In this document: piece after piece, positions 1-64,000 of the stretch
How positions within the stretch are numbered: position 1 is the first letter of the stretch
Layout of the letters: the number at the start of each line of letters is the position of its first letter
NCBI GenBank assembly: GCA_000961655.1
Contig: LADR01000012.1
Coordinates: forward strand, 124,001-188,000
Direction: 5' to 3'
Length of the DNA: 64,000 nucleotides
Source: Desulfatitalea sp. BRH_c12
Lineage (GTDB): Bacteria; Desulfobacterota; Desulfobacteria; Desulfobacterales; Desulfosarcinaceae
Position numbers and translations under genes: made by a program
The notes under the pieces: generated by a model
What the model was told of the DNA's origin: nothing
Database searches by the model: none
Seen by the model: the letters and a program-made list of their open reading frames with translations, nothing else

Positions 1-1257
1 GCAAACGGGCAACGCGGTTTAGTTTGTCAATATGATGTGGTCTGTTTTGATGAAGTATCTGGCATATCCTTCGATCAAAAAGACGGCGTGAACATCATGA
101 AGGGCTACATGGAATCCGGCGAGTTCAGCCGAGGGAAAGAAAGCATTCGTGCAGACGGGAGCATTGTGCTGGTGGGCAACTTTGAGGTCGATGTTGAACA
201 TCAGCAGAGGATCGGCCACCTGTTCGGTCCCATGCCACCGGAAATGAAAGACGATACGGCCTTCATGGATCGCATCCATGGTTTTTTGCCCGGATGGGAT
301 GTGCCAAAGATCAGCAAGGAATTTCTGACCAACCATTTTGGCCTGGTTAGCGATTTCCTATCCGAATGCTGGAGCCAACTCCGAAATCAGAGTCGAATAA
401 GCGTATTGCAAAATCGGGTCTTTTTTGGCGGAGCATTATCTGGGCGCGATACAAATGCGGTCAACAAAACCGTCAGCGGACTTCTCAAACTACTTTATCC
501 TGGCAATGGTGAGGTGCCAGACGAAGATCTGGAATGGGCCGTTAGAATCGCCATGGAATCAAGACGGCGGGTAAAAGAACAGCAGAAGCGGATCGGGGCC
601 GCTGAATTCCGCAATACGCATTTCAGCTACGTCATGGGCGCCGATGGGGTCGAAAAATTTGTCTCCACGCCTGAAATGCGAAGCGAGAACAGTATCGGTG
701 GGGATCCCTTGGAGCCAGGACAAGTTTGGAGTATTAGTCCGGGGGGTGCTGAAGATCACCCAGGGCTTTATCGCATTGAAATCAATGAAGGGCCGGGATC
801 AGGTGTCAAGATTCTCAATAAACCCGTACCCCCGGCCTTTAAAGAAAGCATGGCATATGCAGAACAAAATTTGTATTCCCGGTCAATGCAGTTAGTAGGC
901 GATAAAGATCCTCGCCATCATGAATTTACGGCTCAGCTCCGTGCCTTTGATGCCTCAAAAGCGGGTGCCAAACTAGGTGTGGCTGTTTTAATTGCCCTTT
1001 GCACAGCGCTTTTGAAAAAAAGCGTGCGCGGAGGTCTCATCATTGTTGGCGAAATCAATCTTGGTGGCTCTATAGAACCTATTCACAATCCTGTAGTTCT
1101 CGCAGAGATAGCTGTAGAAAAAGGTGCCTCGGCGCTGCTTATGCCTGTTGCCTGCAGGCGCCAGCTGTTTGACCTTTCAGATGATATGGCAACAAAAATC
1201 GATATACAATTTTATTCTGACGCCAGGGATGCATTGTTAAAGGCGATTGTGGATTAG
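1..1257 (+). CDS. brxL: BREX protein BrxL (Lon-like AAA+ protein), 5'-truncated by window edge
   Basis: The reading frame is open from base 1, so the gene begins outside the window; 418 codons remain of a family that is usually near 680 residues. Near the start of the visible part is VVCFDEVSG, which fits a Walker B strand of an AAA+ ATPase. The C-terminal 120 residues resemble a Lon-type domain, with FDASKAGAKLGVAVL followed by GEINLGGSIEPI. The classical Lon Ser-Lys pair is not clearly in register, so peptidase activity should not be assumed. BrxL is normally the last gene of type I BREX operons, which restrict phage DNA replication, so the rest of the operon would lie to the left. An IS256 element lies immediately downstream. 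The family call is from sequence pattern; the presence of a full BREX operon is inference. Confidence 0.85.
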   Translation, partial: ANGQRGLVCQYDVVCFDEVSGISFDQKDGVNIMKGYMESGEFSRGKESIRADGSIVLVGNFEVDVEHQQRIGHLFGPMPPEMKDDTAFMDRIHGFLPGWDVPKISKEFLTNHFGLVSDFLSECWSQLRNQSRISVLQNRVFFGGALSGRDTNAVNKTVSGLLKLLYPGNGEVPDEDLEWAVRIAMESRRRVKEQQKRIGAAEFRNTHFSYVMGADGVEKFVSTPEMRSENSIGGDPLEPGQVWSISPGGAEDHPGLYRIEINEGPGSGVKILNKPVPPAFKESMAYAEQNLYSRSMQLVGDKDPRHHEFTAQLRAFDASKAGAKLGVAVLIALCTALLKKSVRGGLIIVGEINLGGSIEPIHNPVVLAEIAVEKGASALLMPVACRRQLFDLSDDMATKIDIQFYSDARDALLKAIVD

Positions 1258-1323
1258 CAATACAAGTGCGCGTTACTTTTTCCCTGGATGTCGTTTCACA
1301 AAGAACAATCATGGCAGGTCTCC

Positions 1324-1455
1324 TTAGCTCAAGGTTGCGCCCAGCGAGTGGATGCGGGGATAGATTAAGGGCGTCCCGGTCCTCACGGCCTTGTAACGCA
1401 CCTTGTTGTCGGCGGGGTCGGCAAAGGCGGAGATATGATCGAAAGTTGTGTTTAA
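1324..1455 (-). pseudogene. 3' remnant of a minus-strand gene cut by the IS256 element
   Basis: On the minus strand this stretch reads in frame as TTFDHISAFADPADNKVRY and on through PRIHSLGATLS to a TAA stop at 1324-1326. It looks like the C-terminal 40 or so residues of a real protein. The frame enters the IS256 left end near 1456. On the far side of the IS, minus-strand 2819-2903 reads HLDTIQGIRPIDENWTEYT and then LVRTFAG, which could be the preceding part of the same protein. The family is not recognised. No target duplication joining the two parts could be found. Confidence 0.45.
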
Positions 1456-2818
1456 GGAGATAGGTGGTGTATCCACCGGTTGATTGTTTCCGAGGCAATT
1501 AACCGGCCCACCGAAATGGAAAGGATACACACACCATGAGCAAAGATAACGTAATCGCGATTAAAAAACCAGACACCTTTGTTGACGACCCCATTTCTGA
1601 GATTTTGCGCCAAGGAGCCAGAAGCTTGATATCGCAGGCCCTGGAAATCGAATTAGAACTTTATATCAATCAATACAAAGACCTGCGGGATCAGATGGGT
1701 CTTCAAAGGATCGTTCGCAATGGGTATTTACCCGAACGTCAAATTCAAACTGGCATTGGGCCAGTTTCCGTTAAAGCGCCGCGAATAAGAGATCGACATC
1801 AGAACGCATCAAAGAAAATACATTTTAGTTCTGCCATCTTGCCGCCGTACCTGCGTAAAACCCGGAGCATGGAACAGTTGCTGCCTTGGCTGTATCTGAA
1901 AGGCGTTTCAACCGGTGATTTTAGTGATGCCTTGGCAGCACTGGTCGGCAAAGATGCACCGGGATTGTCCGCGCCAACGATCGGCAGACTCAAGACCGTT
2001 TGGCAGCAGGAATATGAGCAATGGCAAAAGCGCAGCCTGTCAGGCAAACGATACGTCTATTTTTGGGCCGATGGGGTTTACTGCAATGTGCGCATGGACG
2101 ATAAACATTGCCTTCTGGTGATTGTGGGCGCAACCGTCGATGGCGAAAAAGAGCTGGTTGCCATAGAAGGCGGATTTCGTGAAAGCGAGCTGTCCTGGTC
2201 CCAACTGCTGTTGGACCTGAAATCAAGAGGGGTTACTAATGGTCCACAGCTTGCCATAGGCGACGGTGCCCTCGGCTTCTGGAAGGCCATGGACAAGGTG
2301 TTTCCAGATGCCCGCTGTCAAAGATGTTGGGTTCACAAGACTGCTGATATCTTGAACAAATTACCGAAAAGCCTTCAACCAAAGGCAAAGTCCCACCTGC
2401 ACCAGATTTGGCAGGCTGATAACAAGAATGAGGCAGAACGGCACTTTAATGGTTTTGTTAATGCGTATGAAGCAAAATACCCGAAAGCCGCTCAGTGTCT
2501 GGAAAAGGATCGTTCCTCTTTGCTGACCTTTTTTGATTTTCCGGCGGAACATTGGCGGCACATCCGGACAACAAACCCTATTGAATCAACCTTTGCCACT
2601 GTACGCCTGCGAACGAACAAGGTCAGAGGCTGCTTTTCTGCGAACACGGTAATGACAATGGCTTTTAAATTGTGCCAATGTGCACAAAAAAGATGGATAC
2701 GCTTGCATCATCCCGAGCGGTTGGCTGAGATTATAAAAGGAGTAAAGTTTGTCAATGGTATTGAAGATAAAAGGATCGCCGCCTAAATTCTTCATACACA
2801 ACAATTGACCATAACTCC
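1456..2818 (+). mobile_element. IS256-family insertion sequence (boundaries approximate)
   Basis: The element carries one transposase gene. Candidate ends are GGAGATAGG at 1456 and ATAACTCC ending at 2818, which share GGAGnTA as an inverted repeat; the match is short and no 8 or 9 bp target duplication is visible, so the limits are tentative. A perfect 5-bp hairpin (GGTGG, loop, CCACC) sits at 1463-1477 between the left end and the transposase start. The IS lies between brxL and the OLD/UvrD/SIR2 cluster and appears to have landed in a minus-strand gene. Confidence 0.6.
1536..2786 (+). CDS. IS256-family (mutator type) transposase
   Basis: The 416-residue protein is full length for the family. 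The DDE triad can be placed at D179 (WADGVY), D243 (IGDGALGFW) and E350 (TTNPIEST), with the family signature CQRCWVHK between the second and third acidic residues. It catalyses cut-and-copy movement of its own element. The start codon follows a purine-rich stretch AAAGGATACACACACC. The frame has no interruption, so the copy could be active. Confidence 0.93.
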   Translation: MSKDNVIAIKKPDTFVDDPISEILRQGARSLISQALEIELELYINQYKDLRDQMGLQRIVRNGYLPERQIQTGIGPVSVKAPRIRDRHQNASKKIHFSSAILPPYLRKTRSMEQLLPWLYLKGVSTGDFSDALAALVGKDAPGLSAPTIGRLKTVWQQEYEQWQKRSLSGKRYVYFWADGVYCNVRMDDKHCLLVIVGATVDGEKELVAIEGGFRESELSWSQLLLDLKSRGVTNGPQLAIGDGALGFWKAMDKVFPDARCQRCWVHKTADILNKLPKSLQPKAKSHLHQIWQADNKNEAERHFNGFVNAYEAKYPKAAQCLEKDRSSLLTFFDFPAEHWRHIRTTNPIESTFATVRLRTNKVRGCFSANTVMTMAFKLCQCAQKRWIRLHHPERLAEIIKGVKFVNGIEDKRIAA

Positions 2819-3357
2819 GGCAAAGGTGCGCACCAGGGTGTACTCGGTCCAGTTCTCGTCGATAGGCCGGATCCCCTGGATGGTGTCAAGGTGTACTCTG
2901 AATCAGATGATGTTCCGGTGAAATATCGTAACCTGCGCAAGAATGTCTATGTGAAAACCTTCCTGAAACCATACCCAACAATCCCCGCTATTCTTGTGGC
3001 CGAATATGGCCTTGACTGGGACGCCAAGATAATTGTGTTCCATGTCAAGGAGATCCAGAAAGGGTCCTGGGAGAATTAAAGGACGCCGTTCAAGAAGGTG
3101 TATTACGGGACTGTCAGGGATTTTAAGGGGTATCTGAAGGGGATCCTGAATGGGATAAGGTACTCACGGAAAAAATCGGGTATGACAATGAAAGCCCAGC
3201 ATAATTCCAGTGTGATCTATCAAGCTTGATTTTATTGGATATACTTTATAAGGTAAATTCCGATCCGGAATACTTATAACGATACCAACAGAATACCTTG
3301 GGGTACCCCATTATCTGAGAATGAATCCAAAATAAAAAATTTGGAGACAGGTGTGCA
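2819..3357. other. Gap with gene remnants and a GGGGTACCCC palindrome
   Basis: No intact gene is seen. The segment holds the presumed second half of the IS-split minus-strand gene (2819-2903), a plus-strand pseudogene (2824-3229), and a perfect 10-bp palindrome GGGGTACCCC at 3300-3309, about 50 bp before the OLD-nuclease start. The latter could be an operator or part of the leader of the defence operon. An AT-rich stretch precedes the OLD start, with GGAGACAGGTGTGCA as the likely ribosome site. Confidence 0.5.
2824..3229 (+). pseudogene. Decayed gene fragment with one in-frame stop
   Basis: One plus-strand frame stays open for about 135 codons except for a single TAA at 3077-3079. The part before the stop includes VPVKYRNLRKNVYVKTFLK and AEYGLDWDAKIIVFHVKEI; the part after it includes VYYGTVRDFKGYLKGIL and ends at TGA 3227-3229. 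The composition looks like a real protein C-terminus, but no family is recognised and no start codon with a ribosome site is present. It lies between the IS256 copy and the OLD nuclease, so it may be a defence-island gene broken by the same rearrangement. Confidence 0.4.
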
Positions 3358-5691
3358 ATGAGAATAGATTTTGTGGAGATTCAAAATTTTCGAAGGTTGG
3401 CTAAGATCCGGATTGATTTTTCAGATAAGACTACCCTTTTTGTAGGCGCAAATAATAGCGGGAAGACATCTGCTATCATCGGGCTTAGTTATTTTTTGAC
3501 ACGTCAGAAAGATTTTTCCACCTACGAGATCCCCCTTGCCCTATGGTCCTGCATCGAGGAGCTGGGGCGTGCATTTGAAAACGACCAGGATAAAGAGTTG
3601 CCTTATAGCTGGCATGAACTCCTGCCTTCACTCGATGTCTGGCTCAACGTTTCGGGTGACGAGATACATCATGTCGCACATTTGATCCCGACCCTAGATT
3701 GGAGTCCTGATCAGGGGGTAGGTGTCCGGCTGCAATTAGAGCCAAAAAATCCCGACGAACTCCTTCAATCATATCAAATATCGAAAACCGCAGCCTGTGA
3801 TACCCTGAAAGCCAGACCAGACAACTCGGATGTGAAATTGCTCGACAAAACTGAGGCGAAAGAGCCAACAACAGGTGATGGAACCTGTAAGGGATTCTCG
3901 CTCTGGCCAGAAAATCTGATGGATTATCTGAAGAAAGACATGTCAAGCTTACTCACAGTAAATGCATACCTGCTTGATCCGGCGAAAAAAACCGCGCCGA
4001 TAAGTGGGATTGCACAACCGCAATTATTGCCAGAAGGTGCTGTGCCTCTTGAAGAGGATCCATTTAAGGGTCTGATCAAGATTGATGAAGTCCCAGCTCA
4101 TCGGGGACTGAGCGATTATTCAGGTGGCCCAGAGGAGGAATGGCATGAACAAGGGGAAAGAGGAGGAAAGCATCTGTTAACCAGCCAGTTGAGTGCATAC
4201 TATACCAAACACCTTGACCCTTTGAAGGCTCCTGAACCCTCCGATATACAGGCACTTGAGGCGATTTACGAAGCCCAGACAGTTTTCGATAAACGATTGA
4301 AAGTTTGCTTCAAAAACCCCCTTTGCGAGTTGGAGGGACTTGGATATCCGGGAGTGGCCAATCCACGTTTGACGATCTCAACTATCATTAGCCCAGTTGA
4401 AGGACTCAAGCACAAGTCCGCTGTACAATATGATCTCACACCAGCCCAGGACACATCCAGGTACCGCCTTCCTGAGCAATATAACGGATTAGGATATCAG
4501 AATCTCATCTCAATGGTCTTTAAGCTGATCAGCTGTCGCGATGATTGGATGAAGGTCGGAAAGGCTGCCCGGCCAGAAAAAGCCGGCACCCAGAAAACTT
4601 CTCCACCCCCCTTGCATCTTGTTCTTATCGAAGAGCCTGAAGCCCATCTGCATGTGCAGGTTCAGCAGGTATTTATACGAAAGGCCTACGAAGTATTGTG
4701 CAATCATCCGGCATTGCAAGGCAAAAGTTCCCTCTCAACCCAGCTGGTTGTCAGCACACATTCCAGTCACATCGCCCACGAGGTTGATTTCGCGCATATG
4801 CGATATTTCAGGAGGCATCCGGCATGTAAGCCCGGAGAAACACCGTTCTCAAGCATCGTCAACCTTTCAGAGGTCTTCGGGAAGCCGGATGAAACGGCCA
4901 GATTTGTTTCCCGCTATTTGCAGGCAACCCACGCGGACCTTTTTTTCGCCGATGGAGCAATAATTGTCGAGGGGGCTGCTGAACGGATGCTCATTCCTCA
5001 TTTCATCCGGAACAATTATCCGACTTTGCACAGTTGTTACGTAACCCTGCTTGAAGTGGGTGGGAGTCATGCCCATCGTCTTGCGCCCTTGATAGAGCAC
5101 CTGGGGCTTAATACCCTCATAATAACTGACATTGATGCGGTTGATAAGAAAACACGTTCGAAAGTCACACCGAAAATAGGCGGCGATTTGATCTCTTCCA
5201 ACAACGTTCTCAAAAGCTGGCATCCCAAAAAAGAAGGGTTTGATGACCTGGTGGATCTTTCTGAGGATGAAAAAGAGCTTTCCTATGATGGCTTCTTTTC
5301 TATACGGGTCGCCTACCAGACATCACTGAAGGTTGAAATGAAGGGCAAACCATTTGATGCCTATCCATCTACTTTTGAGGATGCATTGGTATTCGAGAAC
5401 ATTGACCATTTCAGAAGCGCTAACGGGGGCGGGCTCATAAAGCAATTCAGGCAAGCTATAGAGGACAATGATGACATCTATAAATTGCAGGCGAGCATGA
5501 TGAATGCTCTCAAGACCGGTACAAAGGCTGAATTCGCCCTGGACATGCTATTTTCACAAGATCCAGCCTCGGTTAAGGTGCCGACATATATACATAACGG
5601 GCTGAAGTGGTTAGAGGATCAATTATTGCAACGACAACAGGAAGTCGCATTGCCGCAAAGAGAACCGGTAAGTGAGGCAGTAGAGGCATGA
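3358..5691 (+). CDS. OLD-family ATP-dependent endonuclease (AAA ATPase plus TOPRIM), GajA-like
   Basis: The 777-residue protein starts with an ABC/SMC-like ATPase half: Walker A GANNSGKT at residues 30-37, and a Walker B region LVLIEEPEAHLH near 420, followed by VVSTHSSHIAHEV. The second half is a TOPRIM nuclease, with the acidic residue in IIVEGAAER near 536-544 and TDIDAV near 590. OLD nucleases cleave or nick DNA under nucleotide control. It overlaps the UvrD-type helicase gene by 4 bp (ATGA), the arrangement of class 2 OLD proteins and of Gabija (GajA plus GajB). It is about 200 residues longer than the GajA proteins I know, with an insertion before the Walker B. Family assignment is firm; the role in phage defence is inferred from family and neighbours. 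Confidence 0.9.
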   Translation: MRIDFVEIQNFRRLAKIRIDFSDKTTLFVGANNSGKTSAIIGLSYFLTRQKDFSTYEIPLALWSCIEELGRAFENDQDKELPYSWHELLPSLDVWLNVSGDEIHHVAHLIPTLDWSPDQGVGVRLQLEPKNPDELLQSYQISKTAACDTLKARPDNSDVKLLDKTEAKEPTTGDGTCKGFSLWPENLMDYLKKDMSSLLTVNAYLLDPAKKTAPISGIAQPQLLPEGAVPLEEDPFKGLIKIDEVPAHRGLSDYSGGPEEEWHEQGERGGKHLLTSQLSAYYTKHLDPLKAPEPSDIQALEAIYEAQTVFDKRLKVCFKNPLCELEGLGYPGVANPRLTISTIISPVEGLKHKSAVQYDLTPAQDTSRYRLPEQYNGLGYQNLISMVFKLISCRDDWMKVGKAARPEKAGTQKTSPPPLHLVLIEEPEAHLHVQVQQVFIRKAYEVLCNHPALQGKSSLSTQLVVSTHSSHIAHEVDFAHMRYFRRHPACKPGETPFSSIVNLSEVFGKPDETARFVSRYLQATHADLFFADGAIIVEGAAERMLIPHFIRNNYPTLHSCYVTLLEVGGSHAHRLAPLIEHLGLNTLIITDIDAVDKKTRSKVTPKIGGDLISSNNVLKSWHPKKEGFDDLVDLSEDEKELSYDGFFSIRVAYQTSLKVEMKGKPFDAYPSTFEDALVFENIDHFRSANGGGLIKQFRQAIEDNDDIYKLQASMMNALKTGTKAEFALDMLFSQDPASVKVPTYIHNGLKWLEDQLLQRQQEVALPQREPVSEAVEA

Positions 5692-7565
5692 AAATGTCGC
5701 ATCCAGATGATTTATTCGATAAGCAGGCCGATGAACTGATCGCTAAGTGCGTCACCGATGTCCCGCCGACAAGTTTCTTCCTGTTCGCTGGTGCAGGATC
5801 AGGAAAGACAAGGTCTCTTGTGGAATGTCTGGAAGTGATCAAAGAAAAATCAGGTCCTCAGTTCTGGCTTGATGGTCGGAGAGTCGGCGTTATCACATAT
5901 ACGAATAAAGCATGCAATGAGATCAGGAGCCGACTGAAATATGATGAGCTCTTCACGGTCTCGACGATCCACAGTTTTGCATGGTCGCTGATCAAAAATC
6001 TTAACCATGATATAAGGGACTGGTTGCAAATAAATCTGCAAGAAGAGATCTCCGAATTGGAGGAGAAGGAACGGAAAGGCCGTGCCGGTACAAAAGCCTC
6101 GATCGACAGAATCAATGCGATCAAATCAAAGAAGGAACGCTTGGCCGGTCTCAGCCAGATAAAAAGATTCATATACAATCCTGATGGTGATAACCCAGAA
6201 CGCAACGCCCTGAACCATTCCGAAGTCATCTATATCACGGCGGACTTTCTCACAGGGAAACCGATGATGCAGAACCTGCTCGTCAACCAATTCCCGATTC
6301 TGCTCATCGATGAGAGCCAGGATACGATTAAGGAGCTCATTGAAGCATTTTTATTCGTCCAATCAAAGCTCAAAGACCGGTTCGCTCTGGGTGTCATCGG
6401 AGACTTGATGCAAAGGATATATTTGGCTGGAAAGATTGATCTTGACCAAAACCTCCCGGCGGATTGGGCCACGCCTGCTAAGAGAATGAACCATAGATCA
6501 TGCCATAGGATAATCAAGCTCATCAACCGCATAAGGGAGCCAGTCGATACGCAGGAACAGAGACCTCGTTCTGACAAAGGTGTGGGTTGTGTCCAATTTT
6601 TCATATTGCCGGCTGATGCTGAGGACAAACTGGCGGCAGAGCAGGCATGCTGTAGGCGTATGGCCCAGATCACAAATGATGATGGATGGCTCGAACCCGA
6701 TATCAACGTCAAGACACTTATCCTTGAACACCGTATGGCCGCAAGACGGCTCGGCTTCCTGGATATGTGGGATGCGCTAAGGGATGTGAAACGTCTTCAG
6801 ACAGGGCTGAGGGACGGAAGCCTGCCCGCTCTGAGGTTCTTCTCCAATCTCATTCTACCATTGATCATAGCTAGTGAAAAAAAGGACAGTTTTGCCGTCG
6901 CCTCAATTGTCCGTATGCATTCGCCGTTGCTTGAAAGAAACACACTGATATCGTGTTCGTCGGGTCAAAAATGTCAGGTAGAAAGCGCGAAGGCCGCATT
7001 TGATTCCCTGGTCGCTCTTTGGGGACACGGGAAATCTCCCACCTTTATGCAGGTCCTGAACTCAGTACACGAGACTAAATTATTCAGGATTCCTGAAATA
7101 CTCCTTCCATTTGCGCAATCTGCTGAAGGGATTACAGAGGAGCCACGGGAGGAGGATAAGTACGATGAGCTTGTAGCGTGGAGAAAATTTCTTGAGACTC
7201 AGTTCAGCCAGATTGAAATGTATAGCCGATATATCCAAGGGGAGGCACAATACGATACCCATCAAGGAATAAAGGGGCTGGAATTCCCTCGTGTGTGTGT
7301 CCTGATGGATGATTTAGAGGCCGGCGGGTTTCTGTTTTCATATGAGAAGCTATTTGGTGCAAAGCAGGATACAAAGAGCAAAAACCCAGACCAGGAAACA
7401 TCAATCGACAGGACAAGGCGCCTGTTCTATGTCACATGTAGCCGTGCTGAAAACAGTCTTGCTCTTGTTGCATATACCACAGCGCCTGAAGCGGTGCGAA
7501 GGCATGTGATCGATGAAGGGTGGTTCAAAGAGGACGAGGTCGTGATGGTCTCACCCGAATCATGA
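5688..7565 (+). CDS. UvrD/Rep-type superfamily 1 helicase, GajB-like
   Basis: The 625-residue protein has a full set of SF1A motifs: Walker A AGAGSGKT near 34-41, TYTNKACNEI (Ia), STIHSF, LLIDESQDT near 206 (II), GVIGDLMQRIY (III), NHRSCHRI (IV), HQGIKGLEF near 525 (V) and RRLFYVTCSRAEN near 578 (VI). It should unwind DNA with ATP. The ATG overlaps the stop of the OLD gene, so translation is probably coupled; a second ATG two codons on is also possible. In Gabija the equivalent helicase activates or cooperates with the OLD nuclease. The frame is intact with no missing key residue. Confidence 0.92.
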   Translation: MKMSHPDDLFDKQADELIAKCVTDVPPTSFFLFAGAGSGKTRSLVECLEVIKEKSGPQFWLDGRRVGVITYTNKACNEIRSRLKYDELFTVSTIHSFAWSLIKNLNHDIRDWLQINLQEEISELEEKERKGRAGTKASIDRINAIKSKKERLAGLSQIKRFIYNPDGDNPERNALNHSEVIYITADFLTGKPMMQNLLVNQFPILLIDESQDTIKELIEAFLFVQSKLKDRFALGVIGDLMQRIYLAGKIDLDQNLPADWATPAKRMNHRSCHRIIKLINRIREPVDTQEQRPRSDKGVGCVQFFILPADAEDKLAAEQACCRRMAQITNDDGWLEPDINVKTLILEHRMAARRLGFLDMWDALRDVKRLQTGLRDGSLPALRFFSNLILPLIIASEKKDSFAVASIVRMHSPLLERNTLISCSSGQKCQVESAKAAFDSLVALWGHGKSPTFMQVLNSVHETKLFRIPEILLPFAQSAEGITEEPREEDKYDELVAWRKFLETQFSQIEMYSRYIQGEAQYDTHQGIKGLEFPRVCVLMDDLEAGGFLFSYEKLFGAKQDTKSKNPDQETSIDRTRRLFYVTCSRAENSLALVAYTTAPEAVRRHVIDEGWFKEDEVVMVSPES

Positions 7566-7635
7566 TTAAACCGTATCCAAATCATGACGACAGTGTAATG
7601 ATAAGCCGTCGGTTCAATTGCAGCGATTTCATAAC

Positions 7636-8862
7636 ATGGATTTTGCTATGTCTATAGAATCTGCTTATAGGTTTGCTGACATTATAAACAGGTATTCATA
7701 TACTGCGAATATCGATAGCGATCCTGCCCCCCATATTAATGTTACTTTCTTTCTTGGGGCTGGATTCTCGAAATCATGGGATGATAGATATCCACTTGCC
7801 TCTGAGCTATTTATATTCAAAGCTGAGCATGTTTATTCGTCCTTTCGAGAGATCGCCGATATATTTTGGGACAGTGGGATTGATACCCTTAGTGATATCA
7901 CGCCAGACAAGCTCAAAGAGATTGTCTATCATTTAAACATGGAATTAAAGTATCCTGCCATCAGATCTCGCTATAGGGATGAGAATGGCATCAGGATAGC
8001 TCTTGATATGTTCAGAGCCAACATAATTAAAAATTTCCTTGGTTTTGTCTCTCCTGACTATGTGACAAGTGAATCAACATTGATACACTTGCCAGATGAA
8101 ATTAGTGAAGGAAAAAAGAAAATATTAAGATTTTTCGATGATGTTGCATACCATGAAGATGGTTCTAGAGGATATCCTGCCGGAGTCCGGATCAATTTTA
8201 TTACGACAAATTATGATTTTATTATTGAAACTATAATAGATGCCATCAGTCATTCAGACGACGAACCGAATTATTTAAACACATATAGAGGTATAACCCC
8301 GACAAAAATTTGCGGAAGCAACAACCCTTCCACAATCCATAGCCATATTATGGCCAGAACGCTAATTAAACTTAATGGTGGCCTTGAGATCCTGCGCAAT
8401 ACTGACGGCACTTTTAACTTTGAATATAGGGAAAGAGGATTCGATGAAATTTACAAGAACCCCTCTGTCATTATGATGCCATCAAAGGAACAGGATTACC
8501 AGGACAGTTATTTTAATTCAATCTTTCCAAAAGCGGTCAGGCTGCTCAACGAGAGTAAGGTATTGGTCATAATCGGTTATAGCTTCCCCGAGGACGATGC
8601 TATGCTGAGGTTTCTATTAAGACAATTCGCAGAAGATAATCGAGATGCAAAGGATAAATCCATTTTTTATGTAGATCGTATGGCCGAAAGCAAACAAGAC
8701 AATAGACTTAAAGATTGTTTCCCTTATCTGATAAAATCGAGGAAATCTAATGTATACCTCTACTCAGGTGATTTCGCTGATTGGGCTGAGGCTGCAACAA
8801 ATGAACTACAGCAGAACGTAGACAAAGCTGCGTATGAAAAGGTTTTAAAGGATTTTAAATAG
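7636..8862 (+). CDS. SIR2-domain protein, candidate NAD+-hydrolysing effector
   Basis: The protein has 408 residues from the ATG at 7636; a TTG at 7618 and an ATG at 7648 are alternatives, and no start has a clear ribosome site. Seen motifs are FFLGAGFSKS (nucleotide loop, near 38-47), FITTNYDFI (near 188-196) and VIIGYSFPEDDAML near 312, the usual order of bacterial SIR2-like defence domains. Where many relatives have K-L-H-G with the catalytic histidine, this one reads KLNGG with N247, so activity is uncertain. SIR2 domains of this kind often deplete NAD+ and abort infection. The gene lies 70 bp after the helicase on the same strand and is visibly more AT-rich, which suggests separate acquisition or a modular effector. 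Confidence 0.82.
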   Translation: MDFAMSIESAYRFADIINRYSYTANIDSDPAPHINVTFFLGAGFSKSWDDRYPLASELFIFKAEHVYSSFREIADIFWDSGIDTLSDITPDKLKEIVYHLNMELKYPAIRSRYRDENGIRIALDMFRANIIKNFLGFVSPDYVTSESTLIHLPDEISEGKKKILRFFDDVAYHEDGSRGYPAGVRINFITTNYDFIIETIIDAISHSDDEPNYLNTYRGITPTKICGSNNPSTIHSHIMARTLIKLNGGLEILRNTDGTFNFEYRERGFDEIYKNPSVIMMPSKEQDYQDSYFNSIFPKAVRLLNESKVLVIIGYSFPEDDAMLRFLLRQFAEDNRDAKDKSIFYVDRMAESKQDNRLKDCFPYLIKSRKSNVYLYSGDFADWAEAATNELQQNVDKAAYEKVLKDFK

Positions 8863-8866
8863 AAAG

Positions 8867-9312
8867 TTATGAATCCTGAAAGCAATCTATAATTCGATTG
8901 CAGCGTATTATTGCGTTCGCTATCGTCGCCCCTAAAATGACCCCATCATCTGAAATGGATTTCCCTTCCTTATGAATCCTGAATTGAGGCTTGGCTTCTA
9001 TATGAAGAGCTGCAATCCCTAAAGAGCTGCAATCCCTATCTTTCCTGCCTCCATCAGAGATTCAGTCTTATTGGCAGGCATTTCAATAATCCCATCTGAT
9101 TCTGATCCATCGGTACCGAGAATTAAAGCATCAGCTTTTCCGGGAGATTTCTGGATTCCTACAGAATAGCTGTTGTCGCTTTCCAAGAAATGCACTAAAG
9201 CCCTGCCGAAATCTATTGTTTCTGTCCCCCGCTGACTTCAATGTCTAAACGTCTATTAGACCCTGCACCATGACATTCAAAAAGCATCTCCAGGCGAAAC
9301 GATATCTCGCAG
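8867..9312 (-). pseudogene. Decayed gene disrupted by a 17-bp tandem duplication
   Basis: The minus strand encodes a protein-like sequence containing RALVHFLESDNSYSVGIQK and DALILGTDGSESDGIIEMP. A 17-bp unit (AAGAGCTGCAATCCCTA on the plus strand) is present twice at 9005-9021 and 9022-9038. Removing one copy restores the frame into KIGIAALHIEAKPQFRIHK and on to a TAA at 8867-8869, five bases from the end of the SIR2 gene. Upstream, a run of five G at about 9226-9230 is one base short of joining the frame to ECHGAGSNRRLDIEVSGG. The family is not recognised. Confidence 0.6.
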
Positions 9313-10001
9313 AATCCGTTGAGGTGAAAATATAGCCGCCGTTCTGAACCGCCACTATCTTGGTGCCGTCTTTCGAGGCGGCGATAGAGTTCAGATTTCC
9401 AACTAGACTGCCCGTGGTTTCCATTCACGCTGGGCCGACATCCCGAGTATGGACTGGCCTTCGTTTTGCACTATCTTCCAGCCGCCGGCTCCGCTGCCGA
9501 CGACCTCGACCCACCTTCAGGGAGTTGGGCAAAGTAATTGTAAACTGGCTGGGTTGTTGGCAATGTAGCCGGTATTGGCGCTTGCTTGCTGAGTCGTGCC
9601 AGTGTTTTCCACCCAATCGATCCCAGGCGGCATACCTTGCAGATATAGGCGCTGGAAGTCACCTCATCCTGATCGAGTACTTTGTCGCCGCTGCTTGTCC
9701 AGGCCCGACTCAACCCGCCGTCTACGCAGTCTGACCACGCCTACTCGGGCGTGATGACCAGCAGAGTGGTCAAGCCGTCTATCCCGTCCGCCCCGTCTAT
9801 CCCATCGGTGCCGTCCAGACCATTGCACAGGTAACTGGTCTGGGTGACTTCATCCGGATCAAGGACGCCATCGTTGCTGGTGTCCAGATCGCTTTCAACC
9901 TTGTAGCCGTCTGCCGGGCAATTGTCCCCGGCAGCCTCGGCGGTGACGGAGACCAGCGCATTGAGACCATTGGTGCCGCTTTGACCATCAGTGCCATTCA
10001 A
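9313..10001 (-). pseudogene. Decayed collagen-like / DUF7151-type secreted protein with BNR-like end
   Basis: Reading from 10001 on the minus strand gives GTDGQSGTNGL-type Gly-X-Y repeats, then a unit with CPADGYKVESDLDTSNDG and LDPDEVTQTSYLCNGLDG, then more Gly-X-Y. A second copy of the unit (GDKVLDQDEVTSSAYICKV) is in another frame, followed by DWVENTGTTQQASANTGYI, GAGGWKIVQNEGQSILGM and SIAASKDGTKIVAVQNGGYIF, each reached only through frameshifts or stops. Such proteins are usually secreted or cell-surface. No start codon with a ribosome site is seen. The gene is clearly dead; the repeat-family name is from pattern recognition. Confidence 0.65.
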
Positions 10002-10143
10002 TACGGCACTTTTTTGCTACACCAAATAAAAATTGATCACTTGGTTCCGGACTGGAAAATATTGAAAGAATCCGATGAAGAAGGTAAGTTTGTTCAAATG
10101 GGTCTTTTATTGATTCGTTAGGCTTTATTCAGGTAATCGTCTG

Positions 10144-11847
10144 ATGGGTTGGTCCTATTCATATAGTTCCGATACTTGGCCCGCACTGATTACCCTCGCC
10201 TTGGTAATCTATCTTGGCTCGTATAGTTGGCGAAGGCGAAACATACCAGCGGCCAAGCCGTTCGCATTAGTGTGCGTTTTGGGCGGTTTCTGGACGATGG
10301 GTGTGATCCTGGAAATCCTGGCGGTGGATTATCCCGTAAAAATTTTCTGGGTAAAATTCCAAGCCATCTGGCACCTGCCGGTCGTTACCACCGTCACCTG
10401 TTTTGTTTTGCAGTATGCAGGCCTGGGCCGGTTTTTAAACCTCCGAAAATATGTACTCCTGTCCATTGTGCCCTTAGCAGGTGCAGTGGTCATGGGGACC
10501 AACGATTTCCATCACCTGATGTGGACCGGATTTCGGATGAACGGACAGGTTGCGGTGTCCCCTGGCAGACTCTACTGGGCCTTTGTCGGCTATGGCTACC
10601 TATTAAGTCTTGTCAACCTAGTGGTTCTGCTTCGGTTAGCCATTGGCTCACCCGGGCACCGGTTGCCCGTTGCAATCATGTTGGGCAGCCAGATAGTTGC
10701 GCGCATCGGATATGCGATAGACAAACTTTCCCCCGATCTGATCGGGTCGGGGGAAATGGTGCTTCTCATTGTCGGGGTAATGGCTGTGGCTTACGCCTTG
10801 GCCTTCTTGCGCTTTCACGCCATCGATCCGGTCGCAGCGGCGCGAAAGGCCGTTCTCGACCAGATGAGCGAAGGGGTATACGTGCTCGATGTTGAGGGAC
10901 GCATTGTTTATGCAAATCCTATGGCTGCGGCGGTCGCAGGAATGCCTGATCACCGCCTGCGGCAGAGACATCTCACAGAGGTACTGCCTGTTGATGCCGG
11001 TCTGTTGGATCAGGTAGAAAACCAGGTCAGCCAAACTGATTTGACCTTGGGCAAGGACGTTTCGGCCAAGCAATACGATCTGCTGTTGGCGCCCTTGAGG
11101 GGGCGCAAAAACGAGCCTATCGGAAAATTGCTTTTGTTGCGGGACGTCACCGCGCAATGGCGGACGCAAAACCGAGTTATCGAACAGCAGCGCATCGTGG
11201 CCAAACTGCAGGAGCGAGATAATTTGGCACGTGAGCTGCACGACGGTATCGGGCAGATTCTCGGATATGTGAGCATGCAGGTGCAGACTGCACTTAAATG
11301 GATGCAAAATGGCAACCAGGAGAAAGCCGGCTCTGTTTTAGGCCGGATTGTGGAAGTGACCAAAGATGCGCATGCCGACGTTCGAGAATCGATCCTAAGT
11401 CTCAGGACAGGCTCGGAAAAGAAATGGACTTTTATACCGGATCTCAAAAATTATTTGGCCAGATTCGAGGCAAATTACGGCATTCGAACCGAACTCACAT
11501 TCTCCGATGGTATAGACGAAAGTACTTTCGATTCGCTGGCGCAAGCCCAATTAATGCGGGTCATCCAGGAAGCTTTGACCAACTCTCGCAAGCACAGCGG
11601 TGTCAAAAATTTGAGAGTCTGCGTTGAACTGGATACATGCAAAGGCTGCATCACCATAAGCGATGATGGAAGCGGTTTTAATGTCAATGAGCTTAACAGT
11701 CGCGACAGCGTTCATTTCGGACTGGTTTTCATGCGGGAACGCATGGAGCAAATCGGGGGCGCATTAAAAATTGACTCGATACCGGGAGGCGGCACCGTTT
11801 TGAAGCTGGAAGTGCCGCTGCGGGAAAAAGAGGAGAGATCGCAATGA
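10144..11847 (+). CDS. Membrane sensor histidine kinase (7TM, PAS, HisKA_3, HATPase)
   Basis: The 567-residue protein starts with about seven hydrophobic segments (residues 10-225), matching the N-terminal 7TM sensor module of histidine kinases. A PAS domain follows (about 240-345, with GVYVLDVEGRIVYANPM). The dimerisation helix holds the phospho-acceptor histidine H366 in RELHDGIGQ, typical of the NarX/LytS-like HisKA_3 group, and a GHKL ATPase domain closes the protein (DDGSGFNVNE, RERMEQIGG). Its stop codon overlaps the next ATG, so the pair is co-translated with its NarL-type partner. The signal sensed is not evident. Confidence 0.93.
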   Translation: MGWSYSYSSDTWPALITLALVIYLGSYSWRRRNIPAAKPFALVCVLGGFWTMGVILEILAVDYPVKIFWVKFQAIWHLPVVTTVTCFVLQYAGLGRFLNLRKYVLLSIVPLAGAVVMGTNDFHHLMWTGFRMNGQVAVSPGRLYWAFVGYGYLLSLVNLVVLLRLAIGSPGHRLPVAIMLGSQIVARIGYAIDKLSPDLIGSGEMVLLIVGVMAVAYALAFLRFHAIDPVAAARKAVLDQMSEGVYVLDVEGRIVYANPMAAAVAGMPDHRLRQRHLTEVLPVDAGLLDQVENQVSQTDLTLGKDVSAKQYDLLLAPLRGRKNEPIGKLLLLRDVTAQWRTQNRVIEQQRIVAKLQERDNLARELHDGIGQILGYVSMQVQTALKWMQNGNQEKAGSVLGRIVEVTKDAHADVRESILSLRTGSEKKWTFIPDLKNYLARFEANYGIRTELTFSDGIDESTFDSLAQAQLMRVIQEALTNSRKHSGVKNLRVCVELDTCKGCITISDDGSGFNVNELNSRDSVHFGLVFMRERMEQIGGALKIDSIPGGGTVLKLEVPLREKEERSQ

Positions 11848-12530
11848 AAGTGCTCCTGGTTGACGATAACCGGTTGATGCTGGAAGGCCTGCAAAACCTC
11901 CTCGAGGCTCACGAAATCGAAGTCGCCGGCATGGCCTTAAACGGCCGGCAATCCCTCGATCTGGCGTGCGAGCTCAAGCCCGACGTGATTTTGATGGATA
12001 TCCGCATGCCTGGCGGTGACGGTCTTGCGGCCACCCGCGCGATCAAGGCGCAAATGCCCGAAGCCCGGATTATCATACTGACCACCTCCACCGAAGACGA
12101 TGACCTGTTCGAAGCGATCAAATCCGGCGCCAGCGGCTACCTGCTAAAGAGCATGGACACGGATGAATTGATCGAGGCCCTCGCTCAGGTCCGGCAGGGA
12201 ACCCCGCCTTTTTCGCCCGGGCTGGCCACAAAACTTCTTGCCGAGTTTGCGCGTGTCGGCAATCCGAAGGAACTAGCTCCCTCACAAATCTCAGCAGTAA
12301 CCGCCGAGCCAGGATCCGGAGGAATGTTGAACTCCCGGCAAATCGAAGTGCTCAAAATGGTTGCAGATGGGCTCTCCTATAAAGAAGTGGGGGCCCGGTT
12401 GTATTTAAGCCCGCGTACGATCAAATACCACATGGCAGAGATAATGAACCGGCTGCATCTGGAAAACCGCGCCCAGGTTGTGGCGTTTGCCGGGCAGATG
12501 GGCTGGATGGCTTACAGTCCTAAAAATTAG
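11844..12530 (+). CDS. NarL/LuxR-family response regulator
   Basis: The 228-residue protein has a receiver domain with acidic pocket VDD at 6-8, phospho-acceptor D52 in LMDIRMPGGDG, and the conserved threonine and lysine in LTTS and LLKS. A linker leads to a LuxR-type helix-turn-helix (LNSRQIEVLKMVADGLS to LYLSPRTIKYHMAEI). The ATGA overlap with the kinase gene marks a cognate pair. A strong terminator follows within 30 bp. Targets are unknown; the small gene at 12659 is the nearest candidate. Confidence 0.95.
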   Translation: MKVLLVDDNRLMLEGLQNLLEAHEIEVAGMALNGRQSLDLACELKPDVILMDIRMPGGDGLAATRAIKAQMPEARIIILTTSTEDDDLFEAIKSGASGYLLKSMDTDELIEALAQVRQGTPPFSPGLATKLLAEFARVGNPKELAPSQISAVTAEPGSGGMLNSRQIEVLKMVADGLSYKEVGARLYLSPRTIKYHMAEIMNRLHLENRAQVVAFAGQMGWMAYSPKN

Positions 12531-12558
12531 AAAACTTTCGCGTTGGCACTGTCCCGAG

Positions 12559-12595
12559 GGACAGTCTCTTTTTTTAAAGAGACTGTCCTTTTTTT
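12559..12595 (+). terminator. Rho-independent terminator after the two-component pair
   Basis: A 13-bp perfect stem, GGACAGTCTCTTT (12559-12571) and AAAGAGACTGTCC (12576-12588), is followed by seven T. It ends the kinase/regulator operon. Confidence 0.92.
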
Positions 12596-12658
12596 GTCCC
12601 TGGAGACATTGTGAGCGGATCCTTTTTTTATTATTACCGGTAAAAACAAGGGGGCGGT

Positions 12659-13021
12659 GTGAAAGCAAGCAAACGAATTGTTCTTTACGGCAATACGGTC
12701 ATTCTTGGAACCATCGGGGCCAGTCTGAGGCGTTTTTCTGAATATGAAGTAGTCACACTGAAACTGCCACAAAAAAAATCTCAGTGGTTGGGATCTACTA
12801 TGATCGATATACTTATTTTTGATTTACAAAAAACCCGACCGGAAGAGGTTATGTATTTTCTAAAGGCCAATTCTGCTCTTCTATTGATTGGCATTGATCC
12901 GGACGTCAATAATATTCAACTCTGGTCCGGCCGACTACTGGGAGATCTGTCATCGCAGGATCTGCTTAAACTACTTAATAATCAAGCTGAAGGGAAGTAT
13001 AGTATGAATTCCCTCAAATAA
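12659..13021 (+). CDS. Small hypothetical protein, 120 residues
   Basis: GTG start preceded by AAGGGGGCG as a ribosome site. The sequence begins RIVLYGNTVILGTIGASL and has DILIFDLQ and ALLLIGIDPDV, an alternating beta/alpha pattern that recalls a receiver-like fold without the phospho-acceptor set. No family can be named. It has no signal peptide or membrane segment. It follows the two-component operon after a terminator, so it may have its own promoter; a functional tie to the regulator is only suggested by position. Confidence 0.65.
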   Translation: MKASKRIVLYGNTVILGTIGASLRRFSEYEVVTLKLPQKKSQWLGSTMIDILIFDLQKTRPEEVMYFLKANSALLLIGIDPDVNNIQLWSGRLLGDLSSQDLLKLLNNQAEGKYSMNSLK

Positions 13022-13160
13022 TGAAATGGTTAGACTAGAAGATCGAAATTTGGACGAAGGGTTTTATTGAAGCTTGGACTGATGGTGTGGGAAAGGTTGA
13101 TTTTCTGTTGACTGAGATGCCCGTGAATTAAATTGTTAAAACAAACCAAAGGAGAAAAAA

Positions 13161-13727
13161 ATGAAAAAAATGATCTTGTTGATGGCAATGTTACTGATGG
13201 TCTCGTTACTTTTTGGCACCGCGTGGGCGAAGCAACCCCTTCCGCCGCCACCAACGCCTGTATGCGGCGGTCTGACCGGGACCTGGCATGGTGAAGAATC
13301 CGGCGATATGCGGTGGATGACGATCCATACATCAGACAATTTGGATCCTTCAAAGGGAGAGATGCTGATGAACTGGATCTACGTCAATCCAAATTTAATT
13401 GGTTTGGGTAATACTATGACTCCCGGACATGGGGTCTGGCAACTAAATAGCGATGGCATGTACGATTATACTTGGTACGCCTATGTCATTAATCCGGATG
13501 GGAGCATAATAGGCACTATCAGGGTCAGTGGAATAGCAGTGTTCCAGAATCTGTTCGATCCGGATGCCCCGGTTGACTGCAACACAGTTACCATCTACTA
13601 TGAATTTGCTGGTGTTGAGGGTGAGACCCCTGTGGGAGATTTGGGCACCGCCACCTTTTTTCCATTCACAAATGGAGTCGCTGTTGAAAAGAGAGTTCCT
13701 ATGGTTGTGACTCCGTTGCCTCAATAA
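13161..13727 (+). CDS. Secreted protein of unknown function, 188 residues
   Basis: A clear ribosome site AAAGGAGA precedes the ATG. Residues 1-23 form a signal peptide (MKKMILLMAMLLMVSLLFG then AWA), so the protein is exported. The mature part starts with a proline-rich stretch KQPLPPPPTP, followed by GLTGTWHGEESGDMRWM and many tryptophan and tyrosine residues, suggesting a small beta-rich, lipocalin-like or calycin-like fold. No family is recognised with confidence. It is alone, followed by a 10-bp inverted repeat. Confidence 0.8.
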   Translation: MKKMILLMAMLLMVSLLFGTAWAKQPLPPPPTPVCGGLTGTWHGEESGDMRWMTIHTSDNLDPSKGEMLMNWIYVNPNLIGLGNTMTPGHGVWQLNSDGMYDYTWYAYVINPDGSIIGTIRVSGIAVFQNLFDPDAPVDCNTVTIYYEFAGVEGETPVGDLGTATFFPFTNGVAVEKRVPMVVTPLPQ

Positions 13728-13740
13728 AAATTAAGATATC

Positions 13741-13770
13741 GGATTGCCTGTCTCTGCGTGCAGGCAATCC
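13741..13770. terminator. Inverted repeat after the secreted-protein gene
   Basis: GGATTGCCTG (13741-13750) and CAGGCAATCC (13761-13770) form a perfect 10-bp stem with a 10-base loop, 14 bp after the stop codon. There is no T-run, so it may stabilise mRNA or act as a weak terminator. Confidence 0.6.
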
Positions 13771-14266
13771 GGAATAAGGTGGAGCCAGCATCATTTCAAA
13801 GCCTTTTACTGCAAAAAGAATTTGCACTAAGGTGCGCGATATTCTGGATCATCATTACTAGTATTTTTGTTGAGATTAGGTCGATGATCCCCAACTATCT
13901 TGATGGCATCCTTTAACAAACAAAATGATGGTAAGTTGGTTTGTAACAATACCTTCTCGAAATTCCTTAGTTCTACGAATATTGTTCAGCTAAATTATGA
14001 AAAGCCAGGATTGTTGTCGTTTCCTACTTAGCTTTTTTTCTTAGCAAATCGATAACTTGATTCGCTTTGATTCACTATTTATATCTCAATCAGCTTTTTC
14101 ATCGGGAATATATCATCAGTTTGCGTTCAGCGTGATAGCAACTGATCCTACTCAAGAATGAACAAGGAAGGTCCAACAGTTCCACATGGAAGTCGCAAAT
14201 ACTTCATCAGGTTCAATTATGATTTGCAAAATGGAAGTAGGCCATTTTTAAATTCAGTAATCTATC
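13771..14266. other. Gap without recognisable gene
   Basis: About 500 bp of AT-rich sequence between the secreted-protein gene and the end of the integrated-element replication module. No gene, RNA or repeat is recognised. An 8-bp match to the tRNA-Asn T-arm (TCCTACTC near 14147) is too short to call an attachment site. Confidence 0.5.
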
Positions 14267-14743
14267 TCATTTCAATAACTTGTAGCCCCATTCAAGAATT
14301 TGCTGTCGGGTTGCGGGGGGTTTCGCTTTTGGGTGAACATAACGGACCCAATTCTCGCACAATGCACAGCGAAAGCTGACCTCTTCACCAAGATAGCGGC
14401 CAGTTTTGTCTACCATACGTTCACCTTCAACCATGGTTGGGCGAATGCACCAAATGAATCCCGTGCTGCCGCATTCCTGACACGGCGTTGAAATTTTAAT
14501 ATTGAGAGGCTTGTAATTGCTATTTTTCCAGATTCGTGCATACTCGTTTATTACTTTTGGCAGATTTCGAGGGATCGTATCCTTTTCTTCCACGATTTTG
14601 GAAAAAATGTATTCCAATGCAAGTTGAGGTATATCCTCTGTAAACTTGAACCACATTTCGAAACGAATCCCGTTGACGAACCGCTTGATTCCGTAATATT
14701 CAGAAAGTTGTTCGAGGAGATTCTTAAAATCACTGCGAGTCAA
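14267..14743 (-). CDS. Zinc-ribbon protein of an integrated element
   Basis: The 158-residue protein has an N-terminal helical region resembling small phage replication accessory proteins and a cysteine pair set CQEC with a later CALC, which should bind one zinc. Its start codon overlaps the stop of the upstream gene at 14740-14743 (ATGA), so it is the last gene of a minus-strand operon with the replication-like protein and the AlpA-like regulator. Family is not certain; a role in replication or packaging of the element is inference from position. Confidence 0.7.
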   Translation of the reverse strand: MTRSDFKNLLEQLSEYYGIKRFVNGIRFEMWFKFTEDIPQLALEYIFSKIVEEKDTIPRNLPKVINEYARIWKNSNYKPLNIKISTPCQECGSTGFIWCIRPTMVEGERMVDKTGRYLGEEVSFRCALCENWVRYVHPKAKPPATRQQILEWGYKLLK

Positions 14744-15519
14744 ACTACATACTCCTCTCCCTTGTGAATATGCTCTTTGATTTCATCCTTCCATCGCCCC
14801 TGATTTAGCCAAGTGGCCGGATTTGGGACATAATCCTGTCCATCTCTGCCTCGAAAATGTTTTCCTTCGACCTGCTTTTGGATGGCCTGAATGAGTTGCT
14901 GAACGGTTGTTGTGTTTGTTTTGCCAATTTTTTGCCAGGCTTTGAAGGCATCGTCTTTCGCAATTTTTCGCGGATATTGTTTCCACCAGGTTTCAAAAGA
15001 TAGGGAATAGGCGCTATTCTCTTCATCTGGGGGGGTAGGGGGGGATTTGTCTGGATCACGATAAGTATCTGGATCCATAGTAGGGTATCGAGATCTGTTC
15101 TTTTTCAGTCCGTTTTCATTCTGAGTTCGGTCGTTGTTTTCATCTAAGCATTTGGAATCGATCAACCTTATCATTCTGTTATCAGGCCGCTGTCGGTCCG
15201 ATTTCAGTATCATGATCAGTCCTGTTTGATTCTGCTTTTTTTTAGTTGATACAGGGTAATCAATCTTAATTCCCATTTCTGAAAAATACCGGAGGACACG
15301 TCCCTTGCTCCACCCCCAAAGTGCGGCATAGCCACTGAGTGTGACCGGTTTCCTTTGATCGTAATCAAGCTGAAGCGAAAAAGCTGCTTCCAATTTCGTG
15401 TAGGGCCTGCCGGACGGCAAATACCGGGCCAGGGCCTTCGATATGGGTACCCAACGGCCATGCTTCATTTGTTGTGCTCGATCTTGCTTGATTGGAGTTG
15501 TGCAAAGATGTCGGGCCAA
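14740..15519 (-). CDS. Phage-type replication protein
   Basis: The 259-residue protein begins with a winged-helix-like region (KLEAAFSLQLDYDQRK, GYAALWGWSKGRVLRYFSE). The C-terminal half carries FETWWKQYPRKIAKDDAFKA and ends with YVPNPATWLNQGRWKDE, a pattern seen in replication proteins of phages and satellites. A charged, low-complexity linker with PPTPPDEEN joins them. It overlaps the next gene by 4 bp and the AlpA-like gene by 55 bp. It probably drives replication of the excised element. Confidence 0.75.
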   Translation of the reverse strand: MARHLCTTPIKQDRAQQMKHGRWVPISKALARYLPSGRPYTKLEAAFSLQLDYDQRKPVTLSGYAALWGWSKGRVLRYFSEMGIKIDYPVSTKKKQNQTGLIMILKSDRQRPDNRMIRLIDSKCLDENNDRTQNENGLKKNRSRYPTMDPDTYRDPDKSPPTPPDEENSAYSLSFETWWKQYPRKIAKDDAFKAWQKIGKTNTTTVQQLIQAIQKQVEGKHFRGRDGQDYVPNPATWLNQGRWKDEIKEHIHKGEEYVV

Positions 15520-15665
15520 TAATAGAGCACCCTGCGGCCGCGCTTTACGTATGGGAAACCGCGCATTTTGTGGCGATCGTTTGCCAGAGTTTGAACGCTG
15601 AGGCCGGTTCTTTTGGCGACATCTTTGGCGGAAATAAAGATTGGGTCCGGTTGGATATCATGCAT
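15465..15665 (-). CDS. AlpA/excisionase-like DNA-binding protein
   Basis: Start chosen at the ATG at 15665 because AGGAGGT lies six bases upstream; the open frame extends further back but without a ribosome site. The 66-residue product reads FISAKDVAKRTGLSVQTLAN then RGFPYVKRGRRVLYYW, a winged helix-turn-helix of the MerR/AlpA/Xis type. Such proteins activate integrase expression or direct excision. Two inverted repeats at 15755-15781 and 15797-15821 lie just upstream and are good operator candidates. Confidence 0.8.
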   Translation of the reverse strand: MHDIQPDPIFISAKDVAKRTGLSVQTLANDRHKMRGFPYVKRGRRVLYYWPDIFAQLQSSKIEHNK

Positions 15666-15754
15666 TGTGCTACCTCCTACAAATGCCATTATAGACTCAT
15701 GGCTTGGATGGTAGCTTATTGGCTTTTCATGTAAAAGAGGGGATTTCGCAAAAA

Positions 15755-15781
15755 CATCTTCAAAAATCATTTTTGAAGATG
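15755..15781. promoter_or_regulatory. Inverted repeat 1, candidate operator
   Basis: CATCTTCAAAAA, three bases, then TTTTTGAAGATG: a perfect 12-bp stem. The same palindrome recurs 41 bp further on. It lies about 90 bp upstream of the AlpA-like start on the minus strand. Confidence 0.6.
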
Positions 15782-15787
15782 AATTTT

Positions 15788-16525
15788 TTACGACTGATCT
15801 TCAAAAATCATTTTTGAAGATGCTCTTTTCCTTTTTTCATCTTGGAGCCATCGTGCGATCGTAGATTGTGAGGGCTTTTTCAACCGGCGGTGGATTTCAT
15901 GGGCAGCAGCATAGATCCCGAGATTTTCACGATTCGGCAATTTGTAAAACTCTTCGATAACTGTTTGTCTTTTTTTTAATCTTTTGGTTTCAACGGCCAC
16001 AGGATCTCTTTTGTAAGTTATGCCGTAATGAACTATTTTCCGCGAAAACCAGCCGATATTCAAAGCAATTTTGCTAAAAGCGGCGTTCATATAAAGTATC
16101 AATTCGATCGGAAAGGCAGCACGATTTGGATTGAGCATGTAAAAACAACGCAACGCCCAGAGCTTTTGTGTCAAATCTTCATAAAAGTCATATGTTAATG
16201 AAAAATCTCCTATGATGCTGTCGTAAATTGAAATTAGATTCTCATGGGTCAATGATAGGCTATCGGAAATAATCATCACATTCGATGGTTCTAATGTGAT
16301 AGAGTATTCTTCGAGATCTTTAAGATTTTCAGCGAACTTTTTATCTTTCACAAGGGCCTCACTATAGTCTAACCAGCGAATAAGCATACTTTTAGCTAAG
16401 TCTCTATTTTTCCCCCATGCAGATTCTTTTCCTGTGTCGATCGTGCAGACCGGCCCTTTGAATTTCCTGATCAAATGTTCTATGACCTGCTGCTGTATTT
16501 CAGTGATATTTTTGTCTTCATTCAC
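15788..16525 (-). CDS. Hypothetical protein of the integrated element, 245 residues
   Basis: No family is recognised. The C-terminal 60 residues include ENLGIYAAAHEIHRRLKK and QSTIARWLQDEKRKR, which look like a helix-turn-helix, suggesting DNA binding. The central region is helical with many aromatic residues. It is transcribed toward the AlpA-like gene and away from the integrase start, with 34 bp to the integrase stop. The last codons overlap the second inverted repeat, so its 3' end is shared with a regulatory site. Confidence 0.65.
   Translation of the reverse strand: MNEDKNITEIQQQVIEHLIRKFKGPVCTIDTGKESAWGKNRDLAKSMLIRWLDYSEALVKDKKFAENLKDLEEYSITLEPSNVMIISDSLSLTHENLISIYDSIIGDFSLTYDFYEDLTQKLWALRCFYMLNPNRAAFPIELILYMNAAFSKIALNIGWFSRKIVHYGITYKRDPVAVETKRLKKRQTVIEEFYKLPNRENLGIYAAAHEIHRRLKKPSQSTIARWLQDEKRKRASSKMIFEDQS
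15797..15821. promoter_or_regulatory. Inverted repeat 2, candidate operator
   Basis: ATCTTCAAAAA, three bases, then TTTTTGAAGAT: a second copy of the palindrome at 15755-15781, this one inside the 3' end of the 245-residue gene, where it encodes SKMIFED. The copies are 42 bp apart, four helical turns. Confidence 0.6.
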
Positions 16526-16559
16526 GACTATTCAACCTCCAAAAAAATGAATCTTCATT

Positions 16560-17717
16560 TCACTCTTCCACATCAACAATCGATGAAACTAAATCACAAG
16601 CTACATTGCTGGCCCTCTTCAGGGCATTATCGGCTAAATGAGCATACCGTTGAGTCATTAAGGGGCTTTTGTGCGTGAGAAGCTTTTGTAGTGTGTAAAG
16701 ATCCACTTGTCCCGAGGATGCCAACATGCTGGCAAAGGCATGTCGCAGGCCATGCAAATACCTGAAGTTATCTGGCAACCCCGCAGCTTTCTTGATCCGC
16801 AAAAAACTTGGTCGGCAATCGGTCAGGTGTTCTCCTTTTTCCCGGCCAGGGAACACATACGGGCTCTCTTTGTCTGGCTTAATGCTTTCGATAATTTTAC
16901 GGGCAGTATCGTTTAGCGGAATGCTCTGATCACGACCGCCTTTTGGGTCGCGCAAATTAATAAAGCCACGCTCCGAATCGATATCTGTCCATTGGAGTTT
17001 GAATATTTCTGATCGACGCATGCCGGTGAACAATGCCAAGCGCATGATATTTGCAGCGGTCTGATCATGATCGGCATCCAAGGCCTTCAACAGTGATTTG
17101 AGTTGCGCCTTGTTAAGGTCCTCGGTTGTCTGGTTGTTCAACCGGGGAATTTCGATCTTGAAGGCAATCGGTGAAGTCAGGCCTTTTTTTATACCGTAGT
17201 TGATGGTGCGTCGCAGCAGCTCGAGAACGTGGGCCGCTGTAGTACGCTTTCCGGCTTTTTGTAGATCGATCCGGATTTGATCCACGTCCAAAGGCAACAG
17301 TTGGCCAGGTTCCTTGGCGCCGAGTGTCTCTCGCAAATGGTGGTTGAATCTTGCTTTATCATGAGCCAAAACTTTGTTGTCAGCGTGAGTATCACAATAA
17401 TAATCCCACAGTTTAGATATCGTCCAGCGCACTACTTCAGCGTCTGCGGTGGCGTTTTTTTCAGCTTTTTCCGCTTCTTTAGCAGCTCTTTTTTCGGCAT
17501 TGGTGGCCTCTTTTCCCTTGATACGAAGCGCACGTTGGTATGATGCTCGCGCGGGTGTCATATCCTCGCCAGCGCGTCCGGCTTTCTCAGAAATTAGCTT
17601 TCCGTCCTTGCGGTAGGTTATGTAGAATATTTTTTCAGGCTTGCCAGTTATGCGGTTATTTCCCCATATGAAATACACCCCTGGGTATCCTGTTTTATGT
17701 CTTTTCTGTGCGGGCAT
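16560..17717 (-). CDS. Tyrosine-type site-specific integrase
   Basis: The 385-residue protein has an Arm-type N-terminal domain (YITYRKDGKL), a SAM-like core-binding domain near 95-190 and a catalytic domain with R in TGMRRSEI, H-x-x-R in HGLRHAF, H in LLTHKS and the nucleophile Y in MTQRYAHL. It recombines att sites. Its start lies 180 bp from a 3' tRNA-Asn fragment at 17900-17944, the expected right attachment site. AGGTG precedes the ATG. An unusual Ala/Lys/Glu-rich stretch (NAEKRAAKEAEKAEKNA) forms a short coiled linker. Confidence 0.95.
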   Translation of the reverse strand: MPAQKRHKTGYPGVYFIWGNNRITGKPEKIFYITYRKDGKLISEKAGRAGEDMTPARASYQRALRIKGKEATNAEKRAAKEAEKAEKNATADAEVVRWTISKLWDYYCDTHADNKVLAHDKARFNHHLRETLGAKEPGQLLPLDVDQIRIDLQKAGKRTTAAHVLELLRRTINYGIKKGLTSPIAFKIEIPRLNNQTTEDLNKAQLKSLLKALDADHDQTAANIMRLALFTGMRRSEIFKLQWTDIDSERGFINLRDPKGGRDQSIPLNDTARKIIESIKPDKESPYVFPGREKGEHLTDCRPSFLRIKKAAGLPDNFRYLHGLRHAFASMLASSGQVDLYTLQKLLTHKSPLMTQRYAHLADNALKRASNVACDLVSSIVDVEE

Positions 17718-17899
17718 TTTACACCTGTTTTTATAACCACTAGTTTTAAACGCGATTTATACCCAACACTATACCCAACACGCGGGTTAAAAGTCAAGGT
17801 AAGTAGTGGTATGTTCTTAATCTTGTATCTGCCCGAAATTGTAAATTTAAATAGATAAGTAAAAAACGAGGTAAATTGAAGTATGATCGAAAATAGGAT
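17718..17899. promoter_or_regulatory. Integrase upstream region with short direct repeats
   Basis: The stretch between the integrase start and the attachment site is AT-rich and contains a repeated ACCCAACAC (in TATACCCAACACTATACCCAACACG near 17758-17781). These may be arm-type or regulator binding sites. Confidence 0.4.
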
Positions 17900-17944
17900 C
17901 TGTTAACCACTAGGCTGTAGGTTCAAGTCCTACTCGGGGAGCCA
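17900..17944 (+). repeat. 3' fragment of tRNA-Asn (GTT), candidate attR
   Basis: The sequence starts in the anticodon loop (CTGTTAA), continues through a complete T arm (GTAGG TTCAAGT CCTAC) and ends with acceptor strand TCGGGGA, discriminator G and CCA. The 5' half is absent: the bases before CTGTTAA do not pair with the anticodon-stem remnant. This is the product expected when an element enters a tRNA gene from its anticodon loop and leaves a 3' copy at the far end. The terminator that follows supports this being the original chromosomal side, so the element lies to the left. Confidence 0.85.
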
Positions 17945-17952
17945 AAGAATAC

Positions 17953-17988
17953 AAGGGCTTAGAGAAAACAATCTCTAAGCCCTTTTAA
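17953..17988 (+). terminator. Rho-independent terminator of the original tRNA-Asn gene
   Basis: AAGGGCTTAGAGA (17953-17965) pairs perfectly with TCTCTAAGCCCTT (17972-17984) and runs into TTTT. Its place nine bases after the tRNA CCA end is typical for tRNA transcripts. Confidence 0.88.
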
Positions 17989-18318
17989 TTATTCCAACCA
18001 TATTTCCATCCGGTCAAATCACCAGCGCTGACGAAGGGTCAATTTTTGAATTATATAACGCAACTTTCGGGTTCCATACACCGGCGAACCGTGCAGGTGG
18101 TCTGCGCCACCATCATTTCGATACCGGAAATGTTTCCGAAACGCGGGGGGAAAGACATCCCGAAGAAGGCGACCTGAATTTTTTCGCGTTTTTGTGACCA
18201 TTGTCACAGACTTTATCGAGGGATTTTAGACATACATCGCCAGGATGGCGATCAGGGCTTCGCATGCCTTCATGCGGTGCAAAGTTATGATTATGAAGGA
18301 CTCAAAAGGAGGTGTACC
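17989..18318. other. Gap without recognisable gene
   Basis: No gene is supported between the tRNA terminator and the small gene at 18319. A possible promoter for the small gene may lie here, but no clear -35/-10 pair was identified. Confidence 0.5.
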
Positions 18319-18522
18319 ATGATGAGGGAAAAAGGACTTCTATATTGGATAGAAGAACGGTTTTTGCGTTTCTATACACGCTTTTCCGTTGGTGAGAGAT
18401 ACGCAAAGCCAGAAGCTGCGAGCGAACATCCCGAAAGCGGCAGATCCGGTATCCGAACCAAAGACTCACCGATGCCGCGATCAAACGGGATGGCAACCTT
18501 AAATGAATCTATCGAATCGTGA
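18319..18522 (+). CDS. Small hypothetical protein, 67 residues
   Basis: Start placed at the ATG at 18319 because AAGGAGG lies just upstream. The product begins MMREKGLLYWIEERFLRFYT, an amphipathic basic/aromatic helix, and then becomes polar with several Ser, Pro and Arg. No family is recognised and there is no signal peptide. The strong ribosome site is the main support for it being real. Confidence 0.5.
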   Translation: MMREKGLLYWIEERFLRFYTRFSVGERYAKPEAASEHPESGRSGIRTKDSPMPRSNGMATLNESIES

Positions 18523-18676
18523 AACAGTGTCAAAGGTCAGGTTTCCAAATGAGCAACGAATTTTAGAACTATCGGAAGAGTGGTTTTGAAGCAGAAATCG
18601 GGAGGTGCCGATTCGTTGAAAACAATATAAGTAGAACGACAGTTTTTACAAGAACGGCACCTTAGGAAAATGAGGA

Positions 18677-19096
18677 TCACGGCACCTGTAAAAAATACCA
18701 ATCCCCCGGTCTGAACATCAGTGTCTTGCAAGTATGATCAATATAGTCCTGCATTTCCCCTCTTTGATACTTCTTAAGGGTGTATCCTTGGCCAACGGCT
18801 TTGATCATAACGGCAAGCAGATTTGCCTTCCAATAAAACTTGTGATCGAATTCAGATTCTCCGATCCTTTTATATACGAAACGATCTGGTCCGGAAATTA
18901 GATCCGCCAAAACAGTAATACAATCAGTTTCCAAATGGAGTGCGTTCTCAAGCATGGCACGACGTTGAAGATCCCCCAAAGGAAATCCATCCAGATATGC
19001 CTTTGCCATGATGATCATCAATTTCGTGCGGGCGATGAAAATGTCATTGATGTCCATTTCACGAGTTTCGGATGGTGGCGCGCCTAAACTGAGCAT
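18677..19096 (-). CDS. Hypothetical protein, 139 residues
   Basis: Start placed at the ATG at 19096, preceded by CAGGAGGAACAGCT; the frame is open 17 codons further but without a ribosome site. The product is soluble and helical, with DIFIARTKLMIIMAKAYLDG and LENALHLETDCITVLADLI. No motif or family is recognised. It lies alone between the small gene at 18319 and the first IS66 copy. Confidence 0.65.
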   Translation of the reverse strand: MLSLGAPPSETREMDINDIFIARTKLMIIMAKAYLDGFPLGDLQRRAMLENALHLETDCITVLADLISGPDRFVYKRIGESEFDHKFYWKANLLAVMIKAVGQGYTLKKYQRGEMQDYIDHTCKTLMFRPGDWYFLQVP

Positions 19097-19375
19097 AGCT
19101 GTTCCTCCTGATGTCAAATTGCCATAACATCGGATCAAGGTAATCATCGAATTCGTGGGGTGTATCGCTCTTAAGCAGTCTGGATCATTCGAGTAGAAGG
19201 GTTACCTGAGAATTTGTCGCGTTGGATATGGCAGCCGAAACCATTTCGCGGTGCGCACGCTACTGGACCAAACCATGAAGCTTGTAATGGCATGAGGTAA
19301 TTCCAATAAGGCTTATCTTTTAATCACTTACCTTTCATCTTGCTTGCAGGTGCAAGGCCCCTTAGAGGCTTTCAT
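19097..19375. other. Gap before IS66 copy 1
   Basis: No gene or RNA is recognised in this stretch upstream of the IS66 insertion. Confidence 0.5.
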
Positions 19376-19383
19376 TATTGAAA
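19376..19383. repeat. Target-site duplication of IS66 copy 1 (left)
   Basis: TATTGAAA here is repeated at 21108-21115, directly after the right end of the element. Eight bases is the usual IS66-family duplication. Confidence 0.9.
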
Positions 19384-21107
19384 GTAACTACTCAGCGTAA
19401 ATTGAAGAAAATTCCAAAAAAGTAGAAAAAAAGCTTGACAAGGTTTTCGACAAAAAATCAAAAATTCGTACTTCAGTATAGTTCTTTTATACAGCATTAT
19501 TTGTGACGCGGGACAGGATGTATTTAGGCCTTTTACATTTAAGGCCATGCCCATTGCGCCAAATTATTTTACGCGCGCTGTGGACGATTACAGGGCGAAA
19601 AATCTCGGATTTAAAACCTGTGCTATAGTAGCTATATCAAGCGGCACAGGGATCCGAATGAAAATTCAAAACATTGACATTGAAGCCACCATCAGCAAGG
19701 TTCAGAAGATACTTGCTGAAGACCGGCATATGTCTGAAGCCACCAGGTCAATGTTCGAAATTCTGGTTTTGGTCATCACCTTGCTCGCAAACCGTCTGGG
19801 TTTAAACAGTACAAACAGCAGCAAACCGCCATCCAGCGATCCAAACCGGACAAAGAAAACCAAAAGCAGCACCGGCAAAAAGGCGGGCGGACAAAATGGC
19901 CATATTGGCGTTACACTGAAGAAAGTCGATGATCCTGACAGGATCGAGACGATCAAAATCGATCGACGCACATTGCCCGGCAGACAATACCGGGAAGTCG
20001 GATTCGAGGCACGCCAGGTTTTTGATATTGATATATCAAGGGTTGTGACAGAATACCGAGCTCAAATACTTGAGGATGAAAACAGTCGCCGGTTCGTAGC
20101 ACCATTTCCGGAAGGCGTTACAAAGGCGGTTCAATATGGATCAGGAATAAAGGCGCACGCGGTCTATATGTCCCAATACCAACTGATCCCTTATAACAGA
20201 ATACAAAATTACTTTGCCGACCAAATAAATGTGCCTATCAGCGAAGGGTCGATTTTCAATTTCAATAAAGAAGCCTTTGAATTATTAGCGGACTTTGAAG
20301 ATCGGGCCAAGCAAGAATTGTCCGACTCACAGCTTTTGCACGCAGATGAAACGGGCATCAATATCGGTGGCAAGGGGCACTGGCTGCACAGCGCATCCAA
20401 TGAATTTTGGACGCTTTTCCGACCTCATGCTAAAAGAGGAACCGATGCCATGGACGAAATTGGCGTGCTGCCACGATTCACTGGAACATTGTGCCATGAT
20501 CATTGGAAGCCATACTACAGATACGGTTGCACGCATGCGCTGTGCAATGCGCATCATCTGAGGGAATTGACCAGGGCATGGGAGCAGGATGGCCAAAAGT
20601 GGGCACAACAGATGAAAAAGTTGCTCGAAACAATCAACGATAAGGTTCAGGAAGCCGGCGGCATTTTGGAAGCCGGGACATCGGAGAAATATCGACGAAA
20701 ATACAGAAAAGTACTTGAAACAGCTGAAATAGAGTGCCCGCCACCGGATAGACCCGACATAAAGGGAAAACGAGGCCGAATAAAAAAGACGAAATCTCGA
20801 AATCTATTGGAACGATTGAGGGACTATGAAAATGATGTGCTGCGATTCATGGATGATGAGCGCGTCCCTTTTACCAACAATATGGGCGAAAACGACATTC
20901 GTATGACCAAAGTTCAACAGAAGATATCCGGATGCTTTCGTTCAATGGAAGGTGCTTTGATTTTTTGTCGAATACGAAGCTTTTTGTCTACTTGCCGAAA
21001 ACAGGGTATCAAGGCCAGTCAAGCTCTGGATAATCTGTTCAGAGGCCAATTGCCGGACTTCCCACATGCGAAAACAGGGAATCTGGCGAGAGACGCTGAA
21101 TAGTTAC
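19384..21107 (+). mobile_element. IS66-family insertion sequence, copy 1 (1724 bp)
   Basis: The left end GTAACTACTCAGC and right end GCTGAATAGTTAC are inverted with 12 of 13 matches. The 8-bp duplication TATTGAAA flanks it at 19376-19383 and 21108-21115. Only one gene, tnpC, is present, as in the single-gene ISBst12-type branch; tnpA and tnpB are lacking. About 160 bp of noncoding DNA lie before the transposase. Confidence 0.93.
19658..21103 (+). CDS. tnpC: IS66-family transposase TnpC, copy 1
   Basis: The protein has 481 residues from the ATG at 19658, which follows AGGGA; an in-frame ATG at 19547 would add 37 residues and is kept open in both copies. Seen are the leucine-zipper-like N-terminus (LVLVITLLANRLGLNSTNSS), the SSKPPSSDPNR motif, LLHADETGINI carrying a catalytic aspartate, the H-x-H-x region CNAHHLRELTRAWEQ, and the C-terminal GENDIRMTKVQQKISGCFRS with the catalytic glutamate region. 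The frame is intact. Confidence 0.94.
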   Translation: MKIQNIDIEATISKVQKILAEDRHMSEATRSMFEILVLVITLLANRLGLNSTNSSKPPSSDPNRTKKTKSSTGKKAGGQNGHIGVTLKKVDDPDRIETIKIDRRTLPGRQYREVGFEARQVFDIDISRVVTEYRAQILEDENSRRFVAPFPEGVTKAVQYGSGIKAHAVYMSQYQLIPYNRIQNYFADQINVPISEGSIFNFNKEAFELLADFEDRAKQELSDSQLLHADETGINIGGKGHWLHSASNEFWTLFRPHAKRGTDAMDEIGVLPRFTGTLCHDHWKPYYRYGCTHALCNAHHLRELTRAWEQDGQKWAQQMKKLLETINDKVQEAGGILEAGTSEKYRRKYRKVLETAEIECPPPDRPDIKGKRGRIKKTKSRNLLERLRDYENDVLRFMDDERVPFTNNMGENDIRMTKVQQKISGCFRSMEGALIFCRIRSFLSTCRKQGIKASQALDNLFRGQLPDFPHAKTGNLARDAE

Positions 21108-21131
21108 TATTGAAATTAATATTATAAAAAC
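21108..21131. repeat. 24-bp spacer made of two target duplications
   Basis: It holds the right duplication of copy 1 (TATTGAAA, 21108-21115), eight bases, and the left duplication of copy 2 (ATAAAAAC, 21124-21131). It is the original chromosomal sequence between the two insertion points and contains the former stop codon of the 4Fe-4S gene. Confidence 0.88.
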
Positions 21132-22855
21132 GTAACTACTCAGCGTAAATTGAAGAAAATTCCAAAAAATCAGAAAAAAAGCTTGACAAGGTTTTCGACA
21201 AAAAATCAAAAATTAGTACTGCAGTATAGTTCCTTTATGCAGCATCATTTGTAACGCGGGACAGGATGTACTTAGGTCTTTTACAAGTAAGTTTATGCTC
21301 ATTGCGCCAAATTATTTTACGCGCGCTGTGGACGATTACAGAGCGAAAAATTTTGGATTTAAAACCTGTGCTATAGTAGCTTTATCAACCGGCACAGGTA
21401 TCCGAATGAAAATTCAAAACATTGACATCGAAGCCACCATCAACAAGGTTCAGAAGATAATTGCTGAAGACCGGCATATGTCTGAAGCCACCAAGTCAAT
21501 GTTCGAAATTTTGGTTTTGGTCATCACCCTGCTTTCAAACCGTTTGGGTTTAAACAGTACAAACAGCAGCAAACCGCCATCCAGCGATCCAAACCGGACA
21601 AAGAAAACCAAAAGCAGCACCGGGAAAAAGGCGGGCGGACAAAATGGCCATATCGGCGTTACACTGAAGAAAGTCGATGATCCTGACAGGATCGAGACGA
21701 TCAAAATCGATCGACGCACATTGCCCGGCAGACAATACCGGGAAGTCGGATTTGAGGCGCGCCAGGTTTTTGATATTGATATCTCAAGGGTTGTGACAGA
21801 ATACCGAGCTCAAATACTTGAGGATGAAAACAGTCGCCGGTTCGTAGCACCATTTCCGGAAGGCGTTACGAAGGCGGTTCAATATGGATCAGGAATTAAG
21901 GCGCACGCGGTCTATATGTCCCAATACCAACTGATCCCTTATAACAGAATACAAAATTACTTTGCCGACCAAATAAATGTACCTATTAGCGAAGGATCGA
22001 TTTTCAATTTCAATAAAGAAGCCTTTGAACTATTGGCGAACTTTGAAGATCGGGCCAAGCAAGAATTGGCAGCTTCACAGCTTTTGCACGCAGATGAAAC
22101 GGGTATCAATATCGGTGGCAAGGGGCACTGGCTGCACAGCGCATCCAATGAATTTTGGACGCTTTTCCATCCCCACGCTAAAAGAGGCACCGACGCCATG
22201 GACGAAATTGGCGTGCTACCACGATTCACTGGAACATTGTGTCATGATCATTGGAAGCCATACTACAGATACGGTTGCACGCATGCGCTGTGCAATGCGC
22301 ATCATCTGAGGGAATTGACCAGGGCATGGGAGCAGGATGGCCAAAAGTGGGCACAACAGATGAAAAAGTTGCTCGAAACAATCAACGATAAGGTTCAGGA
22401 AGCCGGCGGCATTTTGGATGCCGAGACTTCGGAAAAATATCGACGAAAATACAGAAAAGTACTTGAAACAGCCGAAATAGAGTGCCCGCCACCGGATAGA
22501 CCCGACAAAAAGGGAAAACGAGGCCGAATAAAAAAGACGAAATCTCGAAATCTATTGGAACGATTGAGGGACTATGAAAATGATGCACTGCGATTCATGG
22601 ATAATGAGCGCGTCCCATTTACCAACAATATGGGCGAAAACGACATCCGTATGACCAAAGTTCAACAGAAGATATCCGGATGCTTTCGTTCGATGGAAGG
22701 TGCTTTGATTTTTTGTCGAATACGAAGCTTTTTGTCTACTTGCCGAAAACAAGGAATCAAAGCCAGTCAAGCTCTGGATAATCTGTTCAGAGGCAAATTG
22801 CCGGACTTCCCACATGCGAAAACAGGGAATCTGTCGAGAGACGCTGAATAGTTAC
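21132..22855 (+). mobile_element. IS66-family insertion sequence, copy 2 (1724 bp)
   Basis: Same length, orientation and terminal repeats as copy 1, offset by 1748 bp, with scattered base differences in both coding and noncoding parts. It has its own duplication ATAAAAAC at 21124-21131 and 22856-22863. It therefore inserted independently and is not a tandem duplication of copy 1. Confidence 0.93.
21406..22851 (+). CDS. tnpC: IS66-family transposase TnpC, copy 2
   Basis: The product is nearly identical to copy 1 over 481 residues; differences include SK for SR near residue 31, AASQ for SDSQ before LLHADETG, and GKLPDF for GQLPDF near the end. All motifs named for copy 1 are present. The start is taken as the ATG at 21406; an ATG at 21295 is in frame. 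The stop codon lies inside the right terminal repeat. Confidence 0.94.
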   Translation: MKIQNIDIEATINKVQKIIAEDRHMSEATKSMFEILVLVITLLSNRLGLNSTNSSKPPSSDPNRTKKTKSSTGKKAGGQNGHIGVTLKKVDDPDRIETIKIDRRTLPGRQYREVGFEARQVFDIDISRVVTEYRAQILEDENSRRFVAPFPEGVTKAVQYGSGIKAHAVYMSQYQLIPYNRIQNYFADQINVPISEGSIFNFNKEAFELLANFEDRAKQELAASQLLHADETGINIGGKGHWLHSASNEFWTLFHPHAKRGTDAMDEIGVLPRFTGTLCHDHWKPYYRYGCTHALCNAHHLRELTRAWEQDGQKWAQQMKKLLETINDKVQEAGGILDAETSEKYRRKYRKVLETAEIECPPPDRPDKKGKRGRIKKTKSRNLLERLRDYENDALRFMDNERVPFTNNMGENDIRMTKVQQKISGCFRSMEGALIFCRIRSFLSTCRKQGIKASQALDNLFRGKLPDFPHAKTGNLSRDAE

Positions 22856-23939
22856 ATAAAAACTTCGTTATCTCGATACCGCGCTCGCTTGCTCGTTTTA
22901 CAAACCAGGATCGTTCGTCTTTAGGTGGCCGCTCTATATCTGCCGCATTTTTCCGTTTTAGTGTTATTGCTTCTGATGGACAATGTGTAACGCATAAACC
23001 GCATCCAATGCACTTCTCAAGATTTATCTTGTAAACATTTTTATCTTCATCTATCGCGTTGACTTGGCACCTTTCTTCTTTGCATATTCCACAGGCGGTG
23101 CATTCATCAGGGTTGATATATGCAAGATAGTAGGAATTAATTACATCAGAAGCTTTTAGGCCCAATTTACTTATTCCACTCAAGACCTCACAACAACACC
23201 CACAGCAATTGCATATGAAAAAATGACCGCTTTCTATATTCCATGTTAAATGGACTAATGCTGCTTCTTCTGCTTGTTCAAGTACGGCGTATGCATCATT
23301 TTTAGAAATCGCCCTGTAACCTTCCAAGTTATCGAAAAAACCGGGAATAGGAGCATAACCAGTGCAAACTTCTAAGGGTTTATCACACCTTTTATTTAAG
23401 AGGCCTTTTTGCTTTTTGCATATACACTCAAAAACGGCAAAGGATTGACTGTTATCGATTATATTGGAAACCTGCTCATATGGAAGGGCTTCGTGTCGGG
23501 CTGGGATTTTCTTTTGTATGGGCAGCACTTGCATTAATTGGGGTTTACTTTTGAAGAATTGTTGCATGTAAGTACCCATGAATTCCTCACACATCTTAGC
23601 CATTTCTTTGTCCATGTGCTGAAGCTGAAATTCAAAAATTCCAAATGCCCAAGGCAACATTTTAAACATTTTCATAGCACCGAAATCTAATTTAAAAACC
23701 TGTCCCCTCCTGCTCATTTCTAATAATTGTTCTTCTAACCCCACTATAGGGCGACCCGTTCGTTCAGAGATTTGTTGTGGGGTTTCAAAATCCAGACGCA
23801 AATCGCAAAAGAGATCGGCGTCTTCTGGTCGGAAGATTCTTTTTAAAATGCGAATTTCCACACCAGATTCCGTTGATGGAAATCCATTTGGGAGTGTATG
23901 GAGAACCTTAGCGAGTTTGATATATTTTTCTTCATTCAT
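22767..23939 (-). CDS. 4Fe-4S ferredoxin-type protein with IS-altered C-terminus
   Basis: The 390-residue protein has a long N-terminal region ending in cysteine-rich FAVFECICKKQ and ICNCCGCCCEVL, then two 4Fe-4S motifs: CTACGICKEERCQVNAI and CIGCGLCVTHCPSEAITL. It should carry electrons in the cytoplasm. Proteins of this build are common in sulfate reducers but have no set role. The gene runs into IS66 copy 2: the native end was RGIEITKFL followed by TAA, and the insertion replaced that stop by 29 residues read from the IS antisense strand. The iron-sulfur parts are intact, so function may survive. A GAGGGAG site precedes the ATG. Confidence 0.85.
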   Translation of the reverse strand: MNEEKYIKLAKVLHTLPNGFPSTESGVEIRILKRIFRPEDADLFCDLRLDFETPQQISERTGRPIVGLEEQLLEMSRRGQVFKLDFGAMKMFKMLPWAFGIFEFQLQHMDKEMAKMCEEFMGTYMQQFFKSKPQLMQVLPIQKKIPARHEALPYEQVSNIIDNSQSFAVFECICKKQKGLLNKRCDKPLEVCTGYAPIPGFFDNLEGYRAISKNDAYAVLEQAEEAALVHLTWNIESGHFFICNCCGCCCEVLSGISKLGLKASDVINSYYLAYINPDECTACGICKEERCQVNAIDEDKNVYKINLEKCIGCGLCVTHCPSEAITLKRKNAADIERPPKDERSWFVKRASERGIEITKFLCNYSASLDRFPVFACGKSGNLPLNRLSRA

Positions 23940-24244
23940 GGGTTTCTCCCTCCAATATTGATTTGTAAAAACTGATAGGGTAAGGGGCCAACCTCAATAA
24001 ATTTTATTGAATATATAACGATCATTGCTCAAATCTGCCGGGATTGCTTCTGATGCATTGGCAAAATTTTTGAACTGCGCAGAGAAACGATTGATGCTGG
24101 CCTGCCTTCGCCTGAAACAAGCAAGCAGATCCAAATGGTAGTGAACTGGCAGGCGGGGAAATGAACGTTATCAATTATCCATTCAGCGCTTGGCCATAAC
24201 GATCGCTTTTTTTTGGCCAGCGCTGAAGGGATAAAGAGCTTGAC
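23940..24244. other. Gap without recognisable gene
   Basis: About 300 bp between the 4Fe-4S gene start and the end of khpA. No promoter or RNA is recognised; a promoter for the 4Fe-4S gene is expected here. Confidence 0.4.
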
Positions 24245-24475
24245 CTATTCGATTATTTCCAAGATCGTACGCTTCCGGGCCTTAGTGGATACAGCACTTA
24301 AAATCGTGCGCATCGCCTCTGCGGTACGACCTTGTTTTCCAATAACCTTTCCGATATCTCCCTTGCCGACATGCAATTCCAGAACAGTAATGTTTTCGCC
24401 TTCCACTTTAGAAACAAAAACATCCCCGGGTTGATCGACGAGCTGTTGCGCGATGAATTTAATCAACTGATCCAT
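24245..24475 (-). CDS. khpA: KH-domain RNA-binding protein KhpA
   Basis: The 76-residue protein is a single KH domain, with the GxxG loop in KVIGKQGRTAEAMR. It matches the length and layout of KhpA/YlqC, which binds RNA and works with KhpB in many bacteria. AAAGGAG lies upstream of the ATG. In most genomes khpA sits between rpsP and rimM; here it stands alone, which suggests an additional paralogue. No partner is visible nearby. Confidence 0.85.
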   Translation of the reverse strand: MDQLIKFIAQQLVDQPGDVFVSKVEGENITVLELHVGKGDIGKVIGKQGRTAEAMRTILSAVSTKARKRTILEIIE

Positions 24476-24640
24476 GAGATTCTCCTTTTCAGATGCAACT
24501 TTTGAGTGTGATCTGTGGACACAACAAAATCAGAGATGGAAATACGCTTAACATCCTAAAATTTAAAATGATATGGGGTATTCACCCCAAGGCAGTGTCT
24601 TTGAGGATGGTCGAACTTGGTTATCCATCGTTCAATATCA

Positions 24641-25003
24641 TTATTTCTTAACCCATGTTCTGATGATCACCCCATTCTTTTTCCCTGAATCAATAAGATA
24701 ATCGATGTTGACGACCCATTGGTTTTCATAAGCATCTCTGAGTAGATCCAACATCCCTTGCCGTGCCAGCGCTTGAGCATCGTTGCGAAGTTGAAAACCA
24801 AATGACATGCCCGGCTTAGTGTCCAGTTGGATGACCACCTCTACATCAATTTGATCCGTGGGTGGTCCATATTTGGTTCCCACGTCATGCACCCGCAACA
24901 TTGTCAATCGCCCTTGCGAATTTAACAGCGCTGCTTCCATGGTGCCGGCCACACCGAAGAGTATCGACAAAACGATGATTGGAACTGCCATTCTTGTTTT
25001 CAT
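24641..25003 (-). CDS. Small exported protein sharing a domain with the large CARDB/BNR protein
   Basis: Residues 1-24 form a signal peptide (MAVPIIVLSILFGVAGTMEA). The mature part contains LTMLRVHDVGTKYGPPTDQ and IDVEVVIQLDTKPGMSFGF, which aligns along its length with the last 95 residues of the preceding gene product (LKMLRVHNLGTKYGPPDDQ, LDVEVVVQLDTAPGKGYGF). It lies 22 bp after that gene in the same direction with AAAGGAG upstream, so it is likely its operon partner. The domain has no name I can give. Confidence 0.82.
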   Translation of the reverse strand: MKTRMAVPIIVLSILFGVAGTMEAALLNSQGRLTMLRVHDVGTKYGPPTDQIDVEVVIQLDTKPGMSFGFQLRNDAQALARQGMLDLLRDAYENQWVVNIDYLIDSGKKNGVIIRTWVKK

Positions 25004-25025
25004 TTTAGCTCCTTTCCCGTCAACT

Positions 25026-28000
25026 TCAGGGCATCCTGATCACCCGGAAGAGTTCTCCATGACGAATGCCTGTTCGGACATATTCCAGGCGCACCTTTTT
25101 GTCGCGACGGAAAGCGCTTCGCAGTTCATCCAGCATCATGCGTTGCGCTGTTGACGAGGCGCCCTGCCTCAGCCTGAATCCGTACCCTTTGCCCGGTGCC
25201 GTGTCCAGTTGCACAACGACTTCCACATCCAGCTGGTCGTCAGGCGGACCGTACTTAGTGCCTAGATTATGGACCCGAAGCATTTTAAGTTTCCCCGATA
25301 CAGAAAGTAAGCTGCCAATCGGGTGGTCCGTGTTTACCTCGAAGGCACCGCGCCCGTGCGTCGCCGCTCGTAATACTCCCGTAACCGGATGAACCGCCAG
25401 TTCCCGGACATCAGCCAATGGGAGACCATCATTGTACGCTACCCAGAACCAGGAACTCCCGCCATCCGACGATCGGCCCCGGTAAACACCTTCTCCAGTT
25501 CCGGCATAAACTGTGTGCGGATTCATGCGATCGATCGCCAGGCTGTTGATCCTGAGGCCGGCAGGCAGATCCGACGTGATATCCTGAGCCAGCATTTGCG
25601 TTGGGGTCACGGTGCCCCGCGAAAACCGGTAAATCCTGCCTATTCCGGTGGTGGCAAAGCCGCCATAGAGAACACCCGGATTGTCCGGGTCGACTTCGAT
25701 ATCGGAAAATCCGAAAGCCGAAGGATGCGTGAAGATGGTGTTCCATCCCGATCCATTCAGACCGGCATACAAACTTCCCTGGTTCGTTCCAGCGTAATGT
25801 ACGTCGGATCTGGCGTCAACGGCCACATGGTTGATAGCGGCGTTTTTCTCCGAGAGGATTACGGACCAATCGCCGGTTGGCGACGTAATCCGCCACAACC
25901 CCCCCGAGCACCCGTTTCCCGTGCAATCATGGGTGCACGGCGCAAGCAGCGTATCGACCTTCATGGGATGCAGGATATACCTCAGGTTGAAGCAGTTCGC
26001 CCCTGTGGGGAGGCCCTTGGCCATTGCATCCCATTTATTCTTTGCCTGATTCCACCTCGCGATACTGCCGGCGTACTGGTTCATCGAGTAATGGACCCCA
26101 CTGTTGTTGGGGGCGATCGCCACCGTCGCACCGTCTCCGTCGCGGATCATACGCCACACCGTGCTAGGTCCGGTATAGAGTAGCGTTCCGTTGTCCTGTG
26201 TGCCACCGGTGATGAAATTGGTGTCCGACCCTGACAGACCCATGTGATAGAATTCCGTGTTGTAGATTCCTTGGCCCAGAAAGCTCCAAGTGCTTTTTTT
26301 ACCTCGCTCGTTGGAACGATAAATACCGCCGTCATTCAATGTATAGATAATGTTAGGGCTATTTGGCCGCACTGCGAAGCCATGGTGATCCACGTGGGCA
26401 CCGTCAGGTGGGGAGCCTTGTCCGCTAGTCATTTCAAAGGACATGCCGCCATCGGTCGAACGCCAGAAATAGGTTCCGCCAAGATATAGGTAGTTGGCAT
26501 TGGCCGGATCAGCCCACATCCCGCTCCACAGCGCTCCCTGATCCGTACTGGTCTTCCAGCCTTTTTCCCACAGTTGCTCATTGAGCCCCCCGATGCTGCA
26601 GCCCAAAGTCGACGTTTTGAATAGCTGAAAGTTGTCTTTCGAGCGAAACCCCGCAAAAAATATTTGGCCTGAGCGCGCCAGTGTGACTTTTGTCCCGGCG
26701 ACCTGCGGGGGGAGCGTCCCTCCAGGGCAGCCCGTGATCTTTCGCCAATTGTCGCCGCTGTTACTCGTAGCATAGATGCCGGCCGTTTTATCGTCGGTCT
26801 TATGAAAGATCGCCGCAAAAAGGGTGGCGGGATCACTCGTGCTCATCACCAAGCCGGTGGCGCTCCCTCCGCCGAGCGACAAAGTCCAGGTGACGCCCCC
26901 ATCCAGGGAGCGGTATACCCCCTTGGAAGAATTCAGGAAGAGGACATTCGGTGCGTTCGGATTCACCAAGAGAATGCCGCCATGGGTGATCGCCTCCAGG
27001 TCCTGTTGCGAAACCTGGGTCCAACTGCTTCCGGCGTTCAGGGACACGTAAAAGCCCCGCCGTGCCGTGGCCCAGTACAATTTGGCGGGATCGACGGGAT
27101 CAAGGCACAGCGCCGCGACGCTGACATCAATATGATCGGTCAGCGGGAACCATGACGATCCGCCTGCAGTGGTCTTCCATATGCCGCTACCTTGCCCTCC
27201 CACGTACATGATATCCGGCTGTGTCGGATGAATAGCAATGGCTGCCAGGCGACCCACCGCATCATTCCAGGCGTATCCGTGCGCCTTCGAATTGGTTATT
27301 CGACCAGGTCCGATGGCTAACCAACGGTGGACCATTGGCATCGGATTCTTAAAGTGGGCGACTTCGCTATTATTTCCCTCGTCTTCCTCGTTCAAGGTAT
27401 CGCCTTCATCCACTTGAACCCGAATGTCAAACTCCTCCGGCGCGTTTTCAATCGTATGGGATACATAGGTTACCGCGCCGGGCACCAGCGCGTTGGTTTC
27501 GATGTACACCGGGTGCATGCCATCCCTGCCTACGGTCCCGGGATCGATGCGGGTTCGAAAAGGAACTGCGGCGGGTAGGGCCCCCTGGTTCCGGATACTG
27601 AAGTTCACCGTGACAAGGCGTGATTGATCTGGTTCCGGCAGCGCGGCATGGATGGAAAGATCGCTGAGCACCAAATCGGGTTTTGCCTCTTCGGTCCTTG
27701 TGTCACCAAGAGAGAGTCTGCGCTCGATTTTATGCCGACCTACCCTGATTTGAGCGGTAAACCTACTGATGTCCGCCAATCCTCCCACTGGGACCTCTAT
27801 GGCCGCCACCCCTCCCGGTTGCAGTGCCGGCGACAGCCTAGCGGCGACAACATCACCGTCCATGAGAACGCTTATCGGAGCCTTGGCGGTCATTTTGCCA
27901 TTATTGCGTATGCGGATCCGCACGCGTTGGGGTCGGTCGCGTTCCAGTAATGCCGCAATATCCAGGATTTCGAAACTGATGTGGGGTGAATCCTCGGTGA

Positions 28001-28436
28001 TCATCAATTCCTTGGTGATCGAATTGTCACTTCGGTTTCGCTCGAGGATCTGAAAATCCGGATCAACAACCGCGTGAAGCGTATAGCGACCGCTCTGATC
28101 CACCGACCAGTCCCACAATGGCATGACCGAGCCTTCCGCCGGCACAGTGACTATCTTCTCCGGCAGCGCTTTCCCGTTGATCAGTAATCTCAATTTGACA
28201 GCTTCGACGGGTTCTCGTCCGCAATTCCGCACCTCCAGCATGATTTGGATCCGACTTTCCGGGGGCGGAACGTCGGGTGTTTGAACAATCCTGACGGCGA
28301 TCAGATCGGGGCGCTCATCCGGCCGTTTACCCTCGGGAGTAGGTTCTTTCTGGATGGCTGCCACATGGGACTGTGATGCCAGCAGGCAGATCATCGACAG
28401 CAGAAATACCAAAATCCCATACTTGCTTATTTTCAT
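25026..28436 (-). CDS. Secreted CARDB and BNR/sortilin-repeat protein
   Basis: The start is taken at the ATG at 28436 after GGGAGGGAAC, giving 1136 residues. A signal peptide (ILVFLLSMICLLASQSHVAA) is followed by two or three CARDB-type adhesion domains (for example ESRIQIMLEVRNCGREPVEA and RNRSDNSITKELM), then a long beta-propeller region with repeats such as GIWKTTAGGSSW, GVYRSLDGGVTWTLS and GIYRSNERGKKSTWSF, as in exo-sialidase or VPS10-like proteins. The end is the small domain shared with the downstream 120-residue protein. It probably acts outside the cell in adhesion or glycan binding; no catalytic residues are claimed. Confidence 0.85.
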   Translation of the reverse strand: MKISKYGILVFLLSMICLLASQSHVAAIQKEPTPEGKRPDERPDLIAVRIVQTPDVPPPESRIQIMLEVRNCGREPVEAVKLRLLINGKALPEKIVTVPAEGSVMPLWDWSVDQSGRYTLHAVVDPDFQILERNRSDNSITKELMITEDSPHISFEILDIAALLERDRPQRVRIRIRNNGKMTAKAPISVLMDGDVVAARLSPALQPGGVAAIEVPVGGLADISRFTAQIRVGRHKIERRLSLGDTRTEEAKPDLVLSDLSIHAALPEPDQSRLVTVNFSIRNQGALPAAVPFRTRIDPGTVGRDGMHPVYIETNALVPGAVTYVSHTIENAPEEFDIRVQVDEGDTLNEEDEGNNSEVAHFKNPMPMVHRWLAIGPGRITNSKAHGYAWNDAVGRLAAIAIHPTQPDIMYVGGQGSGIWKTTAGGSSWFPLTDHIDVSVAALCLDPVDPAKLYWATARRGFYVSLNAGSSWTQVSQQDLEAITHGGILLVNPNAPNVLFLNSSKGVYRSLDGGVTWTLSLGGGSATGLVMSTSDPATLFAAIFHKTDDKTAGIYATSNSGDNWRKITGCPGGTLPPQVAGTKVTLARSGQIFFAGFRSKDNFQLFKTSTLGCSIGGLNEQLWEKGWKTSTDQGALWSGMWADPANANYLYLGGTYFWRSTDGGMSFEMTSGQGSPPDGAHVDHHGFAVRPNSPNIIYTLNDGGIYRSNERGKKSTWSFLGQGIYNTEFYHMGLSGSDTNFITGGTQDNGTLLYTGPSTVWRMIRDGDGATVAIAPNNSGVHYSMNQYAGSIARWNQAKNKWDAMAKGLPTGANCFNLRYILHPMKVDTLLAPCTHDCTGNGCSGGLWRITSPTGDWSVILSEKNAAINHVAVDARSDVHYAGTNQGSLYAGLNGSGWNTIFTHPSAFGFSDIEVDPDNPGVLYGGFATTGIGRIYRFSRGTVTPTQMLAQDITSDLPAGLRINSLAIDRMNPHTVYAGTGEGVYRGRSSDGGSSWFWVAYNDGLPLADVRELAVHPVTGVLRAATHGRGAFEVNTDHPIGSLLSVSGKLKMLRVHNLGTKYGPPDDQLDVEVVVQLDTAPGKGYGFRLRQGASSTAQRMMLDELRSAFRRDKKVRLEYVRTGIRHGELFRVIRMP

Positions 28437-28798
28437 GTTCCCTCCCGCCAACCAGGTTCAAGTCAGGCTTTCGTGAACCCTTTAACATTTTGTCTTTTAC
28501 GAGCTATCTTCTCAACGTATTCTGAAACGCGTTGAAGCAGGCCTTAGAATGCGAGAATGATTTATCCATTCACAAGATAACTCGCAGTTGACGCGTCTAA
28601 TCTGCGGAAATATTGGCCAACAAATTCCTTAGAAGTCAGTACTCGAATGCCCGATATATACCCTTGAGCCAATCGGAAGTTGCGGTACGTATGATCTTCA
28701 GGGACAAGTATTGACCGAGATCACATCTGGTGAGGTCAACGGTGGTGATTAAGGAAAGTTAATATCGAATCCACTGATAATATCGTTAGCTTGCCGTC
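28437..28798. other. Gap without recognisable gene
   Basis: No gene is supported between the large secreted protein and the HD-GYP remnant. It should contain the promoter of the secreted-protein operon, but none is clear. Confidence 0.45.
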
Positions 28799-29456
28799 AT
28801 GTTATTGTCAATCGAATTGCCACATGAGCAAGGGTACCGGCGACTTCTGGGACATCGACTGAAATACTTCATCGATGCTTTCATGATGCATACGGCCATC
28901 TCGAACACCTCGGTAGCCGATGTCGTTCATTTATGGCGGGTATCCTATTACTGCCGGCACTTGGCCGAAGCGGTCGGCCTGCCGCGGGACATGGTCTTTT
29001 TGTCTGCCCTGGGCGGATTTTTGCATGATATCGGGAAGATCAGCATCCCCGATGAGATCTTGTAAAGCGCGGCCGGTTCACTGAGTACGAAGTGGTAAAA
29101 AACCCATCCAGGAATTGGGGGCCTCCTGATCCAGGAGCACCCGCTGGGTGGCTTGGCCCTTTCGGCCGTTCACCAGCATCATGAGTGGGTAACCGGACTG
29201 GGATACCCACAACGGCTCGAAGGCGATCAGATATCTATTTTCGCCCGAATCGCCAGCATTGCAGATGCCTTTGAAGCGCTCACGAGCACCCGCCCCTTAT
29301 CGCCAGGGAGTATCCGCGGCACAGGCGGTGCTGGCTCTTAGAATGGAGCAGGGGACCCAGTTCGACACCCGCCTGCTGGATGTATTCATGCAGTGGGTTG
29401 AAAAAGAAGCCGTCGCGGAAAAATTATCGGCTACAGTGATACCGGCGTTGCCATGA
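28799..29456 (+). pseudogene. Broken HD-GYP domain phosphodiesterase
   Basis: The pieces read FLHDIGKISIPDEIL in one frame to about 29063, then VKRGRFTEYEVVKN in a second, then HPGIGGLLIQEHPLGGLALS through HHEWVTGLGYPQRLEGDQI to ADAFEALTSTRP, and finally YRQGVSAAQAVLALRMEQGT in a third frame from about 29305. These are the ordered motifs of HD-GYP cyclic-di-GMP phosphodiesterases, so at least three frameshifts have killed the gene. The HD residues and the GYP loop (GLGYP) are still legible, which suggests recent decay. Confidence 0.85.
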
Positions 29457-29683
29457 TCCGATGTCCTTGTGGCCCGGTGATCACCGTTACTCCTGATGCG
29501 CAGGACGGTGATATCGTCCTTTGCCGGGTTTGCGGCTCGGCTCACCGCCTGAACCGGCAAGCAGACACCTTCACCCTGGAACCGCTGGACATGCAGGGCA
29601 GCGCGGAAGATCTAAAGCCGCGTCCCGAGACCAGACCCATCGAGGCATTTATTTCCTTGGCACCGGCCACGGTCACCATCTGA
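29453..29683 (+). CDS. Small zinc-ribbon-like protein
   Basis: The 76-residue product begins MIRCPCGPVITVTPDAQDG and has CRVCGSAHRL, giving two CxC/CxxC pairs able to bind a metal. Its ATG overlaps the last stop of the broken HD-GYP gene, so it was probably co-translated with it. No family name is given. With its upstream partner dead it may no longer be expressed. Confidence 0.45.
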   Translation: MIRCPCGPVITVTPDAQDGDIVLCRVCGSAHRLNRQADTFTLEPLDMQGSAEDLKPRPETRPIEAFISLAPATVTI

Positions 29684-29850
29684 AAAGCGAAAGTCCGGCT
29701 ATTTGCGGGAACACCCCGGATGAGAGCTGCTATCGTGCCTTCCTGGAGAACACCTCAGGCATAGAGTTTTCGGGAAATTCCAGCCGCCCACGTGGGCTTG
29801 AGCGAGGCAAGATCCGCACGGAAATTTTTTGCGAAAATCATCTTTTTTTA

Positions 29851-29891
29851 TTGACACCAAATAAATGTTATTTGTAATACATTATATGTAT
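29851..29891 (+). promoter_or_regulatory. Promoter with nested palindromes before the FadR-type regulator
   Basis: TTGACA at 29851-29856 and TAATAC at 29875-29880 (18 bp spacing) form a good sigma-70 promoter. Between and over them lie two perfect inverted repeats: CAAATAA-ATG-TTATTTG (29858-29874) and ATACAT-TAT-ATGTAT (29877-29891). GGGAGGA and a GTG start follow at 29915. The layout fits autoregulation by the FadR-type protein. Confidence 0.65.
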
Positions 29892-29914
29892 GACATTCAT
29901 TCAGGGAGGAAACG

Positions 29915-30685
29915 GTGTTTAAAAAAATTAAAGAACCAAGGATCTCTGAGACTATTGTGGACCAGGTTTTCCAGGCTATTCTAAGAGGAGATCTCAAGCC
30001 CAAGGATAAACTTCCTTCGGAAAATGAGCTGTGCGAAATTTTCGGCGTTAGTCGGGTGACAGTTCGGGAGGCCATCCGCTACCTTGACCAACTCGGTACG
30101 TTGGAGATACGCCAGGGCAGTACAGGCGGCTCTTTTATCAAAGAGGTGAACCTTGAGGAGATTGCCGTCCAAATGTGCAATGTGCTGAGGATGGCCAACG
30201 TGACCTTCCTTCACCTGGCCGAGGCCAGAGCCTCTCTTGAACGCATGATTCTCAGGGAGTTGATCCCCGCCGAAAGAAGGCCTCATCTCATACAGGCGAT
30301 GGAGGAGAATATAAAAAAGGCATCGGTATATTACCAAAGCGAAGATGACAACAGCAGAGTCCTCGCCAATTTTGAATTTCACGCACTCATTGCTGAAATG
30401 ACAAATAATCCGATCATCATTCTCATGCACAAAATTATCGTCGAACTTTCCCTCCGATTCTTCAAAAACGTCAAATCATCTACTTCAATTGGTGGAAGTA
30501 CGCTCGATCAGCACGCGCAGATTGCTGAGTTGCTAAAGCAGGGGAAAATCGAAGAGGCCGCCGAGTTGTGTGCGAATCATATTTGCCAGGTCAGCGGAGG
30601 CATTGTCGAGAAGTCTAATGAACAAACGTCTTTCTTCAAAAAGCCGTTAAGCGCAGGTCGCACGGACCAAAAAGTGAAAGGATGA
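29915..30685 (+). CDS. FadR-subfamily GntR transcriptional regulator
   Basis: GTG start after GGGAGGA; 256 residues. The N-terminal winged helix reads KLPSENELCEIFGVSRVTV then REAIRYLDQLGTLEIRQG, the GntR signature. The C-terminal half is a helical FCD-type ligand domain with EARASLERMILREL, EFHALIAEMTNNPII and a final HICQVSGGIVEK. Such regulators sense acyl-CoA or organic acids. The gene overlaps the acyl-CoA ligase gene by 4 bp, so it is the first gene of the catabolic cluster and very likely its regulator. Confidence 0.93.
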   Translation: MFKKIKEPRISETIVDQVFQAILRGDLKPKDKLPSENELCEIFGVSRVTVREAIRYLDQLGTLEIRQGSTGGSFIKEVNLEEIAVQMCNVLRMANVTFLHLAEARASLERMILRELIPAERRPHLIQAMEENIKKASVYYQSEDDNSRVLANFEFHALIAEMTNNPIIILMHKIIVELSLRFFKNVKSSTSIGGSTLDQHAQIAELLKQGKIEEAAELCANHICQVSGGIVEKSNEQTSFFKKPLSAGRTDQKVKG

Positions 30686-32214
30686 CCGCTGTGGCAGAAT
30701 GCCTTCGGACAATAGGGGATCTCATCGAAAGCAATGCGCGCCGATACGAAGAAAAAACGTATCTATTGCACGGAGATCAGCAGATTTCATTTGGTGCCAT
30801 CCATCGCCTCAGCAATAAGTTGGCGAATGGTTTTCTGAGACTCGGTATTCGCGGCAATGACAAGGTATGCCTGATGCTGTCCAACCGGCCCGAATTTCTC
30901 TATTGTTGGTTTGCCCTGAACAAAATCGGGGCCGTGATGGTGCCGGTGAATACCGCTTTCCGCGGGCAGGAGTTGTCCTACATCATCCGGCACGCCGAAG
31001 CCAAGGCAATCGTCACCGAGGCGCTTTTTCGACCGGCCCTGCTCGAGATTGCGCGTGAAAGCGATCTTCAAATCATCCACATCGGCGATGGCGCAGGCGA
31101 AGGCGTCCTCGACTACGGGTGCCTCCTTTCAGGGACGGCGGATACTCTGACACCGTTTGGCATTTCCGAAAACGACCACGCCGTATATCCATACACCTCA
31201 GGTACCACCGGCTTGCCCAAAGGTGTCATGCTCTCCCACCGGACATACGTGCAAGCAGCGCGTGCATTTGTCAAGGCGGTCGGCGCCGGCCCGGCCGACC
31301 GGATCATGACCCCCAATCCTTTGTTCCATATCAACGCGGAGTGTTACTCTGCCATGGGCAGCATGGCGGCGGGAGCGAGTTTGGTTTTGCTGGAGCGCTT
31401 CAGCGCTTCCGGTTTAAAGGGAGAGGTTGAGCGGTATGCGCCGACCATCCTGGTTCTGGTCCTGGCCTCGGCCTCCATCCTTTACAAAAAATACCGGGAC
31501 AGCGCGGATTGGCAGACTAGTCTGCGCAAGATCGTGGCCGGAGGTGTCCCCAAAGGCGAATACCGCAATTTCGAACGCAAATTCGGTGTCGTTCTGCAAA
31601 ACATCTACAGCATGACCGAAACCCCCATGGGTCTGATGAGCCCGACGGACGGGCCTGCCCGTGATGGCGGCGTCGGCTTTGCGATGCCGGCCGACGATCC
31701 TTACGGGCCCAACCTTGTGCGGGTCGTCAATGAGCACGGGCAAGACTGCGCACCCGGGGAAATCGGGGAAATTATCTTGAAAAACGCCGCCCTGATGGAT
31801 GGCTATTTTAAGGATCCGGCGGCATCTCAACAGGCCCTCCGCGATGGTTTCCTTTACACCGGCGACAAGGTTCGCACGGACGCGGATGGGTATGTTTACT
31901 TCGTAGGCCGGGGGCGCGACATCCTTCGCAAAAAAGGGCACAATATCTCCGCTGCCGAAGTTGAAGCGACCCTGGCCGCCCATCCGGCGGTGCTGGAAGC
32001 GGCGGTCATCGGTATTCCTGCGGATTATGGCGACGACGAGATCAAGGCGTTTATCGTTTTCCGAGAGAACCAGAGGGTCGATTGGAAAGTATTGCAGGAT
32101 TGGTGTGGCGAACATCTGGCGGAGTTCAAGGTGCCGCAAGTGTTTGATGTCGCGGATGCTTTGCCCAAAAATGCCATGGGACGAATCATGAAAAACCGGC
32201 TTCAGAATCCTTGA
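30682..32214 (+). CDS. AMP-forming acyl-CoA ligase
   Basis: The 510-residue protein has the AMP-binding P-loop YTSGTTGLPKGVMLSH, the motif YSMTETPMGLMSP, and the C-terminal LYTGDKVRTDADGYVYFVG with GRGRDILRKKGHNISAAEVE, ending in the catalytic lysine region PKNAMGRIMKNRL. It activates a carboxylic acid to its CoA ester with ATP. It resembles the CaiC-like branch; the substrate is not readable from sequence. Position in the cluster makes it the likely entry step for the acid degraded here. Confidence 0.92.
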   Translation: MTAVAECLRTIGDLIESNARRYEEKTYLLHGDQQISFGAIHRLSNKLANGFLRLGIRGNDKVCLMLSNRPEFLYCWFALNKIGAVMVPVNTAFRGQELSYIIRHAEAKAIVTEALFRPALLEIARESDLQIIHIGDGAGEGVLDYGCLLSGTADTLTPFGISENDHAVYPYTSGTTGLPKGVMLSHRTYVQAARAFVKAVGAGPADRIMTPNPLFHINAECYSAMGSMAAGASLVLLERFSASGLKGEVERYAPTILVLVLASASILYKKYRDSADWQTSLRKIVAGGVPKGEYRNFERKFGVVLQNIYSMTETPMGLMSPTDGPARDGGVGFAMPADDPYGPNLVRVVNEHGQDCAPGEIGEIILKNAALMDGYFKDPAASQQALRDGFLYTGDKVRTDADGYVYFVGRGRDILRKKGHNISAAEVEATLAAHPAVLEAAVIGIPADYGDDEIKAFIVFRENQRVDWKVLQDWCGEHLAEFKVPQVFDVADALPKNAMGRIMKNRLQNP

Positions 32215-32251
32215 TCAAAAAACAGCGAAAGCAGATGCGCAGGAGGTGACA

Positions 32252-33349
32252 GTGGCTAAAAAAACAAGTTCCATGGTTCTCGAAGGTCCTCGCACGATGC
32301 GTCAATGGGAGTTCGATATCCCGACCATCCTGGAAGACGACGCCCTCTTGAAAGTCGAAATGACCGGGGTCTGCGGATCCGATCCCGGAATCTACAACGG
32401 TAAGGCGTTCAAGGCACCCCGGCCGTACCCCATCATCATGGGCCATGAGATCATAGGCCATATCGAAGAAATCGGAGAAAAATTCGCGGCCCGCAACGGT
32501 CTGCAGGTCGGGGACCGCGTTATCGTGGAATACGCTTTTGGCTGCGGGCAGTGCTCTTCGTGTCTGACAGGACATTACGTGACGTGCGACAAACATTACA
32601 ATTACGGCTCCATGATTTCTTGCAAGAACCCGCCCCATCTGTTCGGAGCCTATGGCGCGTATGTGTATCTGCACCCGCGGGCCATGGTTCACAAGATCAG
32701 TCCGGCCATTTCGGCCGAGGCCGGTGTCTTGATCTGCGCTGTTCTCGGTAACGCTTTGCGATGGCTGCGCCACAAGGGCGGCATTTCCATAGGCGAGACC
32801 GTGGTCATCCTGGGCCCGGGGCAGCAGGGGCTGGCAGCCGTGATCATCGCCCGACAGGCCGGCGCTGGGCAGATCATAGTGGCCGGCATGAGCAAAGATC
32901 GGCGTCGTCTCGAGCTGGCCCGGCGCTACGGCGCGCATCACGTGGTGGATGTGGAAAAAGAAGATCTGTCGGCAGTGGTGCGCGACATCACGCACGGGCG
33001 CATGGCCGATGTGGCGATGGACGTTACAGGGAGTGCCGGGGGGGCAAGGGCGTTGTTTGATCTGGTACGGCAGCAGGGACGCATCATTTTGCCGGGCCTT
33101 TACGGCGCCAACAAAGAAATTCCGATCGCCCTGGATAAAATCGTTACGAAGGAGCTGACGGTTCTGGGTGTTTTCAGTCAGGATATGTCTTCGGTGATTC
33201 CAGCGATTCGTCTTGCCGAGGAAGGATTATACCCCCTGGAAGAAATGGTCACGCACCGTTTCCCCATGGCAGAGGCGGAACGGGCCGTACAGATCGCCGG
33301 TGGAGAATTTCCAGAAGAAGACCCTATCAAGGTCGTCCTGGTGCCGTAA
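32252..33349 (+). CDS. Zinc-dependent medium-chain dehydrogenase
   Basis: The GTG at 32252 follows AGGAGG closely; an in-frame GTG at 32246 is less likely. The 365-residue protein has catalytic zinc ligands in GVCGSD and MGHEIIGHIEE, four structural cysteines in CGQCSSCLTGHYVTC, and a Rossmann motif VVILGPGQQGLAAV. It oxidises an alcohol or reduces a carbonyl with NAD(P). It may act on a hydroxy or aldehyde intermediate of the pathway; substrate unknown. Confidence 0.9.
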   Translation: MAKKTSSMVLEGPRTMRQWEFDIPTILEDDALLKVEMTGVCGSDPGIYNGKAFKAPRPYPIIMGHEIIGHIEEIGEKFAARNGLQVGDRVIVEYAFGCGQCSSCLTGHYVTCDKHYNYGSMISCKNPPHLFGAYGAYVYLHPRAMVHKISPAISAEAGVLICAVLGNALRWLRHKGGISIGETVVILGPGQQGLAAVIIARQAGAGQIIVAGMSKDRRRLELARRYGAHHVVDVEKEDLSAVVRDITHGRMADVAMDVTGSAGGARALFDLVRQQGRIILPGLYGANKEIPIALDKIVTKELTVLGVFSQDMSSVIPAIRLAEEGLYPLEEMVTHRFPMAEAERAVQIAGGEFPEEDPIKVVLVP

Positions 33350-33426
33350 AAAAATCCTTACGGACTGGAGAATCTGTGTCGGCGTTTGCGAAAATCCATG
33401 CAAACAACGCCAAGGAGAAAAGAACT

Positions 33427-34596
33427 ATGAGCAAGGTTGGCATTATCGGTGTCGGACAGAGCAAATTCGTCCGCAAATATCCCGGCTCGATCCGGGAACT
33501 GGCCTTCGAAGGATTCAAGGAAGCGGTTTTGGATGCCGGGTTAACCGTCAAAGACATCTCTGCTTCGGTGCTTTGCTCGGCGCCGGAGTATGACAAGCAG
33601 CGTTCACCAGCCGCAATCGTGGCAGAGTACCTGGGTTTGAATCCACAACCGACCTTTTATGTGGAGACATTGTGTTCCTCCAGCAGTACGGGACTCAAGC
33701 TGGCATACAGCCTGGTGGCCTCCGGCGTTCACGACGTGGTGGCGGTCATTGGTCTGCAGAAGATGTCGGAAATTTCTTCAGCCGAATCTCAGGAGCGGAT
33801 GGGACGGGGCGGCGATATCCAGTGGGAAAGCCCCTTTGGCACCATGATGCCAGCCTATTACGCCATGTATGCCCAGGCGCACATGGAAAAATACGGCACC
33901 ACTCTGGAAGACCTGGCGGCCATACGTGTCAAGGCCGCCACCTATGGTCAGATCAATGACCGAGCGGTTTACCGCAAGTCGGTCACCCCGCAGATGTTCA
34001 CCGATCCGGATGACATGATGTCCGGTCCGGTGGCCAGCCCCTTGCGGGTAGGCGACTGCTGTGCCAATGCCGACGGTGCCTCGTGTATCATCGTGGCCAA
34101 CGAAGAAAAAGCCCGCCGGTTCAGCAAAAGGCCCATTTGGATCTTGGGCATCGGCGCCGCCAGTGCGAGTGTCAATTTAACGGGGCGCGATCTTTTCACC
34201 GGTTTGCGGGTGGCTGAGCAGGCTGCCAAACAAGCCTATGCCATGGCAGGTGTGGGTCCGAAGGACATCGATGTGGCTGAAGTGCACGATTGCTTCACCA
34301 TTGCGGAACTGATGGCATACGAAAACCTGGGTTTTGCCAAACCCGGCGAGGGCAAGGAATTGATCCGGAGCCGCGAGACTTACAAAGAGGGCCGCATTCC
34401 GATCAATGTGGACGGCGGCTTGTTGTCCAAGGGGCACCCGATCGGCGCCACCGGCGGCAGCCAGGTGCGTACGATCGTCCTGCAACTGCGCGGCGAGGCC
34501 GGCGACATGCAGGTTAAGAATCCGCAGATCGGATTGGTGCACAACATCGGCGGTGTGGGCGTCTATGGCAATGTGACCATTCTGGGCAATCAATAA
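33427..34596 (+). CDS. Thiolase / SCP-x-like acetyl-CoA acyltransferase
   Basis: Start at the ATG after AAGGAG; 389 residues. The nucleophile cysteine sits in ETLCSSSSTGLKLAYSL, the histidine in AEVHDCFTIAELMAYENLG, and the C-terminal GHPIGATGGSQVR is typical of the lipid-transfer-protein-like thiolases. Its last part lacks the usual C-G-G-G loop and reads VHNIGGVGVYGNV. Such proteins commonly pair with DUF35 zinc-ribbon proteins, which is the next gene, 17 bp downstream. It would cleave or form a 3-ketoacyl-CoA. Confidence 0.9.
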   Translation: MSKVGIIGVGQSKFVRKYPGSIRELAFEGFKEAVLDAGLTVKDISASVLCSAPEYDKQRSPAAIVAEYLGLNPQPTFYVETLCSSSSTGLKLAYSLVASGVHDVVAVIGLQKMSEISSAESQERMGRGGDIQWESPFGTMMPAYYAMYAQAHMEKYGTTLEDLAAIRVKAATYGQINDRAVYRKSVTPQMFTDPDDMMSGPVASPLRVGDCCANADGASCIIVANEEKARRFSKRPIWILGIGAASASVNLTGRDLFTGLRVAEQAAKQAYAMAGVGPKDIDVAEVHDCFTIAELMAYENLGFAKPGEGKELIRSRETYKEGRIPINVDGGLLSKGHPIGATGGSQVRTIVLQLRGEAGDMQVKNPQIGLVHNIGGVGVYGNVTILGNQ

Positions 34597-34613
34597 GCTG
34601 GAGAAGAATTATC

Positions 34614-35051
34614 ATGCGTAAATCCGAAAAACAGGAAGATGTGCGTTTCGGTAAATTTGGCACCGTCAGTTTTACCAAAACGACCCGGGTCAACGATTTC
34701 ATCGATTACCTGGAAAATGGCAAAATAATGGCCAGCCAGTGCAAAACGTGCGGCCAGATCTTCTTTCCACCGCGGGCCGATTGCTGCCAATGCCTGTCCA
34801 GCGATATGCAATGGCACGAGGTGACCGGCACCGGTAAGCTGGTATCCTTCAGTGAGCTCAAATTTGCCCCTATCGGCTTTGACAACGATCTGCCTTACAG
34901 CATCGCCCTGCTCGATTACGGTGATTTTCGCGTCTTCGGGCGGATCGACAGCCGTTTGGATACCGCGGAGGTCAAGATCGGTATGGCCATGGTTACAGTG
35001 GCCAACACATTGGCCAATGGTCAGCGCAATTATATCTTTAAAAAAGCATAA
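34614..35051 (+). CDS. DUF35 OB-fold protein with zinc ribbon
   Basis: The 145-residue protein has a rubredoxin-like zinc ribbon (CKTCGQ to CCQCLSS) and an OB-fold with GTGKLVSFSELKFAPIGF and DYGDFRVFGRI. This family binds acyl-CoA and forms complexes with SCP-x-like thiolases, the neighbour upstream. GGAGAAG precedes the ATG. It is probably the partner subunit of that thiolase rather than an enzyme alone. Confidence 0.9.
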   Translation: MRKSEKQEDVRFGKFGTVSFTKTTRVNDFIDYLENGKIMASQCKTCGQIFFPPRADCCQCLSSDMQWHEVTGTGKLVSFSELKFAPIGFDNDLPYSIALLDYGDFRVFGRIDSRLDTAEVKIGMAMVTVANTLANGQRNYIFKKA

Positions 35052-35069
35052 CGGAAAAGGGATAATGCA

Positions 35070-36233
35070 ATGGATTTCGGTCTTTCCAAAGAACTATCGA
35101 TGTTAAAAAAGGCTGTGGCGGAGTTTGCGAAGAAGAAGATTGCGCCATACGCCGATGAGTGGGATTCAAAAAATTATTTTCCATACGAAGAGGCGGTCCG
35201 CCCCATGGGCGATCTGGGCTTTTTCGGTACCGTGATTCCGGAAGAATACGGCGGCGAGAATATGGGATGGCTGGCCGCAATGGTGGTCACCGAAGAGATC
35301 GCCAAGGCGTCGAGCTCGCTGAGGGTGCAGGTCAATATGCAAGTGCTCGGGTGTGCCTACACGATCTATACCTACGGCAGCGAGGCCCTGAAACAAAAAT
35401 ACATCAAAAAACTGTGCACCGCGGAATACCTGGGCGGTTTTGGCATCACCGAGGCCGATGCCGGCTCGGACACCATGTCCATGAAAAGCACGGCCGAAGA
35501 GATGCCGGACTGCTTTTTGCTCAACGGCTCAAAGACCTGGATTTCAAACGCCCATCTGGCCGACGTGCTCATCTGCTATGCTTATACCGACAAGTCCCAA
35601 GGCTCCAAGGGCCTATCGGCCTTTGTCATCGAGCCCAAAAATTTCCCGGGCATTAAAAGTTCGGTTCTGGAAAAACTGGGGTCACACTCTTCGCCCACCG
35701 GAGAATTGTTTTTTGACAACGTTAAGATTCCCAAAGAAAACCTGTTGGGCAAAGTCGGCGACGGCGCCCGGATTTTGTTCGGTTCCTTGAACCACACGCG
35801 ACTGTCGGCCGCGGCCGGTGGGGTGGGTCTGGCACAGGCCTGTTTCGATGAATGCATTAAATATTGCAACACTCGCGTGCAGTTCGGAAAATCCATCGGC
35901 AGCTTTCAGATGAACCAGGATCTGATCGCCCAGATGTCCACCGATATCGAAGCTGCGCGCCTGCTGGTCTACAAAGCCGCGGTCGCTAAGGATAACGGGC
36001 ATCTGAACAATGGGCTCGATGTGGCCCAGGCCAAATTATTTGCAGGGGAAACCGCCACCAAGTGCGCCAATTTTGCCATGCGCATACTGGGCGCCTATGG
36101 CTATTCGACCGAATATCCTGTGGCGCGCTATTACCGCGACGCACCGACCTACAGCATGGTGGAAGGGTCCACCAATATCTGCAAGATGATCATCGCCCTG
36201 GATCAACTGGGAGTCAAACGAGCGAATCGCTAA
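35070..36233 (+). CDS. Acyl-CoA dehydrogenase (candidate glutaryl-CoA dehydrogenase)
   Basis: The 387-residue protein has full family length, with GFGITEADAGSDTMSMKS (FAD and substrate loop), KTWISNAHLADVLICYA, and catalytic glutamate E365 in SMVEGSTNICK. It oxidises an acyl-CoA to the enoyl-CoA, passing electrons to ETF. It lies directly before the four glutaconyl-CoA decarboxylase genes. In Desulfococcus a non-decarboxylating glutaryl-CoA dehydrogenase feeds such a decarboxylase; the same role here is inference. Confidence 0.9.
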   Translation: MDFGLSKELSMLKKAVAEFAKKKIAPYADEWDSKNYFPYEEAVRPMGDLGFFGTVIPEEYGGENMGWLAAMVVTEEIAKASSSLRVQVNMQVLGCAYTIYTYGSEALKQKYIKKLCTAEYLGGFGITEADAGSDTMSMKSTAEEMPDCFLLNGSKTWISNAHLADVLICYAYTDKSQGSKGLSAFVIEPKNFPGIKSSVLEKLGSHSSPTGELFFDNVKIPKENLLGKVGDGARILFGSLNHTRLSAAAGGVGLAQACFDECIKYCNTRVQFGKSIGSFQMNQDLIAQMSTDIEAARLLVYKAAVAKDNGHLNNGLDVAQAKLFAGETATKCANFAMRILGAYGYSTEYPVARYYRDAPTYSMVEGSTNICKMIIALDQLGVKRANR

Positions 36234-36255
36234 CCGCGATCGAAGGGACATTGTA

Positions 36256-36387
36256 ATGAGCGAAGCGCTGGGCATCTTTGCAGCCGGCACAGCCGGAGTC
36301 TTTCTGAGCATGATGCTGCTTTACGGGGCAATGCAAATTTCGGCCGCTGTGATCACCCGATGGTTCGAAGACAAGGTTGAAAAATGA
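36256..36387 (+). CDS. gcdD: OadG/GcdD-like small membrane subunit, 43 residues
   Basis: ATG at 36256 after CGAAGGGACATTGTA; product of 43 residues, with one membrane helix (GTAGVFLSMMLLYGAMQISA) followed by RWFEDKVEK. The small gamma or delta subunits of sodium-pumping decarboxylases have this form: an N-terminal membrane anchor that holds the soluble subunits on the beta subunit. Its TGA overlaps the start of the beta-subunit gene (ATGA, 36384-36387). It is much shorter than usual OadG, lacking the Ala/Pro tail. Assigned from position and topology. Confidence 0.75.
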   Translation: MSEALGIFAAGTAGVFLSMMLLYGAMQISAAVITRWFEDKVEK

Positions 36388-37505
36388 TCGAAAAACTATC
36401 GACTCTGATTTTCACCACCGGCTTTGTTTATTTAACCCCGGGCATGGTGTTTATGTGGCTGATCGGTTTGACACTGATCTTTCTGGCCGTCGCCAAAGGG
36501 TATGAGCCGTTGCTGCTGCTGCCGATTGGCTTTGGAATCGTTCTGGCCAATCTGCCCCTGGCCGGACTCATGGAGCCGGAGACGGGGCTGCTGTGGAAGT
36601 TTTACGAATATGGCATCCACTGGGAGATCATCCCTCCGCTGATCTTTCTCGGTCTGGGGGCGTTGACCGATTTTGGCCCCATGTTGGCTCGGCCCTCATT
36701 GATTTTTCTGGGTGCCGGCGCGCAAGGCGGGGTCTATATCGCATTTTTCGCAGCGCACCTGTTGCTGGGCTTTTCCCTCCAGGAAGCCGCCACGATCGGT
36801 ATCATCGGGGGGGCCGATGGGCCGACTACGATTTTTCTGGCCTCGAAACTGGCGCCGCATATGCTGGGCACATGTGCCGTGGCCGCCTACTCGTACATGG
36901 CGCTGGTGCCGATCATCATGCCGCCGATCATAAAGCTGCTGACCACCGCAACAGAAAGAAAAATTGTGATGCCCAAGGCCCGCAAAGTCGGTCGGCTGGA
37001 AAAAATAGTGTTTCCGCTGGTCGGCGTGCTGGTGATGATTTTACTGGTTCCGGCATCGGCGCCGTTGATGTCCATGTTCATGGTGGGCAATTTGTTCCGC
37101 GAGTGTAAGGTGGTCGAAAGGCTGAACCTGGCCGCGCAGAACGAACTGCTCAACATCGTGACGATCTTTCTGGGACTGCCGGTCGGCGCCACCATGAATG
37201 CGCAAAATTTTCTCAGAAAAGATGTGATCTTTATCTTCATTCTAGGGCTTTTCGCTTTTATCGCCAGCACCGCCACCGGGATCCTCGTTGCCAAGGGCAT
37301 GAACCTTTTGAGCAAGACCAAGATCAATCCCCTGCTCGGCGCTGCCGGGGTTTCCGCAGTTCCCATGGCGGCGCGCGTCGTGCACAAGATGGGTCAACAA
37401 GCCGACAAGAAAAACTATCTATTGATGTACGCCATGGGGCCGAATGTCGCCGGCGTCATTGGAACCGTCACGGCCGCGGGCATATTTCTGACTTTACTTA
37501 AGTAG
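36384..37505 (+). CDS. gcdB: Na+-translocating decarboxylase beta subunit
   Basis: The 373-residue integral membrane protein has about nine to eleven hydrophobic segments. The family signatures are present: LGVGALTDFGPMLARP-like LGLGALTDFGPMLARPS, IGIIGGADGPTTIFLAS, AAYSYMALVPIIMPP and GNLFRECKVVERL. It carries Na+ outward driven by decarboxylation of the carboxybiotin. It is followed by the biotin carrier and the carboxyltransferase-like subunit, completing the complex. Confidence 0.95.
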   Translation: MIEKLSTLIFTTGFVYLTPGMVFMWLIGLTLIFLAVAKGYEPLLLLPIGFGIVLANLPLAGLMEPETGLLWKFYEYGIHWEIIPPLIFLGLGALTDFGPMLARPSLIFLGAGAQGGVYIAFFAAHLLLGFSLQEAATIGIIGGADGPTTIFLASKLAPHMLGTCAVAAYSYMALVPIIMPPIIKLLTTATERKIVMPKARKVGRLEKIVFPLVGVLVMILLVPASAPLMSMFMVGNLFRECKVVERLNLAAQNELLNIVTIFLGLPVGATMNAQNFLRKDVIFIFILGLFAFIASTATGILVAKGMNLLSKTKINPLLGAAGVSAVPMAARVVHKMGQQADKKNYLLMYAMGPNVAGVIGTVTAAGIFLTLLK

Positions 37506-37561
37506 TGGGCTGGATTGCCACTCGTAATTCGCTTTAAATCAAAAAAGGGAGATTTAGAGAC

Positions 37562-37783
37562 ATGCAGCATAAAATGGTAGCCCCCATGGCGGGCAAAGTC
37601 ATCCAGATCAATATCAATGTTGGCGACTCAGTCGAAGAAGATGACGAAGGGCTGGTCATCGAGGCCATGAAAATGGAAACGCCCATTTTTGTACCCTGCA
37701 ACGGTGTCGTTGGGCAGATCAAGGTAAAAGCAGGAGATAATGTCGAAGAAGACGACGTGCTCGCCGTCATCGAAACAGAGTAA
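37562..37783 (+). CDS. gcdC: Biotin carrier subunit
   Basis: The 73-residue protein is a bare biotinyl domain with the biotinylation site K37 in EAMKMETPIF and acidic loops DSVEEDDEG and DNVEEDDV. In glutaconyl-CoA decarboxylase the gamma subunit often has a long Ala/Pro linker, which is missing here. It shuttles carboxylate from the alpha to the beta subunit. GGGAG lies upstream of the ATG. Confidence 0.92.
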   Translation: MQHKMVAPMAGKVIQININVGDSVEEDDEGLVIEAMKMETPIFVPCNGVVGQIKVKAGDNVEEDDVLAVIETE

Positions 37784-37806
37784 CCAGAGGTTGCCAAGGA
37801 ATTGAT

Positions 37807-39540
37807 ATGAGACCGTACTTCGAAAAAATGGCTGATTTCGGGACTGCACTCAAAAAGGGCCAGATCAAAAGAGGTGAAGAAAACGCAGCCTTGCTCAAGC
37901 AAGTGGAAACACAGGTTGCCGCGGCCGCCGAAGGCATCAAGCAGTTGGGCCTGCCTGAAGAAAAAGTAAATGCCCGCGGCGAAATGACCCTGTGGCAGCG
38001 TCTGAACTATCTTGTGGACGCAGACACCTGGCATCCGCTGCACACGTTGTTCAACCCGTTGGACAACGAAGAGGGTACCACGAATGTGGTGGACGGCATC
38101 GGCCGTATTTCCGGCAAGTGGGCAGTGATCATCGGGTTTGACAACAAGGTGATGGCTGGCGCCTGGCTGGCCGGTCAATCGGAAAACATCTTGCGGGTTA
38201 CCGATCTGGCAAAACGGCTCAATGTGCCCCTGGTGTGGCTGGTGAACTGCTCGGGGGCCAAATTGTCCGAGCAGCATAAGTTCTATGCCAACCGGCGCGG
38301 CGCGGGCGCCCCCTTTTACCGGCATGCGCAGCTCAATCAGATGGGCATTCCCGTCCTGGCGGCCATTTTTGGTACTAACCCGGCCGGTGGCGGCTACCAG
38401 GCCATCAGCCCGACCGTGCTCTTTGCCCACAAAGAGTGCAATATTGCGGTTGGCGGCGCCGGCATCGTCAGCGGCATGGCGCCCAAGGGCGGCTTTGATA
38501 CCGCCTCGGCACAGGAGCTGATTGAAAATACACGTCAGTTCAAAAGCCACCCACCGGGCAGCGCGCAGATCCACTATAACCAGACCGGCTTTTTCCGATA
38601 CCTTTACGAAGAAGAAGAAGGGGTTCTCGACGGGCTGAAAAGTTATATGCGCAATATGCCTGCCTACGATCCGGAGTTCTTCCGTGTCGCCGCGCCCTGC
38701 GCGCCCAAATTTGCAACCGACGAACTCTACACGCTTTTGCCGATCGATCAGAAAAAAGTGTATGCCTTTGACGAAATCCTGGCCCGGCTGGTTGACGGCA
38801 GCGAGCACATGGCGTTCAGGCCCGACTACGGGCCTGAAATCTACACCGGGCTGTGCAAAATGGATGGATATCTGGTGGCCTGTATCGGCAACCGGCAAGG
38901 GTATCTGGGCAAAGACTATCCGGAGTATGCGGAGTATCCCGGCATGGGCGGCAAACTGTACCGCCAGGGGATGCTCAAAATGAACGAATTTGTGATTTTG
39001 TGCGCCAGGGACAGAATCCCGATCATCTGGTTGCAGGACACCTCGGGCATCGACGTCGGGGATGCGGCGGAAAAAGCCGAACTGCTGGCGATCGGGCAAA
39101 GCTTGATCTATTCGATCGAAAGCAGCGATGTGCCCCAGATGCTGGTGCTTTTGCGCAAGGGTTCGGCCGCTGCCCATTACCTGATGGGCGGTCCCCAGGG
39201 CAACAGCACAAATGCTTTCAGCATCGGCACGGCGGCCACCGAGGTGTATGTGATGCACGGCGAGACAGCGGCCGTGGCCATGTACGCCAGGCGCCTGGTC
39301 AAGGAAGAGGACAGTTGCAAGCCACTCGAGCCGATTATCGAAAAGATGAATCAGATCGTCGCCGACTATAAAGAATTTTCGCGGCCGCAATATTGCGCCA
39401 AGCTGGGCTATGTGGATGAAATTGTCGATCTGGGAGCCCTGCGGCGCTACATGACCGCATTTGCCGGCTGTGCTTACCAGAATCCCAAATCCATCTGCCC
39501 GCAGCACCATATGGTGCTGCCTCGCATCATCAAAGGATAA
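37807..39540 (+). CDS. gcdA: Glutaconyl-CoA decarboxylase alpha subunit (carboxyltransferase)
   Basis: The 577-residue protein is close to the length of known GcdA. It has two crotonase-type halves: GQSENILRVTDLAKRLNVPL, NPAGGGYQAISP and VGGAGIVSGMAPKGGFD in the first, and QDTSGIDVGDAAEKAEL with GGPQGNSTNAFSIGTAATEV in the second. It transfers CO2 from the CoA ester to biotin. The length and N-terminal section argue for glutaconyl-CoA rather than methylmalonyl-CoA or acetyl/propionyl-CoA carboxylases (about 510 residues). Cytoplasmic, bound to the beta subunit via the small subunits. Confidence 0.9.
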   Translation: MRPYFEKMADFGTALKKGQIKRGEENAALLKQVETQVAAAAEGIKQLGLPEEKVNARGEMTLWQRLNYLVDADTWHPLHTLFNPLDNEEGTTNVVDGIGRISGKWAVIIGFDNKVMAGAWLAGQSENILRVTDLAKRLNVPLVWLVNCSGAKLSEQHKFYANRRGAGAPFYRHAQLNQMGIPVLAAIFGTNPAGGGYQAISPTVLFAHKECNIAVGGAGIVSGMAPKGGFDTASAQELIENTRQFKSHPPGSAQIHYNQTGFFRYLYEEEEGVLDGLKSYMRNMPAYDPEFFRVAAPCAPKFATDELYTLLPIDQKKVYAFDEILARLVDGSEHMAFRPDYGPEIYTGLCKMDGYLVACIGNRQGYLGKDYPEYAEYPGMGGKLYRQGMLKMNEFVILCARDRIPIIWLQDTSGIDVGDAAEKAELLAIGQSLIYSIESSDVPQMLVLLRKGSAAAHYLMGGPQGNSTNAFSIGTAATEVYVMHGETAAVAMYARRLVKEEDSCKPLEPIIEKMNQIVADYKEFSRPQYCAKLGYVDEIVDLGALRRYMTAFAGCAYQNPKSICPQHHMVLPRIIKG

Positions 39541-39619
39541 TTTATATCCGGTCAAAGGACTGCTTGCGAATGTCTGACCGGTACGGTTTTTAATATACAG
39601 AAGAATAATCGGAGGGAAC

Positions 39620-41401
39620 ATGGGGCACTTTAAAATCAATGCCAAGGATGTGATGTTCATCCTGAAAGAGCAGCTTGATTATGGCAAATTGTGCGAACTG
39701 GAACGCTACAAGGACCAAAACGAGCGCACATTCGATATGCTGGTCAAAGAAGCCATCGGTTTCGCCAAAGGAGTTGTGGATCCCTTAAATGAGGTCGGCG
39801 AAAAGGTAGGACTACGATTTGAAAACAACCAGGTCATCTGTCCTCCGGGATTCAGTGCAGCCTTCAAGCAATATGGCAAGGACGGCTGGACCGCCGCGGC
39901 CCGCGACCTGGAATACGGCGGCCAGGGCTTTCCCAACATGATGCGCATCGTCATCAATGATTTCATGTACGGGGCCTGCCAGTCCTTTAACATGGCACCT
40001 AGCCTGACCCACGGCGCTGCCCATCTGATCGAAAGTTTCGGTACGCCTGCTCTCAAGGAGACTTACGTGCCCAAAATGTTCGATGGCACCTGGGCCGGCA
40101 CGATGTGTCTGACCGAACCCAATGCCGGATCCAATCTGGCTGCCTTGGAAACCACCGCTTATCCCGAAGGAGATCATTATAAAATCAAAGGCTCCAAAAT
40201 TTTTATTTCCTGGGGCGAGCACGATCTGACGGACAACATCATCCATCTGGTGCTGGCGCGTATTGACGGAGAGCCAGCGGGCGTGCGCGGCATTTCTCTG
40301 TTTGTCGTACCCAAAGTGCGGGTCAACCCGGACGGCAGCCTGGGAGCTCCCAACGATGTGGTCTGCACCGGTATCGAGGAGAAACTGGGCCTGCACGCCT
40401 CGCCGACCGCCGCGCTCAGTTTCGGCGGCAAAGATAGCTGCATCGGCTATCTGTGTGGTGAGAAGAACAAAGGCCTGGCGCACATGTTCCAGATGATGAA
40501 CCAGGCGCGCATCAACACCGGTGTCAGCGGTATGACCATGGCCAGCACGGCCTATCTGAATGCCCTGGCATACGCAAAAGAACGGGTCCAGGGCAGGGAT
40601 GTGGCCGCACGCCAGAAGGGGAATGTCAGGATTATCGATCACCCGGATGTGCGCCGTATGCTGCTATCGATGAAAGCCATGGTCGATGGCATGCGCTCGA
40701 TGATCTATACCGGCGCCTTCTGGTCCGATCTGGCCCTGGAGATGCCGGACGGCGAGCAGAAGCAGTACTACCAGGACCTGGTTGATTTCATGACGCCGAT
40801 CATTAAAGCCTATTGCTCAGACACCGGATTCCACGTCTGCGAAACCGCCATGCAGTGCCTGGGCGGCTATGGCTACTGCAAGGATTATCCATTGGAGCAG
40901 TATCTGCGCGACGCCAAGATCATGTCCCTGTATGAAGGTACCAATGGCATTCAGTCGATGGATCTGATGGGACGCAAAATGAGTCTGCGGCAGGGTGCCT
41001 GTCTGAATGCCTTCAAAAAAGAGATTGCTGGTTTCTGTGATGCCCACCGCGAGCACCCGGAGTTGGGCGATCGCGTGCAGACGCTGGAAAAAGTGGTCGC
41101 GCGGCTCTTTGAAGTGGCCGCCGTGATGCGGGAACGTATGGACAGTGATCCGCTGCAGTGGGCCTCGTACACCTATCCTGCGCTGATGGCGTTCGGTGAT
41201 GTGATCATGTGCTGGCGACTTCTGGACATGGCAGTCATCTCTGCGGCCAACCTCCGAAAAAAGACATCCGATTTCTACCAGGGCAAGGTGTATCAAGCCA
41301 CTTTCTTCGTTGACACCACCTTGCCGCGAACACGATCGGTGATCGAGACATGCTTGCGTACGGGTCGGGAAATCGTTGAAATACCGGAGCAAGCTTTCTG
41401 A
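39620..41401 (+). CDS. Long acyl-CoA dehydrogenase with C-terminal domain
   Basis: The 593-residue protein belongs to the longer group with an extra C-terminal helical domain. Seen are MCLTEPNAGSNLAALETTA, IKGSKIFISWGEHDLTDNI, FQMMNQARINTGVSGM and the glutamate E439 in SLYEGTNGIQSMDLMGRKM. It oxidises an acyl-CoA with ETF as acceptor. GGAGGGAAC lies before the ATG. It comes after the decarboxylase genes, so it may act on a second acyl-CoA of the pathway, such as a side-product or the primary substrate. Confidence 0.92.
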   Translation: MGHFKINAKDVMFILKEQLDYGKLCELERYKDQNERTFDMLVKEAIGFAKGVVDPLNEVGEKVGLRFENNQVICPPGFSAAFKQYGKDGWTAAARDLEYGGQGFPNMMRIVINDFMYGACQSFNMAPSLTHGAAHLIESFGTPALKETYVPKMFDGTWAGTMCLTEPNAGSNLAALETTAYPEGDHYKIKGSKIFISWGEHDLTDNIIHLVLARIDGEPAGVRGISLFVVPKVRVNPDGSLGAPNDVVCTGIEEKLGLHASPTAALSFGGKDSCIGYLCGEKNKGLAHMFQMMNQARINTGVSGMTMASTAYLNALAYAKERVQGRDVAARQKGNVRIIDHPDVRRMLLSMKAMVDGMRSMIYTGAFWSDLALEMPDGEQKQYYQDLVDFMTPIIKAYCSDTGFHVCETAMQCLGGYGYCKDYPLEQYLRDAKIMSLYEGTNGIQSMDLMGRKMSLRQGACLNAFKKEIAGFCDAHREHPELGDRVQTLEKVVARLFEVAAVMRERMDSDPLQWASYTYPALMAFGDVIMCWRLLDMAVISAANLRKKTSDFYQGKVYQATFFVDTTLPRTRSVIETCLRTGREIVEIPEQAF

Positions 41402-41540
41402 CACGCCATGCAGCATAGATCAGCTTGTCGGCATGGGGCGCTGGTCGCCAGCGACACCGTGAAGCGAGGCGGGGCCACTGTTTGGCATGCAGACATGTGA
41501 ATGGATTTTTCTAAAAAACGACCACTAAGAAGGAGTTAAA

Positions 41541-42503
41541 ATGAAAAAACTTTCGAAATTTACAGTGTGGGCGATGGCGGCGTTTTTTCTGGTGGCGGTG
41601 GCCGCCACTGGCTGGGCGGCTGACGAGCGGATGGCTATCGGCACCGCCTCTACGGGCGGCACATGGTATCCGCTGGGGGGCGGCATTGCCAACATGGTCA
41701 ACAAGTATTTAAAAGGGTACTATGCAGCGGCCCATCCTTCGGGAGCCTCGGTGGAGAACATCCGGTCGATCAGCAAGAAGCAGGATGCCTTGTCGCTGTC
41801 GATGCCGGATACTGCCTTCCATGCTTACAATGGACTCGAGGCCTTCGCGAATAAACCGGTCAAGGAACTGAGGGGCCTGATGTCGACCTATCCGATCGAT
41901 ATTCAGTTCTTCGCTCCGGCCAATGGTAAGGTTAAGACCATCGAGGATCTCAAAGGCAAAAAAGTGGCCGTGGGGGCCCCCGGCAGCGGCACCGAAGCCA
42001 TGGCGCGGTATGTGTTGAAGGTTTTCAATTTGACCTATGACGATATCAACGAACAGTTCCTGTCCGCGACCGAAACAACTGAAGCCCTGAAAGACGGAAA
42101 CATCGACGCGGGCATCGTGACCCTCGGAACGCCGGCCCCGGCCTTGATCGACCTGGCCACTCAGCGCGATATACTCTTTTTGGATATTGCTCCGCAAATC
42201 GCCGAAAAAATCAACAAAGAGTTCCCGGCCTATTTCCCTACCACCGTACCGGCCGGCACTTACAAAGGACAAGACAAACCCCACCATACCCTGTCTTGGA
42301 TGGGGATCTTCGTGGTTCACCAGGATATGAACGAAAAGCTGGCGTACGACATTTTAACGGCCGTTTTCGACCATAAAGAAGAATTGGATAAGATCCACGC
42401 GCAGTTCAAAAGCATCACCCTGGAAAACGCGGTCAAGGGCATGCCGATACCGTTCCACCCCGGCGCTTTGAAATTTTACCAGGAAAAGGGATTAATCAAG
42501 TAG
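41541..42503 (+). CDS. TAXI-type TRAP substrate-binding protein
   Basis: A signal peptide (FTVWAMAAFFLVAVAATGWA) leads to a 320-residue periplasmic protein of the TAXI family: IGTASTGGTWYPLGGGIANM, HPSGASVENIRSISKKQ, and KKVAVGAPGSGTEAMARYVL. It captures an organic acid and hands it to the fused permease encoded next. AAGGAGTT precedes the ATG. A perfect 7-bp hairpin follows the stop codon, as often seen after binding-protein genes that need higher mRNA levels. Confidence 0.95.
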   Translation: MKKLSKFTVWAMAAFFLVAVAATGWAADERMAIGTASTGGTWYPLGGGIANMVNKYLKGYYAAAHPSGASVENIRSISKKQDALSLSMPDTAFHAYNGLEAFANKPVKELRGLMSTYPIDIQFFAPANGKVKTIEDLKGKKVAVGAPGSGTEAMARYVLKVFNLTYDDINEQFLSATETTEALKDGNIDAGIVTLGTPAPALIDLATQRDILFLDIAPQIAEKINKEFPAYFPTTVPAGTYKGQDKPHHTLSWMGIFVVHQDMNEKLAYDILTAVFDHKEELDKIHAQFKSITLENAVKGMPIPFHPGALKFYQEKGLIK

Positions 42504-42539
42504 GATGCCGACCGGTAAATCGCATGGCGCTTAGGGCGG

Positions 42540-42565
42540 GCACCGCAATTTTCTCCCTGCGGTGC
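42540..42565 (+). other. Intergenic hairpin after the TAXI binding-protein gene
   Basis: GCACCGC (42540-42546) and GCGGTGC (42559-42565) form a perfect stem with a 12-base loop and no T-run. It lies between the binding-protein and permease genes and may protect the upstream mRNA. Confidence 0.6.
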
Positions 42566-42628
42566 TCGCTGTTGTAGCATGTGGCGAAAGCGGCATACCG
42601 GACAGTTCATCGAATAGAGAAGGAGCGT

Positions 42629-44542
42629 ATGATGACTCAAACAAGTCCACCGGCAAGCCGGCCCTACTCGCCCATGATGCAAATCGTGCGGGTAGTAGCG
42701 ATCGGGATGGCCGTCTTCCAAATTTACACTGCGCAGTTCGGTCTTTTTTCGGCCTTGGTGCAGCGTTCGATCCACCTGGCATTCGCCTGCACCTTGGTTT
42801 TTCTACTCAAACCGTTCAGCAAGCGCCTAAATGAGAATTCCCCGTTTTTGCAACGGCTGTTCGACTGGGCTCTGACGGCGATGGCCGTCGTATCGCTCGT
42901 GCATCTGGCCTGGTCTTACAAGAGCCTGGCCATGCGCGGGGGTGAAGCCGGGGTCGCTGACTTGTGGCTGGGCGGCATATTGCTCCTGCTGGTATTGGAG
43001 GCCACACGCCGCATAATGGGCCTGGCCCTGCCGATTATCACCCTGGTGGCCGTGCTCTACACCTTTCTTGGCGACCGCATTCCCGGCATGTGGGGCCATT
43101 TCCCTATCGATTACGAACAGTTCATCAGTTACCAGTACCTGACCACCGAAGGGCTTTTCGGAATACCCCTGGGCGTAAGCGCTAGCTTTATCTTCATTTT
43201 CATCATGTTTGGCGCTTTTCTGGTCAGCTCGGGCACCGGCGAGTTCTTTATTAACTTCTCCAATGCATTGGCCGGTGATTATCGCGGAGGGCCTGCCAAG
43301 GTCGCCGTTGTGAGCAGCGGCTTTTTCGGTACCATCAGCGGCTCGGCCGTGGCCAACGTGGTCAGTACAGGCTCATTTACAATTCCATTGATGAAAAAGA
43401 TCGGTTACCGTCCGGTTTTTGCCGGTGCGGTCGAATCGGTATCCTCGACCGGCGGGCAATTCATGCCGCCGGTAATGGGCGCCGGTGCGTTTATCATGGC
43501 CGACATGCTGGGCGTGCCCTACCTGGAGGTACTCAAGGCCGCCATCCTGCCCGGCATCCTCTATTTTCTGGCGCTTTTCTGGATGATCCACATGGAGGCG
43601 CTGAAACTGGGCCTGCGCGGGCTCAACCGCGAGGAGTTGCCGCCGCTGTGGGCGACGCTTAAGGCCGGCGGACATCTCATGATCCCGGCAGTACTGTTGA
43701 TCACTTTTCTGATAATGGGGTACTCACCCATGAAAGCTGGTCTGTGGGCGATTATTTCCGTCTGGTTGGTCAGTTTTTTCCGCCAGTCCACTCGTATGGG
43801 GCTGCGCTCGGTACTGCAAGCAATGGAAAAAGGCGCGACCGGCTGCCTTGAAGTCGCACTGGCGTGCGCCTGCGCCGGCATCGTGATCGGCTGTGTAACG
43901 CAAACCGGTCTGGGACTCAAATTTTCGGGGCTCATCATAGCGGCTGCGGGCGGCAATCTTTTGTTATCGCTTATTTTTGTCATGTTTTCCTCACTTATAC
44001 TCGGAATGGGTCTGACTACCTCAGCAGCTTACATTTTGACGGTTATCCTGGGCGGCCCCGTTCTGATTGAGTTGGGCGTCAATCCCCTGGCGGCCCACAT
44101 GTTCGTTTTTTATTACGCTTGTCTTTCGACGCTTACGCCACCGGTGGCCCTGGCCTCTTTTGCCGGTGCCGCCATTGCGGGTTCCAGGCCTTTTGCGACC
44201 GGATTCGAATCCATGCGCCTGGCCGCCGTCGCCTACCTGGTGCCCTTCTTTTTCGTTTTCAGTCCGGAACTGATTTGGAAAGGGACGTTGAGCGCCATTG
44301 GGCTGGCCGCGCTTTCCGCAACCATCGGAACCATCGCCTTGGGATCCGGTCTGATCGGATATTTATTGGACCGGCTGAACTGGTTTTTCCGCCTGCTTTT
44401 ACTTGCAGCCGGTTTTGCGATGATCAAGCCGGGGATCTATACCGATATCTCCGGATTGATCCTGCTCCTTGGGTTGGGTGCCTATCAATTCTGGAAAAGC
44501 CGGCGGACCCTGGGCAAAACGATTCAGCTGCCTGCGATATGA
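42629..44542 (+). CDS. TRAP transporter fused 4TM/12TM permease
   Basis: Start at 42629 after AGAAGGAG; 637 residues. The N-terminal third matches a DctQ-like four-helix part and the rest a DctM-like permease, with GVSASFIFIFIMFGAFLVSS, SSGFFGTISGSAVANVVSTG, STGGQFMPPVMGAGAFIMAD and TPPVALASFAGAAIAGS. Such fusions work with TAXI binding proteins and use an ion gradient. In this cluster a Na+ gradient built by the decarboxylase could drive it, an attractive but unproven link. Confidence 0.95.
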   Translation: MMTQTSPPASRPYSPMMQIVRVVAIGMAVFQIYTAQFGLFSALVQRSIHLAFACTLVFLLKPFSKRLNENSPFLQRLFDWALTAMAVVSLVHLAWSYKSLAMRGGEAGVADLWLGGILLLLVLEATRRIMGLALPIITLVAVLYTFLGDRIPGMWGHFPIDYEQFISYQYLTTEGLFGIPLGVSASFIFIFIMFGAFLVSSGTGEFFINFSNALAGDYRGGPAKVAVVSSGFFGTISGSAVANVVSTGSFTIPLMKKIGYRPVFAGAVESVSSTGGQFMPPVMGAGAFIMADMLGVPYLEVLKAAILPGILYFLALFWMIHMEALKLGLRGLNREELPPLWATLKAGGHLMIPAVLLITFLIMGYSPMKAGLWAIISVWLVSFFRQSTRMGLRSVLQAMEKGATGCLEVALACACAGIVIGCVTQTGLGLKFSGLIIAAAGGNLLLSLIFVMFSSLILGMGLTTSAAYILTVILGGPVLIELGVNPLAAHMFVFYYACLSTLTPPVALASFAGAAIAGSRPFATGFESMRLAAVAYLVPFFFVFSPELIWKGTLSAIGLAALSATIGTIALGSGLIGYLLDRLNWFFRLLLLAAGFAMIKPGIYTDISGLILLLGLGAYQFWKSRRTLGKTIQLPAI

Positions 44543-44672
44543 CGCTCCATAGGGCAACAGACCGTCCCCCGAACAGATAAATCATGAAAAAACCTTAATC
44601 TTTTAAACATTCAACAAAGGCCAAAAACGTACTGCTAGTCGGCGCTTTAACAGAAATAGAGGAATATAATAA

Positions 44673-46067
44673 ATGGATGATTCGCTGTTGGTCCAGGAAT
44701 ATAAACGCAAACGCATATCCGCCGAAGAAGCGGCCGGGCTCGTGCAGTCCGGGATGAATATTTTTTTAGGCATTGCGGCCAACATGGCCAGCATAATCGA
44801 TAAGCATCTGGCCCTGCGTACGAACGAGCTCAAGGATGTGGCCGTGCAGACGTCGCTGGATACCCTCGAACATGAATTTCTTAAAGCCGATCCTCGGGGG
44901 GAGGTTTTTAAATGGACCAGCGGCTTTTTTCTGCATTCGGTGAGGCGCCAGCTTTCAGATCGCGGCAGCGGCGTTTATTCGGCCGCATCCTGGCACATGG
45001 CGCCGGGGATTATCCGGAGTCAGACCAAGGATATCTCTTACATCGTCACGGCGCCGATGGATGCGCACGGCTACTTTAACTTCGGGTTGTCCGTCACAGA
45101 ACTGATGGCTTTTTGCGAGATTTCCAAAAAGATCGTGGTGATCGTACGCGAAGACATGCCGGTGGTATGCGGTGGCCAGGAAGAAGCCATTCACATCTCC
45201 AAGGTGGACCACATCGTAGAAGACCGTGAGTATAAAACGTTTTGTCTGCCGGCGGTCCCCGTAAAAGAAGAAGATCGCCTGATCGCAAAGAACATCGTAT
45301 CCGCGGGGCTGATCCGTGACGGCGCGACCCTGCAGATCGGTATCGGCGGGCTGCCCAATTCTGTGCTGGAGGCCTTGGTCGACGCGGGTGTGCGTCATCT
45401 GGGGATCCATTCGGAGATGTTGACTGACAAGATGTTCGACCTGATTCAGGCCGGGGTCGTCGATAACACGTGCAAAAAGGTCGACCGTTACAAGTCCACA
45501 TTCGCATTTTGCCTGGGCAGTCGGCGCCTGTACGACTTTCTGGACCGCAATCCGATGTTCGCGTCCTATCCCGTTGACTACGTCAACAATCCGTTGATTA
45601 TTTCACAGCAACCCCGGATGTTCTCCTTGAACAACACCATGCAGATCGATTTGGTCGGCCAAGCGGCTTCCGAACAAATCGGTGGCGACCGCCCGCGGCA
45701 GATCAGCGGCACCGGCGGTCAGCTCGATTTCGTAATGGGCACGATGCTCTCCCAGGATCGCGCAGGCGTGAGCGTCCTAGCCCTTTATTCGGAATACAAG
45801 GGGCGGTCGCGTATCGTACCGTTGCTGGAGAAAGGCACGGTCGTGACGGTTCCGCGGTCGCTGGTGGACTATATCGCCACCGAATGGGGGCTGATCAGGT
45901 CAAGGGGGTTGTCGATCAGCGAGCGGGCCCAGGCGTTGATCCGCATTGCGCATCCTGATCATCGCGAAACCCTGATGGGGCAAGCCGTGGAAGCCGGCTT
46001 CATTGCCTACCGGGCCGGGCAAAGCAGCAGACTGCCAAGGGGTGTGATCAAGGTTCGGGACGAATAA
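44673..46067 (+). CDS. Acetyl-CoA hydrolase/transferase family CoA-transferase
   Basis: The 464-residue protein is of the 4-hydroxybutyrate/acetate CoA-transferase type, with AASWHMAPGIIRSQ, VTAPMDAHGYFNFGLS, IQIGIGGLPN-like LQIGIGGLPNSVLEAL and the covalent glutamate E248 in LGIHSEMLTD, plus ISGTGGQLDF near the C-terminus. It moves CoA between acids, for example from acetyl-CoA to the imported acid. It gives a second way, besides the ligase, to activate the substrate without ATP. The ribosome site (AGAGGA) is modest. Confidence 0.9.
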   Translation: MDDSLLVQEYKRKRISAEEAAGLVQSGMNIFLGIAANMASIIDKHLALRTNELKDVAVQTSLDTLEHEFLKADPRGEVFKWTSGFFLHSVRRQLSDRGSGVYSAASWHMAPGIIRSQTKDISYIVTAPMDAHGYFNFGLSVTELMAFCEISKKIVVIVREDMPVVCGGQEEAIHISKVDHIVEDREYKTFCLPAVPVKEEDRLIAKNIVSAGLIRDGATLQIGIGGLPNSVLEALVDAGVRHLGIHSEMLTDKMFDLIQAGVVDNTCKKVDRYKSTFAFCLGSRRLYDFLDRNPMFASYPVDYVNNPLIISQQPRMFSLNNTMQIDLVGQAASEQIGGDRPRQISGTGGQLDFVMGTMLSQDRAGVSVLALYSEYKGRSRIVPLLEKGTVVTVPRSLVDYIATEWGLIRSRGLSISERAQALIRIAHPDHRETLMGQAVEAGFIAYRAGQSSRLPRGVIKVRDE

Positions 46068-46069
46068 AA

Positions 46070-46560
46070 CGGGGCATCGGCTGCATCGGGTTGATGAGGG
46101 CCCACATGCTTCTTTGCTTCCCTGCGGTGGCGCCGATCGGGGATATCGGCGCCACCATCGTTCACCACGGCCGCCACTTCGCCGCCGAAGCCGCCGGTGC
46201 GTGTCGCCTCTTGCAGTACGACGAGACGGCCGGTTTTGCGGACCGAAGCCAGCACCGTCTCCTTGTTCAGGGGCGTCAGGGTGCGCAGAGGGGATCAGGT
46301 ACGCTTCTTCAGGGATCGGGCCCGGCACGAAGTAAAACATCATGTCTTTGATGAATCTGACGGGGTTCGGATCCCGGATGGCAGATTTGAGCAACCCCTT
46401 TGGCGTCCGCCGGAGTGGCAGGCATGACCACTTTCAACCCGGGGCAGTGGGCAACCCAGGCTTCCAGTTTGTGGCCGTGCTGGCAACCGGCCCCGAAGCC
46501 GGCGCCGCTTTTCATGCGCACAACCAGGGGAAACGAAGATTTCCCGCCGGACAGGTAGTT
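46070..46560 (-). pseudogene. Decayed E1-beta subunit of a 2-oxoacid (or acetoin) dehydrogenase
   Basis: Minus-strand pieces read NYLSGGKSSFPLVVRMKSG then AGFGAGCQHGHKLEAWVAH and GLKVVMPATPADAKG, then in another frame LKSAIRDPNPVRFIKDMMF and YFVPGPIPEEAYLIP, then TGRLVVLQEATRTGGFGGE and ADIPD. This order follows thiamine-dependent E1-beta proteins, but the frame changes several times and about 80 residues between YLIP and TGRLVV are missing. No start is left. It lies between the CoA-transferase and the hybrid kinase. Confidence 0.8.
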
Positions 46561-46583
46561 TTAAAACTCCTTCACCGAATCAA

Positions 46584-48935
46584 CTACTTCCCATAAATTG
46601 CTTGGAGCAGTTCTGCAGATGAAGCCGTTTTAGCGACGAAAGCTTCGGCGCCAGCATTTCTCATGAGCTGCAAAATGTGTCCATCAGTGTGCATCGACAA
46701 TCCGATCACGCGTATAACTGGCAGTTCTGATTTGATCCGCCTTGTAGCTTCAATGCCGTCCATCTCCGGCATCGAGACATCCATGACGATAACGTCGGGT
46801 TTAAGCTGGCGCGCGAGTTGAACCGCTTCCAAGCCGTTCACCGCTTCGCCGACGACTTTTATGTTAGGCTGGCTTGATACAATTTTGACCAGTCCCTGGC
46901 GCAGTACCTTGTGATCATCGGCAAACAGGACGCGTATGGCTGCACCGTATGTCTCTTTCAGGCTATTTTCATTGCGATGATTGCTCAGGGACGGAATCGA
47001 ACTGAAAATGCCTCCGGCGATCCCTGCAACCGGAATTGTTAGGGTAAAACGACTGCCGGCCTCGTGAGCGCTTTCAATCAACAGGCTGCCGCCAACATAG
47101 CTGACACGCTCGCGCAAGCTCAGCAGTCCAATTCCGCCTTTGTGATTGGGTTTCTTAAGAATTAAGGGGTCAAATCCCTTTCCCGGATCGCTGACCGAAA
47201 TTGTAAGCTGGCCCTGCGTACCGGAAACGGAAACCCGCGCACTCTTCACCCCGGCGTGTTTGACGACGTTGAATAAAAGCTCCTGAACGGCTCTGAATGC
47301 GAACATTTTAAGCGGCATGTTCTCGTACTGCTCGACCCCATCTGCCGTGATGTGGACATCCAACCCAAACTGTTCTCTCATATTCCGGCATAGCCATTTT
47401 AGGGCGTCCACCAACCCCGTATGGTGCAATACAGCCGGACTGAGTTCATGCGACAATCGTCGCGCCTTGTAAATGAGATCCGCCAGCATGCCCTCCACAT
47501 CCGTTAATTCGGGAGTGGGGGGCAGATTTTCAAGAGCGGACTCAAGCTGGAATCTTGCAGCCGCCAGGATCTGCTGAAAATCGTTATGCAGCAACTCCGA
47601 GATGCGCTTTCTTTCACGCTCCTCCGCCTCGATCAATTCCACCGCAAGAGACTGGAGCTGTCGGGTTCGAGATTCGGCAATCGCTGTGCGCTGTGCGACC
47701 TGATCCTCCAGGGTGAGGTTGAGTTGCTGGAGCGCATCCTCCGCACGTTTGCGATCGCTGATGTCCAACCATGCAGACATAATGCACGATACACCTTGGA
47801 ACATGATTACATCCGCCGAGAAAATGAACGTCTTCAGGGCTCCGCTCTTGGTCCTTAATACGGTTTCGATATCGCGTAGAAATCCCTGGTCTACCAGTTG
47901 CTTTGCCAGTTTTTGTCTTTGTTCCTGTTGAGTCCAGATTCCGAGTTCGTTGGAAGTCCGTCCGATCACCTCATCCCGGGAATACCCCAGGGTTGTCTCG
48001 AAGGCCTTATTGATCTCCAAATATCGCCCATCCTGGAGTGTACTGATGCCCATGACGCTCGGGGTGGTGTGAAAAGCCACCCGGAACTTTTCTTCACTCT
48101 GGCGTAATTTTTTTTCGGACCGCTTGCGCTGCGTGATGTCGCGGACGGTCGCCCATCTCCCAACAGCTCGACCTTCAAAATCGCGCGATAAAATGGTTCG
48201 CAATTCCACGGGGAAGATTGTACCATCCTTGCGCCTGTATTCCTTTTCGTAGACATCTGAGTATCCACGCGGGATAACCTGTTCACGGACGATCGCAGCT
48301 TCGACAGCATGCCACCTCTTGGGGGTCAGTTCCTGGACGTTCAACCCTATCAATTCCTCGGGCGAGTAGCCCAACATTTGGCAATAAAGATCGTTAAACT
48401 CGATGATACGACCGTCCATGGCAACTTGCACATAGGCGTCACGTAGGGTTTCATGCAGCATTCGATACCGCGCTTCGGATTTGCGCAACGCCTGCTCGAC
48501 CAACTTGCTCTTGGTGATGTCCCTTACAATTCCAAGCATGCCGATCGGTTTGTTATTCTTGGTCACCATCGAGGCCGAAAGATAAATCGGAAAATTCGAT
48601 CCATCCTGCTTTTTTTGGATCAGTTCGCCCGACCAGCTTCCCCTCGATATGACGGATGGTAAAATTTGGGTTTGTGATATCCCCGGATCAACATTCAGGA
48701 CAGAAATATGCTGGCCGATCAGCTGCCCTTTCCGATAGCCGTACAACGCCTCTGATGCCGGATTGGCATAAATGATTGAACCGTCGAGGTCGACGATGTT
48801 GATGCCATCGCAAGATTGTTCGACTGCGAGACGAAGCGTCCGGAGTTCCTTCTCTGGACGGCTCACTCTGGAGCTGCCAATTTGGTTTGGCGTTTCGATA
48901 TTCGGGGGGGTCGGTATTTGCATCACATTGGCCAT
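46584..48935 (-). CDS. Hybrid PAS histidine kinase with C-terminal receiver
   Basis: The 783-residue soluble protein has three PAS/PAC units (about 30-150, 150-275, 275-400; for example VDLDGSIIYANPASEALYG), a HisKA_3 helix with the phospho-acceptor histidine in RKRISELLHNDFQQIL, a GHKL ATPase (SDPGKGFDPL, KGGIGLLSLRERVSYVGG), and a receiver domain with the aspartate in DVIVMDVSMPEMDG. There is no DNA-binding output, so phosphoryl groups must pass to another protein. No membrane helices are visible, so it senses a cytoplasmic signal. No partner gene is adjacent. Confidence 0.93.
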   Translation of the reverse strand: MANVMQIPTPPNIETPNQIGSSRVSRPEKELRTLRLAVEQSCDGINIVDLDGSIIYANPASEALYGYRKGQLIGQHISVLNVDPGISQTQILPSVISRGSWSGELIQKKQDGSNFPIYLSASMVTKNNKPIGMLGIVRDITKSKLVEQALRKSEARYRMLHETLRDAYVQVAMDGRIIEFNDLYCQMLGYSPEELIGLNVQELTPKRWHAVEAAIVREQVIPRGYSDVYEKEYRRKDGTIFPVELRTILSRDFEGRAVGRWATVRDITQRKRSEKKLRQSEEKFRVAFHTTPSVMGISTLQDGRYLEINKAFETTLGYSRDEVIGRTSNELGIWTQQEQRQKLAKQLVDQGFLRDIETVLRTKSGALKTFIFSADVIMFQGVSCIMSAWLDISDRKRAEDALQQLNLTLEDQVAQRTAIAESRTRQLQSLAVELIEAEERERKRISELLHNDFQQILAAARFQLESALENLPPTPELTDVEGMLADLIYKARRLSHELSPAVLHHTGLVDALKWLCRNMREQFGLDVHITADGVEQYENMPLKMFAFRAVQELLFNVVKHAGVKSARVSVSGTQGQLTISVSDPGKGFDPLILKKPNHKGGIGLLSLRERVSYVGGSLLIESAHEAGSRFTLTIPVAGIAGGIFSSIPSLSNHRNENSLKETYGAAIRVLFADDHKVLRQGLVKIVSSQPNIKVVGEAVNGLEAVQLARQLKPDVIVMDVSMPEMDGIEATRRIKSELPVIRVIGLSMHTDGHILQLMRNAGAEAFVAKTASSAELLQAIYGK

Positions 48936-49147
48936 AAATAATGTAAGCGATAGTCAACAATAATAAACATCGCCTCACAGGCGCAACACGTATTTTCTTG
49001 AAAACAGGCAACCCGTACCCGTGAAGGAGCGGTGGACTCGCAGGATATGGGTGGTGTTGAAAGGATCCATTCAGCAATTTGCCTTGAACGGATTATGATT
49101 AACTTTCTTATAAGAAGGCAAAGACCCGGCAGGAGGTTTGAGTAAAA
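48936..49147. other. Gap upstream of the hybrid kinase
   Basis: About 210 bp between the divergent kinase and the metal-resistance remnants. No feature is identified with confidence; the kinase promoter should be here. Confidence 0.4.
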
Positions 49148-49338
49148 CATCATACTTGGATGATTGTCGCCTGCATACTGCCGCTTTTGCTCATCTTCAT
49201 TTTGCCCGCGCTCGGCTTGACCTCAAATGGGCTGTTAGCACTGTTGCTGTTCGGGTGCTTCTTCATGCATCTTGTATGATGTGGGGCCACGGACTCAATG
49301 GCGGAAGGGGAAACAAAGATGATGAGCATCGACAATAA
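49148..49338 (+). pseudogene. Broken small DUF2933-like membrane protein
   Basis: The frame HHTWMIVACILPLLLIFILP then ALGLTSNGLLALLLFGCFF and MHLV ends at TGA 49277-49279. One base earlier or later the sequence goes on as MMWGHGLNGGRGNKDDEHRQ. Joined, this matches the small membrane proteins (one hydrophobic hairpin, then MMxGHG) that often precede copper P-type ATPases. The expected start position carries GTA rather than ATG behind AGGAGG, so both start and frame are lost. It could also be a sequencing error. Confidence 0.55.
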
Positions 49339-49359
49339 ACGATTTGGGCCTGGGGGGTA

Positions 49360-49530
49360 GCACGGCAGCGTGCCCAGCGGAACCGCTGGAACAATATCAT
49401 CCTGGTTCAAAGCGATGCGGCGGCTTTCGAATTACCGCAGCGTGTGGATGGCGTCTTATCAACATTCGCGCTCACGTTGGTTCCTGAATACGATCAGGTC
49501 ATCCAAAACTGTGCTTCAGCATTAAGATAG
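49360..49530 (+). pseudogene. 3' fragment of a SAM-dependent methyltransferase
   Basis: The 57 codons read NRWNNIILVQSDAAAFELP then [19 protein letters not shown] and [11 protein letters not shown] and end at TAG 49528-49530. This is the motif II to III region of class I methyltransferases, but the SAM-binding glycine loop and the C-terminus are missing. It ends 8 bp before the P-type ATPase, so a methyltransferase once shared that operon. Confidence 0.65.
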
Positions 49531-49538
49531 GTGAGAAG

Positions 49539-51983
49539 ATGGACAAAAAGACGAAAATGTCAGCGCAAGGACAGATAACCGATCCAGTCTGCGGGATGGA
49601 TATTGAAAAACAGGTGGATGATCTTTCATACGACTACAAAGGTCGTATGTACTACTTCTGCAGCAAACCATGTCTGGAAAAATTTAAGGCCGCACCTGAA
49701 CATTACATTGATATGGAACGGCCGCCGTCGGCGGTACCGGAACCGAAGGGCGCTGCCGTGTACACCTGCCCCATGCACCCTGAAGTTCAGCAGGACAACC
49801 CTGGCGATTGCCCGAAGTGCGGCATGGCGCTTGAGCTTCGAACCCCCATGCCGACCGGCTCCAAAACGCAATGGACCTGTCCCATGCACCCCGAGGTGGT
49901 CCGCGACGAACCCGGCGATTGTCCCATATGCGGCATGGCACTCGAACCCCGTGGGGGCATAGCCGGGGAAGAGGAGGAGAATCGGGAATATGTTTACATG
50001 CGCAACCGATTCTGGGTGAGCGCTGTGCTGACACTGCCGCTGGTCTTGATCGCCATGCGGCGTTTTTTCGGAATCGCAGAGTTGCTTGAACTTTTGGGAC
50101 CGGCGGCCTTGCACTGGTCGGAGCTGATCCTGGCCACGCCGGTCGTGCTCTGGGGCGGGTGGATTTTCTACGTGCGGGCCTGGCGTTCGGTGGTCACGTG
50201 GAACTTGAACATGTTCACTCTGATCGGCCTGGGCACGGCCATGGCCTATGTCTACAGTGTAGTGGCGCTTTTGTTTCCCCAAATTTTTCCGGAATCCTTG
50301 CGAACCGAGGAGGGCACCGTCGGCGTCTATTTCGAGGCGGCTGCCGTGATCGTCACGCTGGTGCTGCTGGGCCAGATGCTCGAGCAGCGCGCCCGCAGCC
50401 GCACGGGGGCCGCCATCAAAGCGCTTTTGGGACTGGCACCCAAAACAGCACGCCGCCTCACCGATGCCGGAATGGAGGAAGACATCCCTCTGGATCAGGT
50501 TCAAGTCGGTGATCGTTTGCGGGTGCGGCCGGGAGAAAAGATACCGGTCGACGGCATTGTTTTGGAGGGGGGCAGCCATGTGGACGAATCGATGATCACC
50601 GGCGAACCCATGCCCGTGGAAAAGCGAACCGATGACAAGGTCATCGGTGCGACCGTGAATGGCACCGGATCACTGATCATCCGCGCGGAAAAGATCGGCG
50701 CGGACACGGTGCTTTCGCAGATTGTACACATGGTGGCCGAAGCCCAGCGAAGCAGGGCGCCGATACAGAAACTGGCCGATCTCGTATCGTCTTACTTTGT
50801 TCCGGCAGTGGTGGCGATCGCGGTGCTCGCTTTCATTGTCTGGGCGCTCATCGGGCCTGAACCGCGCATGGCCTATGCGCTGATCGTGGCGGTATCCGTT
50901 TTGATCATCGCTTGCCCGTGCGCCCTTGGGCTGGCAACGCCCATGTCCATCATGGTGGCAACCGGCAAAGGGGCCACCTTCGGCGTGTTGTTCAAAGATG
51001 CCGAGTCGATCGAAACCCTGCGCAAGGTCAATACGCTTGTCGTGGACAAAACCGGAACGTTGACTGAAGGCCAACCCCGGCTGACAGATGTGGTCTCCGC
51101 CGATGGCTGGAAGGAAGAAGACGTGCTGCGCCTGGCGGCCGGGATCGAAACAGCCAGCGAGCATCCCTTGGCGGCAGCGATCGTCTCGGGTGCGCAGGAG
51201 AAGAGCCTTTCTTTGCAGACGGCCACCGGTTTTGAATCCCATACAGGCCGAGGGGTCTCCGGTCGCGTGGGCCAAGTCCATGTGCTGCTGGGCAATGCCA
51301 AGCTGCTTGACGAGAATAACGTGTTTTTTGAAACCATGGAAACCAAGGCCGACACGTTGCGCGCTGGTGGGAATACAGTGATGTACGTGGCAGCCGACGG
51401 CCGGCTTGCAGGGCTGGTCGGCGTATCCGATCCGATCAAGGAGACAACACCAGAGGCCATTCGGAAACTGCATGCCGAGAACATCCGCATCGTCATGCTG
51501 ACTGGCGACAACAAGACCACCGCTCGGGCAGTTGCCGAACGATTGGGCATCGATGATTTTGTAGCCGATGTGCTGCCACAGGACAAGGCCGCGGCCGTCA
51601 AGCGTTTTCAGCAGGAGGGGCAAATCGTGGCCATGGCCGGCGACGGCATCAATGACGCTCCGGCCCTGGCTCAGGCCGAAGTCGGCATCGCCATGGGCAC
51701 AGGTACGGACGTGGCCATGGAAAGCGCCCGGGTGACGCTGGTGAAGGGCGATCTGCGCGGCATCGTGCGGGCGCGTCTGCTTTCCAAGGCGACCATGCGC
51801 AACATCAAGCAGAACCTGTTCTTTGCATTCATCTACAATGCGCTTGGGGTTCCCGTTGCAGCCGGAGTGCTTTACCCGTTGTTTGGCGTGCTGTTATCCC
51901 CCATGCTTGCAGCAGCTGCCATGAGCTTCAGCTCGGTGTCGGTCGTGGCCAACGCGCTGCGCCTGCGTCGTGCTAAAATGTAG
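49539..51983 (+). CDS. Cu+-type P1B ATPase with YHS and two HMBD domains
   Basis: The 814-residue protein begins with a YHS metal-binding domain ([11 protein letters not shown] to [12 protein letters not shown], 15-50) and two heavy-metal-binding CPMHPE modules ([20 protein letters not shown] near 70, [20 protein letters not shown] near 110). The core has [10 protein letters not shown] in helix 6, the phosphorylation site in [17 protein letters not shown], and [16 protein letters not shown]. Helix 7 and 8 markers ([22 protein letters not shown]) fit Cu+ or Ag+ export. GGTGAGAAG precedes the ATG. Its former operon partners upstream are decayed but this gene is intact. Confidence 0.95.
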
Positions 51984-52105
51984 TTGGAAGGAGTAAAACA
52001 ACAATGGATGTCATTATCGCTGTAACCAAAAGCTGTCAGCACTGGCTGGCTCGATTTTAGAGGAATCTTTTGACCACCCTGTGTGCCACTTTATTCATGC
52101 TGAAG
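51984..52105. other. Short gap with a possible thioredoxin-like remnant
   Basis: After GGAG, an ATG at 52003 opens MDVIIAVTKSCQHWLARF and stops. In another frame the sequence goes on as ILEESFDHPVCHF. This recalls the start of small thioredoxin-fold proteins with a VTKxCxHC motif, but the evidence is thin. Confidence 0.25.
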
Positions 52106-53113
52106 TTATGGTCGAATCTCGACAGGTGTCCCGTTGGGGACCAGCCGCGCTATTTCCTCTATCTCCTTGTTGGTCACAGCGATGCAGCCTTCGGTCCAGT
52201 CAATCGCCTTGTGAAATCCGTCAACCCAGGAGAAATCATTTTTAAGGCCATGGATCATGATGTTGCCGCCCGGAGAAACGCCCAGTTCTTGGGCGCGTTT
52301 TTTGTCTCTCCCGTTAGGGTAGGAAATGCGGAGAGAGAGGTGATAGTCGCTATGCCTGTTTCTGGATTCGATGGTATAGTTTCCCTCTGGGGTTTTGTTG
52401 TCGCCCTGCTTTTCTTTTGGGCCGACCGGATTTGCGCCCAATGCTATTGTGTAAGTTTTGATCGCTTCTCCCTTTGAGATCAGCGTCAGCCGCCGCTTTT
52501 TCTTCTCAATCAGGACCTTGTCCACTGGCTCCGTCCAAAGTTCGAAAACCTTCTGCTCGAGGATTCCGATCTTTTTTTCCAGGGCAATGATTTCATATTC
52601 CCGGGATTCGATTCCCCGGCGGTGGGTTTCAAGCTTTTCGTGCTGCTCTGCAATCAGATGATCCTTGATGATGACATTTTGGATCTGGAACATCAGCATC
52701 TGGCTGTCGCGCCGGTATGCACTTTCTGGAAAGTCGATGATGATTTTACGGAAGCATTCCAACGCCTTATCATAGCTTTTCCATTCATTTCCGGGATGAG
52801 AATAAATAATTCCCATCTCGAAAAGCTCCCGGTCCGCAGTCTCGGGCTCTTTTTTGATTGCTTTCTCGTAGTTGTCGAGGGAAGCCTCGTAATTTCCCTG
52901 TGCAAAGAAATCATTGGCTTCCAAAAAGGTCGATCCGGCCGGAGAGCCATCACCGCCATGGCTGCACCCGGAAATGAGCAATGCGGTCAGCATGATGCAA
53001 AAAGATAGAAGGCTTCGAGGCGCTATACTCGTATTCGCCAGCATGCCTTTCGGGAATTTGCCGGGTGTTCTCAAAACAAGCCCTCTTAAAGATTTATCCG
53101 TATTCCAAACCAT
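52106..53113 (-). CDS. L,D-transpeptidase lipoprotein with tetratricopeptide-like region
   Basis: The 335-residue protein has a lipobox ALLISGC near residue 50; an internal ATG at 53044 would make this a normal-length signal peptide and is the likelier start. A helical TPR-like part (ASLDNYEKAIKKE, YDKALECFRKIIIDFP), a coiled coil (residues 155-190) and a YkuD domain follow, with NIMIHGLKND and the catalytic cysteine in DWTEGCIAVTNKEI. It cross-links peptidoglycan or attaches proteins to it. It shares a bidirectional-looking terminator with the Lpp-like gene. Confidence 0.9.
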   Translation of the reverse strand: MVWNTDKSLRGLVLRTPGKFPKGMLANTSIAPRSLLSFCIMLTALLISGCSHGGDGSPAGSTFLEANDFFAQGNYEASLDNYEKAIKKEPETADRELFEMGIIYSHPGNEWKSYDKALECFRKIIIDFPESAYRRDSQMLMFQIQNVIIKDHLIAEQHEKLETHRRGIESREYEIIALEKKIGILEQKVFELWTEPVDKVLIEKKKRRLTLISKGEAIKTYTIALGANPVGPKEKQGDNKTPEGNYTIESRNRHSDYHLSLRISYPNGRDKKRAQELGVSPGGNIMIHGLKNDFSWVDGFHKAIDWTEGCIAVTNKEIEEIARLVPNGTPVEIRP

Positions 53114-53126
53114 GCGGATAAGTGAA

Positions 53127-53168
53127 GAAAAAGGAAGTGGCAGGTTTTCAACCGGCCACTTCCTTTTT
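53127..53168. terminator. Hairpin upstream of the L,D-transpeptidase gene, end of the Lpp-like gene
   Basis: AAGGAAGTGGC and GCCACTTCCTT form a near-perfect stem with A-rich and T-rich flanks, so it can end transcription in either direction. It follows the stop of the minus-strand Lpp-like gene. Confidence 0.85.
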
Positions 53169-53171
53169 TGT

Positions 53172-53477
53172 TTACTTCTTCATAGAATTCATGAAAATCG
53201 CCTCAGCCTGTCTTGCTTTTTCCTCGGCGATGCGTTCTCTTTCATCAGCCCTCATTTCAGCAGCCTCGGCGCGCGCAATTGCTTCATTTGCCTTCAACAA
53301 GGCCTCATCGGCCGCCGACTTGGCGACCTGTGCATCCTGGGACGCCTGGTCCGCTTGTGTGCTGATCACCATTTGCCGGGCCTGCGTCTCCTTAAGGTCA
53401 CTTTTTGTGGCGCAACCCCCAACTGCGAAGAGCAGAGCAAACATCACCAACGTCATCGATAATCCTTTTTTCATCAT
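53172..53477 (-). CDS. Braun-lipoprotein-like alanine-zipper lipoprotein
   Basis: Start at the ATG at 53477 after GGGAGGTCGTAC; 101 residues. A signal peptide ends in the lipobox AVGGC, followed by ATKSDLKETQARQM. The mature chain is one long helix with many alanines (SQDAQVAKSAADEALLKANE, ARAEAAEMRADERERIAEE) and ends in NSMKK with a terminal lysine. This is the layout of Lpp, whose last lysine is joined to peptidoglycan by L,D-transpeptidases. It sits between two such enzymes. Confidence 0.82.
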   Translation of the reverse strand: MMKKGLSMTLVMFALLFAVGGCATKSDLKETQARQMVISTQADQASQDAQVAKSAADEALLKANEAIARAEAAEMRADERERIAEEKARQAEAIFMNSMKK

Positions 53478-53642
53478 GTACGACCTCCCTTCTGAGTGTT
53501 TATGGTATATAACAGCGACTATGAAATGCCGTGTTACGCAAAAAGTGTCGGTGCCCCAATGTTGCAAGAGCCGGAAGCCTTCAGAGCCCAGCATTGCGGC
53601 CAAGCCGACAGGCGACCAAGGGGAAAAACGTATGTGTATCTT

Positions 53643-55004
53643 CTACTCGTGCTGCACGGGTGCGACCAATATGCCGTCAATTTCCAGATCGATTCTCAAT
53701 CGCTTTGACGCATTCTTGGCCTCTCCCTCGTTATGGAACGGTCCGGCGAGAACGCGATGCCTGCCGCTCTTTGACAACACCCGTGCTGGAATTTGCGGTC
53801 CCTGGTGGTTAAGGATGGCTGCGAGCCTGCAAGCCTCAACCGTGTCGCGCATAGTGGCGGCCAACACATACCACGCATCGATTCTAAACTCCGGCACCTG
53901 CGGTTGCCCGTAAAGCGCCAGGGGGTGCCGCAGTTTTATGGTTTCCGCGACGGCAGTTTCGCCTCCGGCACCGCTGGCGGATATGACAACAGGGATCCCC
54001 CGGGTCTCGGCCAGGACCTTCTCGACCTTGTCCCAGTCAAGCGTAAGGCCGGTGTTCTTTTCGATTTTTTTCAATTTCGCATAGACCTTCTTCAACTCGG
54101 CGGTGCTTGATTCTTCGAAGGGCGTATGGGCTTCCAGGTAAATCATTCCATTACGCCGGCCTATAAGATAAGGTTGGTTCATTATTCTTACGGGTGTTTT
54201 CACCGGAGTGGTATCGAAAAGCTGCTTTATGTCTTCCGGGTAGAGCCTTATGCAGCCATTGGATGCCCTGAGGCCGATGCTGGCCGGTTTGTTGGTCCCA
54301 TGGATCAGATACCCTGATTCGCTCAAGTAGAGAGCGTGTTCACCCAATGGATTCAGTGGCCCCGGCGGCACCATGGCCGGCAGCGGATCACCCTTTTCAC
54401 GGTGGTCTGCTGCAATCGATGCGGGCACATACCACGTCGGCTGAAATTTCTTGCGTGTGATAGACATCAGGCCCTTGGGCGTGGGTCGCTCAGCGGTTCC
54501 GACGCCCACGGGATAAGTCGCAACGGCCTGCAGGTTGCCCTTTTTTCTGAAGGAAAAAAGCCTCATAGCGGCTAAATTAATCACGATGCCTTCTCTGTCC
54601 GCCTCTGGCAGGATAAAACTCAACGGCAGCACAATGCGATCGCCGGCCCCGGGCACCCATACATCCACCGCCGGGTTGGCGGCAGCTAAAGTATTGATCC
54701 CCAGACTGAAGTGGCGAGCGATATCCGGCAGCGTCTCCCCCTTTTCAAGCCTGATGACCGCCGGCCGGCCGATGACGTCCACTTTTTCGTCCACCAGAAA
54801 GTAATTTTTGGGAATACTGTCGGGGTCTTGACCCGGAGGCGGCAGTATCGCCAGAACGTCCCTGGTAACGGCACAGCTATGGAGGAACAGGATGCAGATC
54901 GACAGGACTAGAAAATAACAAACCACTGACCAGGACCGCCGGTCTGAAAATCGGCCCGGGTAATTAGGTCCGCTCTTGTTGGGGGAAGAAAAATTAATAG
55001 CCAT
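53643..55004 (-). CDS. L,D-transpeptidase with LysM and SPOR-like domains
   Basis: The 453-residue protein has an N-terminal export signal with FLHSC as a probable lipobox, a LysM-like segment (LEKGETLPDIARHFSLGINT), the YkuD domain with YLIHGTNKPASIGLRASNG and the catalytic cysteine in SNGCIRLYPEDI, and a C-terminal SPOR-like repeat (FRIDAWYVLAATMRDTVEAC, HRVLAGPFHNEGEAK). It resembles ErfK/YbiS enzymes with added peptidoglycan-binding modules. It acts in the periplasm. The next gene in the same direction is the Lpp-like lipoprotein. Confidence 0.92.
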   Translation of the reverse strand: MAINFSSPNKSGPNYPGRFSDRRSWSVVCYFLVLSICILFLHSCAVTRDVLAILPPPGQDPDSIPKNYFLVDEKVDVIGRPAVIRLEKGETLPDIARHFSLGINTLAAANPAVDVWVPGAGDRIVLPLSFILPEADREGIVINLAAMRLFSFRKKGNLQAVATYPVGVGTAERPTPKGLMSITRKKFQPTWYVPASIAADHREKGDPLPAMVPPGPLNPLGEHALYLSESGYLIHGTNKPASIGLRASNGCIRLYPEDIKQLFDTTPVKTPVRIMNQPYLIGRRNGMIYLEAHTPFEESSTAELKKVYAKLKKIEKNTGLTLDWDKVEKVLAETRGIPVVISASGAGGETAVAETIKLRHPLALYGQPQVPEFRIDAWYVLAATMRDTVEACRLAAILNHQGPQIPARVLSKSGRHRVLAGPFHNEGEAKNASKRLRIDLEIDGILVAPVQHE

Positions 55005-55559
55005 CTTTCAAAATAACCGTATCTTGGTTCAACGTTAAGGAAAATTCCCCTCTATTGCAGCAGCAGAGGGAAACGCTTTTGGAATCCCAAGTATCGCAGA
55101 CACATTCAAAATCGTAACAATCTGAACCTTTTTTTCACATGTTCTCGCCCTGTGAGAAAACTGGCCTTGTAATGGGGGCGGCGCCCGCACCTGCGTGTCT
55201 TATTGTAAATACAGCTAATAGCACAACCCGCTGCCATGCGTCCGACCTAAAATTAAAATGCGGCCGGCTTTATAGGCTTTGTACAGTATGCAAGTATGCC
55301 GCCAGAATTTATCGATAGGAAAATAGGGCATGGTGAAATCAACAATGATTTTCATTGTCGGTGACCGCGGGTGACGTAGCATATTTAATTCATTAGGGTG
55401 GGGTGCCTGGGTTTTGCTTAAGGATTTGATGCTTGCGCATATGATAGTAGCTCAACTTTCGGGATTGGCACGTAGTGAGGTGAGCCGGGCGGGTGGAAGC
55501 CAACCCAATAGATCGGCTGGCTCTTTTAATTGCAAACTGAGGCTATAGTATTTCCGCTG
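55005..55559. other. Gap without recognisable gene
   Basis: About 555 bp. No gene is seen. Toward its right end GAGCC and GGCTC flank a GC-rich stretch followed by TTTTA (about 55481-55529), a possible weak terminator of the gene on the other side. No repeat or RNA is recognised. Confidence 0.45.
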
Positions 55560-55877
55560 TCAAGGTTTGCATAAAAAGTAAAAGTTCCTCCAATCCGCTT
55601 GGCCCCAATCATCGAAAAGATCACAACCTTTTATCGAATGGGGATATTCGGGAAATCTTTCCGTAGTGGTACCCTCAAGTGTTTTGTAACAACTTTCCTT
55701 GAGCTTCCAAAAACCTCGCTGGTCATAGCCGACCGCAGTTGCTGCGGTGTTTTGACACTCTCTGAGAGCCTTAAGATTATCTGGAGTTCGTGGAATTCTC
55801 GTTACATCGTAATACATTGCGCAATTGCATACTGAAAAAAACAAAACCAGGATCAAGAAGCTTCGAAGATAATTCAT
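55560..55877 (-). CDS. Small exported hypothetical protein, 105 residues
   Basis: AAGGAG lies before the ATG at 55877. The first 20 residues are hydrophobic (LRSFLILVLFFSVCNC), with VCNC as a possible but imperfect lipobox, so it is exported or membrane-anchored. The mature part has four cysteines (CQNT, SCYKT, GCDLF, FLCKP) that could form disulfides. No family is recognised. It stands alone between two empty stretches. Confidence 0.65.
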   Translation of the reverse strand: MNYLRSFLILVLFFSVCNCAMYYDVTRIPRTPDNLKALRECQNTAATAVGYDQRGFWKLKESCYKTLEGTTTERFPEYPHSIKGCDLFDDWGQADWRNFYFLCKP

Positions 55878-56186
55878 CTATTTTCTCCTTCCTCGATGTT
55901 ACAGCCACCCACAAGATTTTTATGGATCTATGTGTATGTCCATTTCAGGTTCCAGTATCGGTTTTATTCCCATATGACTTTAATTTTTTCCGGTTCTATG
56001 ATCCAAATGAGGTTAAACCGCGCTTGCATTAGTCACACCTCTTTGATTTCATTTGGTATTGACTGAACCATGGCCATGCTTGTGTTTTGTCCAACCCGCC
56101 TACACTATTCAGGCAACTACATACGATGGTGGGGTGCTTCAAAGTATAGACGGTTTGTATCGGTCTACGGATGAATTGGCAAACTA
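55878..56186. other. Gap without recognisable gene
   Basis: About 310 AT-rich bp between the small exported protein and the end of the TetR-type gene. No gene or repeat is recognised. Confidence 0.45.
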
Positions 56187-57374
56187 TCAGCGCTCAGCGG
56201 AGTGGGGGCAATTCGAGGCGACAGCGCGGCTCAACATGGAAACAGCCGCATTGATCTCTTCGATTTTATCGGCCTGACTTCCCTTTTCCGTAAACAGCCA
56301 CCTGATTGCCATGTGACTGAAAATTCCCATAAAAAGATTGCGGAAAACCCGGTTATTAATTTCCGGACGAATACTGCCGTCACTCTTCCCCTCGTCCAAA
56401 ATCTTGTAGACGCTTTCAATGTATTTTTTAAAGGGAGGATAGGCATTTGAGGAATAGAAATGGGCATTGTAAATGGCATCAAACAAGAAAATCTTAACGA
56501 AGATCGGTTGCGTTAGGTAGATTGTGAAATGATAGCGGATGAAGCGTATCAGTTTACGCAGTGGGGTCTTCACTTCGAACAATTCGTCAAGCGAATCCAG
56601 ATTGTTCCGGAATTGCCGCTCCAGAGTTGAGAAGAGTAGATCCTCCTTGTTTTTAAAATATTCGTAAATGGTCCCTTCAGAGACCTCCGCCGATTTTGAA
56701 ATCTCCTGTATCGTGGCGTTCTGATAACCCTTGGTGGCAAACACGTTTAAGGCTGACGCCAGAATCCTGCCGGACTTTTCGCTGTTCAGGGTGGTCGGTT
56801 CGGCCTCGGACCGAATCATCGGCAAGAGGAGATCCAGAATGGCATCCAGATCCGTATGTGCCTGGGGCGTCTCCCGAGCTACCATGCTCTGAATATTTTC
56901 TATGTCCACCAGCCCAAAAACAGCATCACGAACTATCACGAGGGATAGGTCATTGCGAAAGGTGCCATCCGATATCCCTTTATTGAGGATTTTTCGCCCG
57001 ATATCCGACCAGCGCTTAATCAGATTGTAAGCCTCATGCTTCATGAAGCTCTTGCTGGAGCGGCATTCGAATAACAGGAGATTGGCATAGTCGGAATGGG
57101 TATCATGGTAATAGAGCTGGAACCAGATCAGCTTGCTGAGTTGGCTGACCGGATCCATGATGCCCTGGAGTTGCTCCTCCAATTTTTCAAGGGCGTCTCT
57201 AAGGCGCTCCTGGGTGACGGAGAAAAGCAAGTCCTCTTTATTTTTGAAATAATGATAGAGCATCGAGTCCGTTACACCCGCAGCAGCACTTATTTCACTG
57301 ATGGTCGCGCTGCGGCCTTTGGCGGACATGATACTCTCAGCCGCATTCAGAATATTCTGCCGTTTGTCACTCAT
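56187..57374 (-). CDS. Tandem TetR-family regulator with two complete TetR units
   Basis: The start is taken at the ATG at 57374 (395 residues); the frame stays open to 57443. Two TetR units follow one another. Unit 1 has TISEISAAAGVTDSMLYHYF near 25-45 and unit 2 has TIQEISKSAEVSEGTIYEYF near 220-240; both share the run YFKNKEDLLFS. Each HTH is followed by its own helical ligand domain. Normal TetR proteins have about 200 residues and dimerise, so this is a covalent fusion of two. It faces away from the liv operon and likely controls it. Confidence 0.9.
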   Translation of the reverse strand: MSDKRQNILNAAESIMSAKGRSATISEISAAAGVTDSMLYHYFKNKEDLLFSVTQERLRDALEKLEEQLQGIMDPVSQLSKLIWFQLYYHDTHSDYANLLLFECRSSKSFMKHEAYNLIKRWSDIGRKILNKGISDGTFRNDLSLVIVRDAVFGLVDIENIQSMVARETPQAHTDLDAILDLLLPMIRSEAEPTTLNSEKSGRILASALNVFATKGYQNATIQEISKSAEVSEGTIYEYFKNKEDLLFSTLERQFRNNLDSLDELFEVKTPLRKLIRFIRYHFTIYLTQPIFVKIFLFDAIYNAHFYSSNAYPPFKKYIESVYKILDEGKSDGSIRPEINNRVFRNLFMGIFSHMAIRWLFTEKGSQADKIEEINAAVSMLSRAVASNCPHSAER

Positions 57375-58144
57375 CCTAAAGTTTCTTATCGCTGATAAAA
57401 TAGTGCAGCCTGTTTCGCCAGACCGCCAAACTAATCGGTTCAATGCAGAACTGTTCGCTTCTTAGATCAACCCACGAATTTTGCAACCTTATTCGCTATA
57501 TTGAGTTATATTCTAAAAAATTTGTCAATTAAAATTTAGCCAAAATAAGCTTATATTACTATAATAACTTATATATAAGTTAAAAATGGCCTGTCCGATT
57601 AAATGTTGACAAGGCCCACTCTTACAGAATATTGTTCAATTGAAATTAATATTAAACTACTTTTGATCCATTTTTCATCCTCGAAGCTTCCTTCGCGATA
57701 TAAAGGAGGCCTGAAAAAATCAAATATCAAAGGATCACTTTAGAATGAATTTGAACCCTTCCAATTTTAAATTCCGCGAAGGGAACGTATGGCTGCATTT
57801 TATTCATATTAAAGTAACTGAATTTTTTGAAAATTTCACCAAAGCTGCCGAACACGTCAAATCCGATCCGATCCGTAATGGCGATCGTAATGACCGGCAA
57901 TGTGCGTGCCTTTGCTGCGCAAGCCGAGATCAAACACTAGGCATCCAGGGTATTCCCCTTACAGGCAGAATTGACCGATATTTAGAATGGTGCTCAAAAA
58001 GACAACTCTCTATGATCGCCTGTGGACAACGCAATGGAAGAGATTTTGGTCTCTTTTTATATAGACTGGCATAATGCCGGCCAGATGACAGCCCATCGAG
58101 GTGCTCTAATAAAAACAACCATTCATTCAGGGGAGGGGACGCAC
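57375..58144. promoter_or_regulatory. Divergent regulatory region between the TetR fusion and livK
   Basis: The stretch of about 770 bp is strongly AT-rich around 57500-57600 and holds a perfect 16-bp palindrome AACTTATATATAAGTT (57566-57581) and a 10-bp palindrome ATAAGCTTAT (57545-57554), both fit for TetR-type binding. An open frame at 57745-58074 has no recognised family and is not called. GGGGAGGGGAC precedes the livK start. Confidence 0.55.
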
Positions 58145-59416
58145 ATGCTCAATAAAGTTTTCGCTATTTTTGCCATAATGGCTCTCGCGCTGGTGATCAC
58201 GGTTCCCGTGATGGCCGAGGATACCATTAAAATCGCTTATATCGACCCGCTCTCGGGCGCCATGGCCGGGGTGGGCGATGCTGGTTACAAGCACTTCCAG
58301 TACAATGCCGAACTGCTCAACGCCGCAGGCGGCGTTCTGGGCGGCAAGAAGTTCGAGATCGTTCCTTTCGACAATAAAGTCAGCCCCCAAGATACCTTGA
58401 TCCAATTGAAAAACGCCATCGACCAGGACATCCGCATCGTCGCTCAGGGTAACGGCTCCAGCGTGGCTGGCGCTCTGATAGAAGCCATCAACAAACACAA
58501 CGAACGCAATCCGGACAACCAGCTGATCTATCTGAACTATGCAGCGGTGACGCCATCCTTCACCAACGAGCAGTGCAGCTTCTGGCACTTTCGCTTCGAT
58601 GCCCACGTGGACATGAAGATCGCCGCCATCACCAATTACATCAAAGGGCAAAAAGACATCAAAAAAGTCTACCTGATGAATCAGGACTATGTCTTCGGCC
58701 ATGCCGTGAGCGATGCCTCCAAGGCCATGCTCAAGGAGAAGCGGCCGGACATCAAGATCGTTGGCGACAGCTTCACGCCGCTGGGTAAGGTCAAGGATTT
58801 CTCACCCTACGTGGCCAAGATCCAGGCTTCGGGCGCCGATACCGTTATCAGCGGCAACTGGGGCGCGGACATGTCCCTGCTGGTCAAAGCCGCCAAGGAT
58901 GCCGGTTTGAAAGCCCAGTTCTACACCTTCTACGGCAATGGTCTGGGGGCCCCTAAGGCCATCGGCGAAGCCGGTATTGGTATCTTGAACTCGGTGACCG
59001 AGTGGCACCTCGACCTCAACCAGGAAGAGAAAAACGCCGAAGACGAGAAATTCTTCCTGGACTACCAGGAAAAATACTCCAGCCGCGGAGAGGTCCCTTA
59101 TTATTACGGTCGCATCGGTACCACCATGCAGATGCTGGCCGCTGCCATCGAAAAGGCCCACAGCACCAAAGCCAAGGACATCGCCTATGCCTTGGAGGGC
59201 ATGGAATACCAGACCCCCTATGGCAAGGTGACCATGCGCGCCGAGGATCATCAGCTGATCCAGCCGCTCTATATTTCCACTTACGCCAAAGCCGGCCAGG
59301 GAACGGTGAAGTATGACGCTGAAAACACCGGCGTCGGCTTCAAGACCATCCAGCGCATCGAAGCCGCCGATACGGCCATGCCGACCACCTGCAAGATGGA
59401 GCGGCCGGAGAAATAG
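58145..59416 (+). CDS. livK: Branched-chain amino-acid-type ABC substrate-binding protein
   Basis: Start at the ATG at 58145 after GGGGAGGGGACGCAC. A signal peptide (FAIFAIMALALVITVPVMAE) precedes a type I periplasmic binding protein with IKIAYIDPLSGAMAGVGD, NQDYVFGHAVSDASKAML and PYYYGRIGTTMQMLAAAIEK. The family binds branched-chain amino acids but also aromatic and other organic acids. Here the operon ends beside a tannase/feruloyl-esterase-like gene, so an aromatic ligand is possible. It is followed by a strong GC hairpin at 59437-59460. Confidence 0.94.
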   Translation: MLNKVFAIFAIMALALVITVPVMAEDTIKIAYIDPLSGAMAGVGDAGYKHFQYNAELLNAAGGVLGGKKFEIVPFDNKVSPQDTLIQLKNAIDQDIRIVAQGNGSSVAGALIEAINKHNERNPDNQLIYLNYAAVTPSFTNEQCSFWHFRFDAHVDMKIAAITNYIKGQKDIKKVYLMNQDYVFGHAVSDASKAMLKEKRPDIKIVGDSFTPLGKVKDFSPYVAKIQASGADTVISGNWGADMSLLVKAAKDAGLKAQFYTFYGNGLGAPKAIGEAGIGILNSVTEWHLDLNQEEKNAEDEKFFLDYQEKYSSRGEVPYYYGRIGTTMQMLAAAIEKAHSTKAKDIAYALEGMEYQTPYGKVTMRAEDHQLIQPLYISTYAKAGQGTVKYDAENTGVGFKTIQRIEAADTAMPTTCKMERPEK

Positions 59417-59436
59417 CCTGAGTTTTAAAGGAAGAA

Positions 59437-59460
59437 TGGGGCGGCCCCAGGGGCCCCCCA
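59437..59460 (+). other. GC-rich hairpin after livK
   Basis: TGGGG and CCCCA enclose GGCC-CCAG-GGGCC, a stable stem without a T-run, 20 bp after the livK stop. It may slow decay of the livK message or reduce read-through into livH. Confidence 0.6.
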
Positions 59461-59521
59461 ACTTTGGCGCCTGATTTAATTTTCAGCTAAACCGAACTCT
59501 TTTTCTGAGATAGTGAAAACC

Positions 59522-60472
59522 ATGCTCGAATATCTCCTCTTCTCGGTTCTCAACAGCTTGGTCCTGGGAATGCTGCTCTTCATGCTCTCCAGCGGCCTGA
59601 CCCTGATTTTTAGTATGATGGGTGTGCTTAACTTCGCCCATGCCAGCTTCTACATGCTGGGCGCCTATTTCGGCTACCAAATTACTCAGGCCGTCGGTTT
59701 CTGGCCGGCACTGGTGATCGCCCCCCTGCTGGTCGGTGTGATTGGGGCTCTGGTAGAACGTTACGGCCTGCGTACCGTTCACAAATACGGTCACGTGGCC
59801 GAGTTGCTCTTCACGGTAGGATTGGCCTTCATTATCGAAGAGGGCGTCAATCTCATCTGGGGACGCAACGCGATGACCTACCCCGTTCCCCAGTCCCTGG
59901 ATTTCCCCCTGTTCACTCTGTTCAGCACCGAGTTTTCGACCTACCGCATGTTCATGCTGCTGATCTCCGTGGCCATTTTCATCGGGCTTTATATGGTGCT
60001 CACCCGCACGCGCATCGGGCTGATCATCCAGGCGGCCTTGACCCACCCCCAGGGGGTGAGTGCGCTGGGTCACAATGTGCCCATGGTGTTCATGATGGTG
60101 TTCGGCGGCGGCTCCGCCCTGGCCGGGGTCGCCGGGGTCATCGGCGGCATCTTCCTGATCACCGAACCGGCCATGGCCGCGACCTTGGGCCCCATCGTTT
60201 TTGTGGTGATCGTGGTGGGCGGCATGGGTTCTCTGACCGGCGCTTTCGTGGCCTCATTGCTGCTGGCCGCCATCCAGACCTTCGCCGTAGGTTTGGAGTA
60301 TTCGCTCACCGACCTGTTCGCCCTCGTGGGCATCCATGGTCAGGTGAGCGGCCTGCTCGAGGACCTGGGGCGGATTCAATTATCCCACACTGGACCCATT
60401 CTGCCCTATCTGTTCATGGTGCTCATGCTCATGTTCCGGCCCAAGGGCCTCATGGGCAAACGTGAATCGTGA
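59522..60472 (+). CDS. livH: Liv-type ABC transporter permease LivH
   Basis: The 316-residue protein (an in-frame GTG at 59513 would add three residues) has about eight membrane helices, with SSGLTLIFSMMGVLNFAHAS and GGMGSLTGAFVASLLLAAIQ, both typical for LivH. It forms the membrane channel with LivM. The operon order livK-livH-livM-livG-livF is complete. Confidence 0.95.
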   Translation: MLEYLLFSVLNSLVLGMLLFMLSSGLTLIFSMMGVLNFAHASFYMLGAYFGYQITQAVGFWPALVIAPLLVGVIGALVERYGLRTVHKYGHVAELLFTVGLAFIIEEGVNLIWGRNAMTYPVPQSLDFPLFTLFSTEFSTYRMFMLLISVAIFIGLYMVLTRTRIGLIIQAALTHPQGVSALGHNVPMVFMMVFGGGSALAGVAGVIGGIFLITEPAMAATLGPIVFVVIVVGGMGSLTGAFVASLLLAAIQTFAVGLEYSLTDLFALVGIHGQVSGLLEDLGRIQLSHTGPILPYLFMVLMLMFRPKGLMGKRES

Positions 60473-60508
60473 TTCACTGCGGAACAAGTACAAGGAAGTC
60501 ATCGAAAC

Positions 60509-61762
60509 ATGCCGACTCTATTGCGACGCTACGGAATCTGGGCAGCAGCCATGATCATGTGCGGGGTGCTGCCGCTCATCTTCAAATCCAGTTTCTCTAT
60601 TTCACTGCTCAGCCAAATGGGCATCTCCATCATCTTCGCCCTCTCCTACAATATGCTGCTGGGGCAGGGCGGCATGCTCTCCTTTGGTCACGCCGTCTAT
60701 CTCGGCCTGGGTGGTTTTCTTTCCATGCATGCCCTCAACAAGATCGGCGGCGGCGCCCTGCCGCTGCCTCTGGAACTGCTGCCCCTGGTGGGCGGTATGG
60801 CCGGCGTCGTGGCGGGCGTTGTTTTCGGCTGGCTCTCAACCGATCGTTCCGGAACGACCTTCGCCCTGATCTCCCTGGGTATCGGTGAATTGATCGCGGC
60901 CAGCGCCCTGATGCTGCCGAGTTTTTTCGGAGGGGAAGAAGGCATCAGCGGCAACCGCATGGTCAAAATGACCCTGACCGGATTCAAATTCGGCAAATCC
61001 GTCGAGGTTTACTACCTCATCGCCTGTTGGATGCTGCTCAGTGTGGGCCTGATGTATTTGCTGACCAAAACGCCTTTGGGACGGGTGGCCAATGCCGTGC
61101 GCGACAACCCCGAGCGGGCCGCCTTCATCGGCTATAATCCGCGTTCGGTGCGCACGCTTCAGTTCACGCTGGCGGCCTTTTTCGCGGGTCTGGCCGGGGG
61201 CCTATTCGCCATCAATTACGAGATCATCACCGCCGAGATGGTGGGCGCGCATCCCTCGGGCAGTGTGCTGATGATGACCTATATCGGCGGCGTGGGCCAT
61301 TTCTTCGGACCGATCATAGGCGCGGTGCTGGTGACCTTCATGCAGCAGTCCCTGGCCGGCATCACCCATGCCTGGCTGCTTTACTTCGGTCTGCTTTTCG
61401 TGATGATGGTGCTTTGGGCACCCAACGGCCTGGCGGGTTTGATCATGATGCACGAACCGGTCTGGAAGGCCGGACTGCTCCGGCGCCTGCTTCCATCTTA
61501 TCTGGCGATTCTGGTTCCGACCCTGGTAATGTTAACGGGCATCATGATCCTGGTGGAGATCAACTATCATCTCTCCCTGAGTATCAATCCTGATGATCCG
61601 TTGACCCTCTTCGGCATCGCCTTTAACGCCAGGTCTCCCGTGGCCTGGGGCCTTGCCATCGCTTTGGCCGCTGTCGGTCTTTTCTTTTTCCGCAAAATGG
61701 TGCGATGGGTCAACCAGAGCTGGAATGAAGTGACCCAAGCAATGAAGGGGGCCGATAGATGA
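60509..61762 (+). CDS. livM: Liv-type ABC transporter permease LivM
   Basis: The 417-residue protein has ten or more hydrophobic segments and LivM signatures (SYNMLLGQGGMLSFGHAVYL, TPLGRVANAVRDNPERAAFI, GGVGHFFGPIIGAVLVTF). It is somewhat longer than usual because of an extra C-terminal pair of helices around 330-400. AAGGAAG precedes the ATG. Its stop overlaps the livG start by 4 bp. Confidence 0.95.
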   Translation: MPTLLRRYGIWAAAMIMCGVLPLIFKSSFSISLLSQMGISIIFALSYNMLLGQGGMLSFGHAVYLGLGGFLSMHALNKIGGGALPLPLELLPLVGGMAGVVAGVVFGWLSTDRSGTTFALISLGIGELIAASALMLPSFFGGEEGISGNRMVKMTLTGFKFGKSVEVYYLIACWMLLSVGLMYLLTKTPLGRVANAVRDNPERAAFIGYNPRSVRTLQFTLAAFFAGLAGGLFAINYEIITAEMVGAHPSGSVLMMTYIGGVGHFFGPIIGAVLVTFMQQSLAGITHAWLLYFGLLFVMMVLWAPNGLAGLIMMHEPVWKAGLLRRLLPSYLAILVPTLVMLTGIMILVEINYHLSLSINPDDPLTLFGIAFNARSPVAWGLAIALAAVGLFFFRKMVRWVNQSWNEVTQAMKGADR

Positions 61763-62511
61763 CCGCCGTTGCGCTCAAAATCGTGGACGTCCACAAAAGT
61801 TTCGGAAGCAGTAAAATCATCAACGGCGTTCATCTGGAGGTGCTCAAAGGCGAACGCCATGCCGTGATCGGCCCCAATGGCGCCGGTAAATCCACGCTGT
61901 TCAATTTGATCAGCGGCTTCTATTCGGTCAGTTCAGGTTACATCGCGCTCAACGGACAGATCATCTCCAACATGGCCCCTCATTTGATCAACCGCAGGGG
62001 GTTGAGCCGCAGTTTCCAGGTCACCAATATCTTCCCCAAGATGACGGTTTTTGAAAACATCCGCTGCGCCCTGCTCTGGCCCATGGGATATCGTCACTCC
62101 TTCTGGCATATGGTGGGGAACCTGAAAAAGGTCAATGCCAAAGCCGGAGAGATCCTGGAGCGCATCCGCTTGGCCGACCGCAGGGACATTCCGGCCGGCC
62201 TGCTGGCCTATGCCGAGCAGCGTGCGCTGGAGATCGGCATCACCATTGCCGGCGACGCCGACGTCATTCTGCTGGACGAACCCACGGCCGGTATGAGCCA
62301 GAGCGAGACCGCCCATGCGGTGGAACTGATCCGCACGGTCACCGAGGGCAAGACCTTGCTGGTGGTGGAGCACGACATGAGCGTGGTCTTCGGCCTGGCC
62401 GATCACATCTCGGTGCTGGTTTACGGTCAGGTGGTGGCCACGGACACGCCCGAGAAAATCCGGCAGAACCCCCAGGTTCAGGAAGCTTACCTTGGGAAGG
62501 AGATCGAATAA
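61759..62511 (+). CDS. livG: Liv-type ABC transporter ATP-binding protein LivG
   Basis: The 250-residue ATPase has Walker A IGPNGAGKSTLFNLI, Walker B DADVILLDEPTAGMS and VVEHDMSVVFGLADHI. The ABC signature reads LLAYAEQRALEIGI; the usual form is LSYGEQR, so the serine-glycine step is replaced by Ala-Tyr-Ala, a notable variation in this family. It powers transport with LivF. It overlaps livM (ATGA). Confidence 0.94.
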   Translation: MTAVALKIVDVHKSFGSSKIINGVHLEVLKGERHAVIGPNGAGKSTLFNLISGFYSVSSGYIALNGQIISNMAPHLINRRGLSRSFQVTNIFPKMTVFENIRCALLWPMGYRHSFWHMVGNLKKVNAKAGEILERIRLADRRDIPAGLLAYAEQRALEIGITIAGDADVILLDEPTAGMSQSETAHAVELIRTVTEGKTLLVVEHDMSVVFGLADHISVLVYGQVVATDTPEKIRQNPQVQEAYLGKEIE

Positions 62512-63207
62512 ATGCTCGAGATCAAAGATCTGCACGCATACTACGGCCGCAGCCATATTCTGCAGGGCGTCAACCTGAACGTGAAAGAAGGGGAGATCGT
62601 CAGCTTGCTGGGCCGCAACGGCGTAGGGCGCTCAACGACCTGCATGACCATCATGGGTCTGGTCCAGCCCCATGGTTCCATTCTTTACAAAGGCCAGCAG
62701 ATTGCCGGACGCAAGCCCCACGACATTGCCCGCAAGGGCATCGGCTTCGTGCCCGAGGACCGCTGGATCTTTCCGGGACTGACGGTTTTGCAGAATCTGC
62801 AATTGGGCATGAAGAGCAGCAAGCAGTCGGGGCGCTGGCGCATCGAAGATGTCTTCAGCATCTTCCCGCGCCTGGGTGAGCGCTCCAACGTTCACGGCGG
62901 CTTGATTTCAGGCGGTGAAAAGCAGATGCTCACCATCTGTCGAACGTTGATGGGCGATCCGGATTTCATTATGATCGACGAGCCCACCGAGGGGTTGGCG
63001 CCCATGATGGTCGAGCAGGTGGGGCGCCTGATCGAAGAGATCGCCCGCCGGGGAATCTCCGTGCTGCTGGTGGAACAGAAGCTGAGCATCGCCCTGAAAA
63101 TTTCACAACGGCTCTACATCATGGGCCACGGCCACATCGTATACGAAGGCACGCCCGCGGACATCAAGAAGGATCAGGCCGTGCGCAAGGAGTGGTTGGA
63201 AGTCTAA
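62512..63207 (+). CDS. livF: Liv-type ABC transporter ATP-binding protein LivF, Walker A Lys to Arg
   Basis: The 231-residue ATPase has signature ISGGEKQMLTICRTLM, Walker B PDFIMIDEPTEGLAPMM and VLLVEQKLSIAL. Walker A reads LLGRNGVGRSTT, with arginine R40 (CGC, 62629-62631) in place of the usual lysine. Similar GVGRST or GMGRST forms seem to occur in some LivF lineages, so the protein may still work. GGGAAGGAG inside the end of livG serves as ribosome site and the ATG follows the livG stop directly. Confidence 0.93.
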   Translation: MLEIKDLHAYYGRSHILQGVNLNVKEGEIVSLLGRNGVGRSTTCMTIMGLVQPHGSILYKGQQIAGRKPHDIARKGIGFVPEDRWIFPGLTVLQNLQLGMKSSKQSGRWRIEDVFSIFPRLGERSNVHGGLISGGEKQMLTICRTLMGDPDFIMIDEPTEGLAPMMVEQVGRLIEEIARRGISVLLVEQKLSIALKISQRLYIMGHGHIVYEGTPADIKKDQAVRKEWLEV

Positions 63208-63303
63208 GCCTCACGCGATGCATTATCAAAAATGCAGGCCCATCACCCCGGGTTTTAAACTTTTCAATCATCGTAAATATTATTCTAAACGGAGGGTTTC
63301 AGT

Positions 63304-64000
63304 ATGAAGAGGATTGGAAACAGGAACGTTTGGATTCTATATTCGGTTCTGTTCTTTGTGAGTCTGGGATTGACCTGGGTGCCTTCTCCCCAGATAACAA
63401 CGGCTCAGGCTGAGAGCGCCGTTGATACTGCTGTGGATGCGCTGGCGAATGTGGAATACCTCGTCAGTGCGCTTCCGGACTCAGCTTTCCGGAACATTAA
63501 CAATCGGAAAGCGCTGCTAAACAAAATCGATGCAACTTTTGACCAGCTCGAGGCTGGCGCTTACACGGGTGCCAAAAACAAACTCAAGAACGACATCGAA
63601 GACAAAATTACCAAATGGATTGTCGCCTCACAACAGGCCGCTTTAATTGAAGCACTGGAAATGACGATTCAGGCGGTGGCCTGCGCCGAACTCGATGGTA
63701 TGGTGATTCCCGCCACATCGATTGGCTTACCGACTACCGGGGGCTTGATCACCAGCACAACAGTCGTCCCGGCGACCGGAGCTATCGGAACATATTGCAA
63801 GATACTGGGTGAAATCAGCCCAGTGGATCCCACTGCGCCTAAAATCAAGTTCCAGGTCGACCTGCCTGCAAATTGGAACAAAAAAGCGATGGCGTTTGGC
63901 GGCGGCGGTTTTGACGGCTCGATCCCCAATGTGGCTGGCAATGTTGGATTCGGTCCAACGGATAAACCGACACCGATCCAGCGTGGCTACGCCACCTTCG
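63304..64000 (+). CDS. Secreted tannase/feruloyl-esterase-like protein, 3'-truncated by window edge
   Basis: ATG at 63304 after AAACGGAGGG; 232 codons are visible. A signal peptide (ILYSVLFFVSLGLTWVPSP) precedes a helical stretch with ALANVEYLVSALPDSAFRN and KLKNDIEDKITKWI, similar to FIMAH-type domains. Then PANWNKKAMAFGGGGFDGSI and FGPTDKPTPIQRGYATF, the start of the tannase/feruloyl esterase family. It would hydrolyse aromatic esters outside the cytoplasm. It follows livF by 96 bp, so a link to uptake of released acids is possible. The catalytic serine lies beyond the window. Confidence 0.8.
   Translation, partial: MKRIGNRNVWILYSVLFFVSLGLTWVPSPQITTAQAESAVDTAVDALANVEYLVSALPDSAFRNINNRKALLNKIDATFDQLEAGAYTGAKNKLKNDIEDKITKWIVASQQAALIEALEMTIQAVACAELDGMVIPATSIGLPTTGGLITSTTVVPATGAIGTYCKILGEISPVDPTAPKIKFQVDLPANWNKKAMAFGGGGFDGSIPNVAGNVGFGPTDKPTPIQRGYATF

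Follow-up and report, generated by a model that had tools for sequence, protein, structure and literature searches.

The gene at this locus appears to encode two TetR regulators in one chain, which raises the question of whether such a fusion is genuine and, if so, how a single chain reads DNA. We examined it within the whole 64,000-nucleotide stretch of DNA analysed (hereafter, the window; C28:124001-188000 of a 6.0-Mb genome with 29 TetR_N matches) and against relatives from other genomes, and collected the coordinates of the features in Table 1. Read on the minus strand from its ATG, the 395-codon frame contains no stop. Pfam detected TetR_N (PF00440) in two stretches of the 395-aa protein (whole-protein E = 4.1e-30; 103.8 bits against a gathering threshold of 24), which places it in the TetR/AcrR family, and a FadR-like domain (TetR_C_4, PF08359) after each TetR_N; the single chain is made up of two TetR_N, each with its own ligand domain. 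These results agree with the preliminary description of the locus, which had proposed two complete TetR units in one chain of about 395 residues. A missed stop or an assembly join between the units, named there as what would refute the proposal, is excluded by near-full-length relatives of 86-89% identity in other genomes (G006; L090). At gathering thresholds, Rfam found no known RNA element in the window. Far from the gene, at 19547-21103 and 21295-22851, the window also contains two adjacent, nearly identical ORFs of 518 aa that look transposase-like by eye.

Table 1 Features of the tandem TetR locus (positions are those of the window; C28 coordinates are given where available).
Feature	Position	Strand	Basis or remark
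Tandem TetR gene, 395 aa	56187..57374	-	ATG start at 57374; open frame, Pfam
Unit 1, residues 1-187, TetR_N + FadR-like ligand domain	56814..57374	-	Pfam, model
HTH of unit 1, recognition helix VTDSMLYHYF	57219..57353 (= C28:181219-181353)	-	own-genome search
Linker, residues 188-198, pLDDT <50 at 192-198	56781..56813	-	AlphaFold model
Unit 2, residues 199-388, TetR_N + FadR-like domain	56211..56780	-	Pfam, model
HTH of unit 2, recognition helix VSEGTIYEYF	56631..56765 (= C28:180631-180765)	-	own-genome search
Palindrome TAACTTATATATAAGTTA, 18 bp	57565..57582	.	not conserved, judged not operator
Operator candidate A, CAGAATATTGTTCAAT	57625..57640	+	over -10 of promoter-like site reading towards livJ
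Operator candidate B, TAGAATATAACTCAAT	57500..57515	-	end 126 bp upstream of regulator ATG
Promoter-like TTGACA - 18 nt - TATTGT	57606..57635	+	reads towards livJ
LivJ-type periplasmic binding protein (Peripla_BP_6), divergent	58145..59416	+	
LivH-type permease	59513..60472	+	
LivM-type permease	60509..61762	+	
LivG-type ATPase	61759..62511	+	
LivF-type ATPase	62512..63207	+	
Tannase / feruloyl esterase (PF07519)	63304..64000	+	continues past window end; 648 aa in L023

The two units share 30.4% identity (56/184). They have in common the run YFKNKEDLLFS, as had been noticed before, which is present at residues 42 and 239 and is encoded by codons that differ at 7 of 11 places. We evaluated this run, as well as the recognition helices and individual residues discussed below, in 40 tandem proteins (43 frames minus three duplicates; 20 shorter copies of the same loci were left out of the 43-frame set). 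The form YFKNKEDLL was found at least once in 20 of the 40 tandem proteins and twice in three. Among 98 single TetRs examined, two carried the exact run and 46 the degenerate form Y[FY]x[NS]K[EQD][DEK][LIV][LIF]; the aligned counterpart in Bacillus subtilis FadR is YFKNKEDIL. Because the run is common in tandems and its degenerate form is common in single TetRs, we regard it as a mark of the family that gives no sign of recent duplication. A recent internal duplication was rejected on three counts, namely the 30% identity, the 7 of 11 differing codons and the separate clades in which the two units fall.

A survey for other tandem TetR proteins, which the preliminary description had suggested, recovered full-length tandems across Desulfobacterota genomes. 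The genome under study itself encodes a second one, on C83. Among 60 relatives, many had the full-length protein, at 89% identity in a congener, at 39-48% in other congeners, genera and families, and at ~30% in a few more; one genome (G023) held six full-length copies. Scanning named genomes returned an 86% identical relative and members in Desulfosudis, Desulforapulum, Desulfonema, Desulfobacula, Desulfotignum, Desulfosarcina and others, and both HTHs were confirmed in these tandems. At a threshold of 1e-40, 94 of 297 genomes of the phylum matched the tandem profile, most such rows being single-unit matches, and among the matches listed a full-length tandem was present in at least 15 of the 297, our genome included.

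To place the units, we cut 28 tandems into their halves and analysed these with 60 single TetRs in one tree, from which Mce3R, a double TetR discussed below, was left out. The 23 unit-1 rows of the main family formed one clade (support 100/99), and the 23 unit-2 rows formed another together with the fragment L038 (support 100/99), which points to a single fusion at the origin of the main family. Judged from the sequences, this fusion is old, as is the tandem family itself, which is found in sulfate-reducing bacteria and their kin. L076 and the group L077/L078/L093 were placed with less certainty, and L109 was placed apart from the main family and looks like a separate fusion. Two tandems apparently belong to such a separate fusion (L109:5367-6629 and L118:7938-9203), and they lie next to Liv-type and acyl-CoA ligase-like genes. 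A relative lacking the first unit was observed at L079:8761-9393 (G008), and also in L038; here the start of unit 1 runs out of frame into the second HTH, as if the repeats had recombined.

Do both halves sense a ligand? In unit 1, E103 (36 of 40 tandem proteins) and R105 (38 of 40) align with E107 and R109 of B. subtilis FadR. The accessible part of PMC13176608 describes R109 as key to the conformational change of that protein. At the position of R109, unit 2 has arginine in 5 of the 40 tandem proteins, lysine in 13 and isoleucine in 11, with isoleucine in the window protein. The equivalent of R109 is thus kept in unit 1 and mostly not in unit 2, which suggests one main sensor half, unit 1; unit 2 could bind something else. 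The earlier idea that a single chain responds to two ligands is weakened to that extent, since the switch arginine that speaks for a responsive unit 1 is mostly missing from the aligned position of unit 2.

The genes near the tandems give some indication of what might be sensed. Eleven of 20 neighbour genes that we chose across the family are CoA-linked enzymes (enoyl-CoA hydratase, thiolase, acyl-CoA dehydrogenase, AMP-binding ligase, carboxyl transferase and HMG-CoA reductase); the others are two HpaB-type genes, two DctP receptors, two short-chain dehydrogenases, one radical SAM protein and two genes without a match at 1e-10. Our guess is that the inducer is an acyl-CoA or an aromatic acyl-CoA. 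In the window, the regulator diverges across a 770-bp intergenic region from a livJHMGF operon, of which the tannase / feruloyl esterase gene is probably the last gene and which is a probable target of the tandem TetR. Relatives of LivJHM with 68-77% identity lie beside only one other tandem (L060), and weaker Liv matches (25-49%) were found near L090, L080, L084, L109 and L118; the L090 tandem faces an enoyl-CoA hydratase gene, not livJ. A 109-aa ORF at 57745-58074 was considered as a gene but treated as non-coding, because the alignment with the 89% identical relative contains gaps there that are not multiples of three.

We then turn to the DNA that the protein might read. A 16-bp palindrome upstream of the gene had been put forward as a possible target. 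A palindrome does exist there, and is in fact 18 bp long, but its role as a target did not hold up. A perfect 18-bp palindrome occurred in 13 of 2000 Markov shuffles of the intergenic region, the window contains one other perfect palindrome of this length, and copies of a different, recurring 17-bp motif flank the palindrome on both sides. In the 89% identical relative it is absent from the matching place, though the upstream region otherwise aligns, and on this ground we rejected the AT-rich palindrome as an operator.

The recurring motif emerged from comparing the upstream regions of relatives, which share TTGAACAATATTCT and similar blocks; in the window's close relatives these blocks occur in inverted pairs. 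Expectation maximisation yielded a 17-bp motif, ATnGAATATnATTCAnT. With a matrix built from a founding group (L023, L054, L090 and L080/L081), 15 of 28 other dereplicated members had a site at p < 0.05 against dinucleotide shuffles, compared to ~1.4 expected, and 13 did not; this is the cleanest test, being free of pattern sharpening, and gives the lower counts. The core pattern TAGAATATNNTTC, allowing at most one mismatch, turned up in 7 of the 33 members that do not belong to the founding group (shuffle mean 0.55, maximum 4 in 200) and in 12 of 980 other windows of 500 bp from these loci, where it should be noted that the pattern was sharpened after matches were already visible in four of the seven members counted and that it also seeds the leave-one-out tests. 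Leave-one-out matrices gave sites at p < 0.05 in 21 of 30 dereplicated members when 215 other upstream windows served as background, and in 20 of the 30 when each member's own region was dinucleotide-shuffled. The ten without a significant site against shuffles include L021, the second tandem of our genome; in the full set of 38 members, those not significant against shuffles were L065 (at 0.05), L075, L057, L077, L093, L074, L058, L076, L066, L085, L021 and L089.

Support was thinner at a distance. Among 17 held-out members from the phylum, mostly more distant, the full matrix found a site at p < 0.05 in six and none in 11, and the founding-group matrix was significant in only two and not in 15; neither L164 (identical to the training member L085) nor L165 (90% identical to L085) had a site. 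An upstream score of ≥10 was reached by 25 of 38 tandems vs 3 of 84 single TetRs, using a matrix trained on those same tandems, and the three motif-bearing singles belong to the single-unit clade beside the tandem units in the tree. L109 and L118, a separate lineage of which only L109 was placed in the tree, were left out of the tandem motif sets; scored apart, they reached 1.3 and 5.9. The motif was absent in 8 of 8 distinct members whose recognition-helix glycine in unit 2 is changed and present in 26 of 38 with the glycine (p = 0.0005, a post hoc link among related members, with L164 dropped). Going by these scans, the core of the family has a real motif, which becomes weaker or different among distant members, and the tandem TetR probably recognises an asymmetric site of the ATnGAATATnATTCAnT type that recurs before many of its genes.

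Several further sites were observed along the way. A second conserved block, AATGGAAGGGTTCAAATTCAT and variants, lies at about -400 upstream of the tandem gene in L023, L054 and L090. In our genome, HGAATATNAYTCA has seven sites, two of them inside ORFs, vs one for the reversed pattern, and these sites may possibly mark a regulon. Intergenic HGAATATNAYTCA sites lie at C3:14502, C24:248864 and C64:79475; genes beside such sites, named by eye from their N-termini, are solute symporter-like, indolepyruvate-oxidoreductase-like, flavin-oxidoreductase-like and TRAP-TAXI-like receptor genes. On C47 of the same genome, L022:7159-8541 encodes a 461-aa fusion of TetR_N to a short-chain dehydrogenase beside Liv-type ABC transporter genes, and a palindromic form of the motif, CTGAATAATATTCAG, lies ~110 bp upstream of it.

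In the window, two sites match the motif, A and B, 125 bp apart from start to start. Of the five close members shown, three have the promoter-like TTGACA at an unchanged distance from the operator (L054 and L090 besides the window), and L080 and L081 do not; promoter-like matches in the region were not above chance (4 vs 2.8 expected, sd 1.8).

Is the motif truly asymmetric? Across the 24 best sites, left arms mostly have the form [A/T/C]GAAT and right arms, taken on their own strand, TGA[A/G]T. An asymmetric model gained 47.8 log units over a symmetric one for these sites, which had been chosen with the asymmetric matrix and include three related pairs, and none of 300 symmetric simulations reached this value (≤35.1). 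A scan with a symmetric matrix over dereplicated members, which corrects for the choice of sites, gave a smaller effect than the first test; here the observed value was reached in 0 of 300 simulations for n = 20 and n = 24 and in 3 of 300 for n = 15. Where the motif coincides with TATNAT, its sequence may be shaped in part by a -10 box.

Single-unit relatives offer a comparison. Of 35 such proteins, 13 rows had a site scoring ≥9 and 22 had no site scoring 9, the latter including L184 and L185 (55-56% identical to L096; AEGT or ADGT helix). With L216 and L195 dropped as near-duplicates, 11 rows scoring ≥9 remained, and a perfect palindromic TGAATnnnATTCA was present in seven of these vs 2 of 18 tandems (p = 0.010). 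The sites of the single relatives lie 70-292 bp upstream. The recognition helix of the seven singles with the perfect palindrome, A[ET]GT[IV]Y[QED], is close to that of unit 2, V[AS]EGT[IVL]YE, and the helix of the window protein's unit 2 likewise resembles those of single-unit relatives. At two helix positions the units each have their own preferred residues, S37 (36 of 40 tandem proteins) and H41 (28 of 40) in unit 1 and, at the matching positions, G234 (36 of 40) and E238 (28 of 40) in unit 2. Since 22 of the 35 relatives have no such site, a palindromic ancestor is suggested by only part of the single relatives.

Next to the motif, the predicted structure bears on how the two halves are arranged. 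We ran AlphaFold on an alignment of 15 tandems, obtaining pLDDT 86.4 and pTM 0.77 for the window protein and pLDDT 87.3 and pTM 0.79 for the 52% identical L080. The five models of the window protein varied (mean pLDDT 86.4, 85.4, then ~76), and internal stretches with pLDDT <50 fell in the linker and at 264-266. The top structural match was Mce3R (9b7y_A) in both cases, with Z 19.0 over 282 residues at 4.2 Å for the window model and Z 18.5 over 278 residues at 4.9 Å for L080, and both alignments run across the two units in order. Single-unit TetRs listed among the matches aligned over only ~177-192 residues. FadR scored almost as high against the window model (Z 18.9), so it is the aligned length rather than Z that distinguishes Mce3R. 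Foldseek also ranked Mce3R first (TM 0.54), with a whole-chain rmsd of 21.1 Å; given this poor superposition and the spread of the models, we trust the fold of each half more than the way in which the halves are arranged. When overlaid on FadR 3whb_A, the modelled unit 1 deviates by 1.8 Å over 184 residues, and unit 2, taken from the whole-chain model, is predicted to be all-helical. Because both models match Mce3R over ~280 residues of both units, we favour a single-chain pseudo-dimer, and the tandem chain is likely one by these models. The proposal in the preliminary description that one chain binds one operator as a pseudo-dimer is in this way supported by prediction, namely the Mce3R alignments and an asymmetric motif of single-operator size.

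Taking these results together, the explanation we lean towards, with slightly better than even confidence, is a single-chain FadR-like TetR repressor that reads the pseudo-palindromic ATnGAATATnATTCAnT with two non-identical helices and represses transport and itself. Two FadR-like TetR units would have fused early in Desulfobacterota, and the fused units are predicted to fold onto each other as a pseudo-dimer. As the conserved motif suggests, one chain would then read one pseudo-palindromic operator through its two different recognition helices. The chain would occupy site A, covering a promoter-like -10 box that belongs to the divergent livJHMGF-tannase operon, as well as site B before the regulator gene, and would thereby repress transport and itself. 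A CoA-thioester or related acid derived from the imported substrate may bind mainly unit 1, where E-x-R is kept, and cause release from DNA. After the fusion the halves would have diverged: the helix of unit 2 would have stayed like that of the single relatives whose best sites are palindromic TGAATnnnATTCA, the helix of unit 1 would have become mostly D-S-x-[IL]-Y-H, and the operator would have lost its symmetry. A broader claim, to which we give a little less than an even chance, is that the ancestor was a homodimer on the palindrome TGAATnnnATTCA and became, through the fusion, a polar pseudo-dimer with split halves and an oriented, asymmetric operator. We hold just as tentatively to the form of the split, in which one half would keep the ancestral DNA helix and the other would carry the new helix and the ligand switch. 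If this broader claim is true, the steps from a symmetric to an asymmetric operator should be traceable in living relatives.

Other explanations have to be weighed against the single-chain repressor. The asymmetry of the motif might come from an overlapping -10 hexamer, the protein itself reading a plain palindrome, TGAATnnnATTCA, as its single relatives do. Consistent with this, GAATATNATTC includes TATNAT, site A lies 18 nt after TTGACA in three orthologues, and (+) sites lie nearer the regulator gene than (-) sites (median 183 vs 289 bp, p = 0.054). However, C takes the place of the last T of the -10 box in 12 of 24 sites, the T at -6 is found in 9 left arms but 23 right arms out of 24, for which a -10 box does not account, and single relatives with a site, located 70-292 bp upstream, more often keep the palindrome; we consider this explanation doubtful. 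We regard as unlikely a dimer of tandems, in which like units pair between chains and the resulting two symmetric DNA-binding heads bridge two operators, such as A and B. For each of the two AlphaFold models the alignment with the Mce3R protomer extends over both units, and the motif is asymmetric, whereas homotypic heads would favour two different palindromes. What speaks for such a dimer is the inverted site pairs spaced ~122-137 bp apart in L023, L054, L090, L080 and L081 (that of L072 is weaker), as well as the precedent of Mce3R, a single-chain pseudo-dimer that, according to the accessible part of PMC11667970, also homodimerises and for which looping has been proposed. Yet an inverted order of sites is expected anyway because the genes diverge, and the other members with at least two sites (L067, L087 and L088) do not have the 122-137-bp spacing.

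The motif could also be the site of another regulator common to these promoters, with the tandem protein binding elsewhere. Many distant tandems are without the motif, and it is also found before some single TetRs (3 of 84, and 13 of 35 in the set chosen as close relatives). The three motif-bearing singles sit, however, in the clade adjoining the tandem units, and the post hoc association of the motif with the unit-2 glycine (absent in the eight members with a changed residue, present in 26 of 38 with Gly) likewise argues that the motif belongs to the tandem protein, so that we find another regulator quite improbable. We give practically no credence to a meaningless joining of two adjacent TetR genes, whether by chance or in the assembly, given that the tandem is conserved across Desulfobacterota families, with mirrored clades for its units and both HTHs conserved.

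Finally, we compared the tandem family to known systems. FadR is a homodimer of single units. When the PDB was searched by halves, FadR of B. subtilis came first for both (2e-16 for unit 1 and 9.5e-16 for unit 2), and the FadR (YsiA) proteins of B. subtilis and B. halodurans (PDB 3whb, 3whc and 5gp9) count among the nearest known systems. Of the FadR-2 motif ELRQSN, the E-x-R is conserved in unit 1, whereas unit 2 is without that arginine, and against the NCBIfam FadR equivalog NF053878 the window protein scored 181.8 bits, below the cut-off of 200. Closer at hand are the single-unit FadR-like TetRs L096 (Syntrophorhabdus), L097, L181 and L182, which have the same core site as the tandems, TGAAT...ATTCA, and a helix, AEGT[IV]Y, close to that of tandem unit 2 but, unlike the tandems, consist of one unit and have a palindromic site; L096 and L097 fall in the single-unit clade beside the tandem units, in a tree without L181 and L182. 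TetR repressors with 16-bp palindromes have been described in sulP clusters of Desulfobacteraceae (PMC11887813), and the accessible part of that article does not contain the word 'tandem'. Literature searches on fused TetRs returned mostly unrelated papers, and among the papers listed from an open-access collection, outside which most subscription journals lie, we found no report of this FadR-like tandem TetR family.

The nearest parallel is Mce3R (Rv1963c, PDB 9b7y) of Mycobacterium tuberculosis, which likewise has two TetR units in one chain of ~400 aa. Its likeness was first found by a PDB search, and it is the best fold match of the whole predicted model. The accessible part of PMC11667970 describes Mce3R as a single-chain pseudo-dimer with an omega fold, two non-identical HTHs and one ligand domain, which binds a non-palindromic 25-bp operator site. 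Its two 25-bp sites lie 53 bp apart, compared to a 17-bp motif as the candidate operator of the family described here. By sequence, a single-protein search (phmmer) aligned only one HTH between Mce3R and the window protein, and a profile search of the tandem family aligned one HTH stretch best; the tandem halves are FadR-like (PF08359) and, in the tree without Mce3R, fall among Desulfobacterota and other single units. The tandem is real, old and, by its predicted structure, probably a single-chain pseudo-dimer like Mce3R, but one of a different, FadR-like family. This family offers a candidate regulator-operator pair by which sulfate reducers may control acid uptake and acyl-CoA metabolism, and a natural series for how a fused dimer may gain asymmetric DNA recognition and split sensing from DNA reading. 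Among the matches listed, no double TetR but Mce3R has a structure or an operator; the FadR-like tandems, which number in the dozens, would stand beside it as a second family, one for which an operator has been computed and which has close relatives with a single unit, in part with palindromic sites.
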